64,000 nucleotides of DNA, from positions 1-64,000 of the IMG/VR virus record IMGVR_UViG_3300020732_000008. One strand, 5' to 3'. The notes under the pieces are model-generated. The model was not told the origin of the DNA, did no database searches, and worked only from the letters and a program-made list of their open reading frames with translations. Positions within the stretch are counted from its first letter, which is position 1. Each line of letters begins with the position of its first letter. Both the position numbers and the translations under genes were made by a program. This document shows, in pieces, positions 1 to 64,000 of the stretch. The DNA comes from a virus.

Positions 1-197
1 CGGTCTAAGTAGAAGGCCGCTCTTTTATACGCTTCGGTTTCTGTGTATTCAGGTAATTCTCCAATCTCCCGCGCTATCTGCTCGCCAATCTCGTCACGGA
101 AAGAGCAGTAGCAGTATTTTTCTGTTGGCTTTTTAGGGAAGTAATAAGTGGTTTCAGTCCCACAAGTTTCACATGGTAAATCTTTCAAGTAACTCAC
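1..197 (-). CDS. Zinc-ribbon-like hypothetical protein, cut by the left window edge
   Basis: Open reading frame running off the left edge; at least 65 residues are visible. It starts at a GTG overlapping the stop of the upstream gene in a GTGA junction. Near the N-terminus there is a CETC motif followed about 20 residues later by CYC, which suggests metal binding. The visible C-terminal part (EQIAREIGELP, then an alanine-rich helix) resembles the C-terminal half of the next gene (EQIAQEIEEMP), so the two may be diverged paralogues. Function is not recognised. Confidence 0.6.
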   Translation of the reverse strand, partial: MSYLKDLPCETCGTETTYYFPKKPTEKYCYCSFRDEIGEQIAREIGELPEYTETEAYKRAAFYLD

Positions 198-424
198 TTC
201 TCACCCCTAGCGATAGCGGCGGCTCTACTTCTCACAATTTGCCATGCTTGAACATCACCCAACGGCATTTCCTCAATCTCCTGTGCTATCTGCTCGCGCA
301 ATTCCTTTTCCCATTCTTGCTTTCGGTACACAACTATTTGCTCTACCGCAACTTGATAAACGGGTGATACCATAACCGTCTCGCCATTGTCAGCAGTAAA
401 TTGAGCATAAGTTTTTTCAGTCAT
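194..424 (-). CDS. Hypothetical protein, 76 aa
   Basis: Short protein of unrecognised function. The N-terminal half looks beta-rich and the C-terminal half is a charged helix containing REQIAQEIEEMP followed by an Ala/Arg segment. The same pattern appears in the neighbouring truncated gene at the left edge. Start and stop abut the flanking genes, consistent with one operon. No cysteines, signal peptide or membrane segment are seen. Confidence 0.6.
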   Translation of the reverse strand: MTEKTYAQFTADNGETVMVSPVYQVAVEQIVVYRKQEWEKELREQIAQEIEEMPLGDVQAWQIVRSRAAAIARGEK

Positions 425-712
425 TTACATCACCTCGTCTAATCGTTGGGCTATGTCTAGGTAGGTAGGGCAAGGAAACTTTTGAAGGTATTGACCGTAT
501 TCAGAGTCGTAACCGCAAGCCACACACCCGATGGTTTCATAATTATCTGGCTCACTTGAAGCGCAGTGCAACCCCAACACATCTCGGTTGGCTAGGAGAG
601 AGGCGCGGTATTCGATTTCAGTTTCAATGCCCCAAGCGCAAGGGTTGTTAATCAATTCATTTAATTTGGCGACTCGCTCATCAATCCACGCTATAACTTC
701 ATCGTGTGTCAT
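425..712 (-). CDS. Hypothetical protein with CxxC motif, 95 aa
   Basis: Small protein with an N-terminal helical region (IDERVAKLNELI) and a central CVACGY motif followed by FPCPTYLDIAQRLDE at the C-terminus. A CxxC plus further cysteines suggests a small metal-binding fold, but the family is not recognised. It lies one base from the DUF6378-type gene and is probably co-transcribed with it. Confidence 0.65.
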   Translation of the reverse strand: MTHDEVIAWIDERVAKLNELINNPCAWGIETEIEYRASLLANRDVLGLHCASSEPDNYETIGCVACGYDSEYGQYLQKFPCPTYLDIAQRLDEVM

Positions 713-713
713 C

Positions 714-1232
714 TTATCTTCCTAGAAGTCTATTCAAAGGCTTGCCACAATCAGGGCAGCTACCTCGTGCAACCTTACGTCCAGATTCAGAGATTTTGAC
801 GTATCCGTCTACCATCTCTTTCTTTCCGTTACAGCTAACACAGAAAGCATTGCCGTCATAGGGTTCCTTCTGACGTCGTTCACGTTCTTCAATAACCATT
901 TGAATGGTGCCAAAGTAACCAGCACCATCGACAAGATTGTCACGCTTTGGCATAAATGACTCACGTGCGATTTTGAGACCAACCATTGCTAGTCCCACTT
1001 GTTCTTCTGTGATTTCGATATTGAAAATAACACTCCATATATCAGCAATACGCCTAAAGTTATCGAGAGGATGGTCATACGCCCGGTTCCGATCTCCCGT
1101 GATGAGGCGTTGAGCTTCTTCCAAGACCGTTTCATCATGCTGAGAAGGCTCTGCTACGTGACCGGATACCACTGGTCCCGCTTGTCCGTCTCGTAAGCTC
1201 TCTTGATACCACTTGGGAATTTCGTTCGACAT
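714..1232 (-). CDS. DUF6378-like protein with C-terminal DUF5679-like zinc ribbon
   Basis: 172 residues with two recognisable parts. Residues about 35-115 carry the GDR-x3-Y-x2-P-x2-NF-x2-IA-x2-W pattern and the KIAR...DN-x-VDGAGY segment that I associate with the phage family DUF6378 (function unknown, alpha-helical). Residues about 128-172 carry CVSC then about 25 residues and CPDCG, matching the small DUF5679-type zinc ribbon. The start ATG has a good ribosome binding site (AAGGGCGGAAG). It overlaps the upstream gene by 98 bases. Family assignment is from memory of motif patterns, not from a search. Confidence 0.75.
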   Translation of the reverse strand: MSNEIPKWYQESLRDGQAGPVVSGHVAEPSQHDETVLEEAQRLITGDRNRAYDHPLDNFRRIADIWSVIFNIEITEEQVGLAMVGLKIARESFMPKRDNLVDGAGYFGTIQMVIEERERRQKEPYDGNAFCVSCNGKKEMVDGYVKISESGRKVARGSCPDCGKPLNRLLGR

Positions 1233-1617
1233 CTTCCGCCCTTGTCTCTAGTAGTTTACGAAAAGCATACTTAGTGTCCACATCATTACGCAACTCGATG
1301 GACTGTGGGTCTGAGGCTGCTATTGCTTTTGTGATCGCTACACGATCAGTCTTAGCACCTGTCCAGTTTGACATCTTTACAGATGCTTCCTGCATTTCTA
1401 GTGCACGCTCTGCTTCACGCTCATTAATAACAGAGATAGCCCTGGCACCAGACAGGTAGTCATTCCATTGGGTGAATTGGACGAAGAGGTCCATAAGACC
1501 TTCATCGTCCATCTCACTTATGTCTCTTGGTAAACCTGGGATTGGAAATTCTGGCTTGGAAGCCATAACAATGCCTAGTTGCTTTAATGATTCCACAACT
1601 GATTTAGACAGTGACAC
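1135..1617 (-). CDS. Conserved actinophage-type hypothetical protein, 160 aa
   Basis: Helical, charged protein. I place the start at GTG 1617, which has AAGGGGG five bases upstream and overlaps the end of the previous gene by 14 bases; a longer reading to 1731 would overlap that gene by much more. The segment DDEGLMDLFVQFTQWNDYLS and a C-terminal VSRELTRR are familiar from actinobacteriophage hypothetical proteins, but no function is known to me. The final 98 bases overlap the start of the DUF6378-type gene in another frame. Confidence 0.7.
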   Translation of the reverse strand: MSLSKSVVESLKQLGIVMASKPEFPIPGLPRDISEMDDEGLMDLFVQFTQWNDYLSGARAISVINEREAERALEMQEASVKMSNWTGAKTDRVAITKAIAASDPQSIELRNDVDTKYAFRKLLETRAEDVERNSQVVSRELTRRTSGTSGIRSRSRAFSA

Positions 1618-2128
1618 TTGTACCCCCTTGTGTAGGAAAACTAAAGACTCCGTTAGTAGAGCCGGCAATAACTGTGGTGGTGGTACTTGGATTAGCTGAT
1701 AGCCCAAGGAACTTATTGCGTTCCTTAGCATACTCTTCTATTGTCATATTTCTAATTCTGTCAGCTACAGTCTCCTCAGCTTTACTAAAGAGGCTGGGGT
1801 CTACAGCAATTGGAGGAAGTACAGCCTTATGGCCGCCGCTCCAAAGCTGGTCTACAACAGCCTTAGCAATAGTTACTGAAAGATTCTTATCTTCACAGTC
1901 AGGCAAAAGATCTTGAATCAAGTTTTCAATACTTGATGCAACAGTCTCTTTGTAATCTGAGATGTCTTCTTGAGTGCGAAGAGTCTCAGGTGTCTTTACA
2001 GAAGATGGATAATCAGGAGGTGTAAAGGCCGTATACGCATTCATAATTGCAGAATGCATATTAGCGGTTACAGGTATGCTAACACTGTGATGAGCAACTT
2101 CTTTTGATTTACTCTTCTTCTTTAGCAT
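1604..2128 (-). CDS. Hypothetical protein, 174 aa
   Basis: Start chosen at ATG 2128 (MLKKKSKSKE), which has GGGAGA upstream and overlaps the upstream gene by 20 bases; an open frame extends further upstream to 2257 but would lie inside that gene. The N-terminus is lysine-rich, the middle is helical and acidic, and the C-terminus is Thr/Gly/Val-rich and probably unstructured. No known domain is recognised. Gene order suggests a small early or middle operon next to recombination genes. Confidence 0.65.
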   Translation of the reverse strand: MLKKKSKSKEVAHHSVSIPVTANMHSAIMNAYTAFTPPDYPSSVKTPETLRTQEDISDYKETVASSIENLIQDLLPDCEDKNLSVTIAKAVVDQLWSGGHKAVLPPIAVDPSLFSKAEETVADRIRNMTIEEYAKERNKFLGLSANPSTTTTVIAGSTNGVFSFPTQGGTSVTV

Positions 2129-2432
2129 GCCACTTCTCCCAATATGGAGTGCCGTTCTCATCATAATCTGAGCCAATGGCTCTAAGAACATCCTGGGTAT
2201 ATGGGTCTTCCAGAGCCTGTTCCATTGCAATCTTAACCTTGATGTCTTCAAAGGCAAGGAAGATAATGTTTTGTGCTTCTTTAAGACCCTCTATATAAGA
2301 AGCTAGCTTATCGATCTTAGCTGGATCATCTACATCCTGCCCGTGATCGACGTTGTCGTCAATAACTGATGACAGGACCGTTTGAATGTCCTTCTCAATA
2401 TCTGTTAGGTGTGCTAGTAATGTCTTTTCCAT
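2109..2432 (-). CDS. Acidic helical hypothetical protein, 107 aa
   Basis: Acidic, strongly helical protein with heptad-like leucine and isoleucine spacing over most of its length, ending in KEEE. No enzymatic motifs or cysteines. A GGAGGG ribosome binding site precedes the ATG. The 58-base gap upstream separates it from the nuclease gene. Function unknown. Confidence 0.65.
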   Translation of the reverse strand: MEKTLLAHLTDIEKDIQTVLSSVIDDNVDHGQDVDDPAKIDKLASYIEGLKEAQNIIFLAFEDIKVKIAMEQALEDPYTQDVLRAIGSDYDENGTPYWEKWHAKEEE

Positions 2433-2490
2433 GTTTCCCTCCGTACTGACTTAGCCACTACACCCTACCACATTGGGGTCGGGGATTTTT

Positions 2491-3342
2491 TTATTTAAAC
2501 GGTTCGCACCGTTTACACGACTTTACTGATCCGTAGATAGTACATGCCGGAGGTTTATTATTGCCTACTGCTTTGACTACGTCAAGTGCAGCATCAAAGA
2601 CCGGTTTGATGTGCTCATAGTTGTACTGTACTACGAATTCTTTATAGTCTTGGTCTGCCTTGAGTTCATAGATAAACACAATCTCTTTTGGAGCAGACTC
2701 TATCAGACCTTCTTCAGCCATGAGATGGCACAAGTGTAGGTAGACCTGACCCTGCTTGTAGTGTGACGCTAGGGGTCTACGTACGTTCTTCCAGGCTGTA
2801 AAGATATCCTGAGTCTCAGCAAATAAAGCCGGGTCTTCCATGCGTAGGGTGCCGGCACCGATTGTTTTAATCTCGATTAAGAAGTCATCGCCAAGTCCCT
2901 TGACCCAGCCATCAGCATGCCCTGAAATGCGATGCTTATCACTTATTAGGGGAACTTCATTGTATTCAAGTCCATCTGCCTGGAGGCTATTAGACATGCC
3001 CCAGTTATCTTTAACGCCCCAAGTTCCGTAAAGGACACCCATCTCAGCTAAGTAACCTTGCCACTTAGCGTGGGCTGAATGTCCTTCATCGAAGATTGAC
3101 TGCAACCGTAGAGTGGTCTTATCACGTGTCTCTACGTAGTTGCCCTTTAATGCATGGTAGGCAGCTAGTGCACACCATTCTTTTTTAATAATGTCTGATG
3201 GATGTAGTACATCCTGTCTACGCTCCTCAAATGGACGCATCAGAATGTGACGCTCAACAGCACCGGTCAAACGGGTTTCCCGCTTGTTAGCTTCTAAGAA
3301 CGCTTTAAGATCTTTGTTCTTTACTATTTGGGGCTTTGACAT
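2491..3342 (-). CDS. PD-(D/E)XK nuclease, Cas4/RecB-like
   Basis: Putative exonuclease of about 283 residues. The core reads ISGHADGWV then FLIEIKTIG, matching the catalytic Asp ... Glu-x-Lys arrangement of the RecB/Cas4 nuclease family. An EWCALAAYH segment near the N-terminus supplies one cysteine, and the extreme C-terminus has CTIYG ... CKRC, so the four cysteines expected of a Cas4-type iron-sulfur cluster are present. Such phage enzymes resect DNA ends for RecA-type recombination, which fits the adjacent recA and resolvase genes. The start could also be ATG 3363; neither has a strong ribosome binding site. Confidence 0.75.
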   Translation of the reverse strand: MSKPQIVKNKDLKAFLEANKRETRLTGAVERHILMRPFEERRQDVLHPSDIIKKEWCALAAYHALKGNYVETRDKTTLRLQSIFDEGHSAHAKWQGYLAEMGVLYGTWGVKDNWGMSNSLQADGLEYNEVPLISDKHRISGHADGWVKGLGDDFLIEIKTIGAGTLRMEDPALFAETQDIFTAWKNVRRPLASHYKQGQVYLHLCHLMAEEGLIESAPKEIVFIYELKADQDYKEFVVQYNYEHIKPVFDAALDVVKAVGNNKPPACTIYGSVKSCKRCEPFK

Positions 3343-3652
3343 CGTTTCTATCCAACCATTCATCCAGAGTTAGGCCTTGTTTTTCATACTTGCGCTTTAA
3401 CGCATTACGTTCTCTGTGGGACATGCCCCCAAAGATTCCGTGGAGTTCTTCGTTTACTATAGCTTCTTTTAAGCATTCTCGCTTAACGGGACAGGTTGGG
3501 CGACCGTCTTTACCGTTACATATTGCCTTAGCTTTGTCAGCAATAATCTTGTAGAGCTCTTTGTCTCTTGGTGGAAAGAAGATTTCAGTGTCTTCTCCTT
3601 GACACTTAGCCTCATATCTCCAAGTCCAGGGTTGGGTATCCCTGGCGTTCAA
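3305..3652 (-). CDS. WhiB-like transcription factor (variant Cys spacing)
   Basis: 115 residues. Four cysteines (AKC, then ICNGKDGRPTC, then EC) and the G-I-F-G-G turn followed by a basic helix (SHRERNALKRKYEK) are the hallmarks of WhiB-like proteins, which bind a 4Fe-4S cluster and modulate the sigma factor in Actinobacteria. The middle cysteine pair is C-x8-C rather than the usual C-x2-C. It ends inside the nuclease gene by a short overlap. It probably modulates host or phage transcription; the target cannot be read from sequence. Confidence 0.88.
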   Translation of the reverse strand: MNARDTQPWTWRYEAKCQGEDTEIFFPPRDKELYKIIADKAKAICNGKDGRPTCPVKRECLKEAIVNEELHGIFGGMSHRERNALKRKYEKQGLTLDEWLDRNDVKAPNSKEQRS

Positions 3653-3970
3653 CTATTCTCCTATGATTGAGTTTCTTAGTTCAAAGAAATCTTCCTCTAG
3701 AAGAACTACATAGTTCTCCCCATCTAGGTGTAACCCTAGCACGGGAGTACGACTGTCTAAGATTGCTTCCTTAGTGATCTTTTGAAGAACTTCAGATTTA
3801 ATAGTGACCTGCTTTTTACCAGTCCACTTATGCTCGATTAAGAGCTCATCGTTTCTTACATCGCCTTTTCTGTTCCAGAATGCTCCGGAAGCAGCAGTAC
3901 GACTACCGCCTACAATCTTAGCCAGTCTCTTTTCATGCTTAAGAGACTCCTTCTGACCCTCAGTCTTCAT
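3653..3970 (-). CDS. Putative Holliday-junction-resolvase-like (Hjc/PD-(D/E)XK) endonuclease
   Basis: 105 residues. GGSRTAASGAFWNRKGD followed by ELLIEHKWT fits the small PD-(D/E)XK nucleases related to archaeal Hjc resolvases, with the Asp in GDV and the E-x-K of IEHK as probable catalytic residues. It overlaps the recA gene by 11 bases, and its neighbours are recombination genes, which supports a role in branch processing. Restriction-like or other nuclease activity remains possible. Confidence 0.65.
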   Translation of the reverse strand: MKTEGQKESLKHEKRLAKIVGGSRTAASGAFWNRKGDVRNDELLIEHKWTGKKQVTIKSEVLQKITKEAILDSRTPVLGLHLDGENYVVLLEEDFFELRNSIIGE

Positions 3971-5024
3971 CTTCGACCGCTGGTACTAAGATCTTTGGTT
4001 GATCTTTAAGGGTATCTAGAACAGCCTTACTTAGCTCTTCACTGAGATCAATCTCTTCACGAATAGAATCGATTAGAGCTTGAGCGCCTTGCCATTTACG
4101 ATCGCCATAGTATAACCAACCACCACGACGCTCGACGATCCCATTGAGGATAGACAAAGCAACGATTTCCTTACCCCTATCATACTCTCCTTCTGAGAGT
4201 ACTCCGCCATTGGCAAAGTAGAAGTCCAGGTAAGCGGTCTGTTGAGGTGGGAAAGTCTTATTTTTAATAGTACGGACACGGATGGTCTGGCCTACACGGC
4301 GCTTATCTTGACCTGTTCCGGTCTCTAACCACACATCTCGCTTTACCTCACAACGAATGCTGTAGGCATAGTCCTTGCCCAAGCCACCAGGGGTCGTACG
4401 AGGATCGCCATGCATGACGCCGATCTTCATACGGTACTGGTTAATCATGATCCCTAGTACGGGGCGTTCTTCTTCAACCAAGTCTCTCTTTGTTGCTGAC
4501 GCAACTTTTCTGAAGAACTTGTTGGTGATGAGGGCGCCACGTCCGACTGTGAACTCTTCCATACTCTTTTCGTCCTCGGCACTAGGCACCAAGCCAGGTA
4601 AGCTATCAATGACCACAATGTCGACAGCTTTCGATTCCATGAATTGAATAACCGCATCAAAGGCATCCTCCATACTTGTTGTCTCTACGACAATGACACG
4701 CTTTGTGTCTACTCCGCATATTTCTGCATAGTCTCTATCAAAGTTTTCAGCAGCAATCCATACAGCTGTAAAGTCTGGATTGATTGCCTGGTTTGTTGCA
4801 ATAGTCTTTAGCGCTATGGCTGTCTTACCATGGGAGGCTTCCCCGATAATTTCTACCCAATGATTCATTGGCCAGCCACCACCTAGGACAACATCCAGGG
4901 TGAGTGATCCGGTAGGAATTCTCTTAGGCGTATGGATCTGATCAGCAGTTACTACTGTATTAGCTCCAAGCTTTTTATTGATCTGTGCGACTACCTTAAG
5001 GGCGTCTGAGTTAATTACAGCCAT
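3960..5024 (-). CDS. recA: RecA-like recombinase
   Basis: 354 residues with a clear RecA core. Walker A is GEASHGKT at residues 61-68, Walker B is VDIVVIDSLPG near 134-145, and the DNA-binding loop region reads INQYRMKIGVMHGDPRTTPGG near 195-215, closely matching the NQ-R-KIG-GDP-TTPGG pattern of bacterial RecA. The C-terminal acidic tail (VEDED) is also typical. Expected role: strand exchange in phage recombination and replication restart. It is immediately followed by the Hjc-like nuclease. Confidence 0.93.
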   Translation of the reverse strand: MAVINSDALKVVAQINKKLGANTVVTADQIHTPKRIPTGSLTLDVVLGGGWPMNHWVEIIGEASHGKTAIALKTIATNQAINPDFTAVWIAAENFDRDYAEICGVDTKRVIVVETTSMEDAFDAVIQFMESKAVDIVVIDSLPGLVPSAEDEKSMEEFTVGRGALITNKFFRKVASATKRDLVEEERPVLGIMINQYRMKIGVMHGDPRTTPGGLGKDYAYSIRCEVKRDVWLETGTGQDKRRVGQTIRVRTIKNKTFPPQQTAYLDFYFANGGVLSEGEYDRGKEIVALSILNGIVERRGGWLYYGDRKWQGAQALIDSIREEIDLSEELSKAVLDTLKDQPKILVPAVEDED

Positions 5025-5446
5025 TATCCGATCCGATCTACGATTACGTTAGGTTGAAATCCACCAGATTGTCCTACTTGTTTAGCAGGTGTTGCAGTGC
5101 CAGCACTAGATCCTCCGGTGCTTATAGCGCCGCTGCCTGTTTGCATCTTGGGGTAGCCACAATCGTAGCAACGGTAGACTTCAAACATTCCACCTTGGTT
5201 AGATTGAGTTCCCACCTTCATGTAGTTACCGCTGTTGCATTCAGGGCAACGACTGGCACCACGTGTGCTTTGAGCCTTTGCTTGAGCGTTCACCACAGTT
5301 TGATCTTGATTAGGATCATAGTTAACCGGAGTAATTGCTTGACCACCGTACACATATGTATTGGGTACTGGTGGAGCTACGGGAGCCGTAGAAGGAGCAG
5401 CCTGTGGTTGCCCTAATTTACGTGAATACCAATCTGCGTTACTCAT
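5024..5446 (-). CDS. Zinc-ribbon hypothetical protein, 140 aa
   Basis: The N-terminal third is Pro/Ala-rich and probably disordered. A single zinc ribbon follows (CPECNSGNY, then CYDCGYP about 22 residues later), then a Gly/Ser/Thr-rich tail. The stop overlaps the recA start. Such ribbons often mediate nucleic-acid or protein contacts, and the operon position points to recombination or replication, but no specific function is known. Confidence 0.7.
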   Translation of the reverse strand: MSNADWYSRKLGQPQAAPSTAPVAPPVPNTYVYGGQAITPVNYDPNQDQTVVNAQAKAQSTRGASRCPECNSGNYMKVGTQSNQGGMFEVYRCYDCGYPKMQTGSGAISTGGSSAGTATPAKQVGQSGGFQPNVIVDRIG

Positions 5447-5876
5447 GATTGTGTTCCTCTTCTTTAACGTTGCAGTCTAGTAAGTCTAGATTAATAAGTG
5501 TTGCGATGCAAGACACCGAAGCTGATAAGGAAATGGTTTTAAATAGATCAGCAAGATCTTCAAAGTTATCTGCATCAATAAGACTGTTCATTCCCTCTTC
5601 TTTAGCTTGAATAATATAAGCAGAGGCTGAAATGCGTGCAGACATATCTGCATGAGAGTTAATGAGAGGTATCAAGGCAGAGAACTTACGAATACGTTCA
5701 GAACTATCTCGTTCTTCCATCTCTGATACTTCTTTTGAGATTGGAGATAGACCCATCATCTCTGCGATCTCTTCAGCTTGATCGTCAAAGACAGAATCGT
5801 AGATAGCTTGGCGCATCAATACAGGTAAAGATACGTTAACTATGTTCATCTTCCTTGGTTTTTTACGCTTAAACAT
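5439..5876 (-). CDS. Hypothetical protein, 145 aa
   Basis: I place the start at ATG 5876 (MFKRKKPRKM), just inside the end of the polymerase gene, with GAGAGGCCAAGG upstream; a longer frame exists to 5918. The N-terminus is very basic, the remainder helical and acidic with a few cysteines near the C-terminus and a His-rich end (EEEHNHE). No domain recognised. It lies between polA and the zinc-ribbon gene in one run of overlapping genes. Confidence 0.6.
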   Translation of the reverse strand: MFKRKKPRKMNIVNVSLPVLMRQAIYDSVFDDQAEEIAEMMGLSPISKEVSEMEERDSSERIRKFSALIPLINSHADMSARISASAYIIQAKEEGMNSLIDADNFEDLADLFKTISLSASVSCIATLINLDLLDCNVKEEEHNHE

Positions 5877-7854
5877 CCTTGGCCTCTCCCCATCGGGACA
5901 CAATCTTAACATCGGCAATCATAGGAATGGACAGAGCATTAATGCCTTCCATTGCCTCACGAATAGCCTCAGCTGTCTCCTCCGCTAAATTATCTGGGGT
6001 AACTGTAACCAGTTCATCGTGCACAGTCAAAATCAGACTAGCCCCATCTGGGATTAAGTTTCTAGCACGAACCATGGCTACCTTTATAAGGTCAGCTGAA
6101 GATCCTTGGATGACTGTGTTGAATGCCTGACGCTCGGCCTTAGCCTTTAAGCCCATCTCCCTAGAACGTAGGTTAGGAAGGTAACGCTTGCGTCCCAGCA
6201 TGGTCACCACGTACGGCACCGGGGTGCGTACCTTGGCTTCCTGGATGATCTTACGCTTGTAGCGTGTGACTGATGGGAATTTGGCAGCAAACTCATCAAG
6301 GAGCTCTCTAGCACGCTCTAGAGTACATCCAATGGATGCGGAGATCTTTTCAGGTCCAACACCATAGGCTACGGATAGAAGCAGTTCCTTACCACCGGCA
6401 CGATCAATGCCCATTGTGTCACCAATGGCTGTGTACAAGTCTTCCTTGTCTACGTATGCCTGGCACATGATTCGATCCTTACTAAAGGATGCGATAACAC
6501 GGGGTTCAATCTGTGAGTAGTCGGCTACTACTAGCTTGTGACCTGGGGGTGCCACGAATAAATTACGAACAGCCTTACCGTTTTTGGTACGTGGATTAGG
6601 CACGTTCTGTAGGTTGGGGTTACGACTAGAGAAACGTCCGGTCTCTGTGCCGTACTGAATGAAGTCGGTATGCACCTTACCCTTATAAAGGATGCTCTCC
6701 CTTGCTACGGTCTTGCTCTTACCAAGTAAGGTTCTGGTTACAGACCCACCCTGATAAGGCATAACGTAAGTGGTCATCAGCTTATTTAAATCCTGGTAGT
6801 TAAGCAGCTCATCAACAAGCTCATCACGACCACGTAGATATTCCATAGCATCTTGTGCCACAGAGTAATCCTTCACCGTGGTTGGTTTACCCTCTTGATG
6901 GCGCTTCTGTCCTGCAGGAGTCATCTTCTTAGGCTTGATACCTCTACCGCCCTCTTTCTTAGGGGTAAATAGGATGGCCTGCTTTTCAGGTACTGAGTTA
7001 AGGTTGAATGGGCGACCGGCAAGCTTAAAGATATTTGCCTTTGTCTCTTCAAGTTGATGTTCAATATCGATCTTAAGTTGAGCTAGCTGTGCTAGATCAA
7101 TGTCTGCACCACGTAGCTCCATCTCAGAGATAACCTGGAGTACATCCATCTCTAAGTTAAATACTCCTTGGACCTTTTCATCTTTGATCTTTTGTTCATA
7201 AACCTTGTATAGCTTCCAGGTCCACTCAGCATCGAGGCCAGCGTATGTTGCCACCTCATCAAAGGAATACTTCTCAATCTCTTTACCAACACCCTTAACC
7301 ATCTCGTAGCCAAGTTCACGCTTAAGGCAGTCATCAAGACCAAGAGAGTGACGTTGTTGGTTATCTAAAATGAAAGCAGCATTTAAAGTACAGAAGTAGG
7401 TAGGCTCAGGTAGTCCACCAATGTACTTAGCAACACTTTGTAAATCGAACTTAAGGTTATGCCCAACTTTCTTTACCTTAGGGTCCTTAAGTAAAGGCTT
7501 AAGCGCCTTGAATACTTCTCCAGGGGTTAGCTGTTCTGGTGCTTCACCAAAGACTTTAACACCTTTCTTTTCATCCTTACTGTAATCATCAGGACGTAGC
7601 TCTTGACCCTTAGCCAAACGACGCTGGCCTGCAATAAGAAGTGGGTAGTCAGTCCTAATGTACTCACCATTAGGGTGTCCCATAGGAATTACATCGGTGC
7701 GATCTTCTGTTGCTAGAGCAATCCATACGACTTGATTACGTCGTGGATCTCCTCGGTAGTCGCCCATGGTTTCAACGTCATATACAAATGCGTCTACTTT
7801 TGAATAAGCTTTTACTACTTCATCAAGCTGTGCTTGAGTTTTTATTACCCTCAT
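5869..7854 (-). CDS. polA: Family A DNA polymerase with 3'-5' exonuclease domain
   Basis: 661 residues. The exonuclease domain shows YDVETMGDY near residue 25 (Asp and Glu metal ligands), GHNLKFDL and a later YAGLDAEWTWKLY. The polymerase domain shows motif A VVADYSQIEPRV near 441, the O-helix RAGGKELLLSVAYG near 484-497, and motif C VHDEL near 609. No 5' nuclease domain is present. At the position matching E. coli Phe762 (four residues after the conserved Lys) the residue is Leu, a class noted in viral polymerases and sometimes linked with slower or temperate life styles. It is the likely phage replicative polymerase. Paired hairpins lie just upstream. Confidence 0.96.
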   Translation of the reverse strand: MRVIKTQAQLDEVVKAYSKVDAFVYDVETMGDYRGDPRRNQVVWIALATEDRTDVIPMGHPNGEYIRTDYPLLIAGQRRLAKGQELRPDDYSKDEKKGVKVFGEAPEQLTPGEVFKALKPLLKDPKVKKVGHNLKFDLQSVAKYIGGLPEPTYFCTLNAAFILDNQQRHSLGLDDCLKRELGYEMVKGVGKEIEKYSFDEVATYAGLDAEWTWKLYKVYEQKIKDEKVQGVFNLEMDVLQVISEMELRGADIDLAQLAQLKIDIEHQLEETKANIFKLAGRPFNLNSVPEKQAILFTPKKEGGRGIKPKKMTPAGQKRHQEGKPTTVKDYSVAQDAMEYLRGRDELVDELLNYQDLNKLMTTYVMPYQGGSVTRTLLGKSKTVARESILYKGKVHTDFIQYGTETGRFSSRNPNLQNVPNPRTKNGKAVRNLFVAPPGHKLVVADYSQIEPRVIASFSKDRIMCQAYVDKEDLYTAIGDTMGIDRAGGKELLLSVAYGVGPEKISASIGCTLERARELLDEFAAKFPSVTRYKRKIIQEAKVRTPVPYVVTMLGRKRYLPNLRSREMGLKAKAERQAFNTVIQGSSADLIKVAMVRARNLIPDGASLILTVHDELVTVTPDNLAEETAEAIREAMEGINALSIPMIADVKIVSRWGEAKDV

Positions 7855-7881
7855 TTTTTGCTTCCCTATCTGTTAGTGCTC

Positions 7882-7939
7882 CCCCTTAGCAAAGTGTTAA
7901 GGGGACCTAGGAAAAAGGAGGAGGGAAAACCTAGGTCCC
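7882..7939 (-). promoter_or_regulatory. Two overlapping inverted repeats upstream of polA
   Basis: In the 100-base gap before polA, a perfect 10-bp inverted repeat (GGGACCTAGG at 7902-7911 with CCTAGGTCCC at 7930-7939) is followed, on the transcribed strand, by a 7-bp repeat (CCCCTTA at 7882-7888 with TAAGGGG at 7898-7904). The two share bases 7902-7904, so in RNA they cannot both form completely. No T-run follows, so neither looks like a plain terminator. A translational or attenuation switch, RNA processing site or protein operator are possible. Confidence 0.5.
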
Positions 7940-7954
7940 GTTAACTATTGGGGA

Positions 7955-8653
7955 TTACTGTGCGGCGAGTAGTTCTGCAGCTAAGTCCTCTAGCTCTGCG
8001 GTTGTCGACACACGCAATGCTTCGGGTCCAAGAGGCTTGACTGTCTTTATAAACTCAGCGGCGCTAACAGGATCAATCTCCCAATCCTCTGCAAGATCAC
8101 GTTCCTTCACAGCTGCGACGGAGTGTGTGGTCTTTGTGCCTACGCCAGACTTACTAACTGCCCAGTAAATATCTGGACGATCGATAGGTCCGGTCTTCTT
8201 ATCTGAGTTCAACTTTTCCAACTGATTGAGTAGACGAATACCTACTGTCATCAACTGAACTGTTGGGCCTTCTTCTGCGGTCATGTTGACAACGCTGAAT
8301 GCGAACTTACGCTCAGGCTTGTTGCCAGCTAAATCTAGAGGATCGCCATTCCATCCAACGAAAGACTTCTTTCCTGGACGGTTAACCCAGTGTTGCAAGA
8401 ACACGATAGGTTCATTAGAGAGAAACTTAACGAGCTGTACATCGTCAGAGAAGCGGAAGTCCTGAGTGTAACCAGTACCTTCTTTAGCAGAGCTTTTAGC
8501 TGCTGCCCATCCCTGTTGAATTACTGAAGACCGTGCAGGTGCTTCAGTCTCGTCCTCTTCTTCAAACAGACTCTCGTCCAAAAGATCATTATCTTCTGGC
8601 GCATATGAATCTACGTTTGGTGCGTCCTTACGGACTCGGATATCTGCTGTCAT
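7955..8653 (-). CDS. Putative single-stranded DNA-binding protein
   Basis: 232 residues. An acidic N-terminal tail (LLDESLFEEEDETE) is followed by a beta-rich region with FLSNEPIVFLQHWVN, GKKSFVGW and KFAFSVVNM, a pattern I associate with OB-fold ssDNA-binding proteins of actinophages. Position directly upstream of polA supports a replication role. Assignment is by pattern and context; no search was possible. Confidence 0.5.
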   Translation of the reverse strand: MTADIRVRKDAPNVDSYAPEDNDLLDESLFEEEDETEAPARSSVIQQGWAAAKSSAKEGTGYTQDFRFSDDVQLVKFLSNEPIVFLQHWVNRPGKKSFVGWNGDPLDLAGNKPERKFAFSVVNMTAEEGPTVQLMTVGIRLLNQLEKLNSDKKTGPIDRPDIYWAVSKSGVGTKTTHSVAAVKERDLAEDWEIDPVSAAEFIKTVKPLGPEALRVSTTAELEDLAAELLAAQ

Positions 8654-8656
8654 GAT

Positions 8657-9151
8657 TTATTCTTCCATTTCCATTGGTCTATTGGCCTGTGTTTCTTTTT
8701 GATGAATCTTAGTCCAGGAATCTATCAATTCAATTGATAGATCTGTATGCCGATTCCAATCGATCCGTGGAGCTTGTAAAAGATCCCTAGACCGAAAGCT
8801 TTGTATTGCTGACTCTATCATATCACGACTGTACATACGCCACCCGGGCACTTTCTTGCCGTTAATTGTCATGGCCTTTAAGCGGTATGGAGCACGTGGG
8901 ATATACCCCTTACGCTCCCATAATCTCAAGGTGACAAGTGGACGACCTAGTGCTATAGACAGACTGCCTGCTGGGAATAACTCTACGGTATTACCATTAG
9001 GAAGTTTCTTTACCTGAACCTTTGACTCCCAGGTCTCTGTCTCTTTGACTGCTTTCTTGGGCTTGTCTAGATTCTTGACCTTGCGTTTAGATCCAGGATA
9101 GTACTGATCCAGCTTACCAAACATCTCATCAATCGGGTCGTTGTTGGCCAT
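8657..9151 (-). CDS. MerR-type helix-turn-helix protein
   Basis: 164 residues. The core FPAGSLSIALGRPLVTLRLWERKGYIP reads as a MerR/excisionase-like winged helix, in which the helix pair is followed by a wing (GWRMYSRDMIE). The N-terminus is lysine-rich and the C-terminus helical. It probably binds DNA as a regulator or replication accessory. The gene overlaps the upstream one by 23 bases and is three bases before the putative SSB gene. Confidence 0.68.
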   Translation of the reverse strand: MANNDPIDEMFGKLDQYYPGSKRKVKNLDKPKKAVKETETWESKVQVKKLPNGNTVELFPAGSLSIALGRPLVTLRLWERKGYIPRAPYRLKAMTINGKKVPGWRMYSRDMIESAIQSFRSRDLLQAPRIDWNRHTDLSIELIDSWTKIHQKETQANRPMEMEE

Positions 9152-9569
9152 GCTGAATCTTCCATCTACGATTATGTTCTTTTCTAAGTTTCAAAAGTGC
9201 TTCTCTATGACCACTGTGCTGTCCAGATATCAACTCAGCAACGCTCTCCATTGTGTCGTCAAAAGACATTGTCGGCATCGATGCCCCAGAAGTTCCGGTA
9301 ACACCTGAAGGCCCTGTAACTCCAAGAGCTGGGTTAGGTCTTAGCTCTCCCAGTTTATCTAGGAAGATCTTAGAAATATCTCTAGATACAACACGAGAGT
9401 CATGCTCTTCTTGGATTACATCTTGTAGGTAGTTCTCTACAAGAGGTGCAAGTAAGTCAATGTACTCTTTAGCTGTCATATATCTAACACGAGCCCTTGG
9501 CATATTGTCATCTAAATCTTTTAGGGTTGTTTGCAAGCTTGCCTCTAGCGCAGAACTTAAAGAGTCCAT
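9129..9569 (-). CDS. Hypothetical protein, 146 aa
   Basis: Helical, acidic N-terminal two thirds with a short Gly/Thr-rich linker (GVTGPSGVTGTSG) and a basic C-terminal helix (LLKLRKEHNRRWK). It starts in a TAATG junction with the upstream zinc-ribbon gene. No known domain recognised. Confidence 0.62.
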   Translation of the reverse strand: MDSLSSALEASLQTTLKDLDDNMPRARVRYMTAKEYIDLLAPLVENYLQDVIQEEHDSRVVSRDISKIFLDKLGELRPNPALGVTGPSGVTGTSGASMPTMSFDDTMESVAELISGQHSGHREALLKLRKEHNRRWKIQHGQQRPD

Positions 9570-9784
9570 TACTTACACCCCATACAGTATTGAGGAACAC
9601 GAAGGTTATCTTTATGGATGATAAAGATTACAGAGCATCTAGCACACCTAGCTAACCTTTCATCAGGTCCTAGAGTGTGGGGTAGGTGCCAATCAAGTGG
9701 CTCACCACGCAGTATTTTACGTAGTGACTTTAATGGATTCACTCTTTTGTGGGCAGTAATGCCCAGATAACATTCTGAGGCCAC
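9569..9784 (-). CDS. Small zinc-ribbon protein, 71 aa
   Basis: CARC and, 20 residues later, CMGC form a four-cysteine zinc ribbon in the C-terminal half; the N-terminal half is basic. The start may be GTG 9784 (GAGGAG eleven bases upstream) or GTG 9742, which would form a GTGA junction with the upstream gene. One of several very small metal-binding proteins in this phage. Confidence 0.6.
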   Translation of the reverse strand: MASECYLGITAHKRVNPLKSLRKILRGEPLDWHLPHTLGPDERLARCARCSVIFIIHKDNLRVPQYCMGCK

Positions 9785-10185
9785 ATTGCATCGATCTCCT
9801 CTTCAGAGATCTTGCCCTCATACAAAGCAGACATGACAGCATCTTCGTCTACCATGGGTACCATGGTTACGCAAGAGTCATACAGACCATGCTGCTTGAG
9901 GATAGATAGTGCTTCATCCATGTCGAGCTTACGTGTTACACGGCGTTGACGTACCATCTTAGAATAGCCATCGATTGTTACTGGCAATTCAAATACATAA
10001 TTACCCTTGTCATCTTCTTCACCATGAGCTTCAATGGCTTCCATGACTTCAGCCTTTATTGGGGCTTGGGATTTTGTGAGCTTATCGATCTGGACCTTAT
10101 AGCTAAGGAATTCACGGATCTTAGTAATGACTTCTGACTCATTTGATTCTCCAGGCTTACGGCCTGGGTCCATAACTTTTACCAT
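9739..10185 (-). CDS. Conserved hypothetical protein, 148 aa
   Basis: An N-terminal coiled helix (ITKIREFLSYKVQIDKL), then a beta-rich part with the pattern LPVTIDGYSKMVRQRRVTRKLD and an acidic C-terminal part (VDEDAVMSALYEGKISEEEI). This layout is familiar from actinobacteriophage hypothetical proteins, but I do not know a function. A strong ribosome binding site (AAGGAGGG) precedes the ATG, and a terminator lies 31 bases upstream, so it may begin a transcript. Confidence 0.68.
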   Translation of the reverse strand: MVKVMDPGRKPGESNESEVITKIREFLSYKVQIDKLTKSQAPIKAEVMEAIEAHGEEDDKGNYVFELPVTIDGYSKMVRQRRVTRKLDMDEALSILKQHGLYDSCVTMVPMVDEDAVMSALYEGKISEEEIDAMWPQNVIWALLPTKE

Positions 10186-10215
10186 AGTTACCCTCCTTAC
10201 AGGTACTCCTACAGT

Positions 10216-10248
10216 AACACAAAACCCCCCGGTGTCAAAACCGAGGGG
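10216..10248 (-). terminator. Intrinsic terminator after the ribbon-helix-helix gene
   Basis: On the minus strand a nine-base-pair stem (CCCCTCGGT with ACCGGGGGG, one G-T pair) with a six-base loop is followed by TTTTGTGTT. It lies between the small RHH gene and the next gene downstream, so it should limit read-through from the SNF2-side genes. Confidence 0.75.
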
Positions 10249-10277
10249 CTGAGTGGCAGGTGACTCTTGGTACTAGT

Positions 10278-10421
10278 CTACTGCTCCAAATAGTATTTAA
10301 GCGCCTTGATGATAACGTCTGTTACTGTGCGCTTCTCTGATGCGGCTTTAGCCTTTACTGCTTCCCAAAGCTCTGTGGATACCCGAATTGTACGCGTAGG
10401 TGTCTTGGGTGCATTTGGCAC
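10278..10421 (-). CDS. Ribbon-helix-helix (CopG/Arc-type) DNA-binding protein, 47 aa
   Basis: Very short gene: GTG start with AGGAGATATACC upstream. The protein has a beta strand with the pattern T-R-T-I-R-V-S followed by two helices (ELWEAVKAKAASEK and TVTDVIIKALKYYLEQ), which is the fold signature of ribbon-helix-helix repressors that bind as dimers. It is followed by an intrinsic terminator. Likely an operator-binding regulator of phage genes. Confidence 0.78.
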   Translation of the reverse strand: MPNAPKTPTRTIRVSTELWEAVKAKAASEKRTVTDVIIKALKYYLEQ

Positions 10422-10431
10422 GGTATATCTC

Positions 10432-12009
10432 CTAAACGATTGAGGACTGCAAAAATGCTCTCAAGCTACCGGCCGTAAGGTTTACGCCCCCACGGTCGTT
10501 TATGCCCTCACCGTCTACGACGGCATTTGCTACAGCTGTCTTCTGTTCTAAGAGAGCGTGTTGACGCTCTTCAATAGAGTCTTTCATTAGAAGATCTTGT
10601 ATTACGATGTTCTTCCATGTGCTTGAGGCACGCTTTATTCTACCATTGCGTTGAACAGCTAACCCTGCATTCCAAGGTAAATCGTAATTAATTAAAAGAT
10701 TTGCTTGAGGTAGATCCACACCATAACCACCTGCATCGCTTGAGATAAATACACGGCAGTCCGGATAATTCTGAAAGAACAGCTTTGATTTCTCTTTTGC
10801 TCCTGCGTTCATTTGTCCAGTGTACTTAGTAGAGGTGTACTTAATGCTCTCTGCTAATAGATCAACCATACCCACGTATGATGTAAAGACAACAGCCTTA
10901 TTATCTGGATTGTCTGACAAGAAGTTCTCTAGGTACTCAATCAATACATCCAACTTCTCAGACTTAATATCTTTATCAAGTAACCCCAGGTCTTTTAAAT
11001 CCGCAGCATAGCCGGAACCAACACCAGTCATAGGATTATAGATATCCGCTGAATGCTTTAATAGCTTTGGGTCGTCACACAACATGCGCAGTGCGGTTAG
11101 CTTAGACATGATGCGACCACGCAACTCATCCATTATTCCACCCTGATCGCTGTGATAGTGAGAGAACAGGTCAAAGCTTCCACCAAAGGAATCCATAGCA
11201 TCATCTAAATCAGCGCTCAGTTGATCTGCAATGTGTCGGTACAGTTTACGTGAGGCAGCATTAAATGGAACAAGAATAGGTTCGGCCTTAATAGCATCGG
11301 GCAAGAATGGAGCAACGTCTGGATCTTCTTGACGCTTACGAACACAGGCAGTAGCTAAGGTCTTGTTTAATAAGGGTAGGTTTCTATACCTATCTACCCC
11401 ACCAAACTGGTTACGTACGATAAAGGTTTTATCAAAGATATCAAACCGACCCAGGACGCTGGCATCTACGAACTGCATAATGCTGAAGAGCTCTTCAGGT
11501 TTACCATTCTCTACTGGGGTGCCGGTCAGAGCGTACTTGTACTTACTAGTTAGCTTCTTGACATGCTTTGATCGCTTTGACTTAAAGGATTTGATTGCGG
11601 TTGCTTCGTCAATAACAACAAAGGATCTGTTAACAAGTTCAAGGTAAGCCCAGTCATTAACGACCTGTTCGTAATTGAGGATAACGTAGTCAACCCCAGA
11701 TGTTTGCCAGTCAATTGCTTCGACGTATTGGCCTGATCGTTTGTTTTTGGATCCATCAATGACCAGAGTGTTTGCAGTGCCACTTGTAAATTTCTCAATC
11801 TGTGCTGCCCATTGGTACTTCAATGAGGATAGACAAATTATAAGTCCTGGACCCTCAATTTTACCCTCATCTCTGAGGCGTTCTATGGCAGCGATAGTTA
11901 GGACTGTCTTACCTAGACCAAGGTCATAGGCTACGAGCATCTTCTTTCTTTCAACCATGCGGTCTACCGCCTCTGGTTGATAAGGCAGAAGAGTGCCTGT
12001 AAAAGTCAT
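10432..12009 (-). CDS. SNF2/superfamily 2 DNA helicase-like ATPase
   Basis: 525 residues with the two RecA-like halves of SF2/SNF2 enzymes. Motif I is DLGLGKT near residue 29, motif II is VIDEATAIK near 132 (DEAx), motif III is ALTGTPVENG, and motifs V-VI are SSDAGGYGVDLPQA and QRNGRIKR near 451. It probably acts in replication fork remodelling or recombination. It starts the replication-side gene run left of the small zinc-protein group. Confidence 0.93.
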   Translation of the reverse strand: MTFTGTLLPYQPEAVDRMVERKKMLVAYDLGLGKTVLTIAAIERLRDEGKIEGPGLIICLSSLKYQWAAQIEKFTSGTANTLVIDGSKNKRSGQYVEAIDWQTSGVDYVILNYEQVVNDWAYLELVNRSFVVIDEATAIKSFKSKRSKHVKKLTSKYKYALTGTPVENGKPEELFSIMQFVDASVLGRFDIFDKTFIVRNQFGGVDRYRNLPLLNKTLATACVRKRQEDPDVAPFLPDAIKAEPILVPFNAASRKLYRHIADQLSADLDDAMDSFGGSFDLFSHYHSDQGGIMDELRGRIMSKLTALRMLCDDPKLLKHSADIYNPMTGVGSGYAADLKDLGLLDKDIKSEKLDVLIEYLENFLSDNPDNKAVVFTSYVGMVDLLAESIKYTSTKYTGQMNAGAKEKSKLFFQNYPDCRVFISSDAGGYGVDLPQANLLINYDLPWNAGLAVQRNGRIKRASSTWKNIVIQDLLMKDSIEERQHALLEQKTAVANAVVDGEGINDRGGVNLTAGSLRAFLQSSIV

Positions 12010-12028
12010 TAGCTATCCTTTCTACAGA

Positions 12029-12310
12029 TTAATCATAAGAATATTCTTCTTCTTTGTCTACTATTTTTGATGATCTAGGTGGGCAACCATTTCGGTTGTG
12101 ATAATCCTGAAAGCCTGAGAACGAACCACTAGGTATGCCGGCATGAAGTTCTTCATCCCAAGGCATATAGGCGCTCGCTACAAAGTGACAATGACCGCAG
12201 ATCTTGACCAGGTAGTACCCAGTCATATCTACATTGTCTCTGTATCCTTGAATGAGTTTACTCTTGCCCCAACACCAGCAATGATTGCACTTTGTGTAGT
12301 TACCAGCCAC
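12029..12310 (-). CDS. Cysteine-rich hypothetical protein, 93 aa
   Basis: Start chosen at GTG 12310, which has GAGGGA seven bases upstream; a TTG at 12349 would add 13 residues but has no ribosome binding site. Four cysteines are arranged as CNHCWC and CGHC, indicating a zinc-binding unit, followed by a Gly/Ser loop and an acidic C-terminus. No known family recognised. Confidence 0.62.
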   Translation of the reverse strand: MAGNYTKCNHCWCWGKSKLIQGYRDNVDMTGYYLVKICGHCHFVASAYMPWDEELHAGIPSGSFSGFQDYHNRNGCPPRSSKIVDKEEEYSYD

Positions 12311-12647
12311 GACCTGTTCCCTCACAGAATGGGCATATGGCAGGTTCAAATGCCAGTATACCTTCTTCTAAAGAACAGAGAACAGCGGCAACTTCATCCC
12401 CCAAGATACCGCTAGATACTTGGTCCCTCTCTAAGAACTCATCTAGGTACATCCAACCACGGCCGTCGCACTCATAGCACTTAAAGAACTTACGAATACG
12501 ATATCTTTTCTCTATTCCTACAATGAGAACAAGATGGCGTACCTGAAGCACGGCCTCTTTAAATTTAGGTCTAATGCGTAGTACATAGCCTTTTACAAAG
12601 TCATGGTCTTTTATAAAGGTAATACCAAGAACGTTTACATCTATCAT
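12300..12647 (-). CDS. Zinc-finger protein with CxxCxGRG motifs, 115 aa
   Basis: Two motifs of the DnaJ type, CYECDGRGW in the middle and CPFCEGTGRGW at the C-terminus, flank an acidic stretch; together they would make one zinc site of the CxxCxGxG kind. The N-terminal part is beta-rich. Starts in an ATGA junction with the upstream 49-residue gene. It could be a small chaperone-like or nucleic-acid-binding protein; function not known. Confidence 0.68.
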   Translation of the reverse strand: MIDVNVLGITFIKDHDFVKGYVLRIRPKFKEAVLQVRHLVLIVGIEKRYRIRKFFKCYECDGRGWMYLDEFLERDQVSSGILGDEVAAVLCSLEEGILAFEPAICPFCEGTGRGW

Positions 12648-12793
12648 AGCTCACCCCTAATAAGCATTCTACGCTCGTCTGCTGTTAACATCTTAGATCT
12701 TGTTGGAAAAGAACTCGGGCTTTTACTAGCGGCTGTTTTAACACGAGCAGTAATGCTCTTGCCAGCACGTGGCTTCTTCTTTTTCTTACTCAT
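12644..12793 (-). CDS. Small basic protein, 49 aa
   Basis: Begins MSKKKKKPRAGKS and remains basic and Ser/Thr-rich until a short C-terminal helix (TADERRMLIRGEL). The ATG overlaps the stop of the FmdB-like gene (ATGA) and the stop overlaps the next start (ATGA), which supports translation by coupling. A nucleic-acid-binding role is possible; no family recognised. Confidence 0.62.
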   Translation of the reverse strand: MSKKKKKPRAGKSITARVKTAASKSPSSFPTRSKMLTADERRMLIRGEL

Positions 12794-12957
12794 TGTCCTC
12801 CCCAACCTCCACCCTTAAATTGAACACCGGGTAAACCGATTACTTTAGTCATCTTGTAGCCACAGTTAGGGCATGGGACTGAAGCCTCTTCGGTCATACC
12901 ATGAGAGACCTCTTTGGTGATATCACATTCAATACAGCTATAATCATAACGAGGCAT
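12790..12957 (-). CDS. FmdB-type zinc-ribbon protein, 55 aa
   Basis: Starts MPRYDYSCIEC, has CPNCGYK in the middle and ends with PGVQFKGGGW, which is the typical order of the small FmdB/CxxC_CxxC_SSSS regulatory zinc-ribbon family. Excellent ribosome binding site (AAGGAG eight bases before the ATG). Role unknown; family members are common in actinobacteria and their phages. Confidence 0.8.
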   Translation of the reverse strand: MPRYDYSCIECDITKEVSHGMTEEASVPCPNCGYKMTKVIGLPGVQFKGGGWGGQ

Positions 12958-13057
12958 GGAACATCTCCTTATGAACGTCTAGATATTCATTACTGACGGG
13001 TACGTTACAGATCGTACAGATCTTCCACAAATGGTTTTTAGGATTATCCTCATACAT
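12944..13057 (-). CDS. C2H2-like zinc-finger microprotein, 37 aa
   Basis: ATG with AAGGA six bases upstream, overlapping the end of the preceding small gene by eight bases and the FmdB-type gene by 14 bases. The protein contains C-x2-C-x11-H-x4-H, a spacing compatible with one zinc finger. It is short enough to be missed by standard gene callers. Support comes from the coupling, the ribosome binding site and the motif. Confidence 0.5.
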   Translation of the reverse strand: MYEDNPKNHLWKICTICNVPVSNEYLDVHKEMFHASL

Positions 13058-13211
13058 TTTCAGTCCTTCGATTTCCACAGTTGTTACAGTAGGTATAAAT
13101 ATTTCCACTCCAGGGGCAAGTTACGCTCGTGGAGTCATCATAGGTATGACCATTAACCTTGCAATGGCGTCTAGCCTTGTACAAACGATAAGCAGTAATT
13201 AGCTTAGTCAA
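13050..13211 (-). CDS. Small cysteine-rich protein, 53 aa
   Basis: TTG start overlapping the end of the primase gene, with a strong GGGGGAGG six to eight bases upstream. The N-terminus is basic (YRLYKARRHCK) and the rest carries C, CPW, C and CNNC residues spaced as HCK ... TCPWSG ... YCNNCGNRR, suggesting one zinc site. No known family. Part of the run of tiny metal-binding genes between primase and the SNF2 helicase. Confidence 0.58.
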   Translation of the reverse strand: MTKLITAYRLYKARRHCKVNGHTYDDSTSVTCPWSGNIYTYCNNCGNRRTENV

Positions 13212-14145
13212 GAGCTTCCTCCCCCATCACACAGTGTTTGGCGTTATCAATGCCCCACTGTATATCAATTAGATCCATATCGCCAATATCTTTTACTTCT
13301 AGGTTTCCGTAGTTGAATATAGAGAACTCCATACCCTGTTCACGTAAAGCCTTGAATAGCAGCCGGGTAGATTCTTTGCCTGTGGCATCGTTATCTAAAG
13401 CCAGTATCAAGACATCTGCTTTACGCATAAGGGTCAGCTGTTCCTTACTTACTATGGCCCCCATGACAGCTACCCCACCGTCAATGCCAAGGCTTGATAG
13501 TCGAACAACGTCTAGTGGTGACTCTACCACCACCATGGTTCCACCTTCAAATTTATCGATGCTAAAGAGGGTGCTCGACTTTGTGATCCCTGGAGGACGG
13601 TTAAAGAACCGGCGGGTTAGCTCGCCCTTTTCTTGCCAGCCAAGAAGCTTTCCTGCCTCTGTACGGACTGGAAGGATCCAGGTAGAGTCTGAGTGTCTCC
13701 AAAGGATCTCGTGCTTCTTACAGGCTTCTAGGGTTAGCTTACGGTTACTGGCTGCCCACTCTGGAACGTCCTGGAATACCGAAAGGCGAGCATCGCTCAT
13801 GTCAACCAGTCTGGGGATAGGTTGGTAGCTGTTACGAGCTTCTTCCAAGGAAGCTGACAACCTATCCCAGTCAACCTCTACGTTCTCGTCTAGCCATTCC
13901 CTGGCCTTAGAGATGCTGTCTAGTTCTAGGACATCAGAGATTAGGCTTAATAAGTTGCCCTTGTAGCCACAGGAGAAACAGTTATGGGCTCCAGTAATTA
14001 TATGAATACCCCAAGAAGGGTTGCTGTCTTCTACACCCTTGATTGCTTTATGCATTGGGCATAGAGCCGTAATGTTGCTATTACGTTCTGTTCCCTCAAT
14101 ACCAAGGCGCAGTAGTACCCGCTCTACGTCACCAGCAGTAAACAT
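13204..14145 (-). CDS. DnaG-like DNA primase (zinc-binding and Toprim domains)
   Basis: 313 residues, shorter than cellular DnaG. The N-terminal zinc-binding domain shows CPMH near residue 29 and CFSC near 56. The Toprim domain shows VVVESPLDVVRLS near 190 (catalytic Glu) and ILALDNDATGK near 250 (DxD). The C-terminal helicase-binding domain is short or absent. It should prime lagging-strand synthesis with the DnaB-type helicase encoded upstream. Starts in a TAATG junction. Confidence 0.93.
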   Translation of the reverse strand: MFTAGDVERVLLRLGIEGTERNSNITALCPMHKAIKGVEDSNPSWGIHIITGAHNCFSCGYKGNLLSLISDVLELDSISKAREWLDENVEVDWDRLSASLEEARNSYQPIPRLVDMSDARLSVFQDVPEWAASNRKLTLEACKKHEILWRHSDSTWILPVRTEAGKLLGWQEKGELTRRFFNRPPGITKSSTLFSIDKFEGGTMVVVESPLDVVRLSSLGIDGGVAVMGAIVSKEQLTLMRKADVLILALDNDATGKESTRLLFKALREQGMEFSIFNYGNLEVKDIGDMDLIDIQWGIDNAKHCVMGEEALD

Positions 14146-14297
14146 TACTCTAGTTCCAATCCGATCTTTTTAGCAAGAGTATCGACTAGCTCTCTGCTTG
14201 CTGCATACATGACTCCTTGAGCTTGCATGATCTCAACAAGTCCTGCAAAGGATTTCTCTAGATCTTCAACTCGTTCTTCTAATGTCTTATCCATCAT
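14145..14297 (-). CDS. Small coiled-coil protein, 49-50 aa
   Basis: ATG-ATG start with AAGGGGG just upstream, overlapping the stop of the preceding gene; the stop overlaps the primase start (TAATG). Almost the entire protein is a predicted helix with heptads (TLEERVEDLEKSFAGLVEIM). It resembles short phage coiled-coil proteins, but no function is assigned. Confidence 0.6.
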   Translation of the reverse strand: MMDKTLEERVEDLEKSFAGLVEIMQAQGVMYAASRELVDTLAKKIGLELE

Positions 14298-14521
14298 TCC
14301 CCCTTAATATATCCCGGCTTATCAACCGGGGTTGGAGCTGTAGCAAATGTTCCACAGATGGCACACTCCATCGGTAAAAGATACTGTGATATCTCATAGT
14401 CTTCAAATGAAACCTTTAGGTTCCAAAGATTTGATTCACACTTGGGACACTCATGACATATAGTGTTCTCATAGTCCATGGTCCCGGTGTAATCAGGCCG
14501 TAGCTCTCGTATTGATTTCAC
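14294..14521 (-). CDS. Zinc-ribbon protein, 75 aa
   Basis: Contains CHECPKC and, after about 27 residues, CAICG, so one four-cysteine zinc ribbon or slightly more. The C-terminus is proline-rich. It overlaps the WhiB gene upstream by 28 bases. Function unknown. Confidence 0.66.
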   Translation of the reverse strand: MKSIRELRPDYTGTMDYENTICHECPKCESNLWNLKVSFEDYEISQYLLPMECAICGTFATAPTPVDKPGYIKGE

Positions 14522-14774
14522 TGGACCTCATCTTTCTACGTAGCTTTCGACGTTCTTCCGTGGTTGTTCCGCCCCAGATACCCTCTAAACGTTCGTCTAG
14601 AGCCAGGGTTAAACACTGTGACTGTACAGCACATGTTGAGCAGATACTTTTAGCAAGGAGACTCTGTATACGATCCTCTTCGTCTTCAGGAAAGAAGATG
14701 TCCGGATCTTTATCCGAACAAGCAGTGTTTCCATCAAACAGCGAAGGGGTTTCCATATTCTTCAAAGCGTCCAT
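14493..14774 (-). CDS. WhiB-like transcription factor (classical spacing)
   Basis: The core shows C, CSTC and C (in NTAC, ICSTC, SQC) with a classical C-x2-C pair, the GIWGG turn and a basic helix (EERRKLRRKMR). These are the defining WhiB features: a 4Fe-4S cluster and DNA or sigma-factor binding. The start is uncertain: ATG 14774, TTG 14765 or ATG 14756 are all in frame; an open frame continues upstream into the helicase gene. It is the second WhiB-like protein of this phage and lies inside the replication operon. Confidence 0.9.
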   Translation of the reverse strand: MDALKNMETPSLFDGNTACSDKDPDIFFPEDEEDRIQSLLAKSICSTCAVQSQCLTLALDERLEGIWGGTTTEERRKLRRKMRSSEINTRATA

Positions 14775-15981
14775 TCTCCCAATCCCATAGTAGCTCTGCT
14801 TCTGCTGGTCCACTGTTACGACTTCTATCAATCCGAAGGATTCTAGAACTGTCGTCTTCTTCATCCTGGCGCTGTAGTGCTAGGACTACGTCTGAGTCTT
14901 GCTCAAACGAAGAAGAGTAACCGATGGCACTTGACGTAACTCGACCCTTGGTCATCTTGCTTGTGAGGACCTGGGTAGTCTGGATTACCGGTATGTTGTA
15001 CTTCTGAGCAATGCGCTTCATGCCCTGAGTAATGTGCTGGAGGTTGCTTGGACTACCACGACGTGTTTCACCACGGCTGGCTTCCTCATCCTCCATAAGA
15101 TAAACACCATCAACGAACAGTGCATCAGGACGATGCTTCTCTACCTTAGCAATAAGAGATGTTAGGTTCATTGCCTGGACGGAGTCAGTTAATAGAAACG
15201 GATGCATCTCTGAGTTTCTCTTAAGCCAAGCTTCATAGCGCTCTTCTTCATCAGGATTAAGAGCACCACGAATAAGTCTGCTTTGAGCGATGTGAGCACG
15301 CATAGAGTCATAACGATGCTGTTGCTCTATGTTAGTCATTTCAAAAGATTGGAACATAGGTACAAAGCCATCTTCATGGAGGTTAGCTGCTACCTGCAAA
15401 GCAAGAACAGATTTACCTGTCTTTGGTGGAGCAATGATAGTGACTAGCTGTCCACCCTGCAGCCCACCAGTTGCTAGGTCAATGGTGTTGAACCCACTGG
15501 CCATACCGATCAAGCCGTTAGGACGTAGCTTAATGTTTCTATAATCCTCAAGGCGTTGCTCTGTGTTGCTTGACAGGTTAACGTCATGGCTTTCAGAACC
15601 ACCGGTAAGGGCAACCTTATGTATACCCGAGGTAAGGATCTCTGTGATTACGTCATTGTCTGCTACCTCTTTAATGGAGGAACCAGCTGCTTGGACAGTA
15701 TCAATCAGGGTCTGTCGATTGCGATAAGCAATCAACTGATCCAGTAAGTAACTAACTGAGTCGTCTACTTTTAGAAGGCGGTAGGTAGGATAGTTATCTA
15801 GCAGAGTTACTGCTGTAGGCACTTCTCCATATTTTGAAAAGTGATTACGAATAAACTTCCATATTTGCTGGTTCTCTTCGACAAAGAACCAATCATCTTT
15901 TACACCACGTTCTAATAGGTAGCCGAGATCACGATCACGGATGACCTTAGAGATTAACCGTACTTCGTTGTCCGCTGCCAT
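14734..15981 (-). CDS. DnaB-like replicative helicase
   Basis: 415 residues. The N-terminal helical domain is followed by a RecA-like ATPase with Walker A APPKTGKS near residue 182, Walker B ALFVDGVYL near 285-293, and a later segment IPVIQTTQVLTSK and RIDRSRNSGPA typical of DnaB C-terminal motifs. It would unwind the fork and recruit the primase. It is encoded next to the loader and initiator genes. Confidence 0.93.
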   Translation of the reverse strand: MAADNEVRLISKVIRDRDLGYLLERGVKDDWFFVEENQQIWKFIRNHFSKYGEVPTAVTLLDNYPTYRLLKVDDSVSYLLDQLIAYRNRQTLIDTVQAAGSSIKEVADNDVITEILTSGIHKVALTGGSESHDVNLSSNTEQRLEDYRNIKLRPNGLIGMASGFNTIDLATGGLQGGQLVTIIAPPKTGKSVLALQVAANLHEDGFVPMFQSFEMTNIEQQHRYDSMRAHIAQSRLIRGALNPDEEERYEAWLKRNSEMHPFLLTDSVQAMNLTSLIAKVEKHRPDALFVDGVYLMEDEEASRGETRRGSPSNLQHITQGMKRIAQKYNIPVIQTTQVLTSKMTKGRVTSSAIGYSSSFEQDSDVVLALQRQDEEDDSSRILRIDRSRNSGPAEAELLWDWENGRFEEYGNPFAV

Positions 15982-16386
15982 TTACACCCTCTCGATCTCC
16001 ATGTACCAATGCCCGTATGCTAATGATCTATCTGGTATATCAATTACATTTTTTACTTCTGGTCTATACGGGAGCTCTCCCACAAGATCGGAATAAGTTC
16101 TATATGCAGTTACGTAGTTAAACGGATTGGTACCTAGATTGTCAAGATCTTCTTCAATCTCTTTCATCTCTTTTTTGGTATACCCGAACCCTGCTAACTC
16201 TAAGCGATACTCATGCTTCTCTGCAAATCGCCAGAACCTGGCGAGCTTGACCCTGTCGTACTCTACTTCTTCAGTGTTCCTGACGATTCCAAGAACCCGA
16301 GTAATAGCAGGACGCCTACTAAGGATGCAGTCCAAAGTAACCACAATCCTCTGCGGTACTTCATTTGATATGTCCCCCCCTTGCAC
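15982..16386 (-). CDS. Hypothetical protein, up to 134 aa
   Basis: Mixed alpha/beta protein of unrecognised family, with VVTLDCILSRRP near the N-terminus and a C-terminal aromatic end (HWYMEIERV). The start is unclear: GTG 16386 follows the upstream stop by one base but has no ribosome binding site, and the seven-G run at 16374-16380 would instead serve a start further in. It lies between the SWIM-like gene and dnaB. Confidence 0.62.
   Translation of the reverse strand: MQGGDISNEVPQRIVVTLDCILSRRPAITRVLGIVRNTEEVEYDRVKLARFWRFAEKHEYRLELAGFGYTKKEMKEIEEDLDNLGTNPFNYVTAYRTYSDLVGELPYRPEVKNVIDIPDRSLAYGHWYMEIERV
16263..16364 (-). CDS. Possible overlapping small membrane protein, 33 aa
   Basis: An ATG at 16364 lies nine bases after the run AAGGGGGGGA and opens a frame different from the larger gene here. 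The product starts MKYRRGLWLLW, continues with about 16 hydrophobic residues and ends in SSGTLKK, so it looks like a single membrane segment with positive ends. Only the strong ribosome binding site and the amphipathic layout support it; it may be chance. Confidence 0.25.
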   Translation of the reverse strand: MKYRRGLWLLWTASLVGVLLLLGFLESSGTLKK

Positions 16387-16387
16387 T

Positions 16388-16672
16388 TTAAATAACCGTT
16401 ACTGTTCCCCAGTAAAGGAGTAGGTCACGAAAGGCTTCATGTGAGGCCTTAGCCTCTTCAATAAGATGCTTAGGTGTGTACTTAGAGATCTCTACAGGAA
16501 AGATGTCATCTTCCAGGCTGTCTAATACATAGCGAGTATGCTTGCAATTCTTACGGGTATTAAACCCATTGCAAGAGCAGCGCAGATCCTTTTCAGTTGA
16601 GGCCTGTACCTCATCTACGCCATCAAGAGATAAGAAAAACTTAATTGTTTTCCACTCGATCACTTTACTCAT
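16388..16672 (-). CDS. SWIM-like zinc-finger protein, 94 aa
   Basis: The motif CSCNGFNTRKNCKH reads as C-x-C-x(n)-C-x-H, the pattern of SWIM zinc fingers, which bind DNA or proteins. The rest is helical and acidic. The start overlaps the end of the helicase-loader gene by four bases, and the gene lies inside the replication operon. Confidence 0.7.
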   Translation of the reverse strand: MSKVIEWKTIKFFLSLDGVDEVQASTEKDLRCSCNGFNTRKNCKHTRYVLDSLEDDIFPVEISKYTPKHLIEEAKASHEAFRDLLLYWGTVTVI

Positions 16673-17334
16673 TTCCTTCTATCTCCCTCCAGAGAATTTA
16701 CATTCAAGTGCATGAATGCTTCATGAGCAAAACTATACATAGGTTCACCGTATATGTCACTCCAGCTTTCAATAGGAACGTTTGTCGTTACTATTGTTGG
16801 CAGGCCCTTATTAAAACGTGAACGCAGCATGGCATCAAGTGTTGACTCAGCCCAACCACTGCTAGTCCTGTATTCTTTTCCAAGATCATCTACAATGAGA
16901 AGCTTTATACTTTGGTCGTCTAATTCACCATACAAAGCCGCTGTTACATCGGTGTCATCTTCCCAACCATTCTTCTCAATTCTAAGAAGCTTTGGAAAGT
17001 CACCAAAGTAAACTGGACGTGATGCAATCTTATTTCCCCACAGACCCTGTGGAGCATGACGAATAATCTCTTGTGCAATTGTTGCAGCCAGTGTGGTCTT
17101 ACCATGTCCTGGCTTACCGATCATAAGCAGTCCAACACCACAGGTGTCTTTGCCTTCGGATTTAATTACTTCTCCATTTAGCAGAGCGTTCATCCAACCA
17201 ATAACGTCTTCGATGACCTCGCCTTCATACGGGTCTAGATCTGAAAGCTCTTTACCAATATGCTTCATGGGGAAGTCAGCATTCTTAATCTGACTACGCA
17301 AGCTATATGGGTGAAGTTCTGAGACGCTATACAT
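16669..17334 (-). CDS. DnaC-like AAA+ helicase loader
   Basis: 221 residues. Walker A is GKPGHGKTT at residues 73-81, Walker B is LLIVDDLGKEY near 145-155, and an arginine-rich sensor region follows (LRSRFNKGLPTIVTTN). This matches the DnaC/IstB-type AAA+ ATPases that load DnaB. It overlaps the initiator gene by eight bases, and the order initiator, loader, helicase supports the role. Confidence 0.9.
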   Translation of the reverse strand: MYSVSELHPYSLRSQIKNADFPMKHIGKELSDLDPYEGEVIEDVIGWMNALLNGEVIKSEGKDTCGVGLLMIGKPGHGKTTLAATIAQEIIRHAPQGLWGNKIASRPVYFGDFPKLLRIEKNGWEDDTDVTAALYGELDDQSIKLLIVDDLGKEYRTSSGWAESTLDAMLRSRFNKGLPTIVTTNVPIESWSDIYGEPMYSFAHEAFMHLNVNSLEGDRRK

Positions 17335-18325
17335 TCTTGCTATCCAATCTTCCGAAGACTTCCTTCATTCGCTTCTGAGCTTTTGAATCAGCTGTAGCAG
17401 CTTCAACAACTTCTCGTTCCACAAACTTGTACCGGAACTTGTACCAGTACTTGAAGAACCGATGCATGATGCTATCCCCTTTGCCTGGCTCACGCAAACT
17501 ACGTGGGTCATTAAAGAAAGCTCGAATAGCAGCGAGTAGCTGAACTCTAGTAGCACCTTCACGAATGTGCTTGTTGATCATGACTGACAAGGTCTTGGCG
17601 TTTGCCTGATCAGGAACGCCGGGAAGCTTCTGCTGCAATAGAGCATAGAACTCTCCGACTAGGTCGTGAGTGTTCCAGAACTCTTCTGGCTTATCAAAGC
17701 GGCTGGCCGCTTTTCTTTCTGGGACAGTCTTCTTGTACTTAGCGTTAAGCCGTGCACGCTTCTGCTCTGGAGTTTCTTCGAAACGTCCAACAGCACCAAC
17801 GACATCTTCGTCAGCCATAGCAGCCAAGCGACGTATCTGGCTCTTAGAGAGCTCTGGCTTCTCCTCGCCGTCAAGATTCCAACCCATCTCATTTCCCTCC
17901 TTGGGTTTCACGCCCGCAGGGCGGGCAACCTGAATTGAAGGACGTAGTCCTTCAATGAGGTTTTGCTTACTACTATTATCTATATATATGACCGGCATAC
18001 GGTTGCCGGTCGGTAAACTGCCGGTCGGTGTACTGCCGGTCGGTGAAGTCAATCCAAAGGCCTCAGGCGTATTGTTCAAGGATCCCCATGCGAACATCAG
18101 TTCCGTGCCGCATTGTCCATTTTCATCTCGGTACTTATGTGATTCTATGTAGCCATGCTTCTTAAGCTCCCTCATCCAACCCTCGATCTTTTTAAGACCA
18201 TCTGGTAGGAACTGGTGAAACTCGTCAGCTGTTATTACTCGTCCTGTTTGCATCATCTTTAAGAAAAGATAACGTGCACCAACAGAAAGCATCGGATCGT
18301 CATAGACGTCTTCCGGCTTTTTCAT
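17327..18325 (-). CDS. Winged-helix replication initiator-like protein
   Basis: 332 residues. The N-terminal part (DDPMLSVGARYLFLKMM ... WMRELKKHGYIESH) is a winged helix-turn-helix like those of phage replication initiators. A Thr/Pro/Gly-rich linker follows at residues about 85-110, then a C-terminal helical domain (PEEFWNTHDLVGEFYALLQ ... MHRFFKYWYKFRY) resembling DnaD/DnaT-type partners. A strong ribosome binding site (AAGGAGGGG) precedes the ATG. Its linker-coding DNA carries the repeat cluster described as a candidate origin. Confidence 0.72.
   Translation of the reverse strand: MKKPEDVYDDPMLSVGARYLFLKMMQTGRVITADEFHQFLPDGLKKIEGWMRELKKHGYIESHKYRDENGQCGTELMFAWGSLNNTPEAFGLTSPTGSTPTGSLPTGNRMPVIYIDNSSKQNLIEGLRPSIQVARPAGVKPKEGNEMGWNLDGEEKPELSKSQIRRLAAMADEDVVGAVGRFEETPEQKRARLNAKYKKTVPERKAASRFDKPEEFWNTHDLVGEFYALLQQKLPGVPDQANAKTLSVMINKHIREGATRVQLLAAIRAFFNDPRSLREPGKGDSIMHRFFKYWYKFRYKFVEREVVEAATADSKAQKRMKEVFGRLDSKNV
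17912..18047. other. Candidate replication origin within the initiator gene
   Basis: Four elements lie together. First, a 6-bp inverted repeat GCCCGC/GCGGGC (17912-17926). Second, a perfect 10-bp inverted repeat ATTGAAGGAC/GTCCTTCAAT (17934-17956). Third, an AT-rich tract (about 17961-17990). Fourth, three 15-base-spaced direct repeats of TGCCGGTCGGT (18004, 18019, 18034), the first also pairing with ACCGGCA at 17991. Iterons next to an AT-rich tract in the initiator linker resemble the lambda origin in gene O. Location inside a coding region makes a purely structural origin plausible but unproven. Confidence 0.6.
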
Positions 18326-18334
18326 TACCCCTCC

Positions 18335-18610
18335 TTAAGGACGGGGAACTCTCCTCGGCAATCCACTTAGATCCCGGGCGTTGACCCCGACGAAAGTTTG
18401 CTCCACAAGTAATGAACTTGTCAAACCGAGAAATGTAGATGCCAGGATTTCAAAAATTGTCGCCCGACTTAAGGGCATCATTATTGTTGTTCCCAGGACC
18501 GAGAATAGTAGCGCAAGTAAACCCCTCCATTTACCAAGGGGTGCGATGAGGCTTTCTACTGCCGTTAAAACGCATGCTGTTGCAAAAGCTACGATCAATA
18601 CGTTGGACAT
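18335..18610 (-). CDS. Putative holin or small membrane protein, 91 aa
   Basis: Three hydrophobic segments (about residues 4-24, 29-47 and 51-72) separated by short charged turns, with a basic C-terminal tail, match a small holin-like membrane protein. It directly follows the last tail gene, a common holin position. No endolysin gene was recognised beside it, so lysis function is inferred from topology and place. Confidence 0.5.
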   Translation of the reverse strand: MSNVLIVAFATACVLTAVESLIAPLGKWRGLLALLFSVLGTTIMMPLSRATIFEILASTFLGLTSSLLVEQTFVGVNARDLSGLPRRVPRP

Positions 18611-18617
18611 TTACCAC

Positions 18618-21600
18618 CTACTGTGTAAAGATTGTCCTGTCAATGTAGAAGTGGGAAGTTCCAGCTATATCATTGTCCGGCACAAAGCTGACAGAGATAG
18701 TTGCAAAACTTGTACCCGCTCCATATACTTCAGGTTGGCGTACTACTACAGGTAGATAGTACCAGATCCCTGCAGTAGTGATGTGAGTTGAGTTACTCTT
18801 GCTGAATACCGGGGTTCCTGAGGTATCTCCGGTGGTGTAGAACTTTGCCGTAAGAGTATAAACACCAAAGCCATTTGAATCCGGAGCCTTAAGAACTACA
18901 GAGCCAGTAGCTCCACGGTTGCTGTAGATCTGAGCTGTACTAGCGGTTAAACCAAACGCCCCAGTGCTAACTGAGGTGACATGGCAGTAACCCTGTCCGT
19001 GACTACAAAGATCATTGTATAAAGATCCTTTAGAAACTAGTCTCGCAAGAACAGCGTTAGTGGGGGTCCAACCAAGAAGGCTTGCTTCAAAAGAAGGAGA
19101 CTCAATTAAGTTACCCGCACCGTACTCTGTATATACATCTTCAGATGCTGTGTCTCCGGTTTGATGAATATAGCTAGAACCCAAAGGCAAGAAGTTTGAA
19201 AGGTTAGCATCAAGACGATAGTTCTTTAGCTGATAATTAGGCCAGTAGTTACTGATGCCACCATGAGCACTAGGAACTCTTGTACCCCAATAATTTGATC
19301 CGGAGTTTCCTAAGCTAGGAAGCTTAAAGGTATAGGCGTCTGCTGGATCAATAAACTTACTAGCATATTTTCCATTCTCTACCTGTACACCATCTAGATA
19401 AAAGGTTACGTTAGCCTGTATAGAAAGAGTAAAGCTTGTTTCTCCCTGTACTGGAATTCTTTCAACAAAAATACGTCGCCAGTTATTTGCATTGTATGAG
19501 TCAAGAACTACCACATTAGAAGTGGTAGAGCCATTAGCAGTCGTGCTGATCGTATAGGTTCCTGCAGGACCGTAGATGTACGCTGAAGAAATAATGTCCT
19601 CACCATTAGAGCCACCGCTTAAAGTGTAAGGTGGATAGATCGTGGTAGAAGCAGTCACTGTGCCGCCACTCTTAGTTACCTTAGCTAAAGTGGTGCCAAA
19701 CTTTGCTGTTGGGCTTTGATCAGAAGACATGGCAATGCTTCCGCCAGTTGCTGTCCATCCAGAAGTATTGGTTACAAAACTTGGGTTATTAACAAAGTTA
19801 AAGCGATCTCTTACTTCCCACAAGCAATCATTGGGGTCGTAATGATTCTCAGCTAGTGGATCGTTTGTTTGCCAAGATCCATCTCCTGTAAAGAATAGGG
19901 AGTTACTGTCAGTCATCTCCATAGCCATACCAAGTTGATTCATAGTATGGGTAAAAGAAGCGTTACTTATATAGAAGACGTCTCCGATATTTGCATTCTC
20001 AACATACACGGTGACCTTTGCTAAAGGTTGAGGAGAGTCTTGCGTTGAATCAGGTGCTACGCCGCCTGAAACGAGCTCTTGATATGCTTGAGTAAGCATC
20101 ATCGGCATTGAGTCTGTTACATCATTTACATTTGAATAGTATGGGTAACCCTGGCTGTCTTTAAGGATTTGAGTCTGCTCATTCGCACTTTGAGGAGCTG
20201 AGTACTCTACTCTAGCAACAGCGTTAGTCATACCGGCAGCTTCGAGAGCAGCTGTAGTAGCCACATCAACATTAAACTGATAGTACCTACTTGGGTAAAC
20301 TGCCATCCACTCTGAAACAACTGCAATTGTTCCTGCAGCAGTAGCCGTGACCTTAAGCATGGTGCTGTTATATGGCATAGAGAATGTGACGTTTGCTGTT
20401 TTACCTGTAATCGCTGCAGTTGTTGGAGAGGAAAGGGTAATAGAAGCCTGTTGATTAAAGTCAGACAATACAATGCTGGAGATTGTTGTACCTGAAGCAA
20501 TACCTGTTCCAGAAACAGACATGCCTTGAACAATGTCCACGTAGTTAACCGCAGGTACTCCACTAACGGCGTTATTTAATAGAAGGGTTGTCGAGTTATT
20601 AGCTGCAGAACCGTTTGTTGTAATAACGGCTCCTGGTCTTAAAGCTGCAGCTGGTGGATTAGAGTCCACTGTTAAGGAAGCGTTATACCCAAACCAACCA
20701 GTAGTACTGTCAACCATTCGTGGGTTAACAATGTTGTTTACTTGATCTCCGTCAGCTGTAAGCTGAGTAGCTCTAGGATCCTGGTACTCAAGGGTTTTAA
20801 TTTGAGCTTCTGCAAATTGCAACATATCAATAGCAAAGCGTTTTCCAACAGTTGTACCTGTGATCTGAATTCTCATTACAGCAAAAGAAGCATTAAGTGG
20901 TGCAGTCAATCCTTGGCGGTCAATGCTTCCTCCGGTAATAAACTCTGACCAAGCACTAGTTGTAGTAAAAGAGCTAGTTACTACGTCTGATCCAATGTGC
21001 AGATTATTGTTGTCATACCAACCTACGACAACTGTGTAGGATGCAGGAGTATCAATATGGCAAATCCAACCACTGAAAATGTAGTTCATACCGTTTTGAA
21101 CAGGGATGCCATACTGGCTCGCATATAAGGCAGTCGGTCCACCTACAGCTGGGGTTTGAGGAAGAGAGATTGTTACTGCGGTACCGGTAGAGGTAATAAG
21201 GCCGTAACCTGCTTGACGTGGTGGATACTGATAGTTATACATGTTAGGTACCGGTGCTACGATTGCTTTACCAATGTCAGTAGAAGAGGTAGAGTACTTC
21301 TTATTTACAAAACTACCACCTGTAACGTACCAATGTCCTGTGCTTTCCTCAAATGAGGAATCGTTGTAATCAAGCATCATATTTATGTATGGATCTATAT
21401 CAACAGACCAGTGCGTTAAAGCACCAATGTATTCTTGAATAGCAGAGCTAGTTCCTTTACTTGAAAAGTTTCCAAGACCAGTTCTATAAAGAGCACGGTG
21501 GTAGAAGTCGCCAAGTGAAGGTTCATAATTAAATCCAAGATCTGCCATCTTTGCAGGCAAAATCTGAGAAGGAATAGAGCTACTTGAGTTTGATAATTCA

Positions 21601-22136
21601 AGCAGGTTTAGGTCTGCTCTAAATCGATCATACTCAAAAGCAAACGCATCTAGTACTAGGTCTAAGTCAAGGCGGTCGGCTTGTCCGGTAACATCACCGT
21701 ACCCCTGGTAACTGTTTAACCAAGCTCCAGGAAACCATCGTTCAATTTTTTGCTTAGATCCGGTATCTCCAACAATGGTGGTATAGGTGCTGCCACAAGG
21801 AATCCAAGTAGTTCCATTGAATACCCAAATAGAGTAGAAGACTTGCTTTCCAAAGTTTGCATCTACATCATTAAAGCTTGTACGAAAGTTGTTGATGGTA
21901 CCCCCATCAACCAGTGTTCCGTCATAGGGAGTGTCTGGTGTGCCGACGTAGGTCTTAATTACCTTCCAATGAGTTATAACTCTATCCGCAGGATCACCAG
22001 AGATGGCATTCCAAGTTAACTGGATTTGGCCATAGTCATAGCACCATGCTTTTAGATCGGATGCGTAAAACGCTCCGACGTTAATAACTTCTCCATACGT
22101 TTCAGTACCGTATAGAATTAGACCATATTTTGCCAT
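18618..22136 (-). CDS. Large tail fibre/baseplate protein, 1172 aa
   Basis: Residues about 120-260 (KQKIERWFPGAWLN ... LGFNYEPSLGDFYHRALYR) resemble the P2 gpI-type tail protein domain that attaches fibres to the baseplate. The rest is a series of beta-sandwich segments rich in Thr, Ser, Gly and Asn with carbohydrate-binding-like spacing (YIFSGWICHIDTPASYTV, FTLSIQANVTFYLDGVQVENG). It most probably is the fibre base or receptor-binding protein. It follows the small tail protein and baseplate J gene. Confidence 0.7.
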   Translation of the reverse strand: MAKYGLILYGTETYGEVINVGAFYASDLKAWCYDYGQIQLTWNAISGDPADRVITHWKVIKTYVGTPDTPYDGTLVDGGTINNFRTSFNDVDANFGKQVFYSIWVFNGTTWIPCGSTYTTIVGDTGSKQKIERWFPGAWLNSYQGYGDVTGQADRLDLDLVLDAFAFEYDRFRADLNLLELSNSSSSIPSQILPAKMADLGFNYEPSLGDFYHRALYRTGLGNFSSKGTSSAIQEYIGALTHWSVDIDPYINMMLDYNDSSFEESTGHWYVTGGSFVNKKYSTSSTDIGKAIVAPVPNMYNYQYPPRQAGYGLITSTGTAVTISLPQTPAVGGPTALYASQYGIPVQNGMNYIFSGWICHIDTPASYTVVVGWYDNNNLHIGSDVVTSSFTTTSAWSEFITGGSIDRQGLTAPLNASFAVMRIQITGTTVGKRFAIDMLQFAEAQIKTLEYQDPRATQLTADGDQVNNIVNPRMVDSTTGWFGYNASLTVDSNPPAAALRPGAVITTNGSAANNSTTLLLNNAVSGVPAVNYVDIVQGMSVSGTGIASGTTISSIVLSDFNQQASITLSSPTTAAITGKTANVTFSMPYNSTMLKVTATAAGTIAVVSEWMAVYPSRYYQFNVDVATTAALEAAGMTNAVARVEYSAPQSANEQTQILKDSQGYPYYSNVNDVTDSMPMMLTQAYQELVSGGVAPDSTQDSPQPLAKVTVYVENANIGDVFYISNASFTHTMNQLGMAMEMTDSNSLFFTGDGSWQTNDPLAENHYDPNDCLWEVRDRFNFVNNPSFVTNTSGWTATGGSIAMSSDQSPTAKFGTTLAKVTKSGGTVTASTTIYPPYTLSGGSNGEDIISSAYIYGPAGTYTISTTANGSTTSNVVVLDSYNANNWRRIFVERIPVQGETSFTLSIQANVTFYLDGVQVENGKYASKFIDPADAYTFKLPSLGNSGSNYWGTRVPSAHGGISNYWPNYQLKNYRLDANLSNFLPLGSSYIHQTGDTASEDVYTEYGAGNLIESPSFEASLLGWTPTNAVLARLVSKGSLYNDLCSHGQGYCHVTSVSTGAFGLTASTAQIYSNRGATGSVVLKAPDSNGFGVYTLTAKFYTTGDTSGTPVFSKSNSTHITTAGIWYYLPVVVRQPEVYGAGTSFATISVSFVPDNDIAGTSHFYIDRTIFTQ

Positions 22137-22144
22137 TAGTTAGA

Positions 22145-22699
22145 TTACATCCCAGCTAGTAAGAATGGGTTAAATGGGTTTGACGAGGCAACTGCAGCTG
22201 TTGCAGTAATCTCTGATTGAATAGTGTTCCAGTCTGAACTGTTTACATAAACTACATTTGCTGCACCAACATGGGGTATACCGCTATTGTCGACATTAAA
22301 TCCAAGAACATTTCCGTAGGTATAAGTTTCTACAAGGTTCCTGGTATTTGAAGAGATTCCATTTTTTACCGTAATACCAACACTTGATATCGCAGTGACG
22401 GCATCTCCACTCTTGGAGAAGTACGGACTGTTAGAGGTTGTCACACCATTAACAAGTCCAGCTTCAATGTTAGCCAAGCGATCAGACAGAGAATTCCATG
22501 GAGTAGAAGGTTGTGAAAAGGTTCCAGTCCATGTGGATGTGAGCATGCCTTCTTGAGCGATGCTTGTTCCATTGAGGTAGTACTCAATGTTGTAAACCTC
22601 AGTCTGCAAGGAGTTTACGTCATCAGCATTTACCGTATCCTGAAGGTTTACTTTAGGAGTAAAGGTGCGTACGTTTAACGGGAAGTATTGGGATGTCAT
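22145..22699 (-). CDS. Minor tail protein, 184 aa
   Basis: The N-terminal half includes DTVNADDVNSLQTEVYNIEYYLNG, a pattern common in small baseplate-associated tail proteins; the C-terminal half is beta-rich. Position between baseplate J and the fibre-base gene indicates a structural link between baseplate and fibres. No enzymatic features are seen. Confidence 0.6.
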   Translation of the reverse strand: MTSQYFPLNVRTFTPKVNLQDTVNADDVNSLQTEVYNIEYYLNGTSIAQEGMLTSTWTGTFSQPSTPWNSLSDRLANIEAGLVNGVTTSNSPYFSKSGDAVTAISSVGITVKNGISSNTRNLVETYTYGNVLGFNVDNSGIPHVGAANVVYVNSSDWNTIQSEITATAAVASSNPFNPFLLAGM

Positions 22700-22713
22700 T
22701 CTTTTCCTCTTCT

Positions 22714-24261
22714 TTAGCTATGTCCACCGGTAGGATTAATAACAAGATTACTTGCTGTAATGTATGGCAACTGGTTGGGGTTCAATGAGATTGTACCCAC
22801 ACTGTTGTCGTTAGCGGTGTTTAAAGCGGAAAGGGTTACGAACAGTACACCCGGTACGTTATTGATTGCCGATACAAGCTGAGACTGTGCAACTACTCTT
22901 CCAAATACATTCTGATCGTATGCAAAGAATCCGCCTGCATTTAAAAGTGCTTTCTTAATTGCAATTACAACGCTAGATTGTTTGTAAGCACCATCAATTG
23001 TTACGTTAGCAGTTACATAGATCGGTACATACGTTGGAGGTAGCACGGTTACAGAGCTTCCAATAATTAAGTTAGGCTCAAGAGATGCCTGTACTGCGAG
23101 CGCTAGATCGTTCCAATTACCTGTAGGAGTTGGAGTTCCATTAGTGGTTACAATTCCAGGGGTATAGGTTCCATCATCCTGGGTTTGAACGTAAAGACTG
23201 ACTGAGCTCCATGTTCCAGCTACGGCATTAGCTTTACCAACAAGAGGTACTGTTAACGCAAGGTTGCTGAAATCATTGAGGGTTACTCCTCTAAACTGAG
23301 TATTGATTGCCGCCTTAAGCTTGGACTTAAGCTGAGTTAGATCATCAGCGTCCGCACCACCTGATGCAGCATAGGTGTTGGATACTTGCAATGAAGAAAG
23401 AGCAGAAAGATCTGGGTTACCTGGAATAAAGGTAACTTCAGTCAATGCTCCTGCAACAATGTTTCCGGATAACCCTGCACTGGTCTTATAGATGGCTCCA
23501 ACTAACTGGTTAGTGGAAGGAATCATTCCATTAACGCCATCACCAAATACAACATTTGTTGTCCCATCTTCATTTAAGAAGGTAGTAAATACGTGGTCTG
23601 TAGGGCCTGCTTCAATAAGGTTTGCAACGTATGTCCACGGTGAAAAAGCTGCACCCTGACCAACGTATATGTTTAAAGATCCTTGAACAACGTTTGTATC
23701 ATAGATTGTAAACGTTTGGCTAAGTGACCCATCTGTTGTTCCCAAGCTAATGGGGATAGGCTTATGGTAGGTGGGATCAATTAAATCCGGGCGATCTGTA
23801 TTTACTGTCTTACCTTCAGTGGCGGCAATAGTTACTGTCTCACCTGGTTGAAGCTGGGTTGTTAGCTCAGCGGCCTCAAAGAAGACTTCACGATATAAGC
23901 CATAAATTAGGGGTGCCATAAACTGGGTACCTATTGGTACATCTAAAGCAGTAATTCCATTATTTGTAATACTTACTTCTACGTTAGCTGGAGTTGGGCC
24001 AGAGGGGGTATAGCCAAAAAGCTCTGCAAGCTGTAAAACGGTAGATGTTTTAGCTGAGGTTGTTATGGCGATTTCATTTGCAACACGGTCGGTGTAATAG
24101 GACATGATGTCGCCCATATAAGCAAAGGCTTCTACCATGATGTTTCCTAGATCATTTGGATCCGTAGGATTCCAGTTATAGCCTGTTCTAACGTTAATTA
24201 GATTGATGAGGTCGGCTTTGATAGATTCAAAGTCTCTAGAGGTATAGTCTATTTGAGTCAT
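22714..24261 (-). CDS. Baseplate J-like protein
   Basis: 515 residues. N-terminal YTSRDFESIKADLINLI and the following region MVEAFAYMGDIMSYYTDRVANE are typical of baseplate J/gp47-like proteins, which form the wedge ring of contractile tails. The C-terminal region has the expected beta-rich segments and FFAYDQNVFGRVV. It is next to the gp25-type wedge gene, as in other myoviruses. Confidence 0.9.
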   Translation of the reverse strand: MTQIDYTSRDFESIKADLINLINVRTGYNWNPTDPNDLGNIMVEAFAYMGDIMSYYTDRVANEIAITTSAKTSTVLQLAELFGYTPSGPTPANVEVSITNNGITALDVPIGTQFMAPLIYGLYREVFFEAAELTTQLQPGETVTIAATEGKTVNTDRPDLIDPTYHKPIPISLGTTDGSLSQTFTIYDTNVVQGSLNIYVGQGAAFSPWTYVANLIEAGPTDHVFTTFLNEDGTTNVVFGDGVNGMIPSTNQLVGAIYKTSAGLSGNIVAGALTEVTFIPGNPDLSALSSLQVSNTYAASGGADADDLTQLKSKLKAAINTQFRGVTLNDFSNLALTVPLVGKANAVAGTWSSVSLYVQTQDDGTYTPGIVTTNGTPTPTGNWNDLALAVQASLEPNLIIGSSVTVLPPTYVPIYVTANVTIDGAYKQSSVVIAIKKALLNAGGFFAYDQNVFGRVVAQSQLVSAINNVPGVLFVTLSALNTANDNSVGTISLNPNQLPYITASNLVINPTGGHS

Positions 24262-24668
24262 TATGCCTGTCCTGTAATCGTTCCATCAGAATTAAAGATC
24301 GAGGTTTTGACAGTGCTTTGTAGCAGACTGCCGTCTGGTATCTGTATGACAACAAGAAGAGTTGCTGTTCCAAACTCATCAAAGTTCTCTACATCTACAG
24401 AGATTAATTTTACATCCGTCATCCATTTAGAAATGGCTGTACTTACAGCTGTTTGGACTGCTGGACCAAACTTGTTCTCATTCTGAAACAGGGCGTTAGT
24501 AAAATCAGTGCCGTAGGCTTGAAGCATTGGGCGTTGACCTACGTGGGTTGATAAAAGAGTCAACAAACGATCCAAGTAAATTTGTCCTGGATCTACAGTT
24601 GTATATACAACTCCAAATTTATCTAAAGTAAAGGGGTACTTAAGGGCTCTCACTGGACTCCAATCCAA
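24261..24668 (-). CDS. gp25/GPW-type baseplate wedge protein
   Basis: 135 residues. ALKYPFTLDKFGVVYTTVD, then LLTLLSTHVGQRPMLQAYGTDF, matches the gp25/GPW family pattern of a small wedge protein with a conserved Arg-x-Met and Tyr-Gly. It lies between the spike and baseplate J genes, the usual order. Roles in wedge assembly and lysozyme-like fold are known for the family. Confidence 0.9.
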   Translation of the reverse strand: MDWSPVRALKYPFTLDKFGVVYTTVDPGQIYLDRLLTLLSTHVGQRPMLQAYGTDFTNALFQNENKFGPAVQTAVSTAISKWMTDVKLISVDVENFDEFGTATLLVVIQIPDGSLLQSTVKTSIFNSDGTITGQA

Positions 24669-25165
24669 ACTGGGTACTCAGGGTCTCCGGCTATAAACAT
24701 AATCCACACAAGCTGCCCTACATCAGGCACCGTTCTATGGGGGGTGTGTTCTGTGGTAGCGGCGTTGTCTGCTGCTACTGCAAGGGAATTTTTACCTGTA
24801 ACGGTTTTATGTGCATGGGTCAAAGTTCCCGCACCAGACTTGGCGACCACAGTCAAAGCGGGAATGCTTACAGAACCACCTTGAGGGTCTCCTGCGCTTA
24901 CCGGTGTAGTTGTAAGTAGGGCAGCAACTGACGCCGCAGTATGGGCTACATGGTCAGCATGAGTTTCATTTACAGTCACTGGAAGAACTGCTCTAGCCCA
25001 CCCATGAACCTCTTGCCCTGTAGGTTGGCTAACCGTAACTTGAATCCTATTTTTCTTTAATGGGTCGTTGATAGAGGTTACTTTGCCCTCATAAATTCCA
25101 TAGAATCTAAGTCGACCGGTAGGATCCATACCATATTCTTGATCGGGATAATGTTGAGTCGTCAT
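24650..25165 (-). CDS. gp5-type baseplate spike, OB-fold protein
   Basis: 171 residues. EGKVTSINDPLKKNRIQVTV and VPDVGQLVWIMFIAGDPEYPVWIGV are the flanking strands of the gp5/VgrG-type OB-fold. Between them lies an insert of about 70 residues rich in Ala, Thr and His, containing HADHVAHT, THAHKT and EHTPH. The insert may form the spike stem or carry metal ligands. Lies directly after the hub genes. Confidence 0.82.
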   Translation of the reverse strand: MTTQHYPDQEYGMDPTGRLRFYGIYEGKVTSINDPLKKNRIQVTVSQPTGQEVHGWARAVLPVTVNETHADHVAHTAASVAALLTTTPVSAGDPQGGSVSIPALTVVAKSGAGTLTHAHKTVTGKNSLAVAADNAATTEHTPHRTVPDVGQLVWIMFIAGDPEYPVWIGVQ

Positions 25166-25767
25166 AGAACTGCGCTCCCCTTAGTTGCTGTCCAAGTAGT
25201 GGTTAACGAAGAAACTCCGTAATTAGGAACTGTGGCCGTATAGTTATATCCAGAAGCAGGATCTTCCGCAGCTGCAGTTACCGGAAAGGTGACTTGTGGA
25301 GAGGCTACGTATCTTGGTACTGGTACTGAGTTAGCGTTTACATTTGCGTCATAAGAACTCAGAGTTGAGTTAGCAACAGTTAAGCTTTGTCCAGCTATCT
25401 CTGAGTTAACGTTTCTATTTTCAGATGTGTTCTTAGCATTCGGATTGGTGTCACCAAGTTTATCTGTACCCAATTCTAGCTCGATCATGTACGGAGCTAC
25501 TGTTCCACCAAAAACATGGTGGACTGACAATACTGTCCAGTAACCCGACATGTCATTAGGCAATCCATCTAAATAGATTGGATCATAAGGACGCAGGGTA
25601 CACGTACCTACAACAGTCGCCTTAGCTCTGTAGGCATAACGATGTGTATCAGCTAGGTCGCTAGCGATGTACTTAGACTCGCTAAGAGAGGTTGCTACTT
25701 CATATACGTGGTGCTTCTTAAACTTAGCTGGAGAGCTAGATGAAGCACTTGAAAATCTACTCGCCAT
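25162..25767 (-). CDS. Hub protein, C-terminal gpD-like chain
   Basis: About 201 residues from ATG 25767, which has AGGA upstream and overlaps the upstream gene by 11 bases; an in-frame GTG at 25785 lacks a ribosome binding site. The core (YRAKATVVGTCTLRPYDPIYLDGL ... YWTVLSVHHVFGG ... YMIELELGTDKLG) matches the C-terminal part of late control protein gpD. The upstream gene carries the N-terminal part, so the hub seems to be made of two chains. The rest is Ser/Asn-rich. Confidence 0.72.
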   Translation of the reverse strand: MASRFSSASSSSPAKFKKHHVYEVATSLSESKYIASDLADTHRYAYRAKATVVGTCTLRPYDPIYLDGLPNDMSGYWTVLSVHHVFGGTVAPYMIELELGTDKLGDTNPNAKNTSENRNVNSEIAGQSLTVANSTLSSYDANVNANSVPVPRYVASPQVTFPVTAAAEDPASGYNYTATVPNYGVSSLTTTWTATKGSAVL

Positions 25768-26599
25768 AAGTAAAGAAGTCCTCACTAGGGCTTAGGGATC
25801 CAAGATTAGGAACGCTGTAGTCCTTTGCAGCGTGGGTCGTAGCTATTGGTGTCGAGGTAATTGTTGAGGTACCAGTGATTACTCGGTTTACCTTTGCACC
25901 TAGATCTGGATTATCATCAGAGATCTCTGGTTCAAAGTAAAAGCAAGTACCATACATGCGGTTGTGGATACTTAATCCATCCTCATACTTAAAGTATGGG
26001 GCAGATGGCTTTTTTTCATTGTAGATTTTATCCTTAGATACAAATGTAAGGGTTGTGTTTTCAGCACGTAAAGCAAAGCCGGCTTGTTTAGCTAACCTAC
26101 GAAGAAGCTGCCAATCGCTTTGTCCTGCTTGAACTATCGACTCACGAATACGGGGATGGCGCTGGGTTACAGACTGCATGCCGTGCTTAGCTGCAATCTT
26201 AGAAACAACCCCATCAGCCGTGGTGTTCTTGTAAACCTTTTGATCAGTATTTTTTAGGAGGTACGAAGCGGAGACACAAGTAACAGTTGTAGAGTGAACC
26301 TCTGTACCTGAGCTGGGTTCTAGGGTATACACGTAACCATTAAACTTAGAAGAATTGGGTCCGCTTGTATAAACAAACTCAACAGGGTCCCCAGAGACTA
26401 CGATCGTGCTATCTAGAAAGGGTTTTCCTTTAAACTCAAGAACTAAGATGTCATGAGAATCTATCTCTTGAAAAAGTTCAGCACCGATCAAGAGCAGCTC
26501 TGTAGAAGGTGTTTTGGGAAAGCTTACAGAGAAGCTAGAGTGTCTAGCCGTAGACTCCCATAGGAAGTTACTTTGAGGGGAGATAGTTGTATCAGCCAT
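25757..26599 (-). CDS. Hub protein, N-terminal gpD-like chain
   Basis: 280 residues. The segment TADGVVSKIAAKHGM, then ESIVQAGQSDWQLLRRLAKQAGFAL, is typical of the late control D family (P2 gpD, T4 gp27-like hub). It ends where the next gene supplies the missing C-terminal portion. The tape measure, LysM-like and spike genes flank it, matching a hub function at the tail end. Confidence 0.82.
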   Translation of the reverse strand: MADTTISPQSNFLWESTARHSSFSVSFPKTPSTELLLIGAELFQEIDSHDILVLEFKGKPFLDSTIVVSGDPVEFVYTSGPNSSKFNGYVYTLEPSSGTEVHSTTVTCVSASYLLKNTDQKVYKNTTADGVVSKIAAKHGMQSVTQRHPRIRESIVQAGQSDWQLLRRLAKQAGFALRAENTTLTFVSKDKIYNEKKPSAPYFKYEDGLSIHNRMYGTCFYFEPEISDDNPDLGAKVNRVITGTSTITSTPIATTHAAKDYSVPNLGSLSPSEDFFTYGE

Positions 26600-26879
26600 T
26601 AGGAATCCTAATAACTGTTCCAGGAATAATGTCCCATGGGTCTGTAATCTCTGGATTTAAATCCATGATCTCCCACCAGTATGATGAGCTGCGTATTGCT
26701 CCAGAGTTTTGAGCAAGGTTACCTAATGTATCTCCGTCTTCCCAAGGATACTCAACATATGATGCGCTGAACTTGGTAGGCCAGTTTCTGTATACAGATA
26801 TGTCTGGAGAAATAGTTACTGCATTTACTACTTGAAGGATCGGTCCGTCGTAATATCTAGAGAGTCTGCTTATGCTCAT
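26592..26879 (-). CDS. LysM-like baseplate protein, 95 aa
   Basis: YPWEDGDTLGNLAQNSG ... WWEIMDLNPEITDPWDIIPGTVIRIP matches the LysM-type or gp53-like small baseplate family, usually placed before the hub gene. It probably links tail tube and baseplate, possibly contacting peptidoglycan. One-base TAATG-type overlap with its neighbour. Confidence 0.82.
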   Translation of the reverse strand: MSISRLSRYYDGPILQVVNAVTISPDISVYRNWPTKFSASYVEYPWEDGDTLGNLAQNSGAIRSSSYWWEIMDLNPEITDPWDIIPGTVIRIPNG

Positions 26880-28666
26880 TACTTCTTACCCTTCACTGAA
26901 GCCTTAGTTGTAGCAACCTTTGGAACAACTGCATTGGCTGTAGCAGCTGCAGTAGTTGCATCGGTTGATCCAAATACAGGAATACGCATAGCTTGAATAT
27001 CTACCGTAGTTAACATAGGGACCATGTTTGCTGTAAACATAACGTGGTTAACATTTATAGAGCTAAGAGAGATCTTGTAACGAAGGTTGTCATGGAATCT
27101 AATCCAACATGGGATACCCGTGATATATCCAAAGTCTGAGCTTTTATCATTCATGGTCAATAACTCGCCTGAAGCAGCTTGCGGATCACCGTTAAGCAGT
27201 CTGTATAAGAACTCTAGGTCGTATTCTGTTCCACGATTGATTAAACCGGCAACCTCTGTAGGTGTAAGAGTTCTAGGATAGTTCTTTGAATAAGAACCGG
27301 TTATTCCTGAAAGCTCTGTCATATCTGCAATTCGGTTTAAGTAAAGAGTAAAGCTGACTGTGGTATTACCACCAATAGTATTGGCTGGATCTGCAGATGC
27401 TTGGGTCCAGTCAATTGGACTAGTAACAGTAGTGTTGTAAGAAATAGTTGTAGGGTTATAAGCAAACCTAAACTTATAGGCATTGGGGCTTTGAGACTTC
27501 CAGTTGATATTGTTTGGATCAGAGAAGAAGTATCCTAAATTATTGTTTAGATCAGCATAGCCAGCAAATCCAGTTAAACGCTTTGTAAGCGGCACATCTC
27601 TAGTTAAAAAATGATTAGGAGGATTAGTAATGAACTTATCATCCATTGTATTATTGGCATAGTTATTTATATTGGGGTTTGTTGTAGTGGTTCCAGCAGA
27701 ACTAGGTCCGGTGGGATTTGTAGCGGGGCTAGGGCTACAGTTAAGCTGAGATGTAATATAGGCTTTAGCTGCTTTAAATGAGGAACCAGCATGATTAAGG
27801 CTTACTAACTCAGAGTTAGGGTTAAGGGTAGTTGGGCTTGAGAGCTTGTTTCCATATCCATCCCAAGCATCTACGTAAAAGTTATAGAAACTATTTATAG
27901 GTGGGGTAGTAGAGTACTCATACCGCATAGTAAGCCAACGCTTATTGCAAGGATCGTACCCACCAATACCTCCATACATAGCTAAAGCATCGAGGACTTC
28001 TTGAGGAGCTTGTCCGGTATTCTTTCCACCTGCAGAAAAGGTTACTGGCTTTGGGGTGTAGAAAAGCTGAGACGTTGGAACATCAATATTGCTATTAGTG
28101 CTATTTTCATCAACATAAGTATTAGCTTTTAATACAACACCCACATCAGGAATTCCAATGTAACCGGTTGCATTAGGAAGGGGAACTACCTCTATATAAA
28201 ACGCATCACCATGAAATGTGCTGCGGTATGCACCACGTTGAAGAGTTGCTGTAGGGTCTACCGGGATAGCGGTAGAGGAAAGATCATCGTTTCCATGCAC
28301 TGTATTAACAGCGTAGATCTTTGCTACTTTTTTTAATCCGGCAATCCAGGTGTCAAGGCTTTCCCCAGACGTATTTGGTATGGAAATAACATCATTAGTA
28401 AGAGAGGTTCCGTTAGTTGCCAGATCGTTCATCTGTGAGGTTGTTAAAGCAGTCGTTTGATTTGGGTATGTAATGCCGCTCCAAACACGGATGACATACA
28501 TTACATACTGCCCGTTGTTTACAGTTCCATTAGTTAATGGCAACCATCCGCCATTAGATCCAAAGTACTTAAACGCAGGGTTGGAGGAAGTAATGGGGGT
28601 AACCGTAATAGCCGGGTCACTAACAAACGCTTCAATAGTATAAAAGGCTTTTGTATCGTATGACAT
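26879..28666 (-). CDS. Tail tube-baseplate adaptor, 595 aa
   Basis: The N-terminal 300 residues are Thr/Asn/Gly-rich and beta-like. The C-terminal region contains YKFRFAYNPTTISYNT and DLEFLYRLLNGD, which resembles the N-terminal FxFNP-type motif of contractile-injection-system tube or LysM adaptor proteins. The gene lies between tape measure and LysM-like genes. Its exact role (initiator of the tail tube or hub adaptor) is inferred. Confidence 0.6.
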   Translation of the reverse strand: MSYDTKAFYTIEAFVSDPAITVTPITSSNPAFKYFGSNGGWLPLTNGTVNNGQYVMYVIRVWSGITYPNQTTALTTSQMNDLATNGTSLTNDVISIPNTSGESLDTWIAGLKKVAKIYAVNTVHGNDDLSSTAIPVDPTATLQRGAYRSTFHGDAFYIEVVPLPNATGYIGIPDVGVVLKANTYVDENSTNSNIDVPTSQLFYTPKPVTFSAGGKNTGQAPQEVLDALAMYGGIGGYDPCNKRWLTMRYEYSTTPPINSFYNFYVDAWDGYGNKLSSPTTLNPNSELVSLNHAGSSFKAAKAYITSQLNCSPSPATNPTGPSSAGTTTTNPNINNYANNTMDDKFITNPPNHFLTRDVPLTKRLTGFAGYADLNNNLGYFFSDPNNINWKSQSPNAYKFRFAYNPTTISYNTTVTSPIDWTQASADPANTIGGNTTVSFTLYLNRIADMTELSGITGSYSKNYPRTLTPTEVAGLINRGTEYDLEFLYRLLNGDPQAASGELLTMNDKSSDFGYITGIPCWIRFHDNLRYKISLSSINVNHVMFTANMVPMLTTVDIQAMRIPVFGSTDATTAAATANAVVPKVATTKASVKGKK

Positions 28667-31569
28667 TAGACGCTCGCAATTCCCTTACGTCGTAGCTGCT
28701 GATGCAGCTGCCTGTTAAATTCATTCACCATATCGTTAGCACCCTGAACGCTCGCCGTTGCAATATTTACATTCATCTGAACTTTAATGTTTACCTGCTG
28801 ATTAGCATTAAAGGATGTGCTTGTAGGCATTCCATACGCACCCTTAGATGCACCCACTTCAGCAAGAGACATGCTTGGAGCAGAACTGCCGCCCACACCG
28901 TATCCATCTGACTTAGCTGTTAGCTGAGCGTCATAAAGGTATTTAGAGAACTCTCCGCCGGTATAGGTAGACCAGGCATTCCAATTAGTTCCGTGGTTAC
29001 TCTTATCCCAAGCAGCTTTAATATTATACGCTGGGTTTTGAAGTCTACTTGCGTCTCTATCTGGATCGTTCCATTTCTTCCAATCCTTTAAAGAACGAAT
29101 CTGGAATAAGCCAACGCTTGGACCCCACTTGCTATCTTCAAGCTTTACATCACCAATAGCATTTGGTCGACCTTGAGACTCTGCAAGTGAAACAGCAAAT
29201 GCAGTAGAAAGGGCTTTTCCACGAAATCCCTGTGCATACAGCATCCTCATGTATGCCCCTCGGCTGCCTCCAGGCATGCCCTTTACATCTCCAGGTACAA
29301 GATTGATGGTGCTATCAATCAATGGGGTTCCATCTGTTGCAGAAAGCTTTGAGCTGTTACCCAAGGTATTTAACATGTCGCTGTAGTTGAGTGGGTTACC
29401 TGCCATCATCGCACTAGCTAGCTGCGATGGTAGTCCTACAGAGTTTAAGATTCCTGGATCAGAGATAGTGTCAATACTGACTGATTTATTATTAGCACCC
29501 TTAGCTGGGGCACCCATGGCTGTAGGAAGCGGTGGTGAAAACTTAGAGCTTCCTGCTCCAATATATTTAGATGGATCAACACGGCCCTGTGCACCGACGC
29601 CACCGTTATCACGAAGTTCAAAGTGAAGATGCGGACCAGTTGAATTACCAGCTCCAGGGGTTCCTGGCTTACCACCAGAGAGTCCGATCTCTTCACCCTT
29701 ACGAATCTTCTGTCCAGAGTGAACCTTGACCTGAGAAAGGTGGGCATAGAGAGTTGATTTCTTACCGTGGGTAATGATTACGTAATTTCCGTAATCCTTA
29801 TCTAGGCCTGTATAGGAAACAACGCCATCAGCCGCAGCATGTACTGGTGTGCGGGGTTGAACGGCGTAATCAATACCTGTATGTGAAGTCCACTTAGATG
29901 GGTTGTGGGGATCACGGCGCTTACCGAAGCCTGAGCTTACGGCGTGCTTATCTGTGGGGTAGTTCATCTCTGGGCTGCCACTAGATGCGGCTGTACCCAT
30001 TCCTGGGGCTGCATTACCGCCCTGGAATAATCCCTGGATTAGACCCGCACCTGCTCCTAAAACGGCTCCTATGGCCGTTCCAGGGCCCGGAAGGATGCTT
30101 CCTATGGAAGCGCCTATAAGAGCGTCTATGCCCATGTCAGCGGCCGTGTTACCGACCTTTTTGACTGTCTTATTCTTGGCTAATCCAGTGTTATCCAGAC
30201 CGCCCTTAAGAAGACTTGCCAAGGCAGCCAAGCCGGCTAGTCCTCCGGCTTTACCTAAACGTCCCGCAATTCCAGCCCCGCCCTTGGCTGTACCGACTGT
30301 GTATCCCTGACCTGGAAAGTTTTCTGCAGCAGCAATCGGATTGTTCTGAGAACTAAGCATCTGTGATAGAGCACGGTTTTGAAGAGCTCCATAACCAAAG
30401 CTCATACCTGCCCCAGCTAATGTGGAGATGGTTGCTCCAGGACCACCAAGTCCTGGGAAGGTTTCAAGAACGCCTTTAAGCTTTCCAAATAGATCGACAA
30501 CTCCAGGAAGGGTATTGGCTAATCCAGCCATGCCGTTATTAATCGAGGCAGCTGTGTTAAGGGAGGTGTTGTATCCAGATACAAGTCCGCCGCTCATTGC
30601 GGTGGTTACATTAGATGTACTTGTATTGTAATTAAACTGAGCGGCTAAAGGACTTCCTGCCCCAACCTTCATTAGTCCAAGAGCAGATGTAGATCCGCTT
30701 AGATCTGATTTACTTAAACCAGAACCCTTTGATGCACGAGCAACAATACCTGCTTGAATGCTCGCCATGAGGTCTGGGTTGCCGCCAGCAATCTGTGCAA
30801 TAGTGTTATAGCCCTTGCTGTTAGGGTTGTAAACCATCTGAGCTTGATCAAGGGTTACAGTCTTACCACTATATAAAAAGTTATATACACCATTGATGAT
30901 GTCGTTGATTGGCTTAAGAGAGCCATCAGGATTACGAGCGGTCACACCAACTCGTAAGAAGTTCATGCCGTTAATTCCGGAGAGTCCAGCAGCTACTTGC
31001 TGATTGCTTCCTCCAGTAAGTGCGCTAAGTCCACCTACAGCCCCCATAATATTTTTGGAGCTCATGGTGTTGGCTAAATAACCACCACTATATGCAGCAG
31101 TGGCCATCGCTTGAATAGGGCCGGTAGCACTAGTGGCTCCGTTACCTACGGCTTTATTAGCCGCTTGCATTGCCTGCATAGCAGACATGCCACTAAGGCC
31201 TGCAAATGTATCTGCAGTCATACGCTGGGTTACAGCGTTCATCGTTGAAGGCATCATGCCCATACCGATGCTACCTACTGTTGCTACAGCGGCAATTCCA
31301 CCTGCAACCTTTTCAGCAGTTGTATATGGGACATTCGGCATAGTTCCCATGCCGATGTTTCCACTACCAGTGTTGTTACCATTTTTACCAACACTGCCTA
31401 GGGACTTAGCAATATTGTTTGCAGACTTTTCCATCTGCAACATCAGCTTTAAGCTGACATTAAAGCCCTTGTTTACTTTATTAAAGAAAGAGTCAAGACC
31501 AGCGTTTGAGCCCAGGGCAAGTGCACCCCCCGAGTCGGAAGGCATCTGCATATTGCCGTATGCGGCCAT
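28666..31569 (-). CDS. Tape measure protein with M23 peptidase and transglycosylase-like domains
   Basis: 967 residues. The N-terminal two fifths are Ala/Gly/Met-rich and helical with hydrophobic stretches (about 88-106 and 485-522), as in tape measure proteins. Residues about 535-665 form an M23 peptidase with HTGIDY near 561 and HLHFE near 646. Residues about 770-880 resemble a lytic transglycosylase (SLAESQG near 795 and SVGLFQI near 815). Such domains help the tail pass through peptidoglycan. It starts right at the end of the frameshift product of the chaperone (TAATG). Confidence 0.92.
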   Translation of the reverse strand: MAAYGNMQMPSDSGGALALGSNAGLDSFFNKVNKGFNVSLKLMLQMEKSANNIAKSLGSVGKNGNNTGSGNIGMGTMPNVPYTTAEKVAGGIAAVATVGSIGMGMMPSTMNAVTQRMTADTFAGLSGMSAMQAMQAANKAVGNGATSATGPIQAMATAAYSGGYLANTMSSKNIMGAVGGLSALTGGSNQQVAAGLSGINGMNFLRVGVTARNPDGSLKPINDIINGVYNFLYSGKTVTLDQAQMVYNPNSKGYNTIAQIAGGNPDLMASIQAGIVARASKGSGLSKSDLSGSTSALGLMKVGAGSPLAAQFNYNTSTSNVTTAMSGGLVSGYNTSLNTAASINNGMAGLANTLPGVVDLFGKLKGVLETFPGLGGPGATISTLAGAGMSFGYGALQNRALSQMLSSQNNPIAAAENFPGQGYTVGTAKGGAGIAGRLGKAGGLAGLAALASLLKGGLDNTGLAKNKTVKKVGNTAADMGIDALIGASIGSILPGPGTAIGAVLGAGAGLIQGLFQGGNAAPGMGTAASSGSPEMNYPTDKHAVSSGFGKRRDPHNPSKWTSHTGIDYAVQPRTPVHAAADGVVSYTGLDKDYGNYVIITHGKKSTLYAHLSQVKVHSGQKIRKGEEIGLSGGKPGTPGAGNSTGPHLHFELRDNGGVGAQGRVDPSKYIGAGSSKFSPPLPTAMGAPAKGANNKSVSIDTISDPGILNSVGLPSQLASAMMAGNPLNYSDMLNTLGNSSKLSATDGTPLIDSTINLVPGDVKGMPGGSRGAYMRMLYAQGFRGKALSTAFAVSLAESQGRPNAIGDVKLEDSKWGPSVGLFQIRSLKDWKKWNDPDRDASRLQNPAYNIKAAWDKSNHGTNWNAWSTYTGGEFSKYLYDAQLTAKSDGYGVGGSSAPSMSLAEVGASKGAYGMPTSTSFNANQQVNIKVQMNVNIATASVQGANDMVNEFNRQLHQQLRRKGIASV

Positions 31570-32526
31570 TACTTCACCCTAGGTCTCTCTATGGCTTTGT
31601 TAATCCAAAGCATTCTTTCTCTGACAGAGAGATTGCGGATCTCAGTTAAAGTCCAACCAGGATAATTCTGAGCCAGAATATCGTAGGTCTGGATTACTAG
31701 ATCGTAATCAATCTCACTCTTGAAACAACTCTGCCAACGTAAGTGGCATCGGGACCTCCGACCCGCAGAACTTACATGGCACTGTTACTTCGCTGAGTTG
31801 TGGACCTGGGTTGCGATCTGATATAGCCTTAAGGATATCCCGGCGGTCTTTGATACTGAGCTGACGAACCTGCTCCGTATCCATGACAGGGAGACCATTA
31901 ATGGTCTTAACGCAGCTCTTGAGTACGAGGGTGTCTAATTCAGCTGCGGTCTTATTGGATGAGTTTACTATAGCTTTCTGTGTAATACCGTTTGGAAGAG
32001 ATACTTCTACCTCACCAATCTTGCACTTAAGAGTGAAAAGGCGATCACCGTCTAGCTTTTTAACCTTAACGTCTTTGTTAAGATCAATAGATACTTCTTG
32101 AACGTCTGAAGAACATGGGCAGATATTTCCTTCAAAATTAATCTCATCACCAAAGGTGACACGACGAATCGTAAGGAGGATAAGCTCACGGTCTCCAGCT
32201 AGTAACATATCGAGTGTATCCCGATCTACTGCTTTTTCACCAAGCTTTACTACTGCTCGTTCTAGGATGGCAAGGAGGGCTTTGCCTGTATCTCCAGCTT
32301 TTGCAATAGCTTCTTCATCTGCTCCGTTTAGTTCACGAACTTCTGCAGTTCCAATAAATCCATCAAATGGATCCATTAATCCTGCAGCCAACTCTACGTG
32401 AGTATCAGGAGGCGTCTCAACACGCTTCTTAGCGGGTTTAGCTACCGCCTCCTGAGCCTCTAATGCTTCTGCGACCATCTTATTCGCAAGTTGTGGATTA
32501 TTAATTGCACTTACTTCGTTAGTCAT
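31569..32526 (-). CDS. Tail assembly chaperone, predicted +1 frameshift product
   Basis: Reading on in the +1 frame from UUU C (31722-31725) gives a further 50 residues, including LVIQTYDILAQ, GWTLTEIRNLSVRERMLWI and an ERPRVK end, stopping at TAA 31569-31571 right before the tape measure ATG. The extension has no ATG, GTG or TTG start early enough to be made alone and is protein-like. The zero frame UUU can slip to UUC on the same tRNA-Phe. The fusion would have about 318 residues, analogous to lambda gpG/gpGT. Based on sequence reasoning only. Confidence 0.78.
31714..32526 (-). CDS. T4-baseplate-like tail assembly chaperone, zero-frame product
   Basis: 270 residues. Contains VRELNGADEEAIAKA, DRELILLTIRRVTFGDE, CPCSSDVQEVSIDLNKDV and a C-terminal CKFCG, the layout of the T4-baseplate/gp26-type family with paired cysteines for zinc. 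It sits between tube and tape measure genes, the place of tail assembly chaperones. The gene reads out at a UGA, but a +1 shift just before would add 50 residues (next entry). Confidence 0.8.
   Translation of the reverse strand: MTNEVSAINNPQLANKMVAEALEAQEAVAKPAKKRVETPPDTHVELAAGLMDPFDGFIGTAEVRELNGADEEAIAKAGDTGKALLAILERAVVKLGEKAVDRDTLDMLLAGDRELILLTIRRVTFGDEINFEGNICPCSSDVQEVSIDLNKDVKVKKLDGDRLFTLKCKIGEVEVSLPNGITQKAIVNSSNKTAAELDTLVLKSCVKTINGLPVMDTEQVRQLSIKDRRDILKAISDRNPGPQLSEVTVPCKFCGSEVPMPLTLAELFQE
31722..31725 (-). other. Candidate +1 slippery site UUU C
   Basis: In the transcript the codons read UUG UUU CAA GAG UGA. A +1 slip of tRNA-Phe from UUU to UUC brings AAG into the A site and opens the 50-codon extension. 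The zero-frame UGA follows two codons later. The new frame is closed about 20 codons upstream by TAA, so the shift must occur in the final 70 bases of the zero frame; this site is the best candidate. Confidence 0.55.
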
Positions 32527-32551
32527 ATTGTTTACCTTATCGTTTTAATGT

Positions 32552-33187
32552 TTAAGCTGAAGGAAGGGTCTGTGCTCCACCTGCAGTTGTATAGTCCTGA
32601 GCGTATGAAACGTCAAAGCCTTCATGAACAACCTGAATTTCTTCAACCATGAGGGTGTTAGCACCGGCATCAAGGTTGCTGTAGCTGAGGTTTGTGATCC
32701 ATGCGTTATAGACTTTGAAGCGCAGTGATACATGCTGATCTGTTGGATTTCCAGCAACTCCTCCATTAAGGTTAGTTGTGCCCTGTGGGTTAGGGTGGCT
32801 GAGTACTGCGATGTCAATTGTGCAACGGAAATCTGCGCCAATTCCTGTTGTAGCATCTCCACTGAGTACTGTAAACAAACGCTTCATCCACATTGGGTTT
32901 GCATCCTGTGCAAGCATTACACCCTTAGAAAAGCTAATAGGTGTAAAAGAAGTCTGACCAGGAATCTGGTGGAAGTTCGTGTTATATCCACCTTCACGGT
33001 AAGCGATTGCTTCAGTAGCAATACTCAAACCAGAAGCTGATACGAATCCCATAGTTGCCCAGGCCTTATTTGCAGATGCCCATGTAGAGTCTTGTGCATG
33101 GGGGCTAAACGTAACCAAGAACTTAAAGTTACGAACTGGATCCGTAGCAAGTGTGCTAAACGGATTAGTGATTGGACCGTTAGTCAT
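32552..33187 (-). CDS. Tail tube protein
   Basis: 211 residues. FKFLVTFSPH, then SASGLSIATEAIAYREGG and TSFTPISFSKGV, are characteristic of T4 gp19-type tube proteins. It is preceded by the sheath gene and followed by the chaperone and tape measure genes, the standard order. It would polymerise to the inner tail tube. Confidence 0.93.
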   Translation of the reverse strand: MTNGPITNPFSTLATDPVRNFKFLVTFSPHAQDSTWASANKAWATMGFVSASGLSIATEAIAYREGGYNTNFHQIPGQTSFTPISFSKGVMLAQDANPMWMKRLFTVLSGDATTGIGADFRCTIDIAVLSHPNPQGTTNLNGGVAGNPTDQHVSLRFKVYNAWITNLSYSNLDAGANTLMVEEIQVVHEGFDVSYAQDYTTAGGAQTLPSA

Positions 33188-33201
33188 TTTTAGTTATCTC
33201 C

Positions 33202-34758
33202 TTACGCCGTAGCGTTTCCGGTAAGTTGTCCCAACTTGATGACAACAAACTCTGCTGGGTATTCAATAGCTACGCCTATTTCGACATTTACAATGCCGTT
33301 CTGGATATCTGCATCGCTGTTATTAGTAGCGTTACAAGTTACATAAAAGGCCTGGCTTGGATCTGTTCCACGAAGTCCACCCTGCTGCCAATATCCACGA
33401 AGGAAGGTAGAGAGTGAGGTTGTGATGCGTCCCCATAGAATTGAGTCATTATTCTCAAACAGAGCAAATGCGCTGCGCTGTTCAAGCTCTGTCTTCAAGT
33501 ACATGATAGAACGACGAACGTTGATGTAGCGGTTAGATGTGGTGTTGTTCATGGTACGAGCGCCCATGATTACGATTCCACTACCTGGGATCTGACGGAT
33601 AGCATTGATTGGTTCTGTACCAGTATTCAATGTATCAAGGTCAGAGTTAGAAAGCTGGGTCTGTGTTGCAACAGCCAGTGCAATTCGGTTGCTGAATCCT
33701 GCTGGTGCTTTAAAGACACCACGTGCTGAATCGGTAGCAATGTACTGGCCGATTGCTGCAGCTCCAGGAGCTTGATTACGAAGTGCGCCACGAGCAGCCT
33801 TTGTTGTATCTGGAATACTGATCCAAGGATAGTAGAGGGCTGCAACTTCACCAGCAGAAGAACCTGCAAATGGTGATGTAGCTTTAAGGTCAGAAGCATA
33901 CTGCTTAGCATCTGATACTGCAAGTCCTGATGGAACGTCACAGACTACAAAACAGTTTTCACGACCGGCTGCATATGCAACAGCATCTGCCTGAAGCTGT
34001 AGAGACAATGTGCGATCTCCTGAGCTTCCACCTGAGGTGTACTGGTAAGCAGCCTGAGGAATGTTAAATACTAATGGATTCTGAATAGGATCAAAGTTAG
34101 TATAAACAGCCTGATAGTTAGCACGTGAAGGTGCTGATCCATCAAGACCACCTGTAAGTGCATGCTGTACTCCGTCAGCTGTAGGGTTGTTTCCTGGAGC
34201 AACTGTTGCAGAGTGCTCGTCAGTTACAACTACATACGCTGAAGATGCATTGATGTATGAGATTGCGTAGCGTGGATCAGTGCTTGACATTGAAAGATCA
34301 GTAAACTGCTCAATAAGAGTTGAAGTTCCACCGATCAATTCATATACGTAGAGAGCAAAACGACCAGCAGCACCGGTATTGATTACCTGAACTGAGAGTG
34401 AGTTGCCCCATGAACCAGCATTAGATGCAGTTACTAGAAGGGTTGACAAAGATGAGCTGTCTGTCAAGACAACTGATGAGGCTGCGGATCCTGAACCTAG
34501 GACACGCTGAACGTAAGCTTGGTTACCGCCATTAGCAAAAAAGTTATAGACAGCCCAAGTGGTTGGATAAGCATCTTGTACATCTCCGAAGCTATCAACA
34601 AACTTCTTCCATGAACGTACGAGTACTGGTGCTGAGGACTTTCCTGAAGGCAATGCTCCAAGGAAAGCGCCAACAGCAGAGCCATTGTCAGTTAGTTCAA
34701 CTGTCTGGCTTACTGGCACTTCTTGTACAAAGACGCCGGGTCTACTAAATGTAGCCAT
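33202..34758 (-). CDS. Tail sheath protein
   Basis: 518 residues. The N-terminus FSRPGVFVQEVPVSQ and WAVYNFFANGGNQAYVQRV are typical sheath sequences, and the C-terminus (NVRRSIMYLKTELEQRSAFALFENND ... VEIGVAIEYPAEFVVIKLGQ) matches the conserved sheath C-domain. Establishes a contractile tail. Strong ribosome binding site (AAGGAG) upstream. Confidence 0.97.
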   Translation of the reverse strand: MATFSRPGVFVQEVPVSQTVELTDNGSAVGAFLGALPSGKSSAPVLVRSWKKFVDSFGDVQDAYPTTWAVYNFFANGGNQAYVQRVLGSGSAASSVVLTDSSSLSTLLVTASNAGSWGNSLSVQVINTGAAGRFALYVYELIGGTSTLIEQFTDLSMSSTDPRYAISYINASSAYVVVTDEHSATVAPGNNPTADGVQHALTGGLDGSAPSRANYQAVYTNFDPIQNPLVFNIPQAAYQYTSGGSSGDRTLSLQLQADAVAYAAGRENCFVVCDVPSGLAVSDAKQYASDLKATSPFAGSSAGEVAALYYPWISIPDTTKAARGALRNQAPGAAAIGQYIATDSARGVFKAPAGFSNRIALAVATQTQLSNSDLDTLNTGTEPINAIRQIPGSGIVIMGARTMNNTTSNRYINVRRSIMYLKTELEQRSAFALFENNDSILWGRITTSLSTFLRGYWQQGGLRGTDPSQAFYVTCNATNNSDADIQNGIVNVEIGVAIEYPAEFVVIKLGQLTGNATA

Positions 34759-34813
34759 TCCGGTTTACTCCTTAGTTATAGTTGGTTTCTGTAGGTACCT
34801 AGTGGTGAGCGTT

Positions 34814-35398
34814 TTATGAACCGTATGTATGGTCTTGATAGTTAAACGTGATCTTGGGCGTTTGTGTAACTTCGTAGATTTCTGAGAAGACTTCTGGGAA
34901 GAGCTCAGAACTAATACGAATAGTATAGACGTTACTGAACAGTCTTTTATCCTGTTCTGTTCTATCTCTTTTGGTGAAGCTCAAAACATCCAGACGACGG
35001 GCGGTCCCATCCTCAGGGATATATAGCTGACCAAATCTAAATGGCAGTCTTCCAGGACTGAAGAGCGCATTAATCATCGCCCGATCATGTCGTGGTTGAC
35101 GGCAGTAGGTGGTGACCTGATAGTCAAGGTTTACTGGAATTGGTTCCCAAGTAGCTATAGGACCAGCTTGACCTTCTGGGGTATATGGCGTGGTTATATA
35201 CCCACGCATGGCACGGTCAAAAGCTTCAGCAATTCCAATCAATTCAATGGTTATATATGGATATGACTGCTGATGGATTTCTTTATCTGGCTGACCATAG
35301 AACACCGAAACAGGACGAGCCGAGTTTCCGGTATCAGAGACCGTAATCCCTGTTAGTAGGGCTTTAAGGGCAGCCTCTTCGTTTAATACAAATGGCAT
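34814..35398 (-). CDS. Putative tail completion/terminator protein, 194 aa
   Basis: Mixed alpha/beta protein with SYPYITIELIGIAEAFD, PVNLDYQVTTYCRQPRHDR and FSNVYTIRISSELFPEV. Location just upstream of the sheath gene and after small neck genes matches tail terminator proteins, but sequence alone does not define the family. Begins in a TAATG junction. Confidence 0.6.
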   Translation of the reverse strand: MPFVLNEEAALKALLTGITVSDTGNSARPVSVFYGQPDKEIHQQSYPYITIELIGIAEAFDRAMRGYITTPYTPEGQAGPIATWEPIPVNLDYQVTTYCRQPRHDRAMINALFSPGRLPFRFGQLYIPEDGTARRLDVLSFTKRDRTEQDKRLFSNVYTIRISSELFPEVFSEIYEVTQTPKITFNYQDHTYGS

Positions 35399-35694
35399 TA
35401 TGCAAGCCCCTTACCTTTAGCAGCTTTAGTAAAGTGATTAGCAATGTCGTCATAAGAAATGCTGCTCAGGGTATTCCTGATCATGGGATTAGCAGAAGTA
35501 TCCTCACCACCAAGTTCCACGTGGTAGGCGTCGTCTGTAATACCTGTTACGGTAGGGACCATGTCCTCAAGGCTAAATCCCAGGTTCTTTGCATGCGGAA
35601 TATTCAGGCTCTGTAGCTTGGCCTGTTGCTCTGCTTCAAAGTTTGAGATTGACTGCTGTAACGCTGCTATAAAATCGGATCTTGGTGATGTCAC
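35398..35694 (-). CDS. Neck/head-tail joining protein, 98 aa
   Basis: GTG start overlapping the stop of the upstream gene (GTGA). Helical N-terminus (FIAALQQSISNFEAEQQ) and C-terminal helix (YDDIANHFTKAAKGKG), similar in size and context to HK97 gp10-like neck proteins. Function is inferred from the place before the terminator and sheath genes. Confidence 0.55.
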   Translation of the reverse strand: MTSPRSDFIAALQQSISNFEAEQQAKLQSLNIPHAKNLGFSLEDMVPTVTGITDDAYHVELGGEDTSANPMIRNTLSSISYDDIANHFTKAAKGKGLA

Positions 35695-35849
35695 TTGCCA
35701 CGCCTTGAAGCTAGGTATCCTGCAATTAACCCGCCAGCGATTTTAACGTCTGTCTTTTTAGGGTCAGCAGATCCCGTAACTCCACGGACAAATTCACGTG
35801 TGTCAGCATCGGACTCATTACGTAAGAGTCGTTGCACTAATAAGATCAT
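35691..35849 (-). CDS. Small hypothetical protein, 52 aa
   Basis: ATG with GGAGG six bases upstream; stop overlaps the following GTG start. Sequence includes ESDADTREFVRG and a C-terminal hydrophobic stretch (IAGGLIAGYLASRRGK), perhaps membrane- or helix-associated. It is the first gene after the 35.93 kb terminator and likely part of the neck/tail operon. Confidence 0.58.
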   Translation of the reverse strand: MILLVQRLLRNESDADTREFVRGVTGSADPKKTDVKIAGGLIAGYLASRRGK

Positions 35850-35920
35850 AAATCCTCCAGATGAAGGCGCAGGTACAGCAGCAGGGTTCCGGATTACTCC
35901 GGCGTCAAGTACAAGGATAA

Positions 35921-35946
35921 ATGAAAAAGCCCCACATAGTGGGGCT
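35921..35946 (-). terminator. Intrinsic terminator between accessory and tail modules
   Basis: On the minus strand, a perfect 8-bp stem AGCCCCAC/GTGGGGCT with a three-base loop is followed by TTTTCATTT. It lies immediately after the stop of the 45-residue basic gene, which suggests that transcription of the accessory virion region ends here and the tail module has its own promoter or reads through. Confidence 0.82.
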
Positions 35947-35951
35947 AATCC

Positions 35952-36089
35952 TTACTTCTTTTTCTTCTTCTTTACGGTCTTCTTGACCTTCTTGGCTAGT
36001 TTGGCATCGTTCTTTTCATCCTGCTCTTCAAAGGCTTTTCTTTGAGCTGGAGTCATGCCCTTTTCAAACTTACTATCCTTGTGAGCCAT
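35952..36089 (-). CDS. Lysine-rich small protein, 45 aa
   Basis: Begins MAHKDSKFEKGMTPAQRKAFEEQDEKND and ends in a run of lysines. AAGGGCGG lies upstream of the ATG. A longer reading to 36218 covers the two cysteine-rich genes in another frame and is less likely. The lysine tail could bind DNA or acidic proteins. The gene is directly followed by the terminator. Confidence 0.6.
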   Translation of the reverse strand: MAHKDSKFEKGMTPAQRKAFEEQDEKNDAKLAKKVKKTVKKKKKK

Positions 36090-36138
36090 TAGATCCGCCC
36101 TTACCGCAGGTGCAGTTCTGACACTTGCACTCTGGCAT
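36073..36138 (-). CDS. Cysteine-rich microprotein, 21 aa
   Basis: ATG immediately after the TAA of the preceding cysteine-rich gene. The N-terminal part reads ECKCQNCTCGKG, four cysteines in nine residues. It overlaps the next gene by 17 bases. Very short, so expression is uncertain, but the repeated cysteine pattern next to a similar gene argues for coding. Confidence 0.42.
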   Translation of the reverse strand: MPECKCQNCTCGKGGSNGSQG

Positions 36139-36231
36139 TTACTTGCCTTTCTTAGTGGTTGGCTTAGAAGTCTTCTTGCAAGCACCCTTGCAATTAGGCT
36201 TTGAGCATCCACATCCACATGCTTTGCACAT
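36139..36231 (-). CDS. Metallothionein-like cysteine-rich protein, 30 aa
   Basis: ATG with AGGGAG eight bases upstream. The N-terminal half is MCKACGCGCSKPNCKGACKK, with six cysteines including CGCGC, followed by a Lys/Thr-rich tail. The density resembles metallothioneins, which bind several zinc or copper ions. Position in a virion gene region could mean structural or packaged protein; no family is recognised. Confidence 0.5.
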   Translation of the reverse strand: MCKACGCGCSKPNCKGACKKTSKPTTKKGK

Positions 36232-36233
36232 AG

Positions 36234-36359
36234 TTATTCTCCCTGTTCGGTTGTTGGGGCTTCCTCTGCTGGAGCCTCTTCTGATGGTGTATCTAAGTCT
36301 AATACAAACTCTGGGTGAAGCCCGTCGTCTGTTGTAGCTGCGTCAATATCTGGCATCAT
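36234..36359 (-). CDS. Acidic small protein, 41 aa
   Basis: ATG-ATG start overlapping the stop of the upstream gene. The product is strongly acidic (LDLDTPSEEAPAEEAPTTEQGE) and probably disordered. It sits between a basic gene and the cysteine-rich genes. No function is known. Confidence 0.5.
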   Translation of the reverse strand: MMPDIDAATTDDGLHPEFVLDLDTPSEEAPAEEAPTTEQGE

Positions 36360-36583
36360 CCTGTCTTTCTGTGAGTGGAGTGCCATTTCTTAGCACCCGC
36401 TATACCCTGCTGGGGGTTCTTTACCCGACCGTTACTTACCTCGGTTAGATTCATCTTCTTGTGTGAAGTTCCAGACTTTTCATCCGGATGGTTAAGCATA
36501 ACGTCCCCGCCAGGCTTTTGTGTAACGACGTGCTTTTGACCCTGAATGGTAGCGGTCTTTTTACGAACTTTACTCTTTGGCAT
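36356..36583 (-). CDS. Basic hypothetical protein, 75 aa
   Basis: Lys/Arg-, His- and Gln-rich protein without cysteines, including KSKVRKKTATIQGQKHVVT and a C-terminal KKWHSTHRKTG. Possibly disordered and nucleic-acid or capsid associated. It begins three bases after the upstream gene and ends in an overlap. Confidence 0.58.
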   Translation of the reverse strand: MPKSKVRKKTATIQGQKHVVTQKPGGDVMLNHPDEKSGTSHKKMNLTEVSNGRVKNPQQGIAGAKKWHSTHRKTG

Positions 36584-36585
36584 AA

Positions 36586-37077
36586 TTATCCTACGTTATA
36601 AATAGTTAAGTTGGCTGATGGAGATGCTGGGCGAGTCGGGTTAGTACCAGCCGCTGTAGCAAGAAGTGACATTCCAGAAGCACCTGACCACCAATGAAAT
36701 TGAATGTAATCATTTGGTACAACAGTAATTGGGGACTCAATGTTTGCTAAAACTTGTGAGCCTTGCGCTGAGGCCGTGGTAAACGTAAATCCAGATGATG
36801 GCACAATTACACCGTTTTTAGAAAACCATGTTGTAATGTGGTAGTCGCTTGTACCGCCAGTGAAGTTAAACTGACCTAAAAAGTTAAGGTTATAAGTACC
36901 CGGATTTGCAAACACGATCTTAGTAGTGTCTGAGTTTATAGACATACCCTTACTTAGGTTTGTTGTATCCCAGCTAATGACGTTATCTGAGGTTGTGCCG
37001 GCGCTAGACATGCTGGTACTTCTAGAAAAGTTGCCGTAATAAAGAGGTGTTGGTGGAGTGATTATTTTAATGCTCAT
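36586..37077 (-). CDS. C1q/TNF-like beta-jelly-roll virion protein, 163 aa
   Basis: A pattern of beta strands with IVFANPGTYNLNFLGQFNFTG, then HITTWFSKNGVIV, DYIQFHWWSGASG and SANLTIYNVG resembles the C1q-like jelly roll found in phage appendages. It likely acts as a decoration or receptor-binding module. Adjacent to similar small beta proteins. Confidence 0.55.
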   Translation of the reverse strand: MSIKIITPPTPLYYGNFSRSTSMSSAGTTSDNVISWDTTNLSKGMSINSDTTKIVFANPGTYNLNFLGQFNFTGGTSDYHITTWFSKNGVIVPSSGFTFTTASAQGSQVLANIESPITVVPNDYIQFHWWSGASGMSLLATAAGTNPTRPASPSANLTIYNVG

Positions 37078-37382
37078 CGGGTGTACTGCAATACTGCTAC
37101 GCTGGATGAACCAGTAGAGATAGCATAGATAGTGTCTGACTGACCTAGATCATCAAGACTTGCGGTTGCTCCCGGAGCAAGTTGAACTCCATAGCTTGAA
37201 GAAGTTACTCCTGAACCACCAAGATATACGGTAGCTGAAAGATCAACATTCTGAACAGAGAGTGTGCATCTAGCCCAAGCGGCGTAGTTCTCTCCTGTTA
37301 CGGAGTTCTGGGTTACAGTATCGGTATTTAAAGCTACAGCTGTTGAGCTATTTAAAGCCACGATTCCATGAGAGATTGCCAT
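37074..37382 (-). CDS. Small beta-rich virion protein, 102 aa
   Basis: Thr/Ser/Ala-rich with GENYAAWARCTLSVQNVDLSATVYLGG and a C-terminal AISTGSSSVAVLQYTR. Similar in size and composition to the 100-residue protein at 49.6-49.9 kb, and likely one of the small beta-sandwich virion proteins of this region. Confidence 0.55.
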   Translation of the reverse strand: MAISHGIVALNSSTAVALNTDTVTQNSVTGENYAAWARCTLSVQNVDLSATVYLGGSGVTSSSYGVQLAPGATASLDDLGQSDTIYAISTGSSSVAVLQYTR

Positions 37383-37550
37383 TTATCCTTTTACCTTCTT
37401 TAGATTTGGGTTCTTCTTCTTTGCAGAAGCAGAAGCTTTGCGGGTCTTAGAAGCAACAATGGCTCCAGCTTGTTCCTTGGTATAGCCTTCGGCTTCTACT
37501 TTCTTTTGAACAGCTTTAAATCCTGGATGCTCTTTACTTTTTTTTGCCAC
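37383..37550 (-). CDS. Small basic NPxLK-type protein, 55 aa
   Basis: GTG start (37550), overlapping the previous gene by 17 bases. Contains HPGFKAVQKKVEAEGYTKEQAGAI, then a lysine-rich C-terminus with NPNLKKV. The pattern (gly-alanine helix then basic NPxLK tail) is familiar from small phage proteins near virion genes. Function unknown. Confidence 0.58.
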   Translation of the reverse strand: MAKKSKEHPGFKAVQKKVEAEGYTKEQAGAIVASKTRKASASAKKKNPNLKKVKG

Positions 37551-37668
37551 TCTTCTTCACTCTCTCTGGTAGTTTCTTTCCTTTAGGAGTCTTAGCTTCA
37601 AACTCCGCAGCAAGTTTAGGGTTTTTGGCGTAGAGTGCTATACGTTGTGCCTTTGATTTAAAAGGCAT
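37534..37668 (-). CDS. Small basic protein with MPFKSKAQR start, 44 aa
   Basis: The product starts MPFKSKAQRIALYAKNPKL and ends KKLPERVKKSGKKK, a pattern I know from many phage genomes as a short lysine-rich virion-associated protein. Upstream in-frame ATGs at 37674 and 37677 are also possible; a longer frame to 37758 is unlikely because it lies in the preceding gene. Confidence 0.62.
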   Translation of the reverse strand: MPFKSKAQRIALYAKNPKLAAEFEAKTPKGKKLPERVKKSGKKK

Positions 37669-38239
37669 CGCCATCATCCGTAAATGCTGAGTATCCTGCA
37701 AATGTTGTAAACTGAGGATCGTTGACGAGCTCTTCGGCGTTAACCTGGACACAGTCAATAGTCACCAGTGTGTACTTACCCTTAATAATACCCTTTGGCT
37801 GGATCTGATCTGGGGTAAATACTTCATTTCTAAAAACAATACGATCACGTAGAAACTCATCTGGGTTATCAGTGAGGTTCTGGATCTTGCTGGCTTTGGG
37901 GAAACTTGAGCCAGAAATAGGGGTGTGTTGTTCAATGACGTCCATATTGACGGTCACACGCAAGATATCGGTATTGTAGAAACCACGATCTCCCTGCATG
38001 GTCACGCCTTGGAATAGAGCAGCCTGCACAACAGGAATGGTGTGGGGACCATCAAAGATACGACCACCAGTATTAGCGCCCACATCGTAGATGGGGTCAA
38101 TAGAAGAAAGGGCAGGATCGTAGTAGTACCAGTCAATAGACTGACCTACTGTGTAGACGAGCTCTTTGGTAGTGCCGGAGATTATGCTAGCTCTTTCAGA
38201 GTCTATGGTAAAACGACCCTGGACTCTTTCACCACGCAT
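37658..38239 (-). CDS. Neck-like virion protein, 193 aa
   Basis: Beta-rich protein with YTVGQSIDWYYYDPALS, a conserved-looking VTMQGDRGFYNTDILRVTVNMDVI and VTIDCVQVNAEELV. The ribosome binding site GCAGGAGAG precedes the ATG. Size and region suggest a head-tail connector or fibre attachment protein, but no firm family is recognised. Confidence 0.55.
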   Translation of the reverse strand: MRGERVQGRFTIDSERASIISGTTKELVYTVGQSIDWYYYDPALSSIDPIYDVGANTGGRIFDGPHTIPVVQAALFQGVTMQGDRGFYNTDILRVTVNMDVIEQHTPISGSSFPKASKIQNLTDNPDEFLRDRIVFRNEVFTPDQIQPKGIIKGKYTLVTIDCVQVNAEELVNDPQFTTFAGYSAFTDDGDAF

Positions 38240-38241
38240 GT

Positions 38242-38508
38242 TTACTCTCCTGCTTCAAGATCCTCGTCTGTCAATTGTACAGCGCTCAGGTTCATCTGAC
38301 CCCATTTACCTACAGGACACTCAGCATTAGGGAGCTTAGTCTTGAGGTTCATAAAGCAACCACACTCTTTACACTGATGTGTAAGGGCAATGAAGTGCTC
38401 ACATCCCTGGCATATCTCATAGCGGGCAGCAGCTACAGTCTCTGTAACTCTGCCTATCTTTTTATTAAAGAGGTCCCAAGGTCTAGCTGGACGATCTGCT
38501 TCACTCAT
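38242..38508 (-). CDS. Zinc-binding protein, DUF6171-like, 88 aa
   Basis: ATGA junction gives the start at 38508 (a longer frame reaches 38529). Six cysteines read CQGC, CKECGC and, later, CP in NAECPVGKW, like the small DUF6171-type zinc ribbons found in phage and bacterial genomes. It is directly downstream of the second cassette copy. The family name is from pattern memory. Confidence 0.65.
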   Translation of the reverse strand: MSEADRPARPWDLFNKKIGRVTETVAAARYEICQGCEHFIALTHQCKECGCFMNLKTKLPNAECPVGKWGQMNLSAVQLTDEDLEAGE

Positions 38509-39170
38509 TTGTAACTCTTTCTCTGCCACCAGTTCTTCTTATAAACACCAAATGGGGGATTAAGGATTCTATATGCTTCGTTATGTTGCATCTCACCCTT
38601 CTTGCTATCTCGTACTTCCATTTCCCAATCTTCTCTTTTAAAGGGAATGCATTGGATCATTGGTGTGCCTGCTTCAATAATTCCAGTCCAACCCTTCTTT
38701 AAAAGAAAGGGATAGTTGACTACTACAGGGTGTACGTCCGTATCGACCACAGCAGTTAATGACTTAAAAGGAAGATCGGTTCTATTAATTGGGTGGGTAA
38801 ATAGGGTGCTATAGCCCTTGGGTGTCTTAATTCTAAAACTGCTATTGAACTTCCAAGGATGTTCTCCATCTAAGTCTTCATCGATCTCAGCGTTAGTCAC
38901 CTGATACTTTGTGTGACTAGATACCGGTTTTGATAGGATGGAGTTATGCCTCCACTCTTCACCTGTGAATTCAATATCACAGGGAACTGGAACCATGTAC
39001 CCGGCAGTCATTCCATCTAAAAATGGGATGCAAGTTTTAACAGTGATGATCTTATCTTCGCCCACCATAGGTATGGCTTTATACCATTCAGGGATAAACT
39101 TAGATGCAGGACCGGGAGCAAGAATATCCAGGTCAGGATTTTCCCTTAGAAACTCAATCTTTTTTGACAA
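38505..39170 (-). CDS. Cassette protein B, second copy (221 aa)
   Basis: TTG start (39170) with GAAGGAGAG seven bases upstream. Contains CIPFLDGMTAGYMVPVPCDI, FRIKTPKGYSTLFTHPIN, LTAVVDTDVHPV and PFKREDWEM, which align with the same elements in the gene at 39510-40187. The pair is therefore a duplication. The family occurs in phages of water bacteria as far as I recall, with no assigned function; not named here. Confidence 0.68.
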   Translation of the reverse strand: MSKKIEFLRENPDLDILAPGPASKFIPEWYKAIPMVGEDKIITVKTCIPFLDGMTAGYMVPVPCDIEFTGEEWRHNSILSKPVSSHTKYQVTNAEIDEDLDGEHPWKFNSSFRIKTPKGYSTLFTHPINRTDLPFKSLTAVVDTDVHPVVVNYPFLLKKGWTGIIEAGTPMIQCIPFKREDWEMEVRDSKKGEMQHNEAYRILNPPFGVYKKNWWQRKSYK

Positions 39171-39510
39171 GTGTCTCTCCTTCAGCTGGAGTAAATGTTT
39201 TAGACACATTATCGTACGTCCAACCTATTGTTGGGCGTACTGGGTAAATAGTAGGGTCTAAGCTAATAAACACTGGCTCGCTTAGTAGTATTGCTGCTAA
39301 CCTATCGTTTACTCCTATAACTTCAACAACCTCATTGTCTATGAGTACAGCGATATTGTGTACTACTACTGGAGGTAGGTCAGTGATCTTCCCCGCTTCA
39401 ACAGGGCGTCTATCAGAAGTCTTTTTAACTAAGTACTCACCTAGCTTATGAGCTGTCCATTTAGGTAGGCTCATACAGGTTGCAACAAATGGCTTATTCT
39501 TTTTAAACAT
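39154..39510 (-). CDS. Cassette protein A, second copy (118 aa)
   Basis: Start placed at ATG 39510 in a TAATG junction. The C-terminal half reads NIAVLIDNEVVEVIG ... LLSEPVFISLD ... RPTIGWTYD ... FTPAEGE, closely matching the gene at 40228-40512 and, in the last part, that at 45412-45699. Together they form a small paralogous family of virion-region proteins of unknown role. Confidence 0.65.
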   Translation of the reverse strand: MFKKNKPFVATCMSLPKWTAHKLGEYLVKKTSDRRPVEAGKITDLPPVVVHNIAVLIDNEVVEVIGVNDRLAAILLSEPVFISLDPTIYPVRPTIGWTYDNVSKTFTPAEGETLVKKD

Positions 39511-40187
39511 TATCTGTATACCTTCTTTACCCACAAAAACTTCTTATAAAAGTGCTCGTTATCTCTGGTTATTGAACCCTGTCTAATTGCTGTATTAGAA
39601 AGACCAAAGTCGATCATACTCTTCCATGAAGCTCTCTTTACAGGAATAACCTGAGCAAATGGAGTGCCAGCGACTATTCTTCCTTCAAAATCTTCTTTAA
39701 TAAAGAAGGGGATATTACCGTAGTTATAGTACTTGTCACTATCCATATATGCGCTAAGTGTAGTAAACGGTAGATCATGATGGTTGTAGGGATGGGTAAC
39801 AATAGTGCTCCAACCTCGTGGAGTTTTCCAACCCCACTTAGAGCTCCAGACCATTCCATTAGGAGAGTGTCCAGCAGGACGTGGGATTGTTGAACCTAGT
39901 TCAACTGGGCGTTCTCCAATAAATCCCTCCCAACCATCGGGAGCGTTCCAACGAATATTTTGAGTGCCGTCTTCATTTTTAGTAACAAAGATATCAAATG
40001 GGGTTACTAACATGTATCCACTGATCAAAACATCTAAAAAGGGTATGCAGGCCTTCATACCGGGATCACCGGTAGAAAGCTCTAGCTCGCCCTTCTTCCA
40101 CCAACCAGGAACAAAGTTCTTTGCTGGTTGGGGTACACCTACGGACGAGTTAATGCCGGTGGATGGCACAAATCTAATAAGCTTCAT
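39510..40187 (-). CDS. Cassette protein B, first copy (225 aa)
   Basis: Shares ACIPFLDVLISGYMLVTPFDIFV, WGWKTPRGWSTIVTHPYN, LPFTTLSAYMDSD, IPFFIKEDFEG and IPVKRASW with the gene at 38505-39170. Mixed beta-rich fold, no catalytic motif recognised. It is followed by the second copy of the A gene, so the order is A-B-A-B. Confidence 0.68.
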   Translation of the reverse strand: MKLIRFVPSTGINSSVGVPQPAKNFVPGWWKKGELELSTGDPGMKACIPFLDVLISGYMLVTPFDIFVTKNEDGTQNIRWNAPDGWEGFIGERPVELGSTIPRPAGHSPNGMVWSSKWGWKTPRGWSTIVTHPYNHHDLPFTTLSAYMDSDKYYNYGNIPFFIKEDFEGRIVAGTPFAQVIPVKRASWKSMIDFGLSNTAIRQGSITRDNEHFYKKFLWVKKVYR

Positions 40188-40227
40188 ATGTTCCTTCTTA
40201 TACTCCGAATTATTAAAAGATTATATA

Positions 40228-40512
40228 TTACGCCTTAGGAAGACCTGTAACTGGATCTAAAGTTTGAGGAGAAGCTAAGTTTGCATTAGGGTTTGTAAAG
40301 ACCCCCGTAGCAGCATCGTAGGTCCAGCCCATTTGAGCTTGCCCATTCTCGATCTGTACGAAGGTAGGCTGCGCCATGAAACGTGCAGCATCTACACCCT
40401 GAAGATTCATAACCTGATTTACAACGCCATCAATAATGAGGGCTATAAAGTAAGGTTGTGTAGGAATCGCCACAGGTTGAGGTACTGGTGGTAGTGGGGG
40501 GAGCGTTGTCAT
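40228..40512 (-). CDS. Cassette protein A, first copy (94 aa)
   Basis: Pro-rich N-terminus (TTLPPLPPVPQPVAI) then IIDGVVNQVMNLQGVDAARFMAQPTFVQI ... MGWTYDAATGVFT, aligned with the gene at 39154-39510. It is the shorter of the two copies. Ribosome binding site AAGG upstream. No family name is known to me. Confidence 0.65.
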   Translation of the reverse strand: MTTLPPLPPVPQPVAIPTQPYFIALIIDGVVNQVMNLQGVDAARFMAQPTFVQIENGQAQMGWTYDAATGVFTNPNANLASPQTLDPVTGLPKA

Positions 40513-40524
40513 TGCTGACCTTTC

Positions 40525-41679
40525 TTAGTAATTTGGAGTAGCGCTGTAGTCATCCAGGGAATTACCCTGGTTGTATGAAGAAGGTGAAAGAACTATACCA
40601 TAGGTGGTTGATACGGTGGCTCCTGTAGCCGTGTAGACAAGGTCAGATCCTACCTGTGTTACCAGATTATCAGAGTAAACCTTTATGTCTATATTCTTAT
40701 TATTTTGGTTGGCTGTAACTGAAAAGGCCTTGATAACTGAGGCTACGGTCCACTGATACAGCTGGCTTACCGCATTAGCTATAGACTGCAGTACCTGGAC
40801 AGTAACTGGGTAACAGGTCTGGCAATTACAGGAATAGTTAGTTCCAGCAACATAGGAACAGCTATTGCAACCAGAATAATAGGTGTTTCCGCTAACGCAG
40901 CTATTGCAACCTGAATAGTAGGGAGTTCCTGCGTTTGTATTACAGGTCTGATCTGAGTTACAACTGTTGCATCCCGCATAGTAGGTGTTTTGATAGCAAG
41001 GTCCGGCAGCGTTAACGTAGTTATAACAACCGTATCCACCACCAGAACCACATCCATAACAGCATATTTGAGCCGCATTTCCAGGTACACAGTACTGGTT
41101 AGTACCACAGGGGCTGTGGGTACAGTACTGGTTACCAGCGTATGTGCAGTATTGGTTTCCAGCGTTAGTTCCACATACGGAGCTATTGCAATATGAATTA
41201 GATCCACAAGGGTTACTATTACAAGCAGTGTATCCGTTATTACAGGTCTGACAGTTACAGCTAGTAGAGCTTTGACTTGATGTTACAGCAAACCAGTTTC
41301 CGCTATCTGTAGCCCACAAAACTAGTCCTGTTCCATCTCCGGCACTATCAATAGTTTGGGTTACTGAGGCTGCTCCCTGACCAATGCTTTGAGTGGCGAT
41401 AGGGTATGTTGAAGGGTTGTCAGTAGTAGTAGCAGCGCCGGTTTTAACAAACCAGTTGCCTCTAAGAGCGGTCCAGGGTTGTCCGCTATCAGCGGTGCCT
41501 AAACCGGTAGTGGTATCTGCACGAGTAAACGTATCAGAGATTAAGGCAGCAAACCAAAGTCTCCAAGTGGTTCCTACCTTTACAAAGCCCTGGCTTACAG
41601 TTCTCCAAGAATTACCGACTTTTACATTGACGCCTGAAATTGTGCGCCAGGTACCATTTATGTTTACCTTACCAGTCAT
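40525..41679 (-). CDS. Virion protein with cysteine-dense insert, 384 aa
   Basis: The first 135 and last 100 residues look like one beta-sandwich (FTRADTTTGLGTADSGQPW ... GLVLWATDSGNWFAVTS, then TYGIVLSPSSYN), as in LamG-type modules. Between them lies about 145 residues with 26 cysteines, in short repeats such as YYSGCNSC, CNCQTC and NQYC. This insert is unique in the window. It could form disulfide-bonded spikes or bind metal. Neighbours are small beta-rich virion genes. Confidence 0.62.
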   Translation of the reverse strand: MTGKVNINGTWRTISGVNVKVGNSWRTVSQGFVKVGTTWRLWFAALISDTFTRADTTTGLGTADSGQPWTALRGNWFVKTGAATTTDNPSTYPIATQSIGQGAASVTQTIDSAGDGTGLVLWATDSGNWFAVTSSQSSTSCNCQTCNNGYTACNSNPCGSNSYCNSSVCGTNAGNQYCTYAGNQYCTHSPCGTNQYCVPGNAAQICCYGCGSGGGYGCYNYVNAAGPCYQNTYYAGCNSCNSDQTCNTNAGTPYYSGCNSCVSGNTYYSGCNSCSYVAGTNYSCNCQTCYPVTVQVLQSIANAVSQLYQWTVASVIKAFSVTANQNNKNIDIKVYSDNLVTQVGSDLVYTATGATVSTTYGIVLSPSSYNQGNSLDDYSATPNY

Positions 41680-41915
41680 TACACGTATACCAACCAGACG
41701 TCGCCATCTTGACCCTGGCTATTTGTAGGGGTTGCAATAGAGGATGTAGTGTTTCTTACAACATTGAGGGAGCTGTTTGAGGTTGTTACTTGTCCGTTAG
41801 AAACGGCCACAGCACCGAGTGATGTGGCGGTAATTCCTAGAGAAGCTGCACTAATCTGTGCAGATCCAAACGATACCCATTGATTTGTAGATGCATTCCA
41901 TTTAGCGATAGTCAT
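41679..41915 (-). CDS. Small fibre-region protein, 78 aa
   Basis: Ser/Asn/Val-rich, beta-like, with WNASTNQWVSFGSAQI at the N-terminus and GQDGDVWLVYV at the C-terminus, typical of modules in phage fibres (xxGDxWL-type end). Abuts both neighbours. Function inferred as virion structural. Confidence 0.52.
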   Translation of the reverse strand: MTIAKWNASTNQWVSFGSAQISAASLGITATSLGAVAVSNGQVTTSNSSLNVVRNTTSSIATPTNSQGQDGDVWLVYV

Positions 41916-42496
41916 TAGTTAACTCCGTAGACTAATGCGGTTCCTGACATGGAGCCGGTAGACAATACAAGGTTTACAGAAGAAATTGCTACAGAAGATT
42001 TATAGAGACCGGCTGCCATAATAGCTGTTCCGTTATTTCCCTCTAAACGTCCCATCTGCCAAGATGTAGTATCCTGAGTATCTTGAAGAGTTATGATCAA
42101 TCCGTTAGTAGTCACTCCAGAAGATAGTGGTACTTGAAACAGAGCAGATGTGATAGTTGATCCACCAATAATGGCTCCAGCATAATCAGAGGAGCCGGTG
42201 CCGCCATCACTATTTAAAGTGATAGTAAGGTTAGCGGCAGCACTAGCGGTTAGTCCTTGAATTACGATACATACATCTTTATATGATGGGTTTACTGCAA
42301 GGTTAACAGTTCCTCCGCTTAGGGTGACCTGAGACATTAGGTTCTTTCCAGCATTGTTTAACGGGCTGGCATTCATCCACACATCGCCATCAGATGGGTT
42401 TGAAGGGGTATTGGTTCCTACAAACAGTCTGCTGCTTGCATTAGTGTCTGTAAATCTAAGGGGACTTGAGGGTACCCCGTTTTTTGCTACTGCCAT
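41915..42496 (-). CDS. Fibre-region protein, 193 aa
   Basis: Residues 1-60 contain RLFVGTNTPSNPSDGDVWMNA, a typical repeat module of phage fibre proteins (GDVWM), followed by a beta-rich domain with NVTLTITLNSDGG-like strands and Gly/Ser-rich loops. No enzymatic motif. One of the run of small appendage genes. Confidence 0.55.
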   Translation of the reverse strand: MAVAKNGVPSSPLRFTDTNASSRLFVGTNTPSNPSDGDVWMNASPLNNAGKNLMSQVTLSGGTVNLAVNPSYKDVCIVIQGLTASAAANLTITLNSDGGTGSSDYAGAIIGGSTITSALFQVPLSSGVTTNGLIITLQDTQDTTSWQMGRLEGNNGTAIMAAGLYKSSVAISSVNLVLSTGSMSGTALVYGVN

Positions 42497-42507
42497 TTAC
42501 TTACTCC

Positions 42508-42849
42508 TTAGGAGAGCTCTGAGCCAAAAGCCTGGAATGCCAAGCCGGTGCTGGTGCTATACGCACCGATTAGATCGTTAGGAGCTAAGGTAATTCCAAG
42601 GGTATAGGTGATAGTTTCACCGGCTGCTACGGAAGCACCGTAAGCGATGTATTGCTTTGTTGAGAGGGTAGCCCCACCCTGACGTACGGCAATGTTATAC
42701 GTGGCAGTGTTACTGCTGGTATTGCATACAGTTATTGTTGAGATTACTGAGCCGAGGACGTTGCTGTTAACTGAGTAGATTACCGACTCATTTGTACCTA
42801 CGCCTGATGTGGGATTAACCTGCCCCAGGATTTTATAAGCTGTTGCCAA
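42508..42849 (-). CDS. Small appendage protein, 113 aa
   Basis: Begins YKILGQVNPTSGVGTNESVIYSV and continues with beta strands (TYNIAVRQGGATL, TYTLGITLAPNDLIGAYS) and ends in LAFQAFGSELS. This pattern is common in phage structural proteins of unknown fine function. It overlaps the glycosyltransferase gene by 17 bases. Confidence 0.58.
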   Translation of the reverse strand: MATAYKILGQVNPTSGVGTNESVIYSVNSNVLGSVISTITVCNTSSNTATYNIAVRQGGATLSTKQYIAYGASVAAGETITYTLGITLAPNDLIGAYSTSTGLAFQAFGSELS

Positions 42850-43936
42850 CTGAAGGCTCCTTTAAATAGAAAGCAAGATTTTGTTGAAGACGTACTTCAT
42901 TTGGTTGCAATTCTACAGCCTTAGTGCCATATTTAATGGCTCTTTCTAAGAGAACTTTAGCCTCTTCAAGATCAGATTCAGTGGTAGATAGGTAATAGCA
43001 GGATATGGCAGCATAATCCCAAGGCTGTGGTCCCCACGCCCATGACTCACATAGGAAATCCAAAGGCTTTTCTTCAATAGATAAAGCTAAAGTAGATGCT
43101 TCTAGGCATTCTTCCCAACGCTTTTCTTCATAGTAAAGCTTAGCCAATTCCACATAAGCTTCACGACGTGCAGGGTCTTCTTCTACAGCTGCCTTAAACC
43201 ACTTGATCATTTCCTCTAAATCTGGGGAAACCATATTAGCTATGTAACGCATAGCTGCAGCACGCTCTGGCTTCCATTGAGCATGGGGCATAGATAGGTA
43301 TCGTTTAAACTCCTCAATTGCTTGAGGATATTGGGTGTGAAAGAAAAGCTCACGGGCATAGTAGAAAGAACTCCGCTCATCATTGGGAGCTTCTTGAACT
43401 GTAAGAGCTAAAAGAGGCAGGTACTGTCCACGTGATTTAGATGCATCAGCACGGTGGTGTATCTCAAGATCAATATACTCTGCCGTCTCTTCAATGCGGT
43501 CTGGGACTAGGATCTCGTGTACGGCATTCTTCCAACGATACCCATGACGTGTGTGGATGTGATCCCCACCAAAGGTTAATCCCGGGGTACCATCTGGATT
43601 AAAGTTCCAAGTGTACTGGTAACGAGGTCGTGTGACCTTGGTCTTTTCAAGAGCCTTACGCCATCCAGGCATAAGCATCTCATCCATATCGACGGATACA
43701 CAATAGTCAATGTTGTCTGGAAGTAGGGCTAGGGCCGCATTACGGGCGTCATCAAACCGCCAAGGCTTAACGCTGATTGTGTGGCACACAATACCAAGGG
43801 ACTTAGCTAGCTCTACGGTTTTATCTGTAGATCCAGTATCAACTATCATAAGATAGTCAGCGTCCTTATTGTGCTGAGCCCAACGAGCTACATGCTGCTC
43901 TTCATTAAGGGCAATAGTGTATACAGCTATTTTCAT
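42833..43936 (-). CDS. Family 2-like glycosyltransferase with TPR-like C-terminus
   Basis: 367 residues. The N-terminal GT-A domain shows IVDTGSTD at residues 31-38 and SVDMDE at 81-86 (DxD for metal and sugar nucleotide). The C-terminal half has helical repeats (YVELAKLYYEEKRWEECLEAS) resembling TPRs. Its place inside the virion genes suggests that it glycosylates phage proteins, but host envelope targets are possible. Confidence 0.88.
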   Translation of the reverse strand: MKIAVYTIALNEEQHVARWAQHNKDADYLMIVDTGSTDKTVELAKSLGIVCHTISVKPWRFDDARNAALALLPDNIDYCVSVDMDEMLMPGWRKALEKTKVTRPRYQYTWNFNPDGTPGLTFGGDHIHTRHGYRWKNAVHEILVPDRIEETAEYIDLEIHHRADASKSRGQYLPLLALTVQEAPNDERSSFYYARELFFHTQYPQAIEEFKRYLSMPHAQWKPERAAAMRYIANMVSPDLEEMIKWFKAAVEEDPARREAYVELAKLYYEEKRWEECLEASTLALSIEEKPLDFLCESWAWGPQPWDYAAISCYYLSTTESDLEEAKVLLERAIKYGTKAVELQPNEVRLQQNLAFYLKEPSVGNSL

Positions 43937-43951
43937 AGCTTAAGTATAGCG

Positions 43952-44374
43952 TTAGTTAGTACCAGCTAAGTTAGACATAACTTGACGGCCATAGATTGTG
44001 GTTCCACCGTCAGGGCTAAGGAACTCATAGATGCTACGAGCAGTAGTAGCCTGTCCCGGAGCAGTTCCAGCGTGCCAAGTAATTCCCGTCCAAGTAACTG
44101 TATAGGTAGATGGGTTAGAAATCTCTAAGTACCACTTATGGGCGTATGTTGATGGCATAGTTGCAACATTCCAAGATAGGGTTGCATTACCAGAAAGAAC
44201 AACCTTTGAGTACCCGCTACCAGCATTTGTGCTTCCAGCGATATTCTGATTAGGTGCTCCTAAAGAGACAGTGCCAGAGACTCCAGTTGTATATGAACCT
44301 GTGTAAGTTGTTCCAGCGTTAATGTATGCAAGAGTATTCTTTTGCATAGGCTGTGGATATTCTGTAATAGGCAT
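43952..44374 (-). CDS. Small beta-rich virion protein, 140 aa
   Basis: Contains YTVTWTGITWHAGTAP and FLSPDGGTTIYGRQV at the C-terminus, aligning with YTLTFNNVVWDGGSAP and TSFDGVTINGKLL in the gene at 44936-45412. These are probable paralogues. Rich in Thr and Ser. Likely an appendage component. Confidence 0.55.
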   Translation of the reverse strand: MPITEYPQPMQKNTLAYINAGTTYTGSYTTGVSGTVSLGAPNQNIAGSTNAGSGYSKVVLSGNATLSWNVATMPSTYAHKWYLEISNPSTYTVTWTGITWHAGTAPGQATTARSIYEFLSPDGGTTIYGRQVMSNLAGTN

Positions 44375-44925
44375 TAGTTCTGTGCCACTACCCTTCCTAG
44401 AAATAAAACGCCGTCAGTAGTAAATATCTCAACAAGGAGATAGCTTTGAACTGCAGAGGGTGGATTTCCACCATTTTCCCATCTAATTTGGGGAGTAAAG
44501 GGTACATATCCATTATACTGAGCTTGAAAGACGATAGAGTTTCCAGCAGCGTTTGGTATAAACTCAACGTAAAAACTAGAGCCTACTTGAGCAGCAATTA
44601 CCCCTCCAAGTCCAACTCCCGCACTGGCAGCATCTGTCTGTCCTAGATTATTTGCCTGCACTTGTCCATAGATGTTGGCTGGAGTGGTACCTGCGTAAGG
44701 AAAAAGATCGTTACCGACAGGATGGAGTGGGTATGCCGTTACATCTATGCTCGCATAAAAAGTAGACGTTGACGGTTTAAAAATTCTAATATAAGGAGTT
44801 GTCCAAGCGCTAAAGTAAACACCAGAGGCGGGATTAGTAAAAGTTGTCTTAACAATAGATGCGGTTGCAGTGTTGTACGCTGTATTAGCGCCAACAAGTA
44901 CCGCTGGGGTTGAGGTAAGTGTCAT
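44374..44925 (-). CDS. Small beta-rich virion protein, 183 aa
   Basis: Beta-sandwich-like composition with ASIDVTAYPLHPVGND, SFYVEFIPNAAGNSIVFQAQYN and VEIFTTDGVLFLGRVVAQ at the end, a pattern shared in part by the flanking genes. Function inferred as virion structural only. Confidence 0.55.
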   Translation of the reverse strand: MTLTSTPAVLVGANTAYNTATASIVKTTFTNPASGVYFSAWTTPYIRIFKPSTSTFYASIDVTAYPLHPVGNDLFPYAGTTPANIYGQVQANNLGQTDAASAGVGLGGVIAAQVGSSFYVEFIPNAAGNSIVFQAQYNGYVPFTPQIRWENGGNPPSAVQSYLLVEIFTTDGVLFLGRVVAQN

Positions 44926-44935
44926 AGTCTATTCC

Positions 44936-45412
44936 TTAGAATGAGTAAAGTAGCTTGCCATTGATAGTAACCCCATCAAAACTGGTAAATAGAAGAGTAG
45001 GAGCACCGCTTCCAATGCTCGCCGGTGCTGATCCACCATCCCACACAACGTTATTAAATGTAAGGGTGTACGATGTTGGAGCTACAGTGACTCTCCATAC
45101 TGTTGGCTGGTACATGGTCACACCGTAGGCGTCTACATACGTACCAGGCATTCCCACAAAGTTAACCGTTAAGTTTGATGTTAAATTAAGCAAACTAATA
45201 AAAGCACCATCAGTAGGATTTATTGTAAGGGTAGAAGTTGTAGCAATTGCAGCCTTTTGCTTACCACCAAGAGTTGTAGCTACATTGTAATTTCCCCAAC
45301 TTCCAGCGGCTGGACTGGTCAGGTTAAATACTTGAACACGAGAAAGGTGAGCACTATTCTGGACAATATCCTGGGACTGTCCAAGTACCTGTGGCACTGA
45401 GGTGACTGACAT
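44936..45412 (-). CDS. Small beta-rich virion protein, 158 aa
   Basis: Contains AGSWGNYNVATTLGG, then TVNFVGMPGTYVDAYG, YTLTFNNVVWDGGSAP and FDGVTINGKLLYS; paralogous to the protein at 43952-44374. Probably part of the same appendage. TAATG-type overlap with the next gene. Confidence 0.55.
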   Translation of the reverse strand: MSVTSVPQVLGQSQDIVQNSAHLSRVQVFNLTSPAAGSWGNYNVATTLGGKQKAAIATTSTLTINPTDGAFISLLNLTSNLTVNFVGMPGTYVDAYGVTMYQPTVWRVTVAPTSYTLTFNNVVWDGGSAPASIGSGAPTLLFTSFDGVTINGKLLYSF

Positions 45413-45699
45413 TACTTCCTCTTTCTAAACAAAGACTTACGCTGAGGTACTTCTTCTACTTCAATAACTTCTTCGGCTTCATCAAAGCCGGTACCGTTCC
45501 ATAGTGTACGAGAGACACCCGTAAGGGTATCTGGATACCAAACACCGTTTTCAAATGTCCACCCTACCGTTGGGCGTGGTTCTGCATCTGTTACATCCAC
45601 CTGAGTTAGGTGGGCTACATCTGGACCGAGATCTTGACCGAGTGTGGCGACAACCAGGTGTTTAACCTGGTTGCCGTCCATTAGAGCTATATATGCCAT
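45412..45699 (-). CDS. Cassette A-like protein, third copy (95 aa)
   Basis: The middle RPTVGWTFENGVWYPDT segment matches the RPTIGWTYD ... FTP element of the cassette A proteins at 39-40 kb. The C-terminus is basic (PQRKSLFRKRK). No partner gene of the B type is beside it. The family appears to be an accessory module spread through the virion region. Confidence 0.6.
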   Translation of the reverse strand: MAYIALMDGNQVKHLVVATLGQDLGPDVAHLTQVDVTDAEPRPTVGWTFENGVWYPDTLTGVSRTLWNGTGFDEAEEVIEVEEVPQRKSLFRKRK

Positions 45700-45713
45700 C
45701 CTAAGAGTTTACC

Positions 45714-48700
45714 TTAGAATGTTTGCTTATCGAACCAACGAATGATCGCTAGACCGTCTGATCCATTACCACCGTTAGAGTTGTAACCGAGGTATGCAAG
45801 GCCTGACATATCGAGATCGACGATATCGCCGGCATCGAAGTAGTCACCTTCCCATGTTACGTCAAACAAGTAAGCGTTAGATGGTGCAGCTAGAGTTGTC
45901 CAGCCACCAACCTGTGTGTAGGTACCGTTAACGCCGAGGTAGTTAGTTGTGTTAACTGCGGTGAAGACGATATCAACGAGAGGACGATCTTCACGAATAA
46001 TCGTGTTGGTCTGATCCTTCCAACGGATTGTTGGACGTACACGCTTTGTTGTTCCTGAGAACACTGGGCTGTTGATCGTTGAAGTTGGAGACGAGGTCAA
46101 ACGAGCTGCAAGCGTTGGGATGGTGATAACTGTACGAGGCAAGATCTGGAATGTCTGAGACATTGTTGTGACCTTGAAGTTACCGTCATCCTGTACTGTG
46201 ATACGAAGACCGTTAGAACCTGAAACAATCGCTGCAGATGAGCTTGGCTCAATATCTGTGGCGTTATAAAGTGGGATCCACTTGTAGTACTCAGGTGAAG
46301 CGGCTTCGTATGAAACAGCGAGGTTTGCAGGGAAGTGCAAGATTGGCTGATCTGGAGCCTGACCAAAGTTGGTCGAACCTCCACCGCCACCGGCACCGGT
46401 GTTAGCAATAGCGTCGATACCACGGGCAAAGTAGTTACCCATAGCTGAACCCCAAGAGGTAATAGTTGACTGGGTTAGGTCGACGATGAAGTTACCGCCA
46501 CCCTTACCGCCGCCAGCTACTCCACGACCTGGAACCATCTGTCCATTGAACTGCGCACCAGTAGGTGTTGTAAGGTTGGTAGCACCACCTTGGATGTTGG
46601 CGTTAGTACCTGATACAGACCAAGTAGACCAACCAGCTCCACCGCCTCCGCCACCAAGGGCGACGCCGACAAGTGAACCAGAGTTAAGACCTGAGATAAC
46701 GGTACCTTGTCCACCATCACCAGCGTAGCCAGGGATTACGGTGTTGTTGTTACCGGTATTCATAATGGCGAATCCGCCGTTGTTACCACGCTGAGGGAAT
46801 GAAGGTTGAGTGTAAGCAGCGGTTGTCTGCCATCCACCTGTCCAGTTCATTGTGGTTGAAGCTGATGTTGACTGCAAGAAGCTCTGACCATTCTGACCAG
46901 GTGTGAGAGATCCTCCACCACCGCCAGCAAGAGCAAGAGCTGCTGAAGTTGAGTTGTAAGCTGCGTGACCGCCGTTGTTAGCACCCTGAATACCAAACAT
47001 CCAGTAGATGTTGTTAGAGTTGTAGGTACCTCCACCTCCGCCGCCTTCTGCTGCAAGAGTCCATCCGGAGATCAAACGGGAAGCACCAGTCTGACCTTCG
47101 TAGTAGATCGTTGCACCGTCAGGGCGCTTTGGAAGCGTTGCGGTTGCTGAAGCTTCAAGTACAGGGTAGAGCATGTTGTACTGAATGTTGTTCACAGTAG
47201 CTGACTGAGCACCGTTAAGTACGGAGAAACCTACACGAGCGTAAGCAGCTGCGGCCACTGGCTGGTAACCGGATGTAGTTGCTACTGGAGCCACTGCACC
47301 GTTTACACCAACACGAGCACCGTAGTTAGCGGCTGGCATTTCAGTTGCGTTAGCAGCATATCCTGTGTAACCAAGGAACATGTTTGGACCAACAGAACGT
47401 GAAAGAACGTTGTAATCAGCATCAAGCCATTCAATAAATGCGTTGATTGGACGATACTGGTTAGCAAGACCAGAGCCATAAACCCACATAGAAGCTGAGT
47501 AAGTGGTACCTGCGGTAACACGTACTGGACGGTGAGCGGTTTCAATGTTGCCAGTCGTGGCTGTGTATGAGTTAAGAACCATAGAGGTTTCAAAGCCATA
47601 AACAGGAGGCTGCCATGTTGTTGGGGTTCCACCAAGTTCAAGCTGAACGTTGTCGACCCAGAAGGTTGTGCTTGGCTGCTGGAACAAGATAACTGGATAT
47701 ACGAACTGAGGTGTTGAACCGTAGGCGTATGTTCCGTTTGAGAGTGTTGCAGCAATTGCTGGGGTTGTAAAGGTTGTTGATACACGACGCCATCCTGCAG
47801 GAATAAACTGCGATCCGGTTGGTGTACCAAAGGTGATCGATGTAGAGGCTGGAAGGGCTGCTGTAAGAGCAGTTCCGATTACGATCTGAGTTGAGTTAAC
47901 GATAGAAGAAATCGCTACACCAGATGCAAGACCAGTTACTGAAGAGGATACAGTCATACCAGCAATAAGGTTAGCTGTGCTTGTCAAGGTGATTGTTGTT
48001 GCACCCTGAGCGTTTGTTCCTGAAGAAGATGTGGTTACTGAAGCACCATATCCTGTAAGAGGAGCAGGCTGACCTTGACGTACGAAGAAGCCGTTTGCCT
48101 GACCAGCATCGATAGAAGAGGTAGTTCCTGAGGTTGTACCACCAAGGTAGTTAGCGTTAACTGCTGCGTTGTAAGAGTTACCAACAGAACGAAGCTGGAA
48201 CAAAACCGGTGTAGTTGTTGTAACAGTGGCGTTTGAGTAGATGTACGCAGACAAGGTGTAGGTCTGACCTGGGATATAAGGGATACCTGTAGAACCGGTA
48301 GTTGTGACACCACCAGTTGAAACAGTTGTACCTGTAAAGGAGGTGAAGTTAACCCATGAAGGTGAGGCTGTAGAAACACCAGAACCGGTAACGACGTTAA
48401 GTGAGTTCTGCCCTACAGTTCCCGCATAAGAAGCAACAACTGGGGTAGAAGACATCGTTGTAGCAATTGTCTGGTTAAGGGTTACAACGTTACCTGAAAT
48501 GTTGACGATGAAGGTACCAGTTGAGAGGTAACCTGCAGCAACAAGGAACATGTCAGGCAAGAGGTTAGCTGTGCTAGCCAAGGTTAGCTGGTAAGAACCA
48601 GAGTTACCTGTACCTGTTGTTGTAAGAACCGAACCAACCTGTTCCGCTAACTTAGCAGGAAGACCTGAGTTAGTTAAAGCGAAGGTAGCAAATGCTGTAC

Positions 48701-49577
48701 CGTTTTGCTGAATCAAGCTGTTTGAGATAAGTGTTGTATCTTCAAGCTGAGCAAGACGAGGTGGGAGAAGGTTGTTAGAAAGGTTTGCACTCTGATTAGA
48801 AGAGTAGCTGTTGTTAGTAAATGTATTCGTACCAGAAAGTGCGTCAATACCAACCTGGTTTGTCTGATAGAACAAGATCTGGCCCTGCTGGATGGTTGAA
48901 TCACCGTTGTCGAAACGAACGATGCCTGAAACAGCACCTGAGTTAGCCACTGTCAAGTTAACAATGTTACCGACTACAGAAGAAACCTGGGTGTTAGATC
49001 CAAGACCTGAGGTTGTTGTTGCAACTTCAGGAGAAGCAGTTGTAACTGCTGATCCACCGTAGACGTACTGTCCAACAACGATACCGTTAGCGTTAGGGAA
49101 TACTTCGATAGAAGATTGTCCCGAGATACCTGTAGCACCACGGTAGAGAACTTCTGGATCCCAACCAAGAACGTTAAGGTCAAAGTCTGGGTTAGTGAGG
49201 TAGTTCCATACTGTTACAGAACCAAATGTGGTTGTACCACCGTTAGTTCCTGGAAGAGTAGAGGTTGTATCAGATGCGGCGGTAAGTGCGCCGAGGCCAC
49301 CTTGTCCACCTGCACCGATTAGAATTGGGTAAGCAGTACCTGGTGTTACAGAAAGATTCTGAACTACGACGGCACCACCGGCGCCACCACCACCTGCTGA
49401 GTACTGTGATCCACCACCGCCACCGCCACCGGCACCAACAAGGATGACCTGTGCGGAGCTTACACCTGCTGGAGCTGTCCAGGTGCCACTAGTGGTAAAA
49501 ACCTGCTCCTTGATATTGACGCGACCAGAGTTGTCGTTAGGAAAGACAACGAGATCTTTATATGAAGAAATTGCCAT
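45714..49577 (-). CDS. Giant glycine-rich fibre protein, 1287 aa
   Basis: The N-terminus (FTTSGTWTAPAGVSSAQVILVGAGGGGGGG) is the glycine-rich module found in phage tail fibres and other surface proteins. A second glycine-rich part lies in the C-terminal third (LAAEGGGGGG, LGGGGGGAGW, GAGGGGG). Between them are Thr/Ser-rich beta segments. Near the end, WTTLAAPSNAYLFDVTWEGDYFDAG suggests a folded tip. A probable adhesion fibre. Confidence 0.72.
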   Translation of the reverse strand: MAISSYKDLVVFPNDNSGRVNIKEQVFTTSGTWTAPAGVSSAQVILVGAGGGGGGGSQYSAGGGGAGGAVVVQNLSVTPGTAYPILIGAGGQGGLGALTAASDTTSTLPGTNGGTTTFGSVTVWNYLTNPDFDLNVLGWDPEVLYRGATGISGQSSIEVFPNANGIVVGQYVYGGSAVTTASPEVATTTSGLGSNTQVSSVVGNIVNLTVANSGAVSGIVRFDNGDSTIQQGQILFYQTNQVGIDALSGTNTFTNNSYSSNQSANLSNNLLPPRLAQLEDTTLISNSLIQQNGTAFATFALTNSGLPAKLAEQVGSVLTTTGTGNSGSYQLTLASTANLLPDMFLVAAGYLSTGTFIVNISGNVVTLNQTIATTMSSTPVVASYAGTVGQNSLNVVTGSGVSTASPSWVNFTSFTGTTVSTGGVTTTGSTGIPYIPGQTYTLSAYIYSNATVTTTTPVLFQLRSVGNSYNAAVNANYLGGTTSGTTSSIDAGQANGFFVRQGQPAPLTGYGASVTTSSSGTNAQGATTITLTSTANLIAGMTVSSSVTGLASGVAISSIVNSTQIVIGTALTAALPASTSITFGTPTGSQFIPAGWRRVSTTFTTPAIAATLSNGTYAYGSTPQFVYPVILFQQPSTTFWVDNVQLELGGTPTTWQPPVYGFETSMVLNSYTATTGNIETAHRPVRVTAGTTYSASMWVYGSGLANQYRPINAFIEWLDADYNVLSRSVGPNMFLGYTGYAANATEMPAANYGARVGVNGAVAPVATTSGYQPVAAAAYARVGFSVLNGAQSATVNNIQYNMLYPVLEASATATLPKRPDGATIYYEGQTGASRLISGWTLAAEGGGGGGTYNSNNIYWMFGIQGANNGGHAAYNSTSAALALAGGGGGSLTPGQNGQSFLQSTSASTTMNWTGGWQTTAAYTQPSFPQRGNNGGFAIMNTGNNNTVIPGYAGDGGQGTVISGLNSGSLVGVALGGGGGGAGWSTWSVSGTNANIQGGATNLTTPTGAQFNGQMVPGRGVAGGGKGGGNFIVDLTQSTITSWGSAMGNYFARGIDAIANTGAGGGGGSTNFGQAPDQPILHFPANLAVSYEAASPEYYKWIPLYNATDIEPSSSAAIVSGSNGLRITVQDDGNFKVTTMSQTFQILPRTVITIPTLAARLTSSPTSTINSPVFSGTTKRVRPTIRWKDQTNTIIREDRPLVDIVFTAVNTTNYLGVNGTYTQVGGWTTLAAPSNAYLFDVTWEGDYFDAGDIVDLDMSGLAYLGYNSNGGNGSDGLAIIRWFDKQTF

Positions 49578-49609
49578 TAGTTAGCTACCTGTCCTTAGGT
49601 CCTGAGTTA

Positions 49610-49912
49610 TTACTGGTATACGCCAGAGATGAAGAAATCTACTGCTGATGCAGCATCTGCTGTTACTACTACCAAGTCGCTTGGGTTAGCAACAAGACGT
49701 GCATCAAAGTTAACTGTTCCGTTTGCTGGAACTTGAAGATTTGTGCAGAAAGAATATCCGCCAACTGTAAGTGTTACGTAGCGGGTATTGGCTGTCTTGT
49801 TTGACAAGACAACGTTAGTGATGATTGCGGCTGTAGATGCTGTGATGCTTACGCCAGAGTCGGTAGTACCTGCGGTACCACGACGAATAAGTGTTACTGT
49901 AGGTGTAGCCAT
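49610..49912 (-). CDS. Small beta-rich virion protein, 100 aa
   Basis: Begins TPTVTLIRRGTAGTTDSGVS and continues VLSNKTANTRYVTLTVGG ... VPANGTVNFDARLV, a beta-sandwich-like fibre module with similarity to the small protein at 37.1-37.4 kb. Function is structural by inference. Confidence 0.55.
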   Translation of the reverse strand: MATPTVTLIRRGTAGTTDSGVSITASTAAIITNVVLSNKTANTRYVTLTVGGYSFCTNLQVPANGTVNFDARLVANPSDLVVVTADAASAVDFFISGVYQ

Positions 49913-50250
49913 TATGCTAGAACTCCCATGTATGCGTAGGTTTGGATATTACTTGCTGTTGAAGATACCGCAGCAACCTGAGTGGCTCCTGCAGAGTTTA
50001 CTGCTGATACTTGAGTAGTTCCAGCGGTGTTAACGAGACCAACCTGAGTTGTTCCTGTTGTTGTAATAGTAGATACCTGGTTTGATGTGGCTGCCACAAT
50101 GTCATTGACACCCAAAACAGAACCGAGGGTTACTAAAGCGTTTGCGTAGTATGCGTAGTCCGATGCTGAGCTGACTCCACCAGCAAGGGTGGTTGTCATG
50201 TCCGCAGTTAGCGCATTGATCTGCGTTTGCAGTGTTGCGTAGCTTGTCAT
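49912..50250 (-). CDS. Small fibre-region protein, 112 aa
   Basis: An N-terminal helix (YATLQTQINALTADMTT) followed by repeated TTQVG-, TTQVS- and ATQVA-type units, which look like a short beta-helical or coiled stretch. Neighbours are fibre genes. A 76-base gap upstream may contain a promoter, but none is convincing. Confidence 0.52.
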   Translation of the reverse strand: MTSYATLQTQINALTADMTTTLAGGVSSASDYAYYANALVTLGSVLGVNDIVAATSNQVSTITTTGTTQVGLVNTAGTTQVSAVNSAGATQVAAVSSTASNIQTYAYMGVLA

Positions 50251-50326
50251 TGTGGGGATTACCTGCTTTCCAAGGTTTCTAGAAGTATATCAGATTTGAC
50301 AAACCTGGATACTTTAAGTAAGGAGA

Positions 50327-53300
50327 TTATGCCTGGGCTTCCGTCCAGGACAAACGAGCTGAGATTTGTGATGACGATGCACCGATGTTGGTAGCCAAAA
50401 TCACCAATACGTCAGGACCGTTAGGGAATCCTGGGGTAGAGACGTTTCCGTTACCAGACATGTATGAGTTTCCGATGTCTTTTGCACCAATAAGAGAGTA
50501 CACAGAAGAGTTGTAGTTTGAAGCTCCACCACCGTTTTCAGAGAAGAACGAGAAGATAGAGTCACCGCCCTGGGCTACTGCTGATGCGGTCTGGATAGCT
50601 CCTTGACCATAGCCATTATCGAAGAAGATAGCTTGAGCCAAAGAGGACTGACCAACAGAGTCACGGGTCCAGTCGTTAGGTAGACCTGTATAACCAACCT
50701 GAGGTGTGAAGGTAATAGTTCCAGACACTGTGGTTGTATTAGCTACGCTTAGGTATACCACTGAACCACTGATAGCTGTGATATACGCACCAGATCCAAT
50801 ACCTGTACCAGACACAGTCATACCAACCTGAAGGCCTGTAGTACCACCGGTATTCAGAGCTGCGTCAGAGATAGTGATCGTGCTCTGACCTGAGGTTCCT
50901 GCAACTGTAGAACGGGTAGCAGCAAGCTGAGCAGTGGTAAGGGTGTTATAGCTAATAGACGATGGGTTCAAGATAACGTCGATACGGTATGAGCCGTTAG
51001 TCTGGACACCCACAGATTGAAGCTGGAGGGCCATGCGGTTGATCAACTCACGAATACCGAAGTTACGTGCTTGAGCGTTATCCACTGTAGGGGCTACACG
51101 GATTGCGATCAATGGACGGGTAACACCGGCCGCAATCTGCTGATACTTAGTCATACCAGCTGTAAAGATTGGGAGCAAGTCAGCCTGGTATCCGCCATCC
51201 ATAACTACTGAAGAACCCCAGTGCTGGATGATAGGTGCGCAGTTCTGAGTAATAGGTAGGACTGAAACCTGTGCGTTTCCACCAGTTCCTGTAAATGAAG
51301 AGTCAGCAGCAAATGTTACTGGGTTCAATGTACCTGAGTATGTAAATGGCTGGTCGGGGTATGTCATGGTTACTGAGGCACGACGTTGTGAGATCGTAAT
51401 TGGATAAGCATTAAGAGTTGTATTCAACGCACCAATAGATGAGATCTGCATGATTTCAAGGTTAGTATCATCCTTAACTACGATATAACCTGGATTTGCC
51501 CATTCCCAAATAGCATCAGCTTGAACGTACATAGTCGTATCGTTAGGTGCTAATTGAGACCCGATTACACCAGAACCTCCAGCAACCATCTTGCCGTATG
51601 TAATCGGTGAGTTATCTACTTCGTAACGAGCTGGCAGGTTACCTGACTTCTGGTAAGCAAGCTGGTTAACGTTAGAGTTAACAATACGGTGTACGTAAAT
51701 GATATTTCCACGTGGACCACGAACACCGAAACGAATAGTTCCAGCACCATACCAAGAGTAATCGATGTAGATCATCTGCATGCGCTTTGGATCGAGGTTA
51801 TAGCCAGAAGGACCAGTACCATCGCACTTGTCCATGTTCCAGTTAGCTTGAGGAATACGGATATTCTGTGTGATTGTTGCACGAGCACCGGTCTGTGAAA
51901 CACCCTTATAAGCTGGGGCAATGTAAAGCTGGGTATCTGAAGAGATAGCAGTAACAAGGTAAGAAGAACCCTTGATTACAATCTTTTGACCGGCCACGAT
52001 CTGCTTACGGAACTGAGTTCCTACACCAGTGATTAGTGGGCTGTACTGTGTCAAGTTAAGACGGCCGCTTAGTACCTTCTCTGAGTGGCGACGGTTAACA
52101 TAAATCTCTTGTCCATCATAGGCAAAGTAGAAACCGTTTTGCTCATCAAACATTCCAGAACGAGTCTCTGCACCCCACCAGTTAATCGCATGTGCGTATG
52201 AGGACTGTCCATTAGGTGTCAAATCACTAAATGATACGGCCTGTGTAAGGGTAACTTTATATTGGAACACGTTCGAGTTTGTTACAGCAGTAACTGTAAA
52301 CGTTCCGTTATAAGGATTGTAACCATTTGAGTTTAAAGTCTGAATATTTTCAATGTATACAACAGCACCTGCTTGCAACCCATGATCTTCCATAGTTGTT
52401 ACGGTGACTGTCTGGAGTCCTACAGAGCCCGCACCCATTGAGATTGCATCAATATTAAAGGTGGGGGTTAACTTTGCACCAGTAGAGAACTGGACTGCTT
52501 TACCCGCTTGGTAACGGAAATAACGACGTGTCTGACGAATAGCCTGAAGACCTGGTACGTTATTGTAAGTTGTAATAGCAACACCGGCATCGTATGGGCG
52601 GTGAATAACGTAACCGTCTGACTTAGTAATGATACGTCCAGTAGATGGAACAGATACTGAGCCATACTGCTGGTATGCAGTGAATACCAAGGTGTTTACC
52701 GTTGGTACCTGCTTGATTACATAGTCACCATCAAAGGAGTTAGTTCCAGAAATAGAGATGGTTGCACCAGGATAGATTCCATGAGGGTACTGGAATGTTA
52801 CTGTAATAGTAGAAGGTGTTCCGTTGTCTGTTGAAGCAGACCATGGATTCATTGTATTTGGTGCTACTAATGCCTGACCAAGGGGAAGGGTTCCTAGTCC
52901 AGCAAAGTTACCGCCTGGGATGTGTGCACCATCAAATACGTCTCCACCGTAGACTACAGAGTCATTCTGGAAGATAGTTTCACCAGATACAACTCCACGA
53001 CCACGATATGTAAAGGTGTAGATAGTAGGTGCTGAAAGAACTTGGAAGGTTCCTTCTACACGATAGTTTTGAGTTTCTTGAACGTTTATTACCTGACCTA
53101 CTGAAAGGCCGTGAGGAACCGAGGTTGTTACTGTGATAATTGAGCGGGGAGAAGTTCCATCACCATAAATGGATGTTGCTGCAATAGAGTTACCGCCGTT
53201 AGGCTTAGCAAAATAGCTAGGGTAGTTAGATGTAAGAAAGATTGATTCCCATTTAGAAGGCTGAACTGAATATTCAAAGTCGGTATCGATCAAGGACTGC

Positions 53301-53653
53301 GGTGTAGAAACACGCTGCTTCTGAGCACCATCAGTTAGAGTCTCATCCGGAATGGTAGTCTGAGCGTATTCATCGACATATACCTGGATATTGTCAGTAG
53401 ACAACATTGTTACGCCACTAAACTTAGCTGGGTTTAGAACAATTACGGTAGAAAGAATACCCGTTCCATTATCAACCGAGGTTACTGAGGTATAAGAGGT
53501 GCTAGGATCTGAGAAGTTGTAAAGAGTAACGTTACGTGTTACGTTAGTAATGAGCATGATGCGCTCAGGACGAATCCAACGCTCGTTAATTGTAAGGGTA
53601 TAAGTAGACGGATTAAAAGTATAATCTGTCTCCTGCAATACATTTCTTGACAT
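50327..53653 (-). CDS. Large structural protein, 1108 aa
   Basis: Long beta-rich protein with repeated units such as GATISISGTNSFDGDYVI ... NTLVFTA and GAVVYIENIQTLNSNGYNPYNGTF, suggesting repeats of one sandwich fold. Two segments (residues about 20-120 and 430-600) look like tail appendage parts. No enzymatic motif recognised. Probably a fibre or baseplate-related structural protein. Confidence 0.62.
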   Translation of the reverse strand: MSRNVLQETDYTFNPSTYTLTINERWIRPERIMLITNVTRNVTLYNFSDPSTSYTSVTSVDNGTGILSTVIVLNPAKFSGVTMLSTDNIQVYVDEYAQTTIPDETLTDGAQKQRVSTPQSLIDTDFEYSVQPSKWESIFLTSNYPSYFAKPNGGNSIAATSIYGDGTSPRSIITVTTSVPHGLSVGQVINVQETQNYRVEGTFQVLSAPTIYTFTYRGRGVVSGETIFQNDSVVYGGDVFDGAHIPGGNFAGLGTLPLGQALVAPNTMNPWSASTDNGTPSTITVTFQYPHGIYPGATISISGTNSFDGDYVIKQVPTVNTLVFTAYQQYGSVSVPSTGRIITKSDGYVIHRPYDAGVAITTYNNVPGLQAIRQTRRYFRYQAGKAVQFSTGAKLTPTFNIDAISMGAGSVGLQTVTVTTMEDHGLQAGAVVYIENIQTLNSNGYNPYNGTFTVTAVTNSNVFQYKVTLTQAVSFSDLTPNGQSSYAHAINWWGAETRSGMFDEQNGFYFAYDGQEIYVNRRHSEKVLSGRLNLTQYSPLITGVGTQFRKQIVAGQKIVIKGSSYLVTAISSDTQLYIAPAYKGVSQTGARATITQNIRIPQANWNMDKCDGTGPSGYNLDPKRMQMIYIDYSWYGAGTIRFGVRGPRGNIIYVHRIVNSNVNQLAYQKSGNLPARYEVDNSPITYGKMVAGGSGVIGSQLAPNDTTMYVQADAIWEWANPGYIVVKDDTNLEIMQISSIGALNTTLNAYPITISQRRASVTMTYPDQPFTYSGTLNPVTFAADSSFTGTGGNAQVSVLPITQNCAPIIQHWGSSVVMDGGYQADLLPIFTAGMTKYQQIAAGVTRPLIAIRVAPTVDNAQARNFGIRELINRMALQLQSVGVQTNGSYRIDVILNPSSISYNTLTTAQLAATRSTVAGTSGQSTITISDAALNTGGTTGLQVGMTVSGTGIGSGAYITAISGSVVYLSVANTTTVSGTITFTPQVGYTGLPNDWTRDSVGQSSLAQAIFFDNGYGQGAIQTASAVAQGGDSIFSFFSENGGGASNYNSSVYSLIGAKDIGNSYMSGNGNVSTPGFPNGPDVLVILATNIGASSSQISARLSWTEAQA

Positions 53654-53666
53654 TTAGTAGACCTTC

Positions 53667-54077
53667 CTAGATCAGGTAAATCGGCGGTATAACAGAGGTT
53701 GCGGTTGTTACATAAGTTGTGTTAATGTTCTTAGGGAAGTAAAATCCAATACCCATTCTAGCATCTGCAATGACCTGTGCGTTCAAAGCAGTATCACCAG
53801 GCGTTCCAGCAGGACCAGTTACTCCGGGGGCTCCTGTAGGTCCAGTCGCTCCTGCAGCTCCTGCAGCTCCTGCAGCGCCAGTAGGTCCTGTTGGACCCGT
53901 TACTGAGGCACCCGCAGGTCCTGAAGCATAAGGTAGAGAATTCCAAGTAGTGACTCCGTCACCAATTTTAAATTTAGATGTATCTGTTTCTAGGGCTAAC
54001 TCACCCTGGGCTAATAGAGTATTAGCAGCAGTCCATTGTGCGGCTGTTCCACGACGTAACTGTAGCTGAATAGACAT
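53667..54077 (-). CDS. Collagen-like protein with Mtd-type N-terminus, 136 aa
   Basis: Residues 1-52 read IQLQLRRGTAAQWTAANTLL and GELALETDTSKFKIGDGVTTW, matching the N-terminal module known from Mtd and other tail fibre proteins. A collagen-like GXY block ([16 protein letters not shown]) follows, then a short C-terminal part. It is probably a trimeric attachment fibre component. Confidence 0.75.
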   Translation of the reverse strand: MSIQLQLRRGTAAQWTAANTLLAQGELALETDTSKFKIGDGVTTWNSLPYASGPAGASVTGPTGPTGAAGAAGAAGATGPTGAPGVTGPAGTPGDTALNAQVIADARMGIGFYFPKNINTTYVTTATSVIPPIYLI

Positions 54078-54409
54078 CAGACTCCTCCGAAGTTAATAGC
54101 GGCAACTCCGCCGTAATTTGTTGTGGGCCCACCACCATCTACATTGATAATGCTAGCACCTTGGGCACCCGTTGGTCCTGTTGGACCTGGAATAGTTGAA
54201 GCAGCACCTGTCGGACCTGCGATACCTGTAGCACCTGTAGGTCCTTGAGGACCGGTAGGGCCAGGAACTGTAGACGCAGCACCAGTTGGACCTGTAGGTC
54301 CGGAGGTTGTTGATACAGAGATCCAGGCTACACCTGTCCATTGCCAAGTACGAGTTCCGTATGTATAGCTTTGTCCAGGGGTAGGAGAAGCTGGGAAATT
54401 AATAGCCAT
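54077..54409 (-). CDS. Collagen-like protein, 110 aa
   Basis: N-terminal FPASPTPGQSYTYGTRTWQWTGVAW is a common small fibre attachment module. Residues about 38-92 contain GXY repeats ([17 protein letters not shown]) with conserved tips AASTVPG. The end is Gly/Asn-rich. Start and stop overlap neighbours by one base or less. Confidence 0.7.
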   Translation of the reverse strand: MAINFPASPTPGQSYTYGTRTWQWTGVAWISVSTTSGPTGPTGAASTVPGPTGPQGPTGATGIAGPTGAASTIPGPTGPTGAQGASIINVDGGGPTTNYGGVAAINFGGV

Positions 54410-54411
54410 TG

Positions 54412-56007
54412 TTACCTCACGTAGATTTCTACTCGTGCTGAACGGTTAATACCTGTGTATGTCTGGCAGCAGTTGATCTGATCACCGGCTGAGTAGTTAC
54501 CGAATGAGCTATCCATACCAATACCGCCACCAACGTCATCGGATCCTGGAGCACCACCACTTGCTAGAGTAGCTGGGCTAGTATACGGCCCCTCACTGTT
54601 CTCATTCCAGATAAAGCCCCAACGAATACGGTCGTATGTTGGATAAGAAGAGTTGTAATAGTTTTGACCGTTAAATCCATAAAAGTGAATGTCAGCTTGA
54701 GTAGAGAATATGCCCTGTGTTTGACCAGTTCCTGGAAATGTCAATGCATCTTGAACAAAGTATCCACCGTAGTTATACGGACTGCGACTAACGTAGCTTC
54801 CTATGCTTCCACCATTAGTTGGATCAAAAGAGCTAAACATATTTAATGGAGATATTCTTGTACCGGCATAGAAGTTCTTTTGTTCCCAAGTCCAGTTTCC
54901 GTTATATCCACCTGGTAGAGAACCACCAGGTGTAGTGATATCTGGCCAAACTGCAAGCATGTCTTGAGCCTGGAAGTAGTTAAAGACATCGTACTTGGCG
55001 TCCGCATTAGCACGAGTTAAATCCGTAGGGTTAAGGGTATTAGCTGTAGTCCAATAAGAGGCTGAGTAATTAAAGGTGGTTCCACGAGTGGCCTTCATAG
55101 CCATCATCCATCCACCACCGTCAGCTTGTGGATCCATCAAACAGTAGACCTGTTGAGCTTGACCGTTTAGCCAGATCCAGTAAACACCGTTTGTAGTGTA
55201 ACCGTAATCTCGTTGGAGCTGTTGAGCTGAGAACCCTGGGGTTGCAGAAGTCAATCCATCGCCAGCAATGTTGTATCCCTGATACCTAGTGGCTAATGCG
55301 TTGTAGTTCTGTAACACATCTGATGCACTTAGTGCGTAGTTTCCATAGTAGTGAAAGTTTCCAAAATATCCACGGAAGTAACCCTGGTCATCCGCAGCAC
55401 CACTAGAACCAGCACCCATAGATATTGTATTGTTACTACCACTTGATGAGTATGATACGTTGCTCTGAGTAGCGACCAATACTCCATTTATGTAGAGATT
55501 TTGTGTTTGCAGTGCGTAGTTAAAAGTGAGCACTACGTAATACCAGACACCTGCTGTAAAAACTCCGGAGTAAAGTCGGTTTACATACGTTGTGCCTTGC
55601 CACACTTTACCAAAGAACGTTTGTGCAATAGAGGCTACCGGTGGCATTCTCCAGCCACTGGTATTAGACATCATTAAAATATTTCCGCTTTGTGTTTGAG
55701 GCATTACCCAAACTCCCATAGACCAGGAATTTGTTGCACTACCTGAATAAGGTAGGGGCGTGTTTATAGTGATTGCGCCACTTACGCCGTTGGTAAACCA
55801 AGACCCACCTCCCTTAGTGGTCCACGTTGCGCTGCTCTGTGTAGCCGTTGCATTGTATGCAGAGCCACCAGAAGCTAGGTTAATCCAAGAATTAAAAACC
55901 CCGTTATTTCCTGAAGCAGGGGTGGGCCCATCTAGGTGGCAAAGTAAACCAGTTTTAACTAAATGATTTACACCACCTGGAGTAAGAGCTGCGGCACTAA
56001 AGGACAT
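54412..56007 (-). CDS. Lectin-like protein with LamG-type and fibrinogen-type domains, 531 aa
   Basis: Residues about 20-230 resemble a LamG/concanavalin-like sandwich (SGAITINTPLPYSG ... NLYINGVLVATQ). Residues about 255-531 resemble a fibrinogen-related domain: GVYWIWLNGQAQQVYCLMDPQADGGGW matches the NGVY ... VYC-MD-DGGGW signature. Such domains bind sugars. A collagen-like gene next to it suggests a receptor-binding complex. Length fits a single fibre tip protein. Confidence 0.78.
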   Translation of the reverse strand: MSFSAAALTPGGVNHLVKTGLLCHLDGPTPASGNNGVFNSWINLASGGSAYNATATQSSATWTTKGGGSWFTNGVSGAITINTPLPYSGSATNSWSMGVWVMPQTQSGNILMMSNTSGWRMPPVASIAQTFFGKVWQGTTYVNRLYSGVFTAGVWYYVVLTFNYALQTQNLYINGVLVATQSNVSYSSSGSNNTISMGAGSSGAADDQGYFRGYFGNFHYYGNYALSASDVLQNYNALATRYQGYNIAGDGLTSATPGFSAQQLQRDYGYTTNGVYWIWLNGQAQQVYCLMDPQADGGGWMMAMKATRGTTFNYSASYWTTANTLNPTDLTRANADAKYDVFNYFQAQDMLAVWPDITTPGGSLPGGYNGNWTWEQKNFYAGTRISPLNMFSSFDPTNGGSIGSYVSRSPYNYGGYFVQDALTFPGTGQTQGIFSTQADIHFYGFNGQNYYNSSYPTYDRIRWGFIWNENSEGPYTSPATLASGGAPGSDDVGGGIGMDSSFGNYSAGDQINCCQTYTGINRSARVEIYVR

Positions 56008-59000
56008 TAGAGAATGTCACCCATTACTACCCAAGTATCAACTGCAACTTTGTGAAGAACTGCTGCGCTGTACTGGGTTCTAGTCTTAGGCTGTGTTGGG
56101 CTAGATCCTGCAGACTGAAGAGTCGTTGTAAGAGGGAACTGAGCAGAGAGGGTTACGGTTCCTGTTCCAGCTTGAACAATAGTCAGGGTTGTACCAACTG
56201 GGTAGGGTGTAGACGAGTTAGTTGGTATGTTTACCTGAGTAGCTGTAGAAGTATTCATGTAAACAAACGCCGAGGAATCGGATAAGACTGGCACGTATTG
56301 ATTAGCCGTCTGAGTATTGACGTTAGTCAAGATAGACTTATTAGATAAGGTCTGAGCAGCAGAAGCTGTCACAGCAACTGTAGTGTCTAGTGTGATCTGA
56401 CCAGTTACAGGGTTAGCAATGATTCCGTTGCCAAAGTCTGTATAGCCAGCAATCTTTTCAAACAAGATAGGTGTTGTACCAAAGACGCCTGTAGACGACA
56501 TCTTACACTGCCAGCTTGTTCCACCATAAGTGTTTCCAAGGTTAACCTGAACAATAGATGCTGCCATCTTTGATGGAGTATCAGCGTCATTGTCTCGAAT
56601 GAGTACAGTCTGTACTCCAGTAGCTCCAGGAGTAATACAAAGCCAGATACCATTTTGAACTGGATTTGTTTGATCCTTAAGAAGTACACGATCATTATAT
56701 TGAACCGTGTATCCATCAACAACGAGTGGGCCCGTAGCGGTTAGTACAAACTGATCAGCGGCTGTAAGTGGGTCGTTTCCATAACCAAAACCACCAACTG
56801 TGTAAACTCCAGGATAGTTAACTGCATTAGATGCAGACTGAACGCTCTGGTGTACTTGGTATTGAACCCATTCTGGGGCAAACTGTCCATAGCCACCGTA
56901 GGACATTAGCAGTTGTCCTGCTTGTCCAGCACCAGGAGACTGTACTACCGCATTAAATGGGATTATATCTGTTCCAATAGTTCCTACAGCATCTGTATAG
57001 GTTGTAAAGGATTGTCCACCGTTATAGTTTCCCTGAAGAACTTGAATAATTGCAGCAGCAAGTTTAGGAAGAGTATCAGAATCGTTATCACGAGCCATGA
57101 TTGTTGAGGTACTAGATGTGCCCAACTGAGTTACTACATAGACTCCGTTTTGACTTTGATCGGCCTGATCTTTTACAAGTACACGGCAGTCATAGATAAG
57201 TGGGAATCCATCAATAGTGGGTACGCCATAAGCGGTGAATGTTAGTGTCTGAACACTTAGAGGATAATCATTTGTGGTGTTTCCTGAAAGATTAGAGGTA
57301 ACACTCAAAGGACCCGTAGTTGCAACAAATACAGGCTCTTTAATATTAAGCTGAACGAATTCAGGTCCACCATTAACGATGTTTCCATAAGACATCAAGA
57401 AGTTACCAGCAGTTGTAGAACCTACGGTTGTTTGCTGTACAGAGCCTGAGGAAGATCCAAATAGAATTTCACCCGGTGTTAAGCCGCCAAGAGCAGGTCC
57501 CGCAGCTCCAGTTGGTCCAGTAGCTCCTGGAGCTCCAGAAGCGCCTGTCGCACCGGTTGCACCGGTCGGTCCCCAGTAACCTGAAGGGGCAAGTTCTGCC
57601 CAAGCGTTAGTTCCACCCATTGAGGTGGTCCAGGTGTACTCAACACCTGTGTTGTCATCAATCCAGTGATCACCAACAGCAGGTGCTGTTGGAGCTGTTA
57701 GAGAGAATGTGTATTTACCAGGGCCGCTTGCACCGGTAGCACCGGTTGCACCGGTAGCTCCAACACCTGTTGGACCTGTAGGACCAACTAAACCGGTTGC
57801 ACCAGTTGGACCAGTAGCACCTACACCAGTAGCACCAGTAGCACCAGTGGAACCCGTTGGGCCTACACCACCTGTAGCACCTACAGGTCCTATAGAGCCT
57901 GTAGGGCCTTGTACTCCAGTAGGGCCAGTAGCACCTGTAGGTCCAACTTGTCCCGTTGCACCGGTAGGTCCAAGGCTTCCAGTAACTGTAAAGTTAATAT
58001 TATCGACACCGATAACAATGCTGTTTAATGTTCCAGAACCTTCTTGGTACTGAATAGCATTAAGACCAGCACGTGTGCTACCGATTTGAACGTAAAGGTA
58101 GTCGCCTGCTTCAACCTGCATTGCAACATGGTTGTCGTAGTCCGAAGCACGAGTAAGGATTGTTGGATTACCCTGTGAATCAGAAAGACGTGTTACTACA
58201 TAGATGCCGTTCTGACGAGCATCAGATTGGGTATTAATAAGAACACGATCAAGAACATTTGGGGTAAATCCGTCAACAATAAATGGGTACATGGTTGCTG
58301 CAGCGATTGTTAATGTAGCACCAACACCAAATCCACCATCAGCACCTTGAGTACCGCCTGTATAGGTAGCAACATATGGCTGAGTAGATTCAAGACGTAC
58401 AGAGTTGTGTGCGTTAGCTTGACCAGCAGGTCCCATTGGACCTGTATCACCCTTAGGGCCTGTAGATCCAGTTGTACCAGCTAAACCTTGCGCACCAGTA
58501 TCACCCTTAGGTCCTGTTGGACCGGTAGCACCCGTTGCACCGGCAACGCCTGCTCCTGTAGCACCTGTCGCACCAGTAGGTCCTGGAACTGTTGAAGCAG
58601 CACCGGTGGCACCTGTAGGTCCAATTAATCCAATTGGTCCTTGAGATCCTGTGGGTCCTGTGGCACCAGTAGATCCAGTTGCGCCCACATTTCCTTGAGC
58701 TCCAGTTGCCCCAGTTGGGCCTTGTAATCCTGTTGCTCCTGTAGAACCCGTAGGTCCAACAGCTCCTGTTTCACCCGTCGCTCCTGTGGCACCTGTTGCT
58801 CCTGTCGCCCCTGATAATCCTGTTGCACCAGTTGGTCCTGCAGAACCAGTTGGTCCAACAATGTTTTGAATGTCATGCCAAGCGCCGCTGTTCCAAATCC
58901 AAAGAGCACCAGCAACTACATATGCGTCGCCATTATTTGCTGTTGGATGTGCAGCGATAAGCTGTGAATAAAAATCATACGCACCAAGTACGTTAATACC

Positions 59001-59594
59001 CTGTCCTTGTGCACCAGTAGCACCGGTAGGACCTACGGGACCTGTCTGTCCTTGAATACCTTGCGCACCAGTAGGACCAGTGTTTCCTGTCGCACCTGTA
59101 GAACCAGTAGCTCCAGTTAAACCGGTTGCTCCTGTCGCTCCAGTTGCGCCCGTGGCACCAGTTGCTCCAGAATTACCGACTGATCCTGTTGGACCAACCG
59201 GACCTGTAACACCCTGAATGCCTTGTGCACCGGTAGCACCGGTTGCACCTGTAGCTCCAACAGAACCTGTTGGACCTTGAGCTCCCGTTGCACCATTAGG
59301 TCCTTGTGGACCTTGTGCTCCGGTTGGACCCTGAACACCTTGTTGACCTGTTGGGCCAGTAGATCCTGTCGGACCTGCATAACCTGGCGCACCAGTAGGA
59401 CCGGTAGCACCGGACGCTCCAGTTGCACCGGTAGGACCTGTTACTGACGCTCCGGTAGCACCAGTAGCACCCGCTGCTCCTGTAGGACCTGTTGGGCCTT
59501 GTGGACCCGTGTATCCACGTGGTCCGGTAGAACCGGCGTTGCTGTTATTGCCGTAGCCGCTTAAATCGGGAAAGTCAAAGTTGTCATTGCTCAC
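56007..59594 (-). CDS. Collagen-like fibre protein, 1195 aa
   Basis: Long stretches of Gly-X-Y (GPTG, GATG) alternate with folded modules: [23 protein letters not shown] near residue 210, a [15 protein letters not shown] module, and three copies of a module with [16 protein letters not shown] ... NGIY/NGVY ... DNDADT/DNDSDT. The last type is a known repeat in phage tail fibres. It would form a trimeric, flexible fibre. Begins with an ATGA junction. Confidence 0.85.
57720..59540 (-). repeat. Collagen-coding triplet-type repeats
   Basis: DNA made of many short near-repeats encoding GPTG and GATG units, interrupted by folded modules (about 57.97-58.4 and 58.86-59.0 kb). Third-base variation (GGA, GGT, GGC) keeps the repeats imperfect, which limits recombination. 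Because it is fully inside a protein-coding frame, it is a coding repeat, not a regulatory one. Confidence 0.8.
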
Positions 59595-60685
59595 TGAGGG
59601 TCTCCATAAGGGATAGATACCTGGTACTTAGTAAATACTTTTCCTTCAAAGTAAGTCTTAGTCTTACCTGATGAATCTTTAAACTGTAAATCCCAATACG
59701 AGGTGTGTGGAAGATCTGCAGTGTCTGCACCCGTTAAGTACATTGTGAGGGTGTCTGTAATTCCGCCATTAGCACCTGATGCAGACTTGCTGAATGTTGG
59801 AGTAGCAAGAATAAGAGGTCCAATGGTGTTGTCTGGAAAATCAGTAAACATGCGGATTTGTGCAAATGGCGTAAAGGTTGAGATATCTGCAGCAAATGTC
59901 CAGCTATGCTCATAGTCATCACCAGAGTAAAGAGATAGATCCAGTTCTTGTACGGGACCAGATGGTGTGGCATCTCCGTAATTTGGCATCTCCAAGTATA
60001 CACGCTGTGGCAATGAGCCATCGTCCACTTCTTGAGGAATATAGATCGGGACATAACGGTTTGTGCGTGGTGCAACACGTCGTAGATCAAATACGGTTAC
60101 AGCATGCATACCAATATCCAAAAGCTGGCATAGCTCTTTGTACTGCTCACGACGCTGGTAGATAATCTCCATAAGTTGGCGATAACGCTGTGAGCGAGGG
60201 ATTGTCACACCGTCTGGTGAGGAGATATCGATATCAAAAGATGCATCTGTAGCAAGGGTATAGAGAGCTTGAATAGAAGCCAACAGAGCAATTGGATACT
60301 CATTTACATGGCTAATGTTCTGGATTGTTGGCTTGACCCCATTAACGGTAGTCATAAACTTACTGTGCTGTTCAAAGGCATCCCAGATGTAATGGTTAAC
60401 TTCAACATCTGTAAAGTATTTGTAAGATAGACCGGAGATAACCACAGTCTGAGTGGATGTAGGTATGTAAGGAAGAACTACAAGTCCTGTTACTTCTTCT
60501 ACTGTGCAATCGTTAGATACCTCAGTACCATTGATGGTTACTGAAAGGCTTTGAGCATTAACTGGGGCTACCGTCAGTTGAAAACGGCTATCGTGCCCAT
60601 TACCAGCAAAGGATTCTGTAAATGAACGGGCAATATCACCAAGCTCTGCTCTAACTCGGTTAGAGAGACTAACTATATTTGCCAC
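59591..60685 (-). CDS. Neck/baseplate-connector-like protein, 364 aa
   Basis: An N-terminal helical part ([16 protein letters not shown]) and a helical middle ([17 protein letters not shown]), then a C-terminal beta-sandwich ([17 protein letters not shown] ... [24 protein letters not shown]). The C-terminal fold resembles small sandwich modules in appendage-binding proteins. It is the first gene after the 60.75 kb terminator. A connector or fibre-attachment role is inferred. Confidence 0.58.
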
Positions 60686-60742
60686 TAATCCTCCAAAGTT
60701 TGATGTTCATATAATCCCAGTATTACATAGGATACGTCTGCA

Positions 60743-60786
60743 TAAAAAAGACCCCACTCCTACAGGAGGGCGTAGTAGGAGTGAGG
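60743..60786 (-). terminator. Strong intrinsic terminator after the head module
   Basis: On the minus strand a 12-bp stem (CCTCACTCCTAC with GTAGGAGTGGGG, one G-T pair) with an 11-base loop is followed by TCTTTTTTATG. It lies after the small head gene at 60802-61167. This separates head genes from the large accessory virion region in transcription. Confidence 0.88.
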
Positions 60787-60801
60787 AACCTGTGTTGCAG
60801 C

Positions 60802-61167
60802 TTAGAGTCGGCTGTCTAGGTAGCCTTTTTCTCGTAGATGCGTTGCTACATTGCTAGGGACTTTATACTTTCCACCAGCTTTGAATGAGTAGTGATTGCC
60901 TACTCCCACTGTTACGAAATCAAGATCTTCGATGACACGAATAACTTCGCTCTCATCGGCAGATGTAACTCCGAGATCTTCAACTTCGTCAATTACTGTT
61001 GCAATTGGTCCCTTAGTGAGATCAAGGGTTTCTGTCGCTAGTTTATGCTGCGCTTCCGCAGTTGCCATAGACATCTGTTCTGCACGCTTCTGAAGTTCTT
61101 CAGCGTTTGACTTTAATAGTTCTTCACGTTGACGTCCTGTGACGTCTGTAACTTTAGCTTTTGCCAC
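60802..61167 (-). CDS. Small head protein, 121 aa
   Basis: The N-terminal half is a charged coiled region (EELQKRAEQMSMATAEAQHK) and the C-terminal half shows YSFKAGGKYKVPSNVATHLREKGYL, a pattern seen in small proteins downstream of the capsid gene in other phages. Likely a head-completion or accessory capsid component. Directly after the major capsid gene. Confidence 0.6.
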   Translation of the reverse strand: MAKAKVTDVTGRQREELLKSNAEELQKRAEQMSMATAEAQHKLATETLDLTKGPIATVIDEVEDLGVTSADESEVIRVIEDLDFVTVGVGNHYSFKAGGKYKVPSNVATHLREKGYLDSRL

Positions 61168-61231
61168 GATTATTATTCTCCTTGGGTTGTTAGGGTGGGG
61201 GAGGGCTTCAAGGTCCTCCCCCGATTACTAT

Positions 61232-62308
61232 TTAGTTGGTTTCTGCAATGATTACAGACTGGTCAGTGATAAGACCAAGACCGTAGATTGCGTACCAAGC
61301 AAGTGCGTGCTCACGACCGAAGTCCAAGATACCACCATCACGAAGCTCAACAGGAAGTGAGATAGCGTGACCAAATGCGTTATCACCAATGAAGATTGCT
61401 GAATAACGATCTGCAGCACCGTTACCGGTTGTGGTTGTAGGAGATGTGTATCCTCCACCAGTTGGGTAAACGATTGATCCTGAAGCTACCGCTGTGTCGG
61501 TTGTGTAACCTGCACCTGCGCCGCCTGGGACCTTCTTGATCTGGGTTGTCTCAATGAAGACTGTGTCGTACAAACGACCGATCTCACCGAGCATGAAGTT
61601 TCCTGGAGCAGCGTACTTTGTGACTTCAATAAATTCTGGATTGTCACGGAGCTTACGGCTCTGGTGTGGGTGAACGAAAGCAACATAGGTCTCACCGAGG
61701 CGAGGAATGTTCTTTGTTGAGAGGGTCTCTACTGCGTCCTTAACGGTTGCAGTTGTAAGAGAGAAGTTACCGGTCATAGATGCACGGGATGATCCCTGTG
61801 TACCGTAGTCGTACCAGTTGTTAACTGTACCGGCAGATGAACGGTCGTAACCGTAGATGACAGAAGATGCTGCCATGAGTGTGTCGCGTGCCTGGCCATC
61901 AAGATAGAGAGCCATGTTACGACCAAGAAGACGTGAAGCAGAAGCCATAACGTCATCGAATGAGGCGTTGAGAAGAAGCTCTGATACTGCGATTGCGTAT
62001 CCGTGCTCTGCAACGGTGATTGAGAACTGCTGTGCAGTCAAAGCGTTAGTTGACATACGGACACCTTCAACAAGAGCTGAAGCGAAACCGAGGTTGTTGT
62101 AACGCATGAAGTTAATCTGGAGACCAGGTGCAACGTTCAATTCTGTCTTCTTAACAGCGAACTGTTCGAAGCGAAGGATTGGCATTGACTGGAAAAGGAT
62201 TTCCTTTGACCAGATTGTCTGAATTGCTTGTGTAAGCTGGCTATTAGCGCCAGAATACGCTGTTGGGGCAGCGGCTAGATTGCCGGTACCTGTTACGGCT
62301 GATGCCAT
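61232..62308 (-). CDS. Major capsid protein, N4-gp56 family
   Basis: 358 residues. INFMRYNNLGFASALVEGV, then TAQQFSITVAEHGYAIAVSELL, YVAFVHPHQSRKLRDNPEF and GEIGRLYDTVFIETTQ match the N4-gp56 family of HK97-fold capsid proteins. It is preceded by the scaffold gene and followed by a small head gene, in the standard order. The family is found in several tail types, including myoviruses. Confidence 0.92.
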   Translation of the reverse strand: MASAVTGTGNLAAAPTAYSGANSQLTQAIQTIWSKEILFQSMPILRFEQFAVKKTELNVAPGLQINFMRYNNLGFASALVEGVRMSTNALTAQQFSITVAEHGYAIAVSELLLNASFDDVMASASRLLGRNMALYLDGQARDTLMAASSVIYGYDRSSAGTVNNWYDYGTQGSSRASMTGNFSLTTATVKDAVETLSTKNIPRLGETYVAFVHPHQSRKLRDNPEFIEVTKYAAPGNFMLGEIGRLYDTVFIETTQIKKVPGGAGAGYTTDTAVASGSIVYPTGGGYTSPTTTTGNGAADRYSAIFIGDNAFGHAISLPVELRDGGILDFGREHALAWYAIYGLGLITDQSVIIAETN

Positions 62309-62358
62309 GTCGGTATTACTCCTTAGTTAGTTAATTAATTAACGGTGGATCAAACTAC

Positions 62359-63135
62359 TTATCCGAATATTCCCTTGTTACCGTTATTGACGTTAGGTAG
62401 TAGTCGTGAACGATACTTTGCGTACTCGGTAACCGACATTGCAGCGATATTTTCTGCAGTGAACTGTTGTTGATCCGAATTGGTGTCGAGGGGTCCGGAG
62501 GCAGGAGCTGTAAGGCTCGTGCCCTTCATTTCTCTACGGGCAGACTGTAAGGACTGCTGCGTATTTGCAAGGATACTGGATGTACGTTCCTTAAGTCCTG
62601 CAATGCTTGATTCAATCTCATCAGGAGTATTTCCTGCGATCAAGTCAACCAATTCAGGAAGAATGTTTTCTCTCTCTTGGGAGACGCGAGCTGAACGATA
62701 CTCTTGGAGTTCAGCATATTGACGTTCCTTATTTAAAAGGGTCAAGGACTGCTCACGAGCGGTTCGTTCTTGCTCTAGCTTGTCTGCCCATTCTTTTTCT
62801 TTTGATTCAAGAAGTTGACGAAGATCCATCTCCGACTCAGCCTTCTTACGGGCTTCATCTTCTGCAGCTTGGCGAGCACGCTCGACTTCTGCTAGACGCT
62901 CTTCACGTTCCTTCTTTAGGGTCGCTACTTCATCCTTTAGCGATCCAATAGTTTCGTAAACTTTATTCTTCTCAGTCTCACGTGCTTTACGGACGTCTTC
63001 CTCAGTAAATGTACGAGTTGATTGAGTTGGAGTTGTTGAAACTGGCGTTGTCAATGTTTCTGTATGTGTAGGGACATCTGCTAGAAATGCCTCCTGCGCT
63101 ACAGGGGTATCGACTACGTTAGTTGATTCAGTCAT
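62359..63135 (-). CDS. Capsid scaffolding protein
   Basis: 258 residues with a long charged coiled-coil region (FTEEDVRKARETEKNKVYETI and then VATLKKEREERLAEVERARQ), an unstructured Thr/Pro-rich N-terminus and a C-terminal segment with AAMSVTEYAKYRSRLLP, which is typical of phage scaffolds. Location between portal and major capsid genes is as expected. No protease motif is recognised. Confidence 0.88.
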   Translation of the reverse strand: MTESTNVVDTPVAQEAFLADVPTHTETLTTPVSTTPTQSTRTFTEEDVRKARETEKNKVYETIGSLKDEVATLKKEREERLAEVERARQAAEDEARKKAESEMDLRQLLESKEKEWADKLEQERTAREQSLTLLNKERQYAELQEYRSARVSQERENILPELVDLIAGNTPDEIESSIAGLKERTSSILANTQQSLQSARREMKGTSLTAPASGPLDTNSDQQQFTAENIAAMSVTEYAKYRSRLLPNVNNGNKGIFG

Positions 63136-63245
63136 GCTTATTCCTTAGGTTTGAGAGGTCGTTGTCCGAATTAATGCCACGATGACCTGCGGATTAGTTG
63201 AGTAAGTACAGGATTCCAAAAGTAACTACATTTGTCAGCCTATAC

Positions 63246-64000
63246 TTATAATCCCCCACCTGGTGAGTCCTGATCGTCAGGATTCCTGCGTTGGGGAAGC
63301 TTTGTGCCATAGGCTTTTGTGACGAGTTCTTCAGCAAGAGCTTGAACTGTTTGTGCCTCGAATGGCGTAACAACTCCGGCCTGTCCATCTGGACCTGGAC
63401 CAACTCCTGCACCAGCTTCGCCTGTGCCTGGACCTGGTTCAACGTCAGCTGTTGAAGGCTGGAAACCAGTAAGTGATGTAATAGCTGAAACTATCTGAGC
63501 TTCCATAAGCTGCAGTACACCCTTAGCCTTAGAATCCTCAATAAGTTCAATACGAATTTCTTCAAGCTTCTCATCTGGGAAGGCCTCACCAAGAGCACGA
63601 AGAGCACCCTTACGGCTTTCAAGATTAAGCTTCATCATTGCTGAGATCTCGTTCAATAGAACAAGCTTGTCAAGAGGTAGTGGATCTAACCAGTGAACTG
63701 ATGACTGGTAGCTAATTGGATCATTAGGATCAAGTTGCGATAGCTGATCAGGCTTAATTGGACCATTAAATGATGGGTCCCATGTAAAACGCTCTGGCTC
63801 TTTAAATGCGACTGTACGTAGGATCAAGTCGTTAATACGCTTGATTCCTTCTCCATATTGAACTGTCTTTTGGTTATAGCGGTTCATCAATGGCTGGTAC
63901 TGAATAGAAAGTGCAACACCTGAAGTATTAGAAATAGGTTGTACCTGACCAAGAGCGGTCTCAGGAACACCAATCATTTCGTGCATTGAGCGCTTTAGGA
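63246..64000 (-). CDS. Portal protein, C-terminal part, cut by the right window edge
   Basis: The frame is open to the window edge and the ATG at 63986 is internal. Visible features are MIGVPETALGQVQPISNTSGVAL near the cut, a long helical part (VLLNEISAMMKLNLESRKGALRALG), and a Gly/Pro-rich tail. The order before scaffold and capsid genes supports a portal. The absence of the N-terminal part prevents a full check. Confidence 0.75.
   Translation of the reverse strand, partial: LKRSMHEMIGVPETALGQVQPISNTSGVALSIQYQPLMNRYNQKTVQYGEGIKRINDLILRTVAFKEPERFTWDPSFNGPIKPDQLSQLDPNDPISYQSSVHWLDPLPLDKLVLLNEISAMMKLNLESRKGALRALGEAFPDEKLEEIRIELIEDSKAKGVLQLMEAQIVSAITSLTGFQPSTADVEPGPGTGEAGAGVGPGPDGQAGVVTPFEAQTVQALAEELVTKAYGTKLPQRRNPDDQDSPGGGL

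Follow-up and report, generated by a model that had tools for sequence, protein, structure and literature searches.

The closest described arrangement is the replication origin of phage lambda and of its Stx-phage relatives, which is situated inside the initiator gene (O in lambda), with repeats followed by an AT-rich tract and with the helicase loader gene adjoining (PMC5043065, PMC7466680). The lambda iterons are imperfect palindromes of 18-19 bp bound by O dimers, and the AT tract that follows them has 40 bp. The oriC of Bacillus subtilis, with its DnaA-trios and DnaD element, is another term of comparison, and there DnaD reads TnnT motifs by means of its C-terminal tail (PMC10201434). DNA hairpins with a GNA-type loop form the promoters of the N4 virion RNA polymerase, where the stem letters are variable while the pairing is kept, and where the hairpin persists on one strand (PMC4496689). 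These promoters have stems of 5-7 bp, occur several times per genome and are read by a giant virion polymerase. Hairpins are also found at origins, and in the complementary-strand origin of phage G4 and the ssiA and ssiB sites of RSF1010 they place the first primer on one strand. We know of no single-strand initiation site of this type embedded in the coding linker of an initiator.

The element considered here occupies positions 17912-18047 of the window (the whole stretch of 64,000 nucleotides that was analyzed, itself part of a virus record of 103,932 bases with 45% GC). It is probably a cis-acting replication origin placed inside the initiator's own gene and containing a strand-specific hairpin module. 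A first-pass annotation had likened it to the lambda O/ori arrangement. The likeness holds for the layout, i.e., an origin in the initiator gene, repeats and then an AT-rich tract, and an adjoining loader gene, but it extends neither to the initiator, which looks DnaD-like rather than O-like, nor to the repeats, which are asymmetric, non-palindromic 11-mers spaced by 15 bp. Also unlike lambda ori, there are two hairpins, the first of which is strictly co-varying with GN(N)A loops. Because the iteron symmetry and the initiator family differ from those of lambda, the element is not classed as a lambda-type origin. With B. subtilis oriC it may share a DnaD-type initiator (on a weak structure match), and it shares a tract with T at about every third base, which recalls, as a resemblance, the DnaA-trios and TnnT motifs, although the phage tract sits inside a coding region. 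With the N4 promoters it shares a DNA hairpin with a GNA-type loop and freely varying stem letters, and with the G4 and RSF1010 sites the presence of hairpins at a putative origin, priming being here a proposal. No published report of such a hairpin module was found in the open-licence literature searched.

The element, its gene and the neighboring genes

The repeat features listed in the first-pass annotation (two inverted repeats, an AT-rich tract, three 11-mers and an inverted copy) were all found where it had placed them, and are summarized in Table 1 together with the genes. The three copies of TGCCGGTCGGT are exact and phased at 15 bp. This is the sole exact three-copy 11-mer with a period of 12-30 in the 64-kb window, and no further site with one mismatch or less occurs in the whole 104-kb record. 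The 11-mer is asymmetric and is accompanied by a single inverted half-copy, so that GACCGGCA-TACGGT-TGCCGGTC is read at 17990-18011, with 8-bp arms and a 6-nt spacer. The AT-rich tract contains about 70% A+T over 30 bp.

Table 1. Positions of the element's components and of the replication genes in the window; the initiator is encoded on the minus strand.
Feature	Positions	Strand	Details
DnaG-type primase	13204-14145	-	zinc ribbon and TOPRIM
DnaB-like replicative helicase	14734-15981	-	
DnaC-like helicase loader	16669-17334	-	
Initiator gene	17327-18325	-	332 aa; assigned from weak PHROG matches, fold and neighbors
Initiator domains			winged-helix N-terminal, about residues 4-78; disordered linker, residues 87-155; helical C-terminal domain
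Possible internal reading frame	17327-17887	-	186 aa, starts MGW; C-terminal part of initiator
Shine-Dalgarno-like AAGGAGG	17896-17902	-	8 nt before in-frame ATG
Hairpin 2	17912-17926	+	GCCCGC-AGG-GCGGGC, GC-rich
Hairpin 1	17934-17956	+	ATTGAAGGAC-GTA-GTCCTTCAAT; loop C-GTA-G on the plus (non-coding) strand
AT-rich tract	17959-17989	no strand	
Inverted iteron half	17990-17997	-	GACCGGCA on plus strand
Iteron copy	18004-18014	+	TGCCGGTCGGT; first 8 bases pair with inverted copy 17990-17997
Iteron copy	18019-18029	+	TGCCGGTCGGT
Iteron copy	18034-18044	+	TGCCGGTCGGT (ACCGACCGGCA on coding strand)

Perfect inverted repeats with arms of 10 bp and a loop of 3-8 occur just twice in the window, as hairpin 1 and as atctatcaat-TCA-attgatagat at 8720-8742. 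When the codons of the window's gene were shuffled synonymously, a 10-bp arm was attained in 0 of 200 shuffles. Folded as single-stranded DNA, the hairpin segment yielded -19.6 kcal/mol, compared to -6.6 ± 1.9 for shuffled sequences. In a scan for intrinsic terminators, the two hairpins were not called as a terminator. A terminator-like stem, AAAGCGGCTGGCCGCTTT followed by TCTTTCT, was observed at 17696-17713 on the plus strand, opposite the initiator gene, and could be due to chance.

Concerning the protein, the view that this DNA encodes a low-complexity linker between the winged-helix and C-terminal domains is in agreement with the structure model, in which the N-terminal winged helix is confident, the C-terminal domain is helical, and the linker (residues 87-155, pLDDT below 50) is predicted to be disordered. 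The initiator gave no match to Pfam, a weak match over residues 4-74 to the DnaD-like PHROG 186 (E 4e-5) and, as best solved structure in Foldseek, the N-terminal domain of B. subtilis DnaD (2v79; probability 1.00, although with a weak E of 0.07). By both PHROG and fold it looks DnaD-like rather than lambda-O-like; the initiator of one relative gave a very weak O-like PHROG match. Downstream of the initiator gene, the DnaC-like loader and the DnaB-like helicase expected from the first reading are followed by a DnaG-type primase. A WhiB-like regulator adjoins the helicase (14493-14864, minus strand), pointing to an actinobacterial host.

Conservation and co-variation among relatives

A search with the window's initiator returned near-identical copies only, and a protein search for its cultured relatives returned none. 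Relatives were collected as 80 loci through the helicase, mostly virus fragments, and 80 more through an initiator profile, and 144 homologous initiator ORFs were read. Some contigs contributed more than one locus, and distinct sequences are therefore counted below. Cellular genomes yielded weak loader matches only, with no host or prophage copy found. Streptomyces phage BRock and its relatives share the loader and the helicase, but their candidate upstream gene (one examined in each) is unrelated and the hairpin is absent. A search for relatives with separate genes for the N- and C-terminal parts gave none, the short ORFs being contig ends or due to a frameshift.

Hairpin 1, defined by arms of 10 bp or more, was present in 139 of the 144 ORFs and at one and the same place in the linker, with perfect arms of 10-15 bp and coding-strand loops TAAC (94), TAC (44) or TTC (1). 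The arms themselves vary widely, as in tatagatacagttac, tatagataataatcc, tatagttaaagatac, acattagaagtac and attgaaggac, and so do the amino acids encoded over the hairpin (IDTVTNVTVSI, IDNNPNGLLSI, IVKDTNVSLTI, LEVLRTSN, IEGLRPSIQ). Among 28 distinct versions, the inner ten pairs were Watson-Crick in 280 of 280 cases, with no G-T pair, and the closing pair was C-G in every version. In an alignment of 26 distinct versions, two-sided changes were found in 120 cells and a one-sided change in 1, and the covariation score was 0.83, against 0.18 for shuffled alignments and 0.14 or less when the partners were slid. A tree of 86 taxa required no fewer than 68 changes of pair type. The number of perfect pairs may have been raised by picking the longest perfect repeat, but loop and position hardly vary, which shows that one and the same element was picked in every case. 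In synonymous shuffles of the relatives' genes, the longest arm averaged about 6 and the observed length was rarely attained. These results support selection at the DNA level on hairpin 1 under varying codons. A sequence-specific dimer site was also considered and is disfavored, as the arms vary freely while the pairing is kept.

On the non-coding strand, the loops of hairpin 1 read GTA, GTTA or GAA, so that all 28 distinct versions have the form C-GN(N)A-G. GNA and GNNA loops give extra-stable DNA mini-hairpins, from which the motif definition was taken (PMC4686876), and by its sequence hairpin 1 fits this motif on the non-coding strand. A loop of this type, containing a sheared G:A pair, also caps the promoter hairpin of N4, and there SSB melts the hairpin of the opposite strand while sparing this one (PMC4496689). 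Both strands had nearly the same folding energy in the model used, so it is the loop motif that carries the argument for one strand. Hairpin 2, which in relatives usually abuts hairpin 1 directly, or nearly so, has a GN(N)A loop on the non-coding strand in 15 of 25 distinct versions and on the other strand in 1 of 25; the loop AGG of the window departs from this. The lack of any G-T pair speaks for a DNA rather than an RNA structure, and Watson-Crick co-variation, together with loops of a single DNA motif, points to selection for folded single-stranded DNA within the gene.

The five ORFs without a standard hairpin 1 are two contig-end fragments, the sister genes L158 (103-1008) and L159 (1989-2930), and the distant L087. 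The sister initiators lack both hairpins, but their TACTAGT tract is longer and they keep the internal start described below; this looks like a natural loss or replacement, and the hairpins are thus dispensable in some lineages that keep the tract. L087 has, at the same place, two abutting hairpins (4113-4157) whose loops are AAGAACA and AG; the arrangement with two hairpins may thus predate the GN(N)A loop.

Upstream of hairpin 1, the tract is marked by codon choice. In the 20 preceding codons, Ser is encoded by AGT in 55% of cases (12% elsewhere in the genes), Ile by ATA in 62% (14%) and Thr by ACT in 78% (35%). The tract in relatives averages 64% A+T, compared to 54% in the rest of the genes, and is rich in TACTAGT, with T at about every third base as a result of this bias. 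A CCGAC or GTCGG motif is present in 33 of the 49 distinct regions upstream, while iteron copies phased at 15 bp are limited to the window and about six of the 49 distinct relatives; most relatives have one CCGAC motif or none, without a multi-copy array. The iteron array is less conserved than the inverted repeat of hairpin 1. It had been proposed to examine whether the repeats are kept in related phages while the codons vary, and this turned out true of hairpin 1, whereas for the iterons the refuting outcome named there, loss of the repeats with the protein linker kept, was found by half. The original idea of an origin-like element in the initiator gene stands, with its emphasis displaced from the iterons to the hairpin module, which is the conserved core.

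The HTH genes of the distant cultured phages Whack, Cinna, Clawz and Gilgamesh showed nothing comparable to hairpin 1; an inverted repeat of 8 bp is present in the PVTG linker of Whack. In the actinophages Whack (L306, 2977-3867) and Cinna (L307, 2989-3639), repeats of PVTG/FPTTG type directly follow the winged helix of the HTH protein, suggesting that linkers encoding iterons could be widespread among genes of this kind.

Origin reading and alternatives

The GC-skew check proposed in the first-pass annotation placed the cumulative minimum of the 104-kb record at 18,535, some 0.6 kb away from the element, although gene direction is the same on either side. Ten records of about 100 kb contain exactly one such hairpin each, always within the initiator gene. 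All ten show a positive skew step at the element. Their strongest step falls about 1.3 kb or less from the hairpin in five cases, and in several of the ten stronger steps are seen tens of kb away. These observations are support rather than proof, because the ten records are related to one another and the element is near the boundary between replication and tail genes, which possibly has a skew of its own.

The main rival to a replication origin is that the hairpins act in the mRNA, controlling or insulating an internal start, so that two products, the entire initiator and a C-terminal isoform, come from the one gene. Right after hairpin 2, 58 of 59 distinct genes have an in-frame start codon (ATG in 48, GTG in 10) that precedes NNN-TGG and nearly always comes after a purine-rich Shine-Dalgarno sequence, and the placing of these signals just after the hairpins agrees with such a role. 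Moreover, C(UAAC)G could be a stable RNA tetraloop, UNAC being a stable class. UAC and UUC triloops, on the other hand, fit no RNA loop family known to us, whereas a single motif, GN(N)A, covers every loop when the DNA strand is read. It is also unusual for an RNA helix to show no G-U in 280 inner pairs and changes that are almost all two-sided. An Rfam search gave no match, and the bias of the upstream tract and the CCGAC repeats would be left unexplained. A role in mRNA seems unlikely as the reason for the hairpins. The C-terminal isoform from the internal start is itself likely, judging from its sequence signals, and an origin would not preclude such a start.

A very unlikely alternative is a single-strand hairpin promoter of the N4 type, at which a polymerase would copy the non-coding strand into a transcript or primer. 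The loop class C-GNA-G is shared and is on the would-be template strand, transcription in the direction of the gene would start just before the internal Shine-Dalgarno sequence and ATG, and the constancy of the hairpin over variable stem letters is also a property of N4 promoters (PMC4496689). However, there is one site per genome and the stems have 10-15 bp compared to 5-7 bp in N4. Record G000 has no ORF longer than 1,300 aa, and a T7/N4-type polymerase (Pfam PF00940) was not matched in the ten records, which is weak evidence as the control was silent too.

Even less probable is that the palindrome was perfected by template switching at quasi-palindromes and has little or no function. This process yields simultaneous two-sided changes without G-T intermediates, matching the pattern seen, but it does not account for a fixed place, a near-fixed loop and closing pair, or 10-15 bp kept across proteins about 30-40% identical, nor for a strand-biased loop motif in two different hairpins with a co-conserved tract bias. 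Finally, that PTG-type linker repeats (the linker encodes SPTGSTPTGSLPTG, and PTG/PxxG linkers occur in HTH proteins of other actinophages) produced the DNA repeats by chance is scarcely credible, as the 11-mers are exact in spite of the four-fold degeneracy of Pro, Thr and Gly codons, and the hairpin is kept while amino acids change and is not given by synonymous shuffles; this reading is already largely refuted for the hairpin, not for the iterons.

Proposed function and meaning

We infer the identity of the replication origin, the action of the hairpin as single-stranded DNA and what the hairpin recruits. In the mechanism proposed, the winged-helix initiator would bind the ACCGAC iterons and the adjoining AT-rich, T-periodic tract would open. 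On the exposed plus (non-coding) strand, both inverted repeats would fold into hairpins with very stable C-GN(N)A-G loops, which may persist where SSB would melt the hairpin of the opposite strand. The resulting strand-specific structure would position helicase loading or the first primer.

We tentatively propose, with less assurance than for the origin itself, that the element represents an undescribed class of origin, belonging to a large group of actinophage-like viruses that are mostly uncultured. In this class, a pair of strand-specific, SSB-resistant hairpins, embedded in coding sequence and maintained by compensatory change under a second coding load, would direct the loading of the helicase or priming, and a separate C-terminal isoform would be made from an internal start in that gene.

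If confirmed, the hairpin module would allow replication origins of uncultured phages to be recognized from a sequence signature, and would offer a natural test case for the participation of DNA hairpins in helicase loading or priming. Protein, origin and internal start would then be three overlapping loads carried by about 150 bases. Co-varying structures are usually read as RNA; here, the reading would be that of a folded single-stranded DNA.

Follow-up and report, generated by a model that had tools for sequence, protein, structure and literature searches.

A single gene in the genome of a bacterial virus is proposed to encode two tail assembly chaperones through a +1 slip at UUU_C, giving a 270-residue short form and a minority 318-residue long form with a gp51-like C-terminal domain, a reading based on sequence comparison to which a probability of about 0.92 is given. 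The window, that is the whole stretch of DNA analysed, spans positions 1-64,000 of IMG/VR record IMGVR_UViG_3300020732_000008, the full virus record being 103,932 bases long. Chaperone frameshifts are a textbook case of recoding, most known ones being -1, and to our knowledge there are few natural, conserved +1 signals other than those of prfB and antizyme.

Layout of the locus

The chaperone ORF, its extension and the tape-measure gene all lie on the minus strand, in the order tube, chaperone and tape measure (Table 1). A preliminary description of this DNA had reported a 270-residue zero-frame protein ending in UGA after UUU CAA GAG, and the ORF agrees with this, its 3' end reading TTG TTT CAA GAG TGA; the strand had been left unstated. 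The same description had the coding sequence continuing for 50 codons in the +1 frame, to end at TAATG with the tape-measure gene, as is the case: no stop interrupts the +1 frame between 31784 and 31572, and 50 codons follow the presumed slip at TTTC (31725-31722). The strand, the kinship with T4 gp26 and gp51, the hairpin upstream, the occurrence of both +1 and -1 shifts in one family and the precedents given below are additions to that description. No tRNA genes were found in the window. An assembly error was considered as the source of the frame change and is unlikely, because DNA identical over 6.8 kb occurs in two IMG/VR contigs from other samples, and the same architecture is found in 83/83 relatives.

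Table 1. Features of the chaperone locus and its neighbours, in window coordinates.
Feature	Position	Strand	Basis
Tape-measure-like protein with M23 peptidase and SLT_3 lysozyme domains	28666..31569	-	Domain/profile matches
Extension stop TAA, sharing bases with the tape-measure ATG (31569) as TAATG	31569..31571	-	Sequence
+1-frame extension, 50 codons, KSEIDYDLV...PGWTLTEIRNLSVRERMLWINKAIERPRVK; putative C-terminal part of long chaperone (TAC-NC, gp51-like)	31572..31721	-	+1-frame purifying selection, gp51/cyanophage profile match
Zero-frame ORF, short tail assembly chaperone (TAC-N, T4 gp26-like), 270 aa	31714..32526	-	PF12322 E 7e-8, phrog_150 E 7e-8, predicted fold
Zero-frame stop TGA	31714..31716	-	Two codons past TTT
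TTT, the putative slip codon; C follows at 31722	31723..31725	-	TTTY in 33/33 diverged relatives
Hairpin 3' arm TGGCA, ending 6 nt before TTT	31732..31736	-	Fold and stem count in relatives
Hairpin 5' arm TGCCA	31744..31748	-	Fold and stem count in relatives
GGAGGT, lying 28 nt ahead of TTT; GAGGT unchanged in 34/34 relatives listed	31754..31759	-	Alignment of relatives
Tail tube protein (T4 gp19-like)	32552..33187	-	PF06841 E 2e-19
Contractile tail sheath	33202..34758	-	phrog_23 E 2e-46

Identity of the chaperone

The 270-residue ORF matches PF12322 and phrog_150, the T4 baseplate/gp26 family, and contains conserved Cys residues. PF12322 includes both T4 gp26 and T4 gp51, of which gp51 is the longer and continues where gp26 stops. 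Upon addition of the +1 extension, the phrog_150 match of the window protein moves its profile end from 226 to 265 (of 282). When the extension family was compared by hhalign with the extensions of gp51 and the cyanophage proteins, the match had a probability of 79%, an E of 1.6e-5 and a score of 27.3, the top score of 200 column-shuffled controls being 18.2. The fold of the zero-frame ORF, predicted from an alignment of IMG/VR relatives only, has a pLDDT of 85; its best PDB match, a modest one, is the HK97 tail assembly chaperone (Foldseek probability 0.97, E 0.19; VIA Z 4.0), and its best viral structural matches are T4-like baseplate hub proteins (E 4e-20). The fold of the fused, long protein predicted from the single sequence is poor (pLDDT 38). 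Position in the interval between tube and tape measure, together with homology, identifies the gene as a tail assembly chaperone, the function that it had first been assigned.

Coding nature of the extension

Single-base codon differences between the extensions of relatives are predominantly synonymous in the +1 frame, with 2533 synonymous against 663 non-synonymous, whereas the same DNA read in the zero frame gives 509 against 3001. By codon position 1, 2 and 3 of the +1 frame the differences number 1554, 646 and 3290. The comparison indicates that the extension evolves as protein, under purifying selection in the +1 frame, and so bears out the earlier impression, gained from the window's letters, of a protein-like sequence.

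How this protein sequence is reached by the ribosome is a separate question, and the extension could be a small gene with its own start, as it is annotated in four Streptomyces phages (BRock, LuckySocke, GiJojo and Alone3), where it appears as separate small ORFs. However, this is very unlikely for two reasons: first, none of the 33 diverged relatives has an ATG, GTG or TTG in the first seven extension codons, and several have none in the first 25, while conservation of the extension ([SN]E..Y) begins at codon 2. Second, the annotated starts of the small ORFs in the Streptomyces phages fall inside the conserved part. In the window itself, no ATG, GTG or TTG occurs in the +1 frame ahead of the internal ATG of 'RERMLW', which agrees with the earlier description of the extension as having no usable start of its own. 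The layout is the same in five Streptomyces phages.

The proposed slip site

Relatives of the window's branch were collected by a profile search of IMG/VR (78 with a readable 3' end) and by tblastn (five Streptomyces phages), and all 83 carry the extension in the +1 frame; the alignment with related phages that had been proposed as a check on the shift thus finds the extension missing from none of them. A diversity-reduced set of 33 sequences, less than 85% identical, was used to examine the site; as these share ancestry, its counts should not be read as independent events. In each of them TTT serves as the final Phe codon, with C as the next base in 28/33 and T in 5/33, whereas of 132 in-frame TTT codons at other places in these genes 8 have C or T next. 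The codon after TTT is CGN in 17, CAR in 11 and a stop in 5, a variation that leaves the pyrimidine without an explanation in the zero-frame protein. Beyond TTT, the stop comes after 0, 1, 2 or 3 codons in 5, 10, 15 and 3 relatives respectively, the window being among those with two. The +1 frame opens merely 4-6 codons upstream in 31/33 relatives and the shift is therefore confined to a few codons, which always include UUU_Y. Where TTT directly precedes the stop, UUU is the sole codon that re-pairs in the +1 frame. By this alignment, UUU followed by a pyrimidine is the only conserved re-pairing site.

The same frame would be reached by a -2 shift, and Mu-type -2 chaperone shifts are known. 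At the conserved site, however, a -2 shift would leave a middle-base mismatch (UUG UUU to UGU; CUA UUU to UAU), whereas +1 re-pairing is always perfect, and a -2 shift is accordingly given very little weight. A slip by RNA polymerase rather than by the ribosome is less probable still: although T6-T7 runs are found at the site in another clade of the family, the window and its clade have T3-T4 alone, which is shorter than the runs that cause RNA polymerase slippage. The ribosomal +1 slip of tRNA-Phe from UUU to UUC, suggested when the gene was first described, gains support from UUU_Y in 33/33 and from the perfect +1 re-pairing, while -2 or a separate start would fit poorly. Of the UUU_CGN +1 motif, the window has the P-site UUU and the C after it, but its A-site codon is CAA and not CGN. 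The pairing of a canonical -1 heptamer (X_XXY_YYZ) with a -1-frame extension does not apply to the window, where the extension is +1.

The hairpin upstream of the slip codon

In the alignment of relatives, synonymous conservation is highest in the last 30 codons of the chaperone ORF. Just before the slip codon, most relatives have the stem sequences CCGCTA..TAGCGG, another sub-clade has CTGCCA..TGGCAG, and the Streptomyces phages have CCCAC, CCCGC or CCCAT with GTGGG; the hairpin of the window's clade ends 3-7 nt before the slip codon and covaries. Fixed-column covariation tables did not pick out one helix, since sub-clades differ in the register of the stem. Compared with synonymous-codon shuffles, the 33 nt before TTT are more stable in the window's clade (mean z -3.25, 30 loci), other stretches of the gene giving z between -1.0 and +0.5 in the same folding test. 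When hairpins were counted as helices of at least 5 bp that include at least 3 GC pairs and end no more than 7 nt from the slip, the window's +1 clade had one in 29/31 loci (94%, against 12% at control positions; 14 distinct stems), a second +1 clade in 32/63 (51% against 3%; 29 distinct stems) and a third in 6/22 (against 1%). In the -1 clade, by contrast, an upstream hairpin was counted in 5/45 (11%, against 6% at control positions), and there is more 3' structure (z -1.43).

The hairpin, directly behind the slip codon, is thus a candidate +1 stimulator in this clade. The window's own stem is short and, taken by itself, does not reach significance (z -1.1, p 0.17); given this weakness, a role for the hairpin in the window is suggested by its relatives. 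It is possible that the hairpin is unrelated to frameshifting and reflects instead protein codon constraint, coupling, or an attenuator ahead of the tape-measure gene, in keeping with the weak stem of the window and with the second +1 clade, where the GC hairpin and T-run look like an intrinsic terminator. This is considered the lesser possibility, albeit one to be taken seriously, given the stability beyond synonymous shuffles, the near-fixed distance to the slip codon and the covariation; furthermore, the window's clade is without the T-run, and the hairpin is a feature that the -1 clade lacks. The upstream hairpin probably pushes the ribosome forward, and designed hairpins at such a position raise +1 and lower -1 shifting in a 70S system, and raise +1 also in yeast systems (PMC6321510).

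Two other signals were considered. The RNA downstream shows weak structure in the window's clade (mean z -1.7 against dinucleotide shuffles, -1.0 against synonymous ones), which is not invoked as a stimulator. Complementarity to the anti-SD is higher in the last codons than in synonymous controls, a signal that overlaps the hairpin arm (GCGG) and may be that arm itself; as for a prfB-like SD stimulator, the Streptomyces relatives have no SD at that position.

Direction of the shift in the wider family

The survey was widened to three further branches and cyanophage S-RSM4, 261 loci in all, and every locus has an out-of-frame extension, in the +1 frame in 196 and the -1 frame in 65. Among -1 members, several carry T TTT TTC at the conserved Phe-Phe, and the canonical -1 heptamer type occurs in the jumbo-phage and cyanophage clades; two +1 branches have mostly TTT TTT TGG or TTT TTT CGT. 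A quick-search tree built under LG+G4 on 79 rows of the zero-frame domain gives full support to the window's branch; the +1, -1 and two-gene states are clustered in it, and at least 2 to 3 changes of the +1/-1 label are forced by well-supported branches. This raises the possibility, which on balance is favoured, of a natural class of phage +1 signal in which a hairpin refolding a few nt behind UUU_Y drives the ribosome forward. Two or more large clades of T4-type chaperones would use such a signal, sister clades having lost or never had the hairpin and shifting -1 at T_TTT_TTC, often with 3' structure; the direction would have changed several times, with the RNA structure switching side accordingly.

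Discussion

It is suggested that most ribosomes would terminate at UGA to give the 270-residue short form. With UUU in the P site and a slow next codon or stop, there would be time for a slip, and a minority of ribosomes would move +1 as the P-site tRNA-Phe re-pairs from UUU to UUC (or from UUU to UUU in those relatives where U follows), so that 50 further codons would be read into the 318-residue long form with its gp51-like domain. The hairpin may re-form behind the ribosome at the E site and push it forward, as its conservation in the clade suggests, although it is weak in the window's genome. By analogy with lambda gpG/gpGT, the short and long forms would coat the tape measure and recruit tail-tube subunits.

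Within one gene family, the same protein fusion appears to be made by a +1 shift, by a -1 shift or by gene duplication, and the hairpin behind the ribosome accompanies the +1 clades only, which makes the family a natural experiment on what sets the direction of a shift. Annotation is also corrected for the cultured Streptomyces phages, in which the extension has been either overlooked or entered as a gene of its own with internal starts.

Shifts of +1 in tail chaperones are as such already known or proposed, in HSTV-2 (PMC5009743) and in HF1-like viruses, and the annotated SEA-PHAGES cases comprise 350 forward sites (PMC10885494). Within the literature searched, what appears new is a large unannotated clade of bacterial phages with UUU_Y and a natural hairpin behind the slip codon, and its contrast with -1 clades of the same gene. 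In lambda, the short and long chaperones gpG and gpGT load the tape measure and recruit the tube protein (PMC5009743). The window resembles lambda gpG/gpGT and HK97 gp13 in that a short and a long chaperone overlap immediately ahead of the tape-measure gene, and its predicted fold is best matched by the HK97 chaperone, but its shift would be +1 where theirs are -1, and its protein is of the PF12322 type with conserved Cys. T4 gp26 and gp51, whose identification as chaperones is prior work by Vladimirov, Gautam and Davidson (2022), as cited in PMC10885494 and PMC12846349, belong to the same family, gp26 corresponding to the short form and gp51 to the short form plus a homologous C-terminal extension; T4, however, uses two separate genes, and the window one gene and a putative +1 shift. 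In the Vandenendeviridae and Andersonviridae, chaperone shifts at GTTTTT (PMC12846349) likewise give a short and a long chaperone from a T-rich site close to where the short gene ends, but in the -1 direction.

Closer in direction are the HF1-like haloviruses, for which a +1 chaperone shift at TTT-CGC is proposed from six related genomes in the available text of PMC7230728. Like the window's virus, they have contractile tails and would shift +1 close to the stop, at a UUU with C as the next base; they differ in being archaeal viruses, the available text reports no hairpin, and the likeness seen is one of shift site and tail type. In plant amalgaviruses and influenza A PA-X, UUU_CGN +1 sites, to which the same text refers, involve the UUU to UUC re-pairing proposed here, but on eukaryotic ribosomes, and the window has UUU_CAA where 17/33 of its relatives have UUU_CGN. 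Finally, the designed hairpins of Huang, Cho and Chang (2018, PMC6321510) lie, as in the window's clade, directly behind the slip site, but are synthetic constructs at CUU_UGA, whereas the window's clade provides a natural, conserved candidate.

Sequence upstream of the slip codon

The Shine-Dalgarno-like word GAGGT is invariant across the window and the relatives, where it lies 28 nt 5' of the slip codon, the proposed site of the +1 shift. The Glu codon at this word is GAG in all 31 of the 31 sequences, although GAA is the commoner codon in these genes. Once the hairpin predicted shortly 5' of the slip codon had folded, the word would be brought nearer to the slip site.

Direction of the shift among relatives

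Within a branch that otherwise shifts +1, the chaperone locus L159 (2001-2726 and downstream) carries its extension, the out-of-frame C-terminal part of the long chaperone, in the -1 frame; its site reads TTC TTT TGG CCC TCC CGG TAA, and this represents either a change of direction or a sequence error. In four +1 members (L206, L209, L211 and L215) the Phe-Phe site reads TTA TTT/TTC AAT CCC AGT, the version in L215 being CTA TTC AAT CCC AGT; CCC_A may serve as the slip site in its place. L281-L288, L296 and L301 form a -1 sub-branch in which a basic tail ends the short form and in which the heptamer T_TTT_TTC is absent near the stop.

Annotation of the extension and neighbouring genes

M23 peptidase and SLT_3 lysozyme-like domains occur together in the window's tape-measure-like protein (28666-31569). 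A protein encoded at 42833-43936, within the late-gene region, strongly matches a phage beta-1,4-glycosyltransferase family (phrog_13126, E 3e-111). For four Streptomyces phages, BRock, LuckySocke, GiJojo and pSt2308 (loci L003-L006), the annotation either treats the chaperone extension as a hypothetical gene in its own right that begins at an internal start, or omits it.

Table. Positions of the upstream word and of the Streptomyces phage extensions
Feature	Sequence	Position	Strand	Remark
Shine-Dalgarno-like word GAGGT	Window	31754-31759	minus	GGAGGT in IMG/VR loci; equivalent place in relatives
Extension	L003	4342-4524		Streptomyces phage
Extension	L004	4303-4458		Streptomyces phage
Extension	L005	4258-4455		Streptomyces phage
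Extension	L006	after 4226		Streptomyces phage
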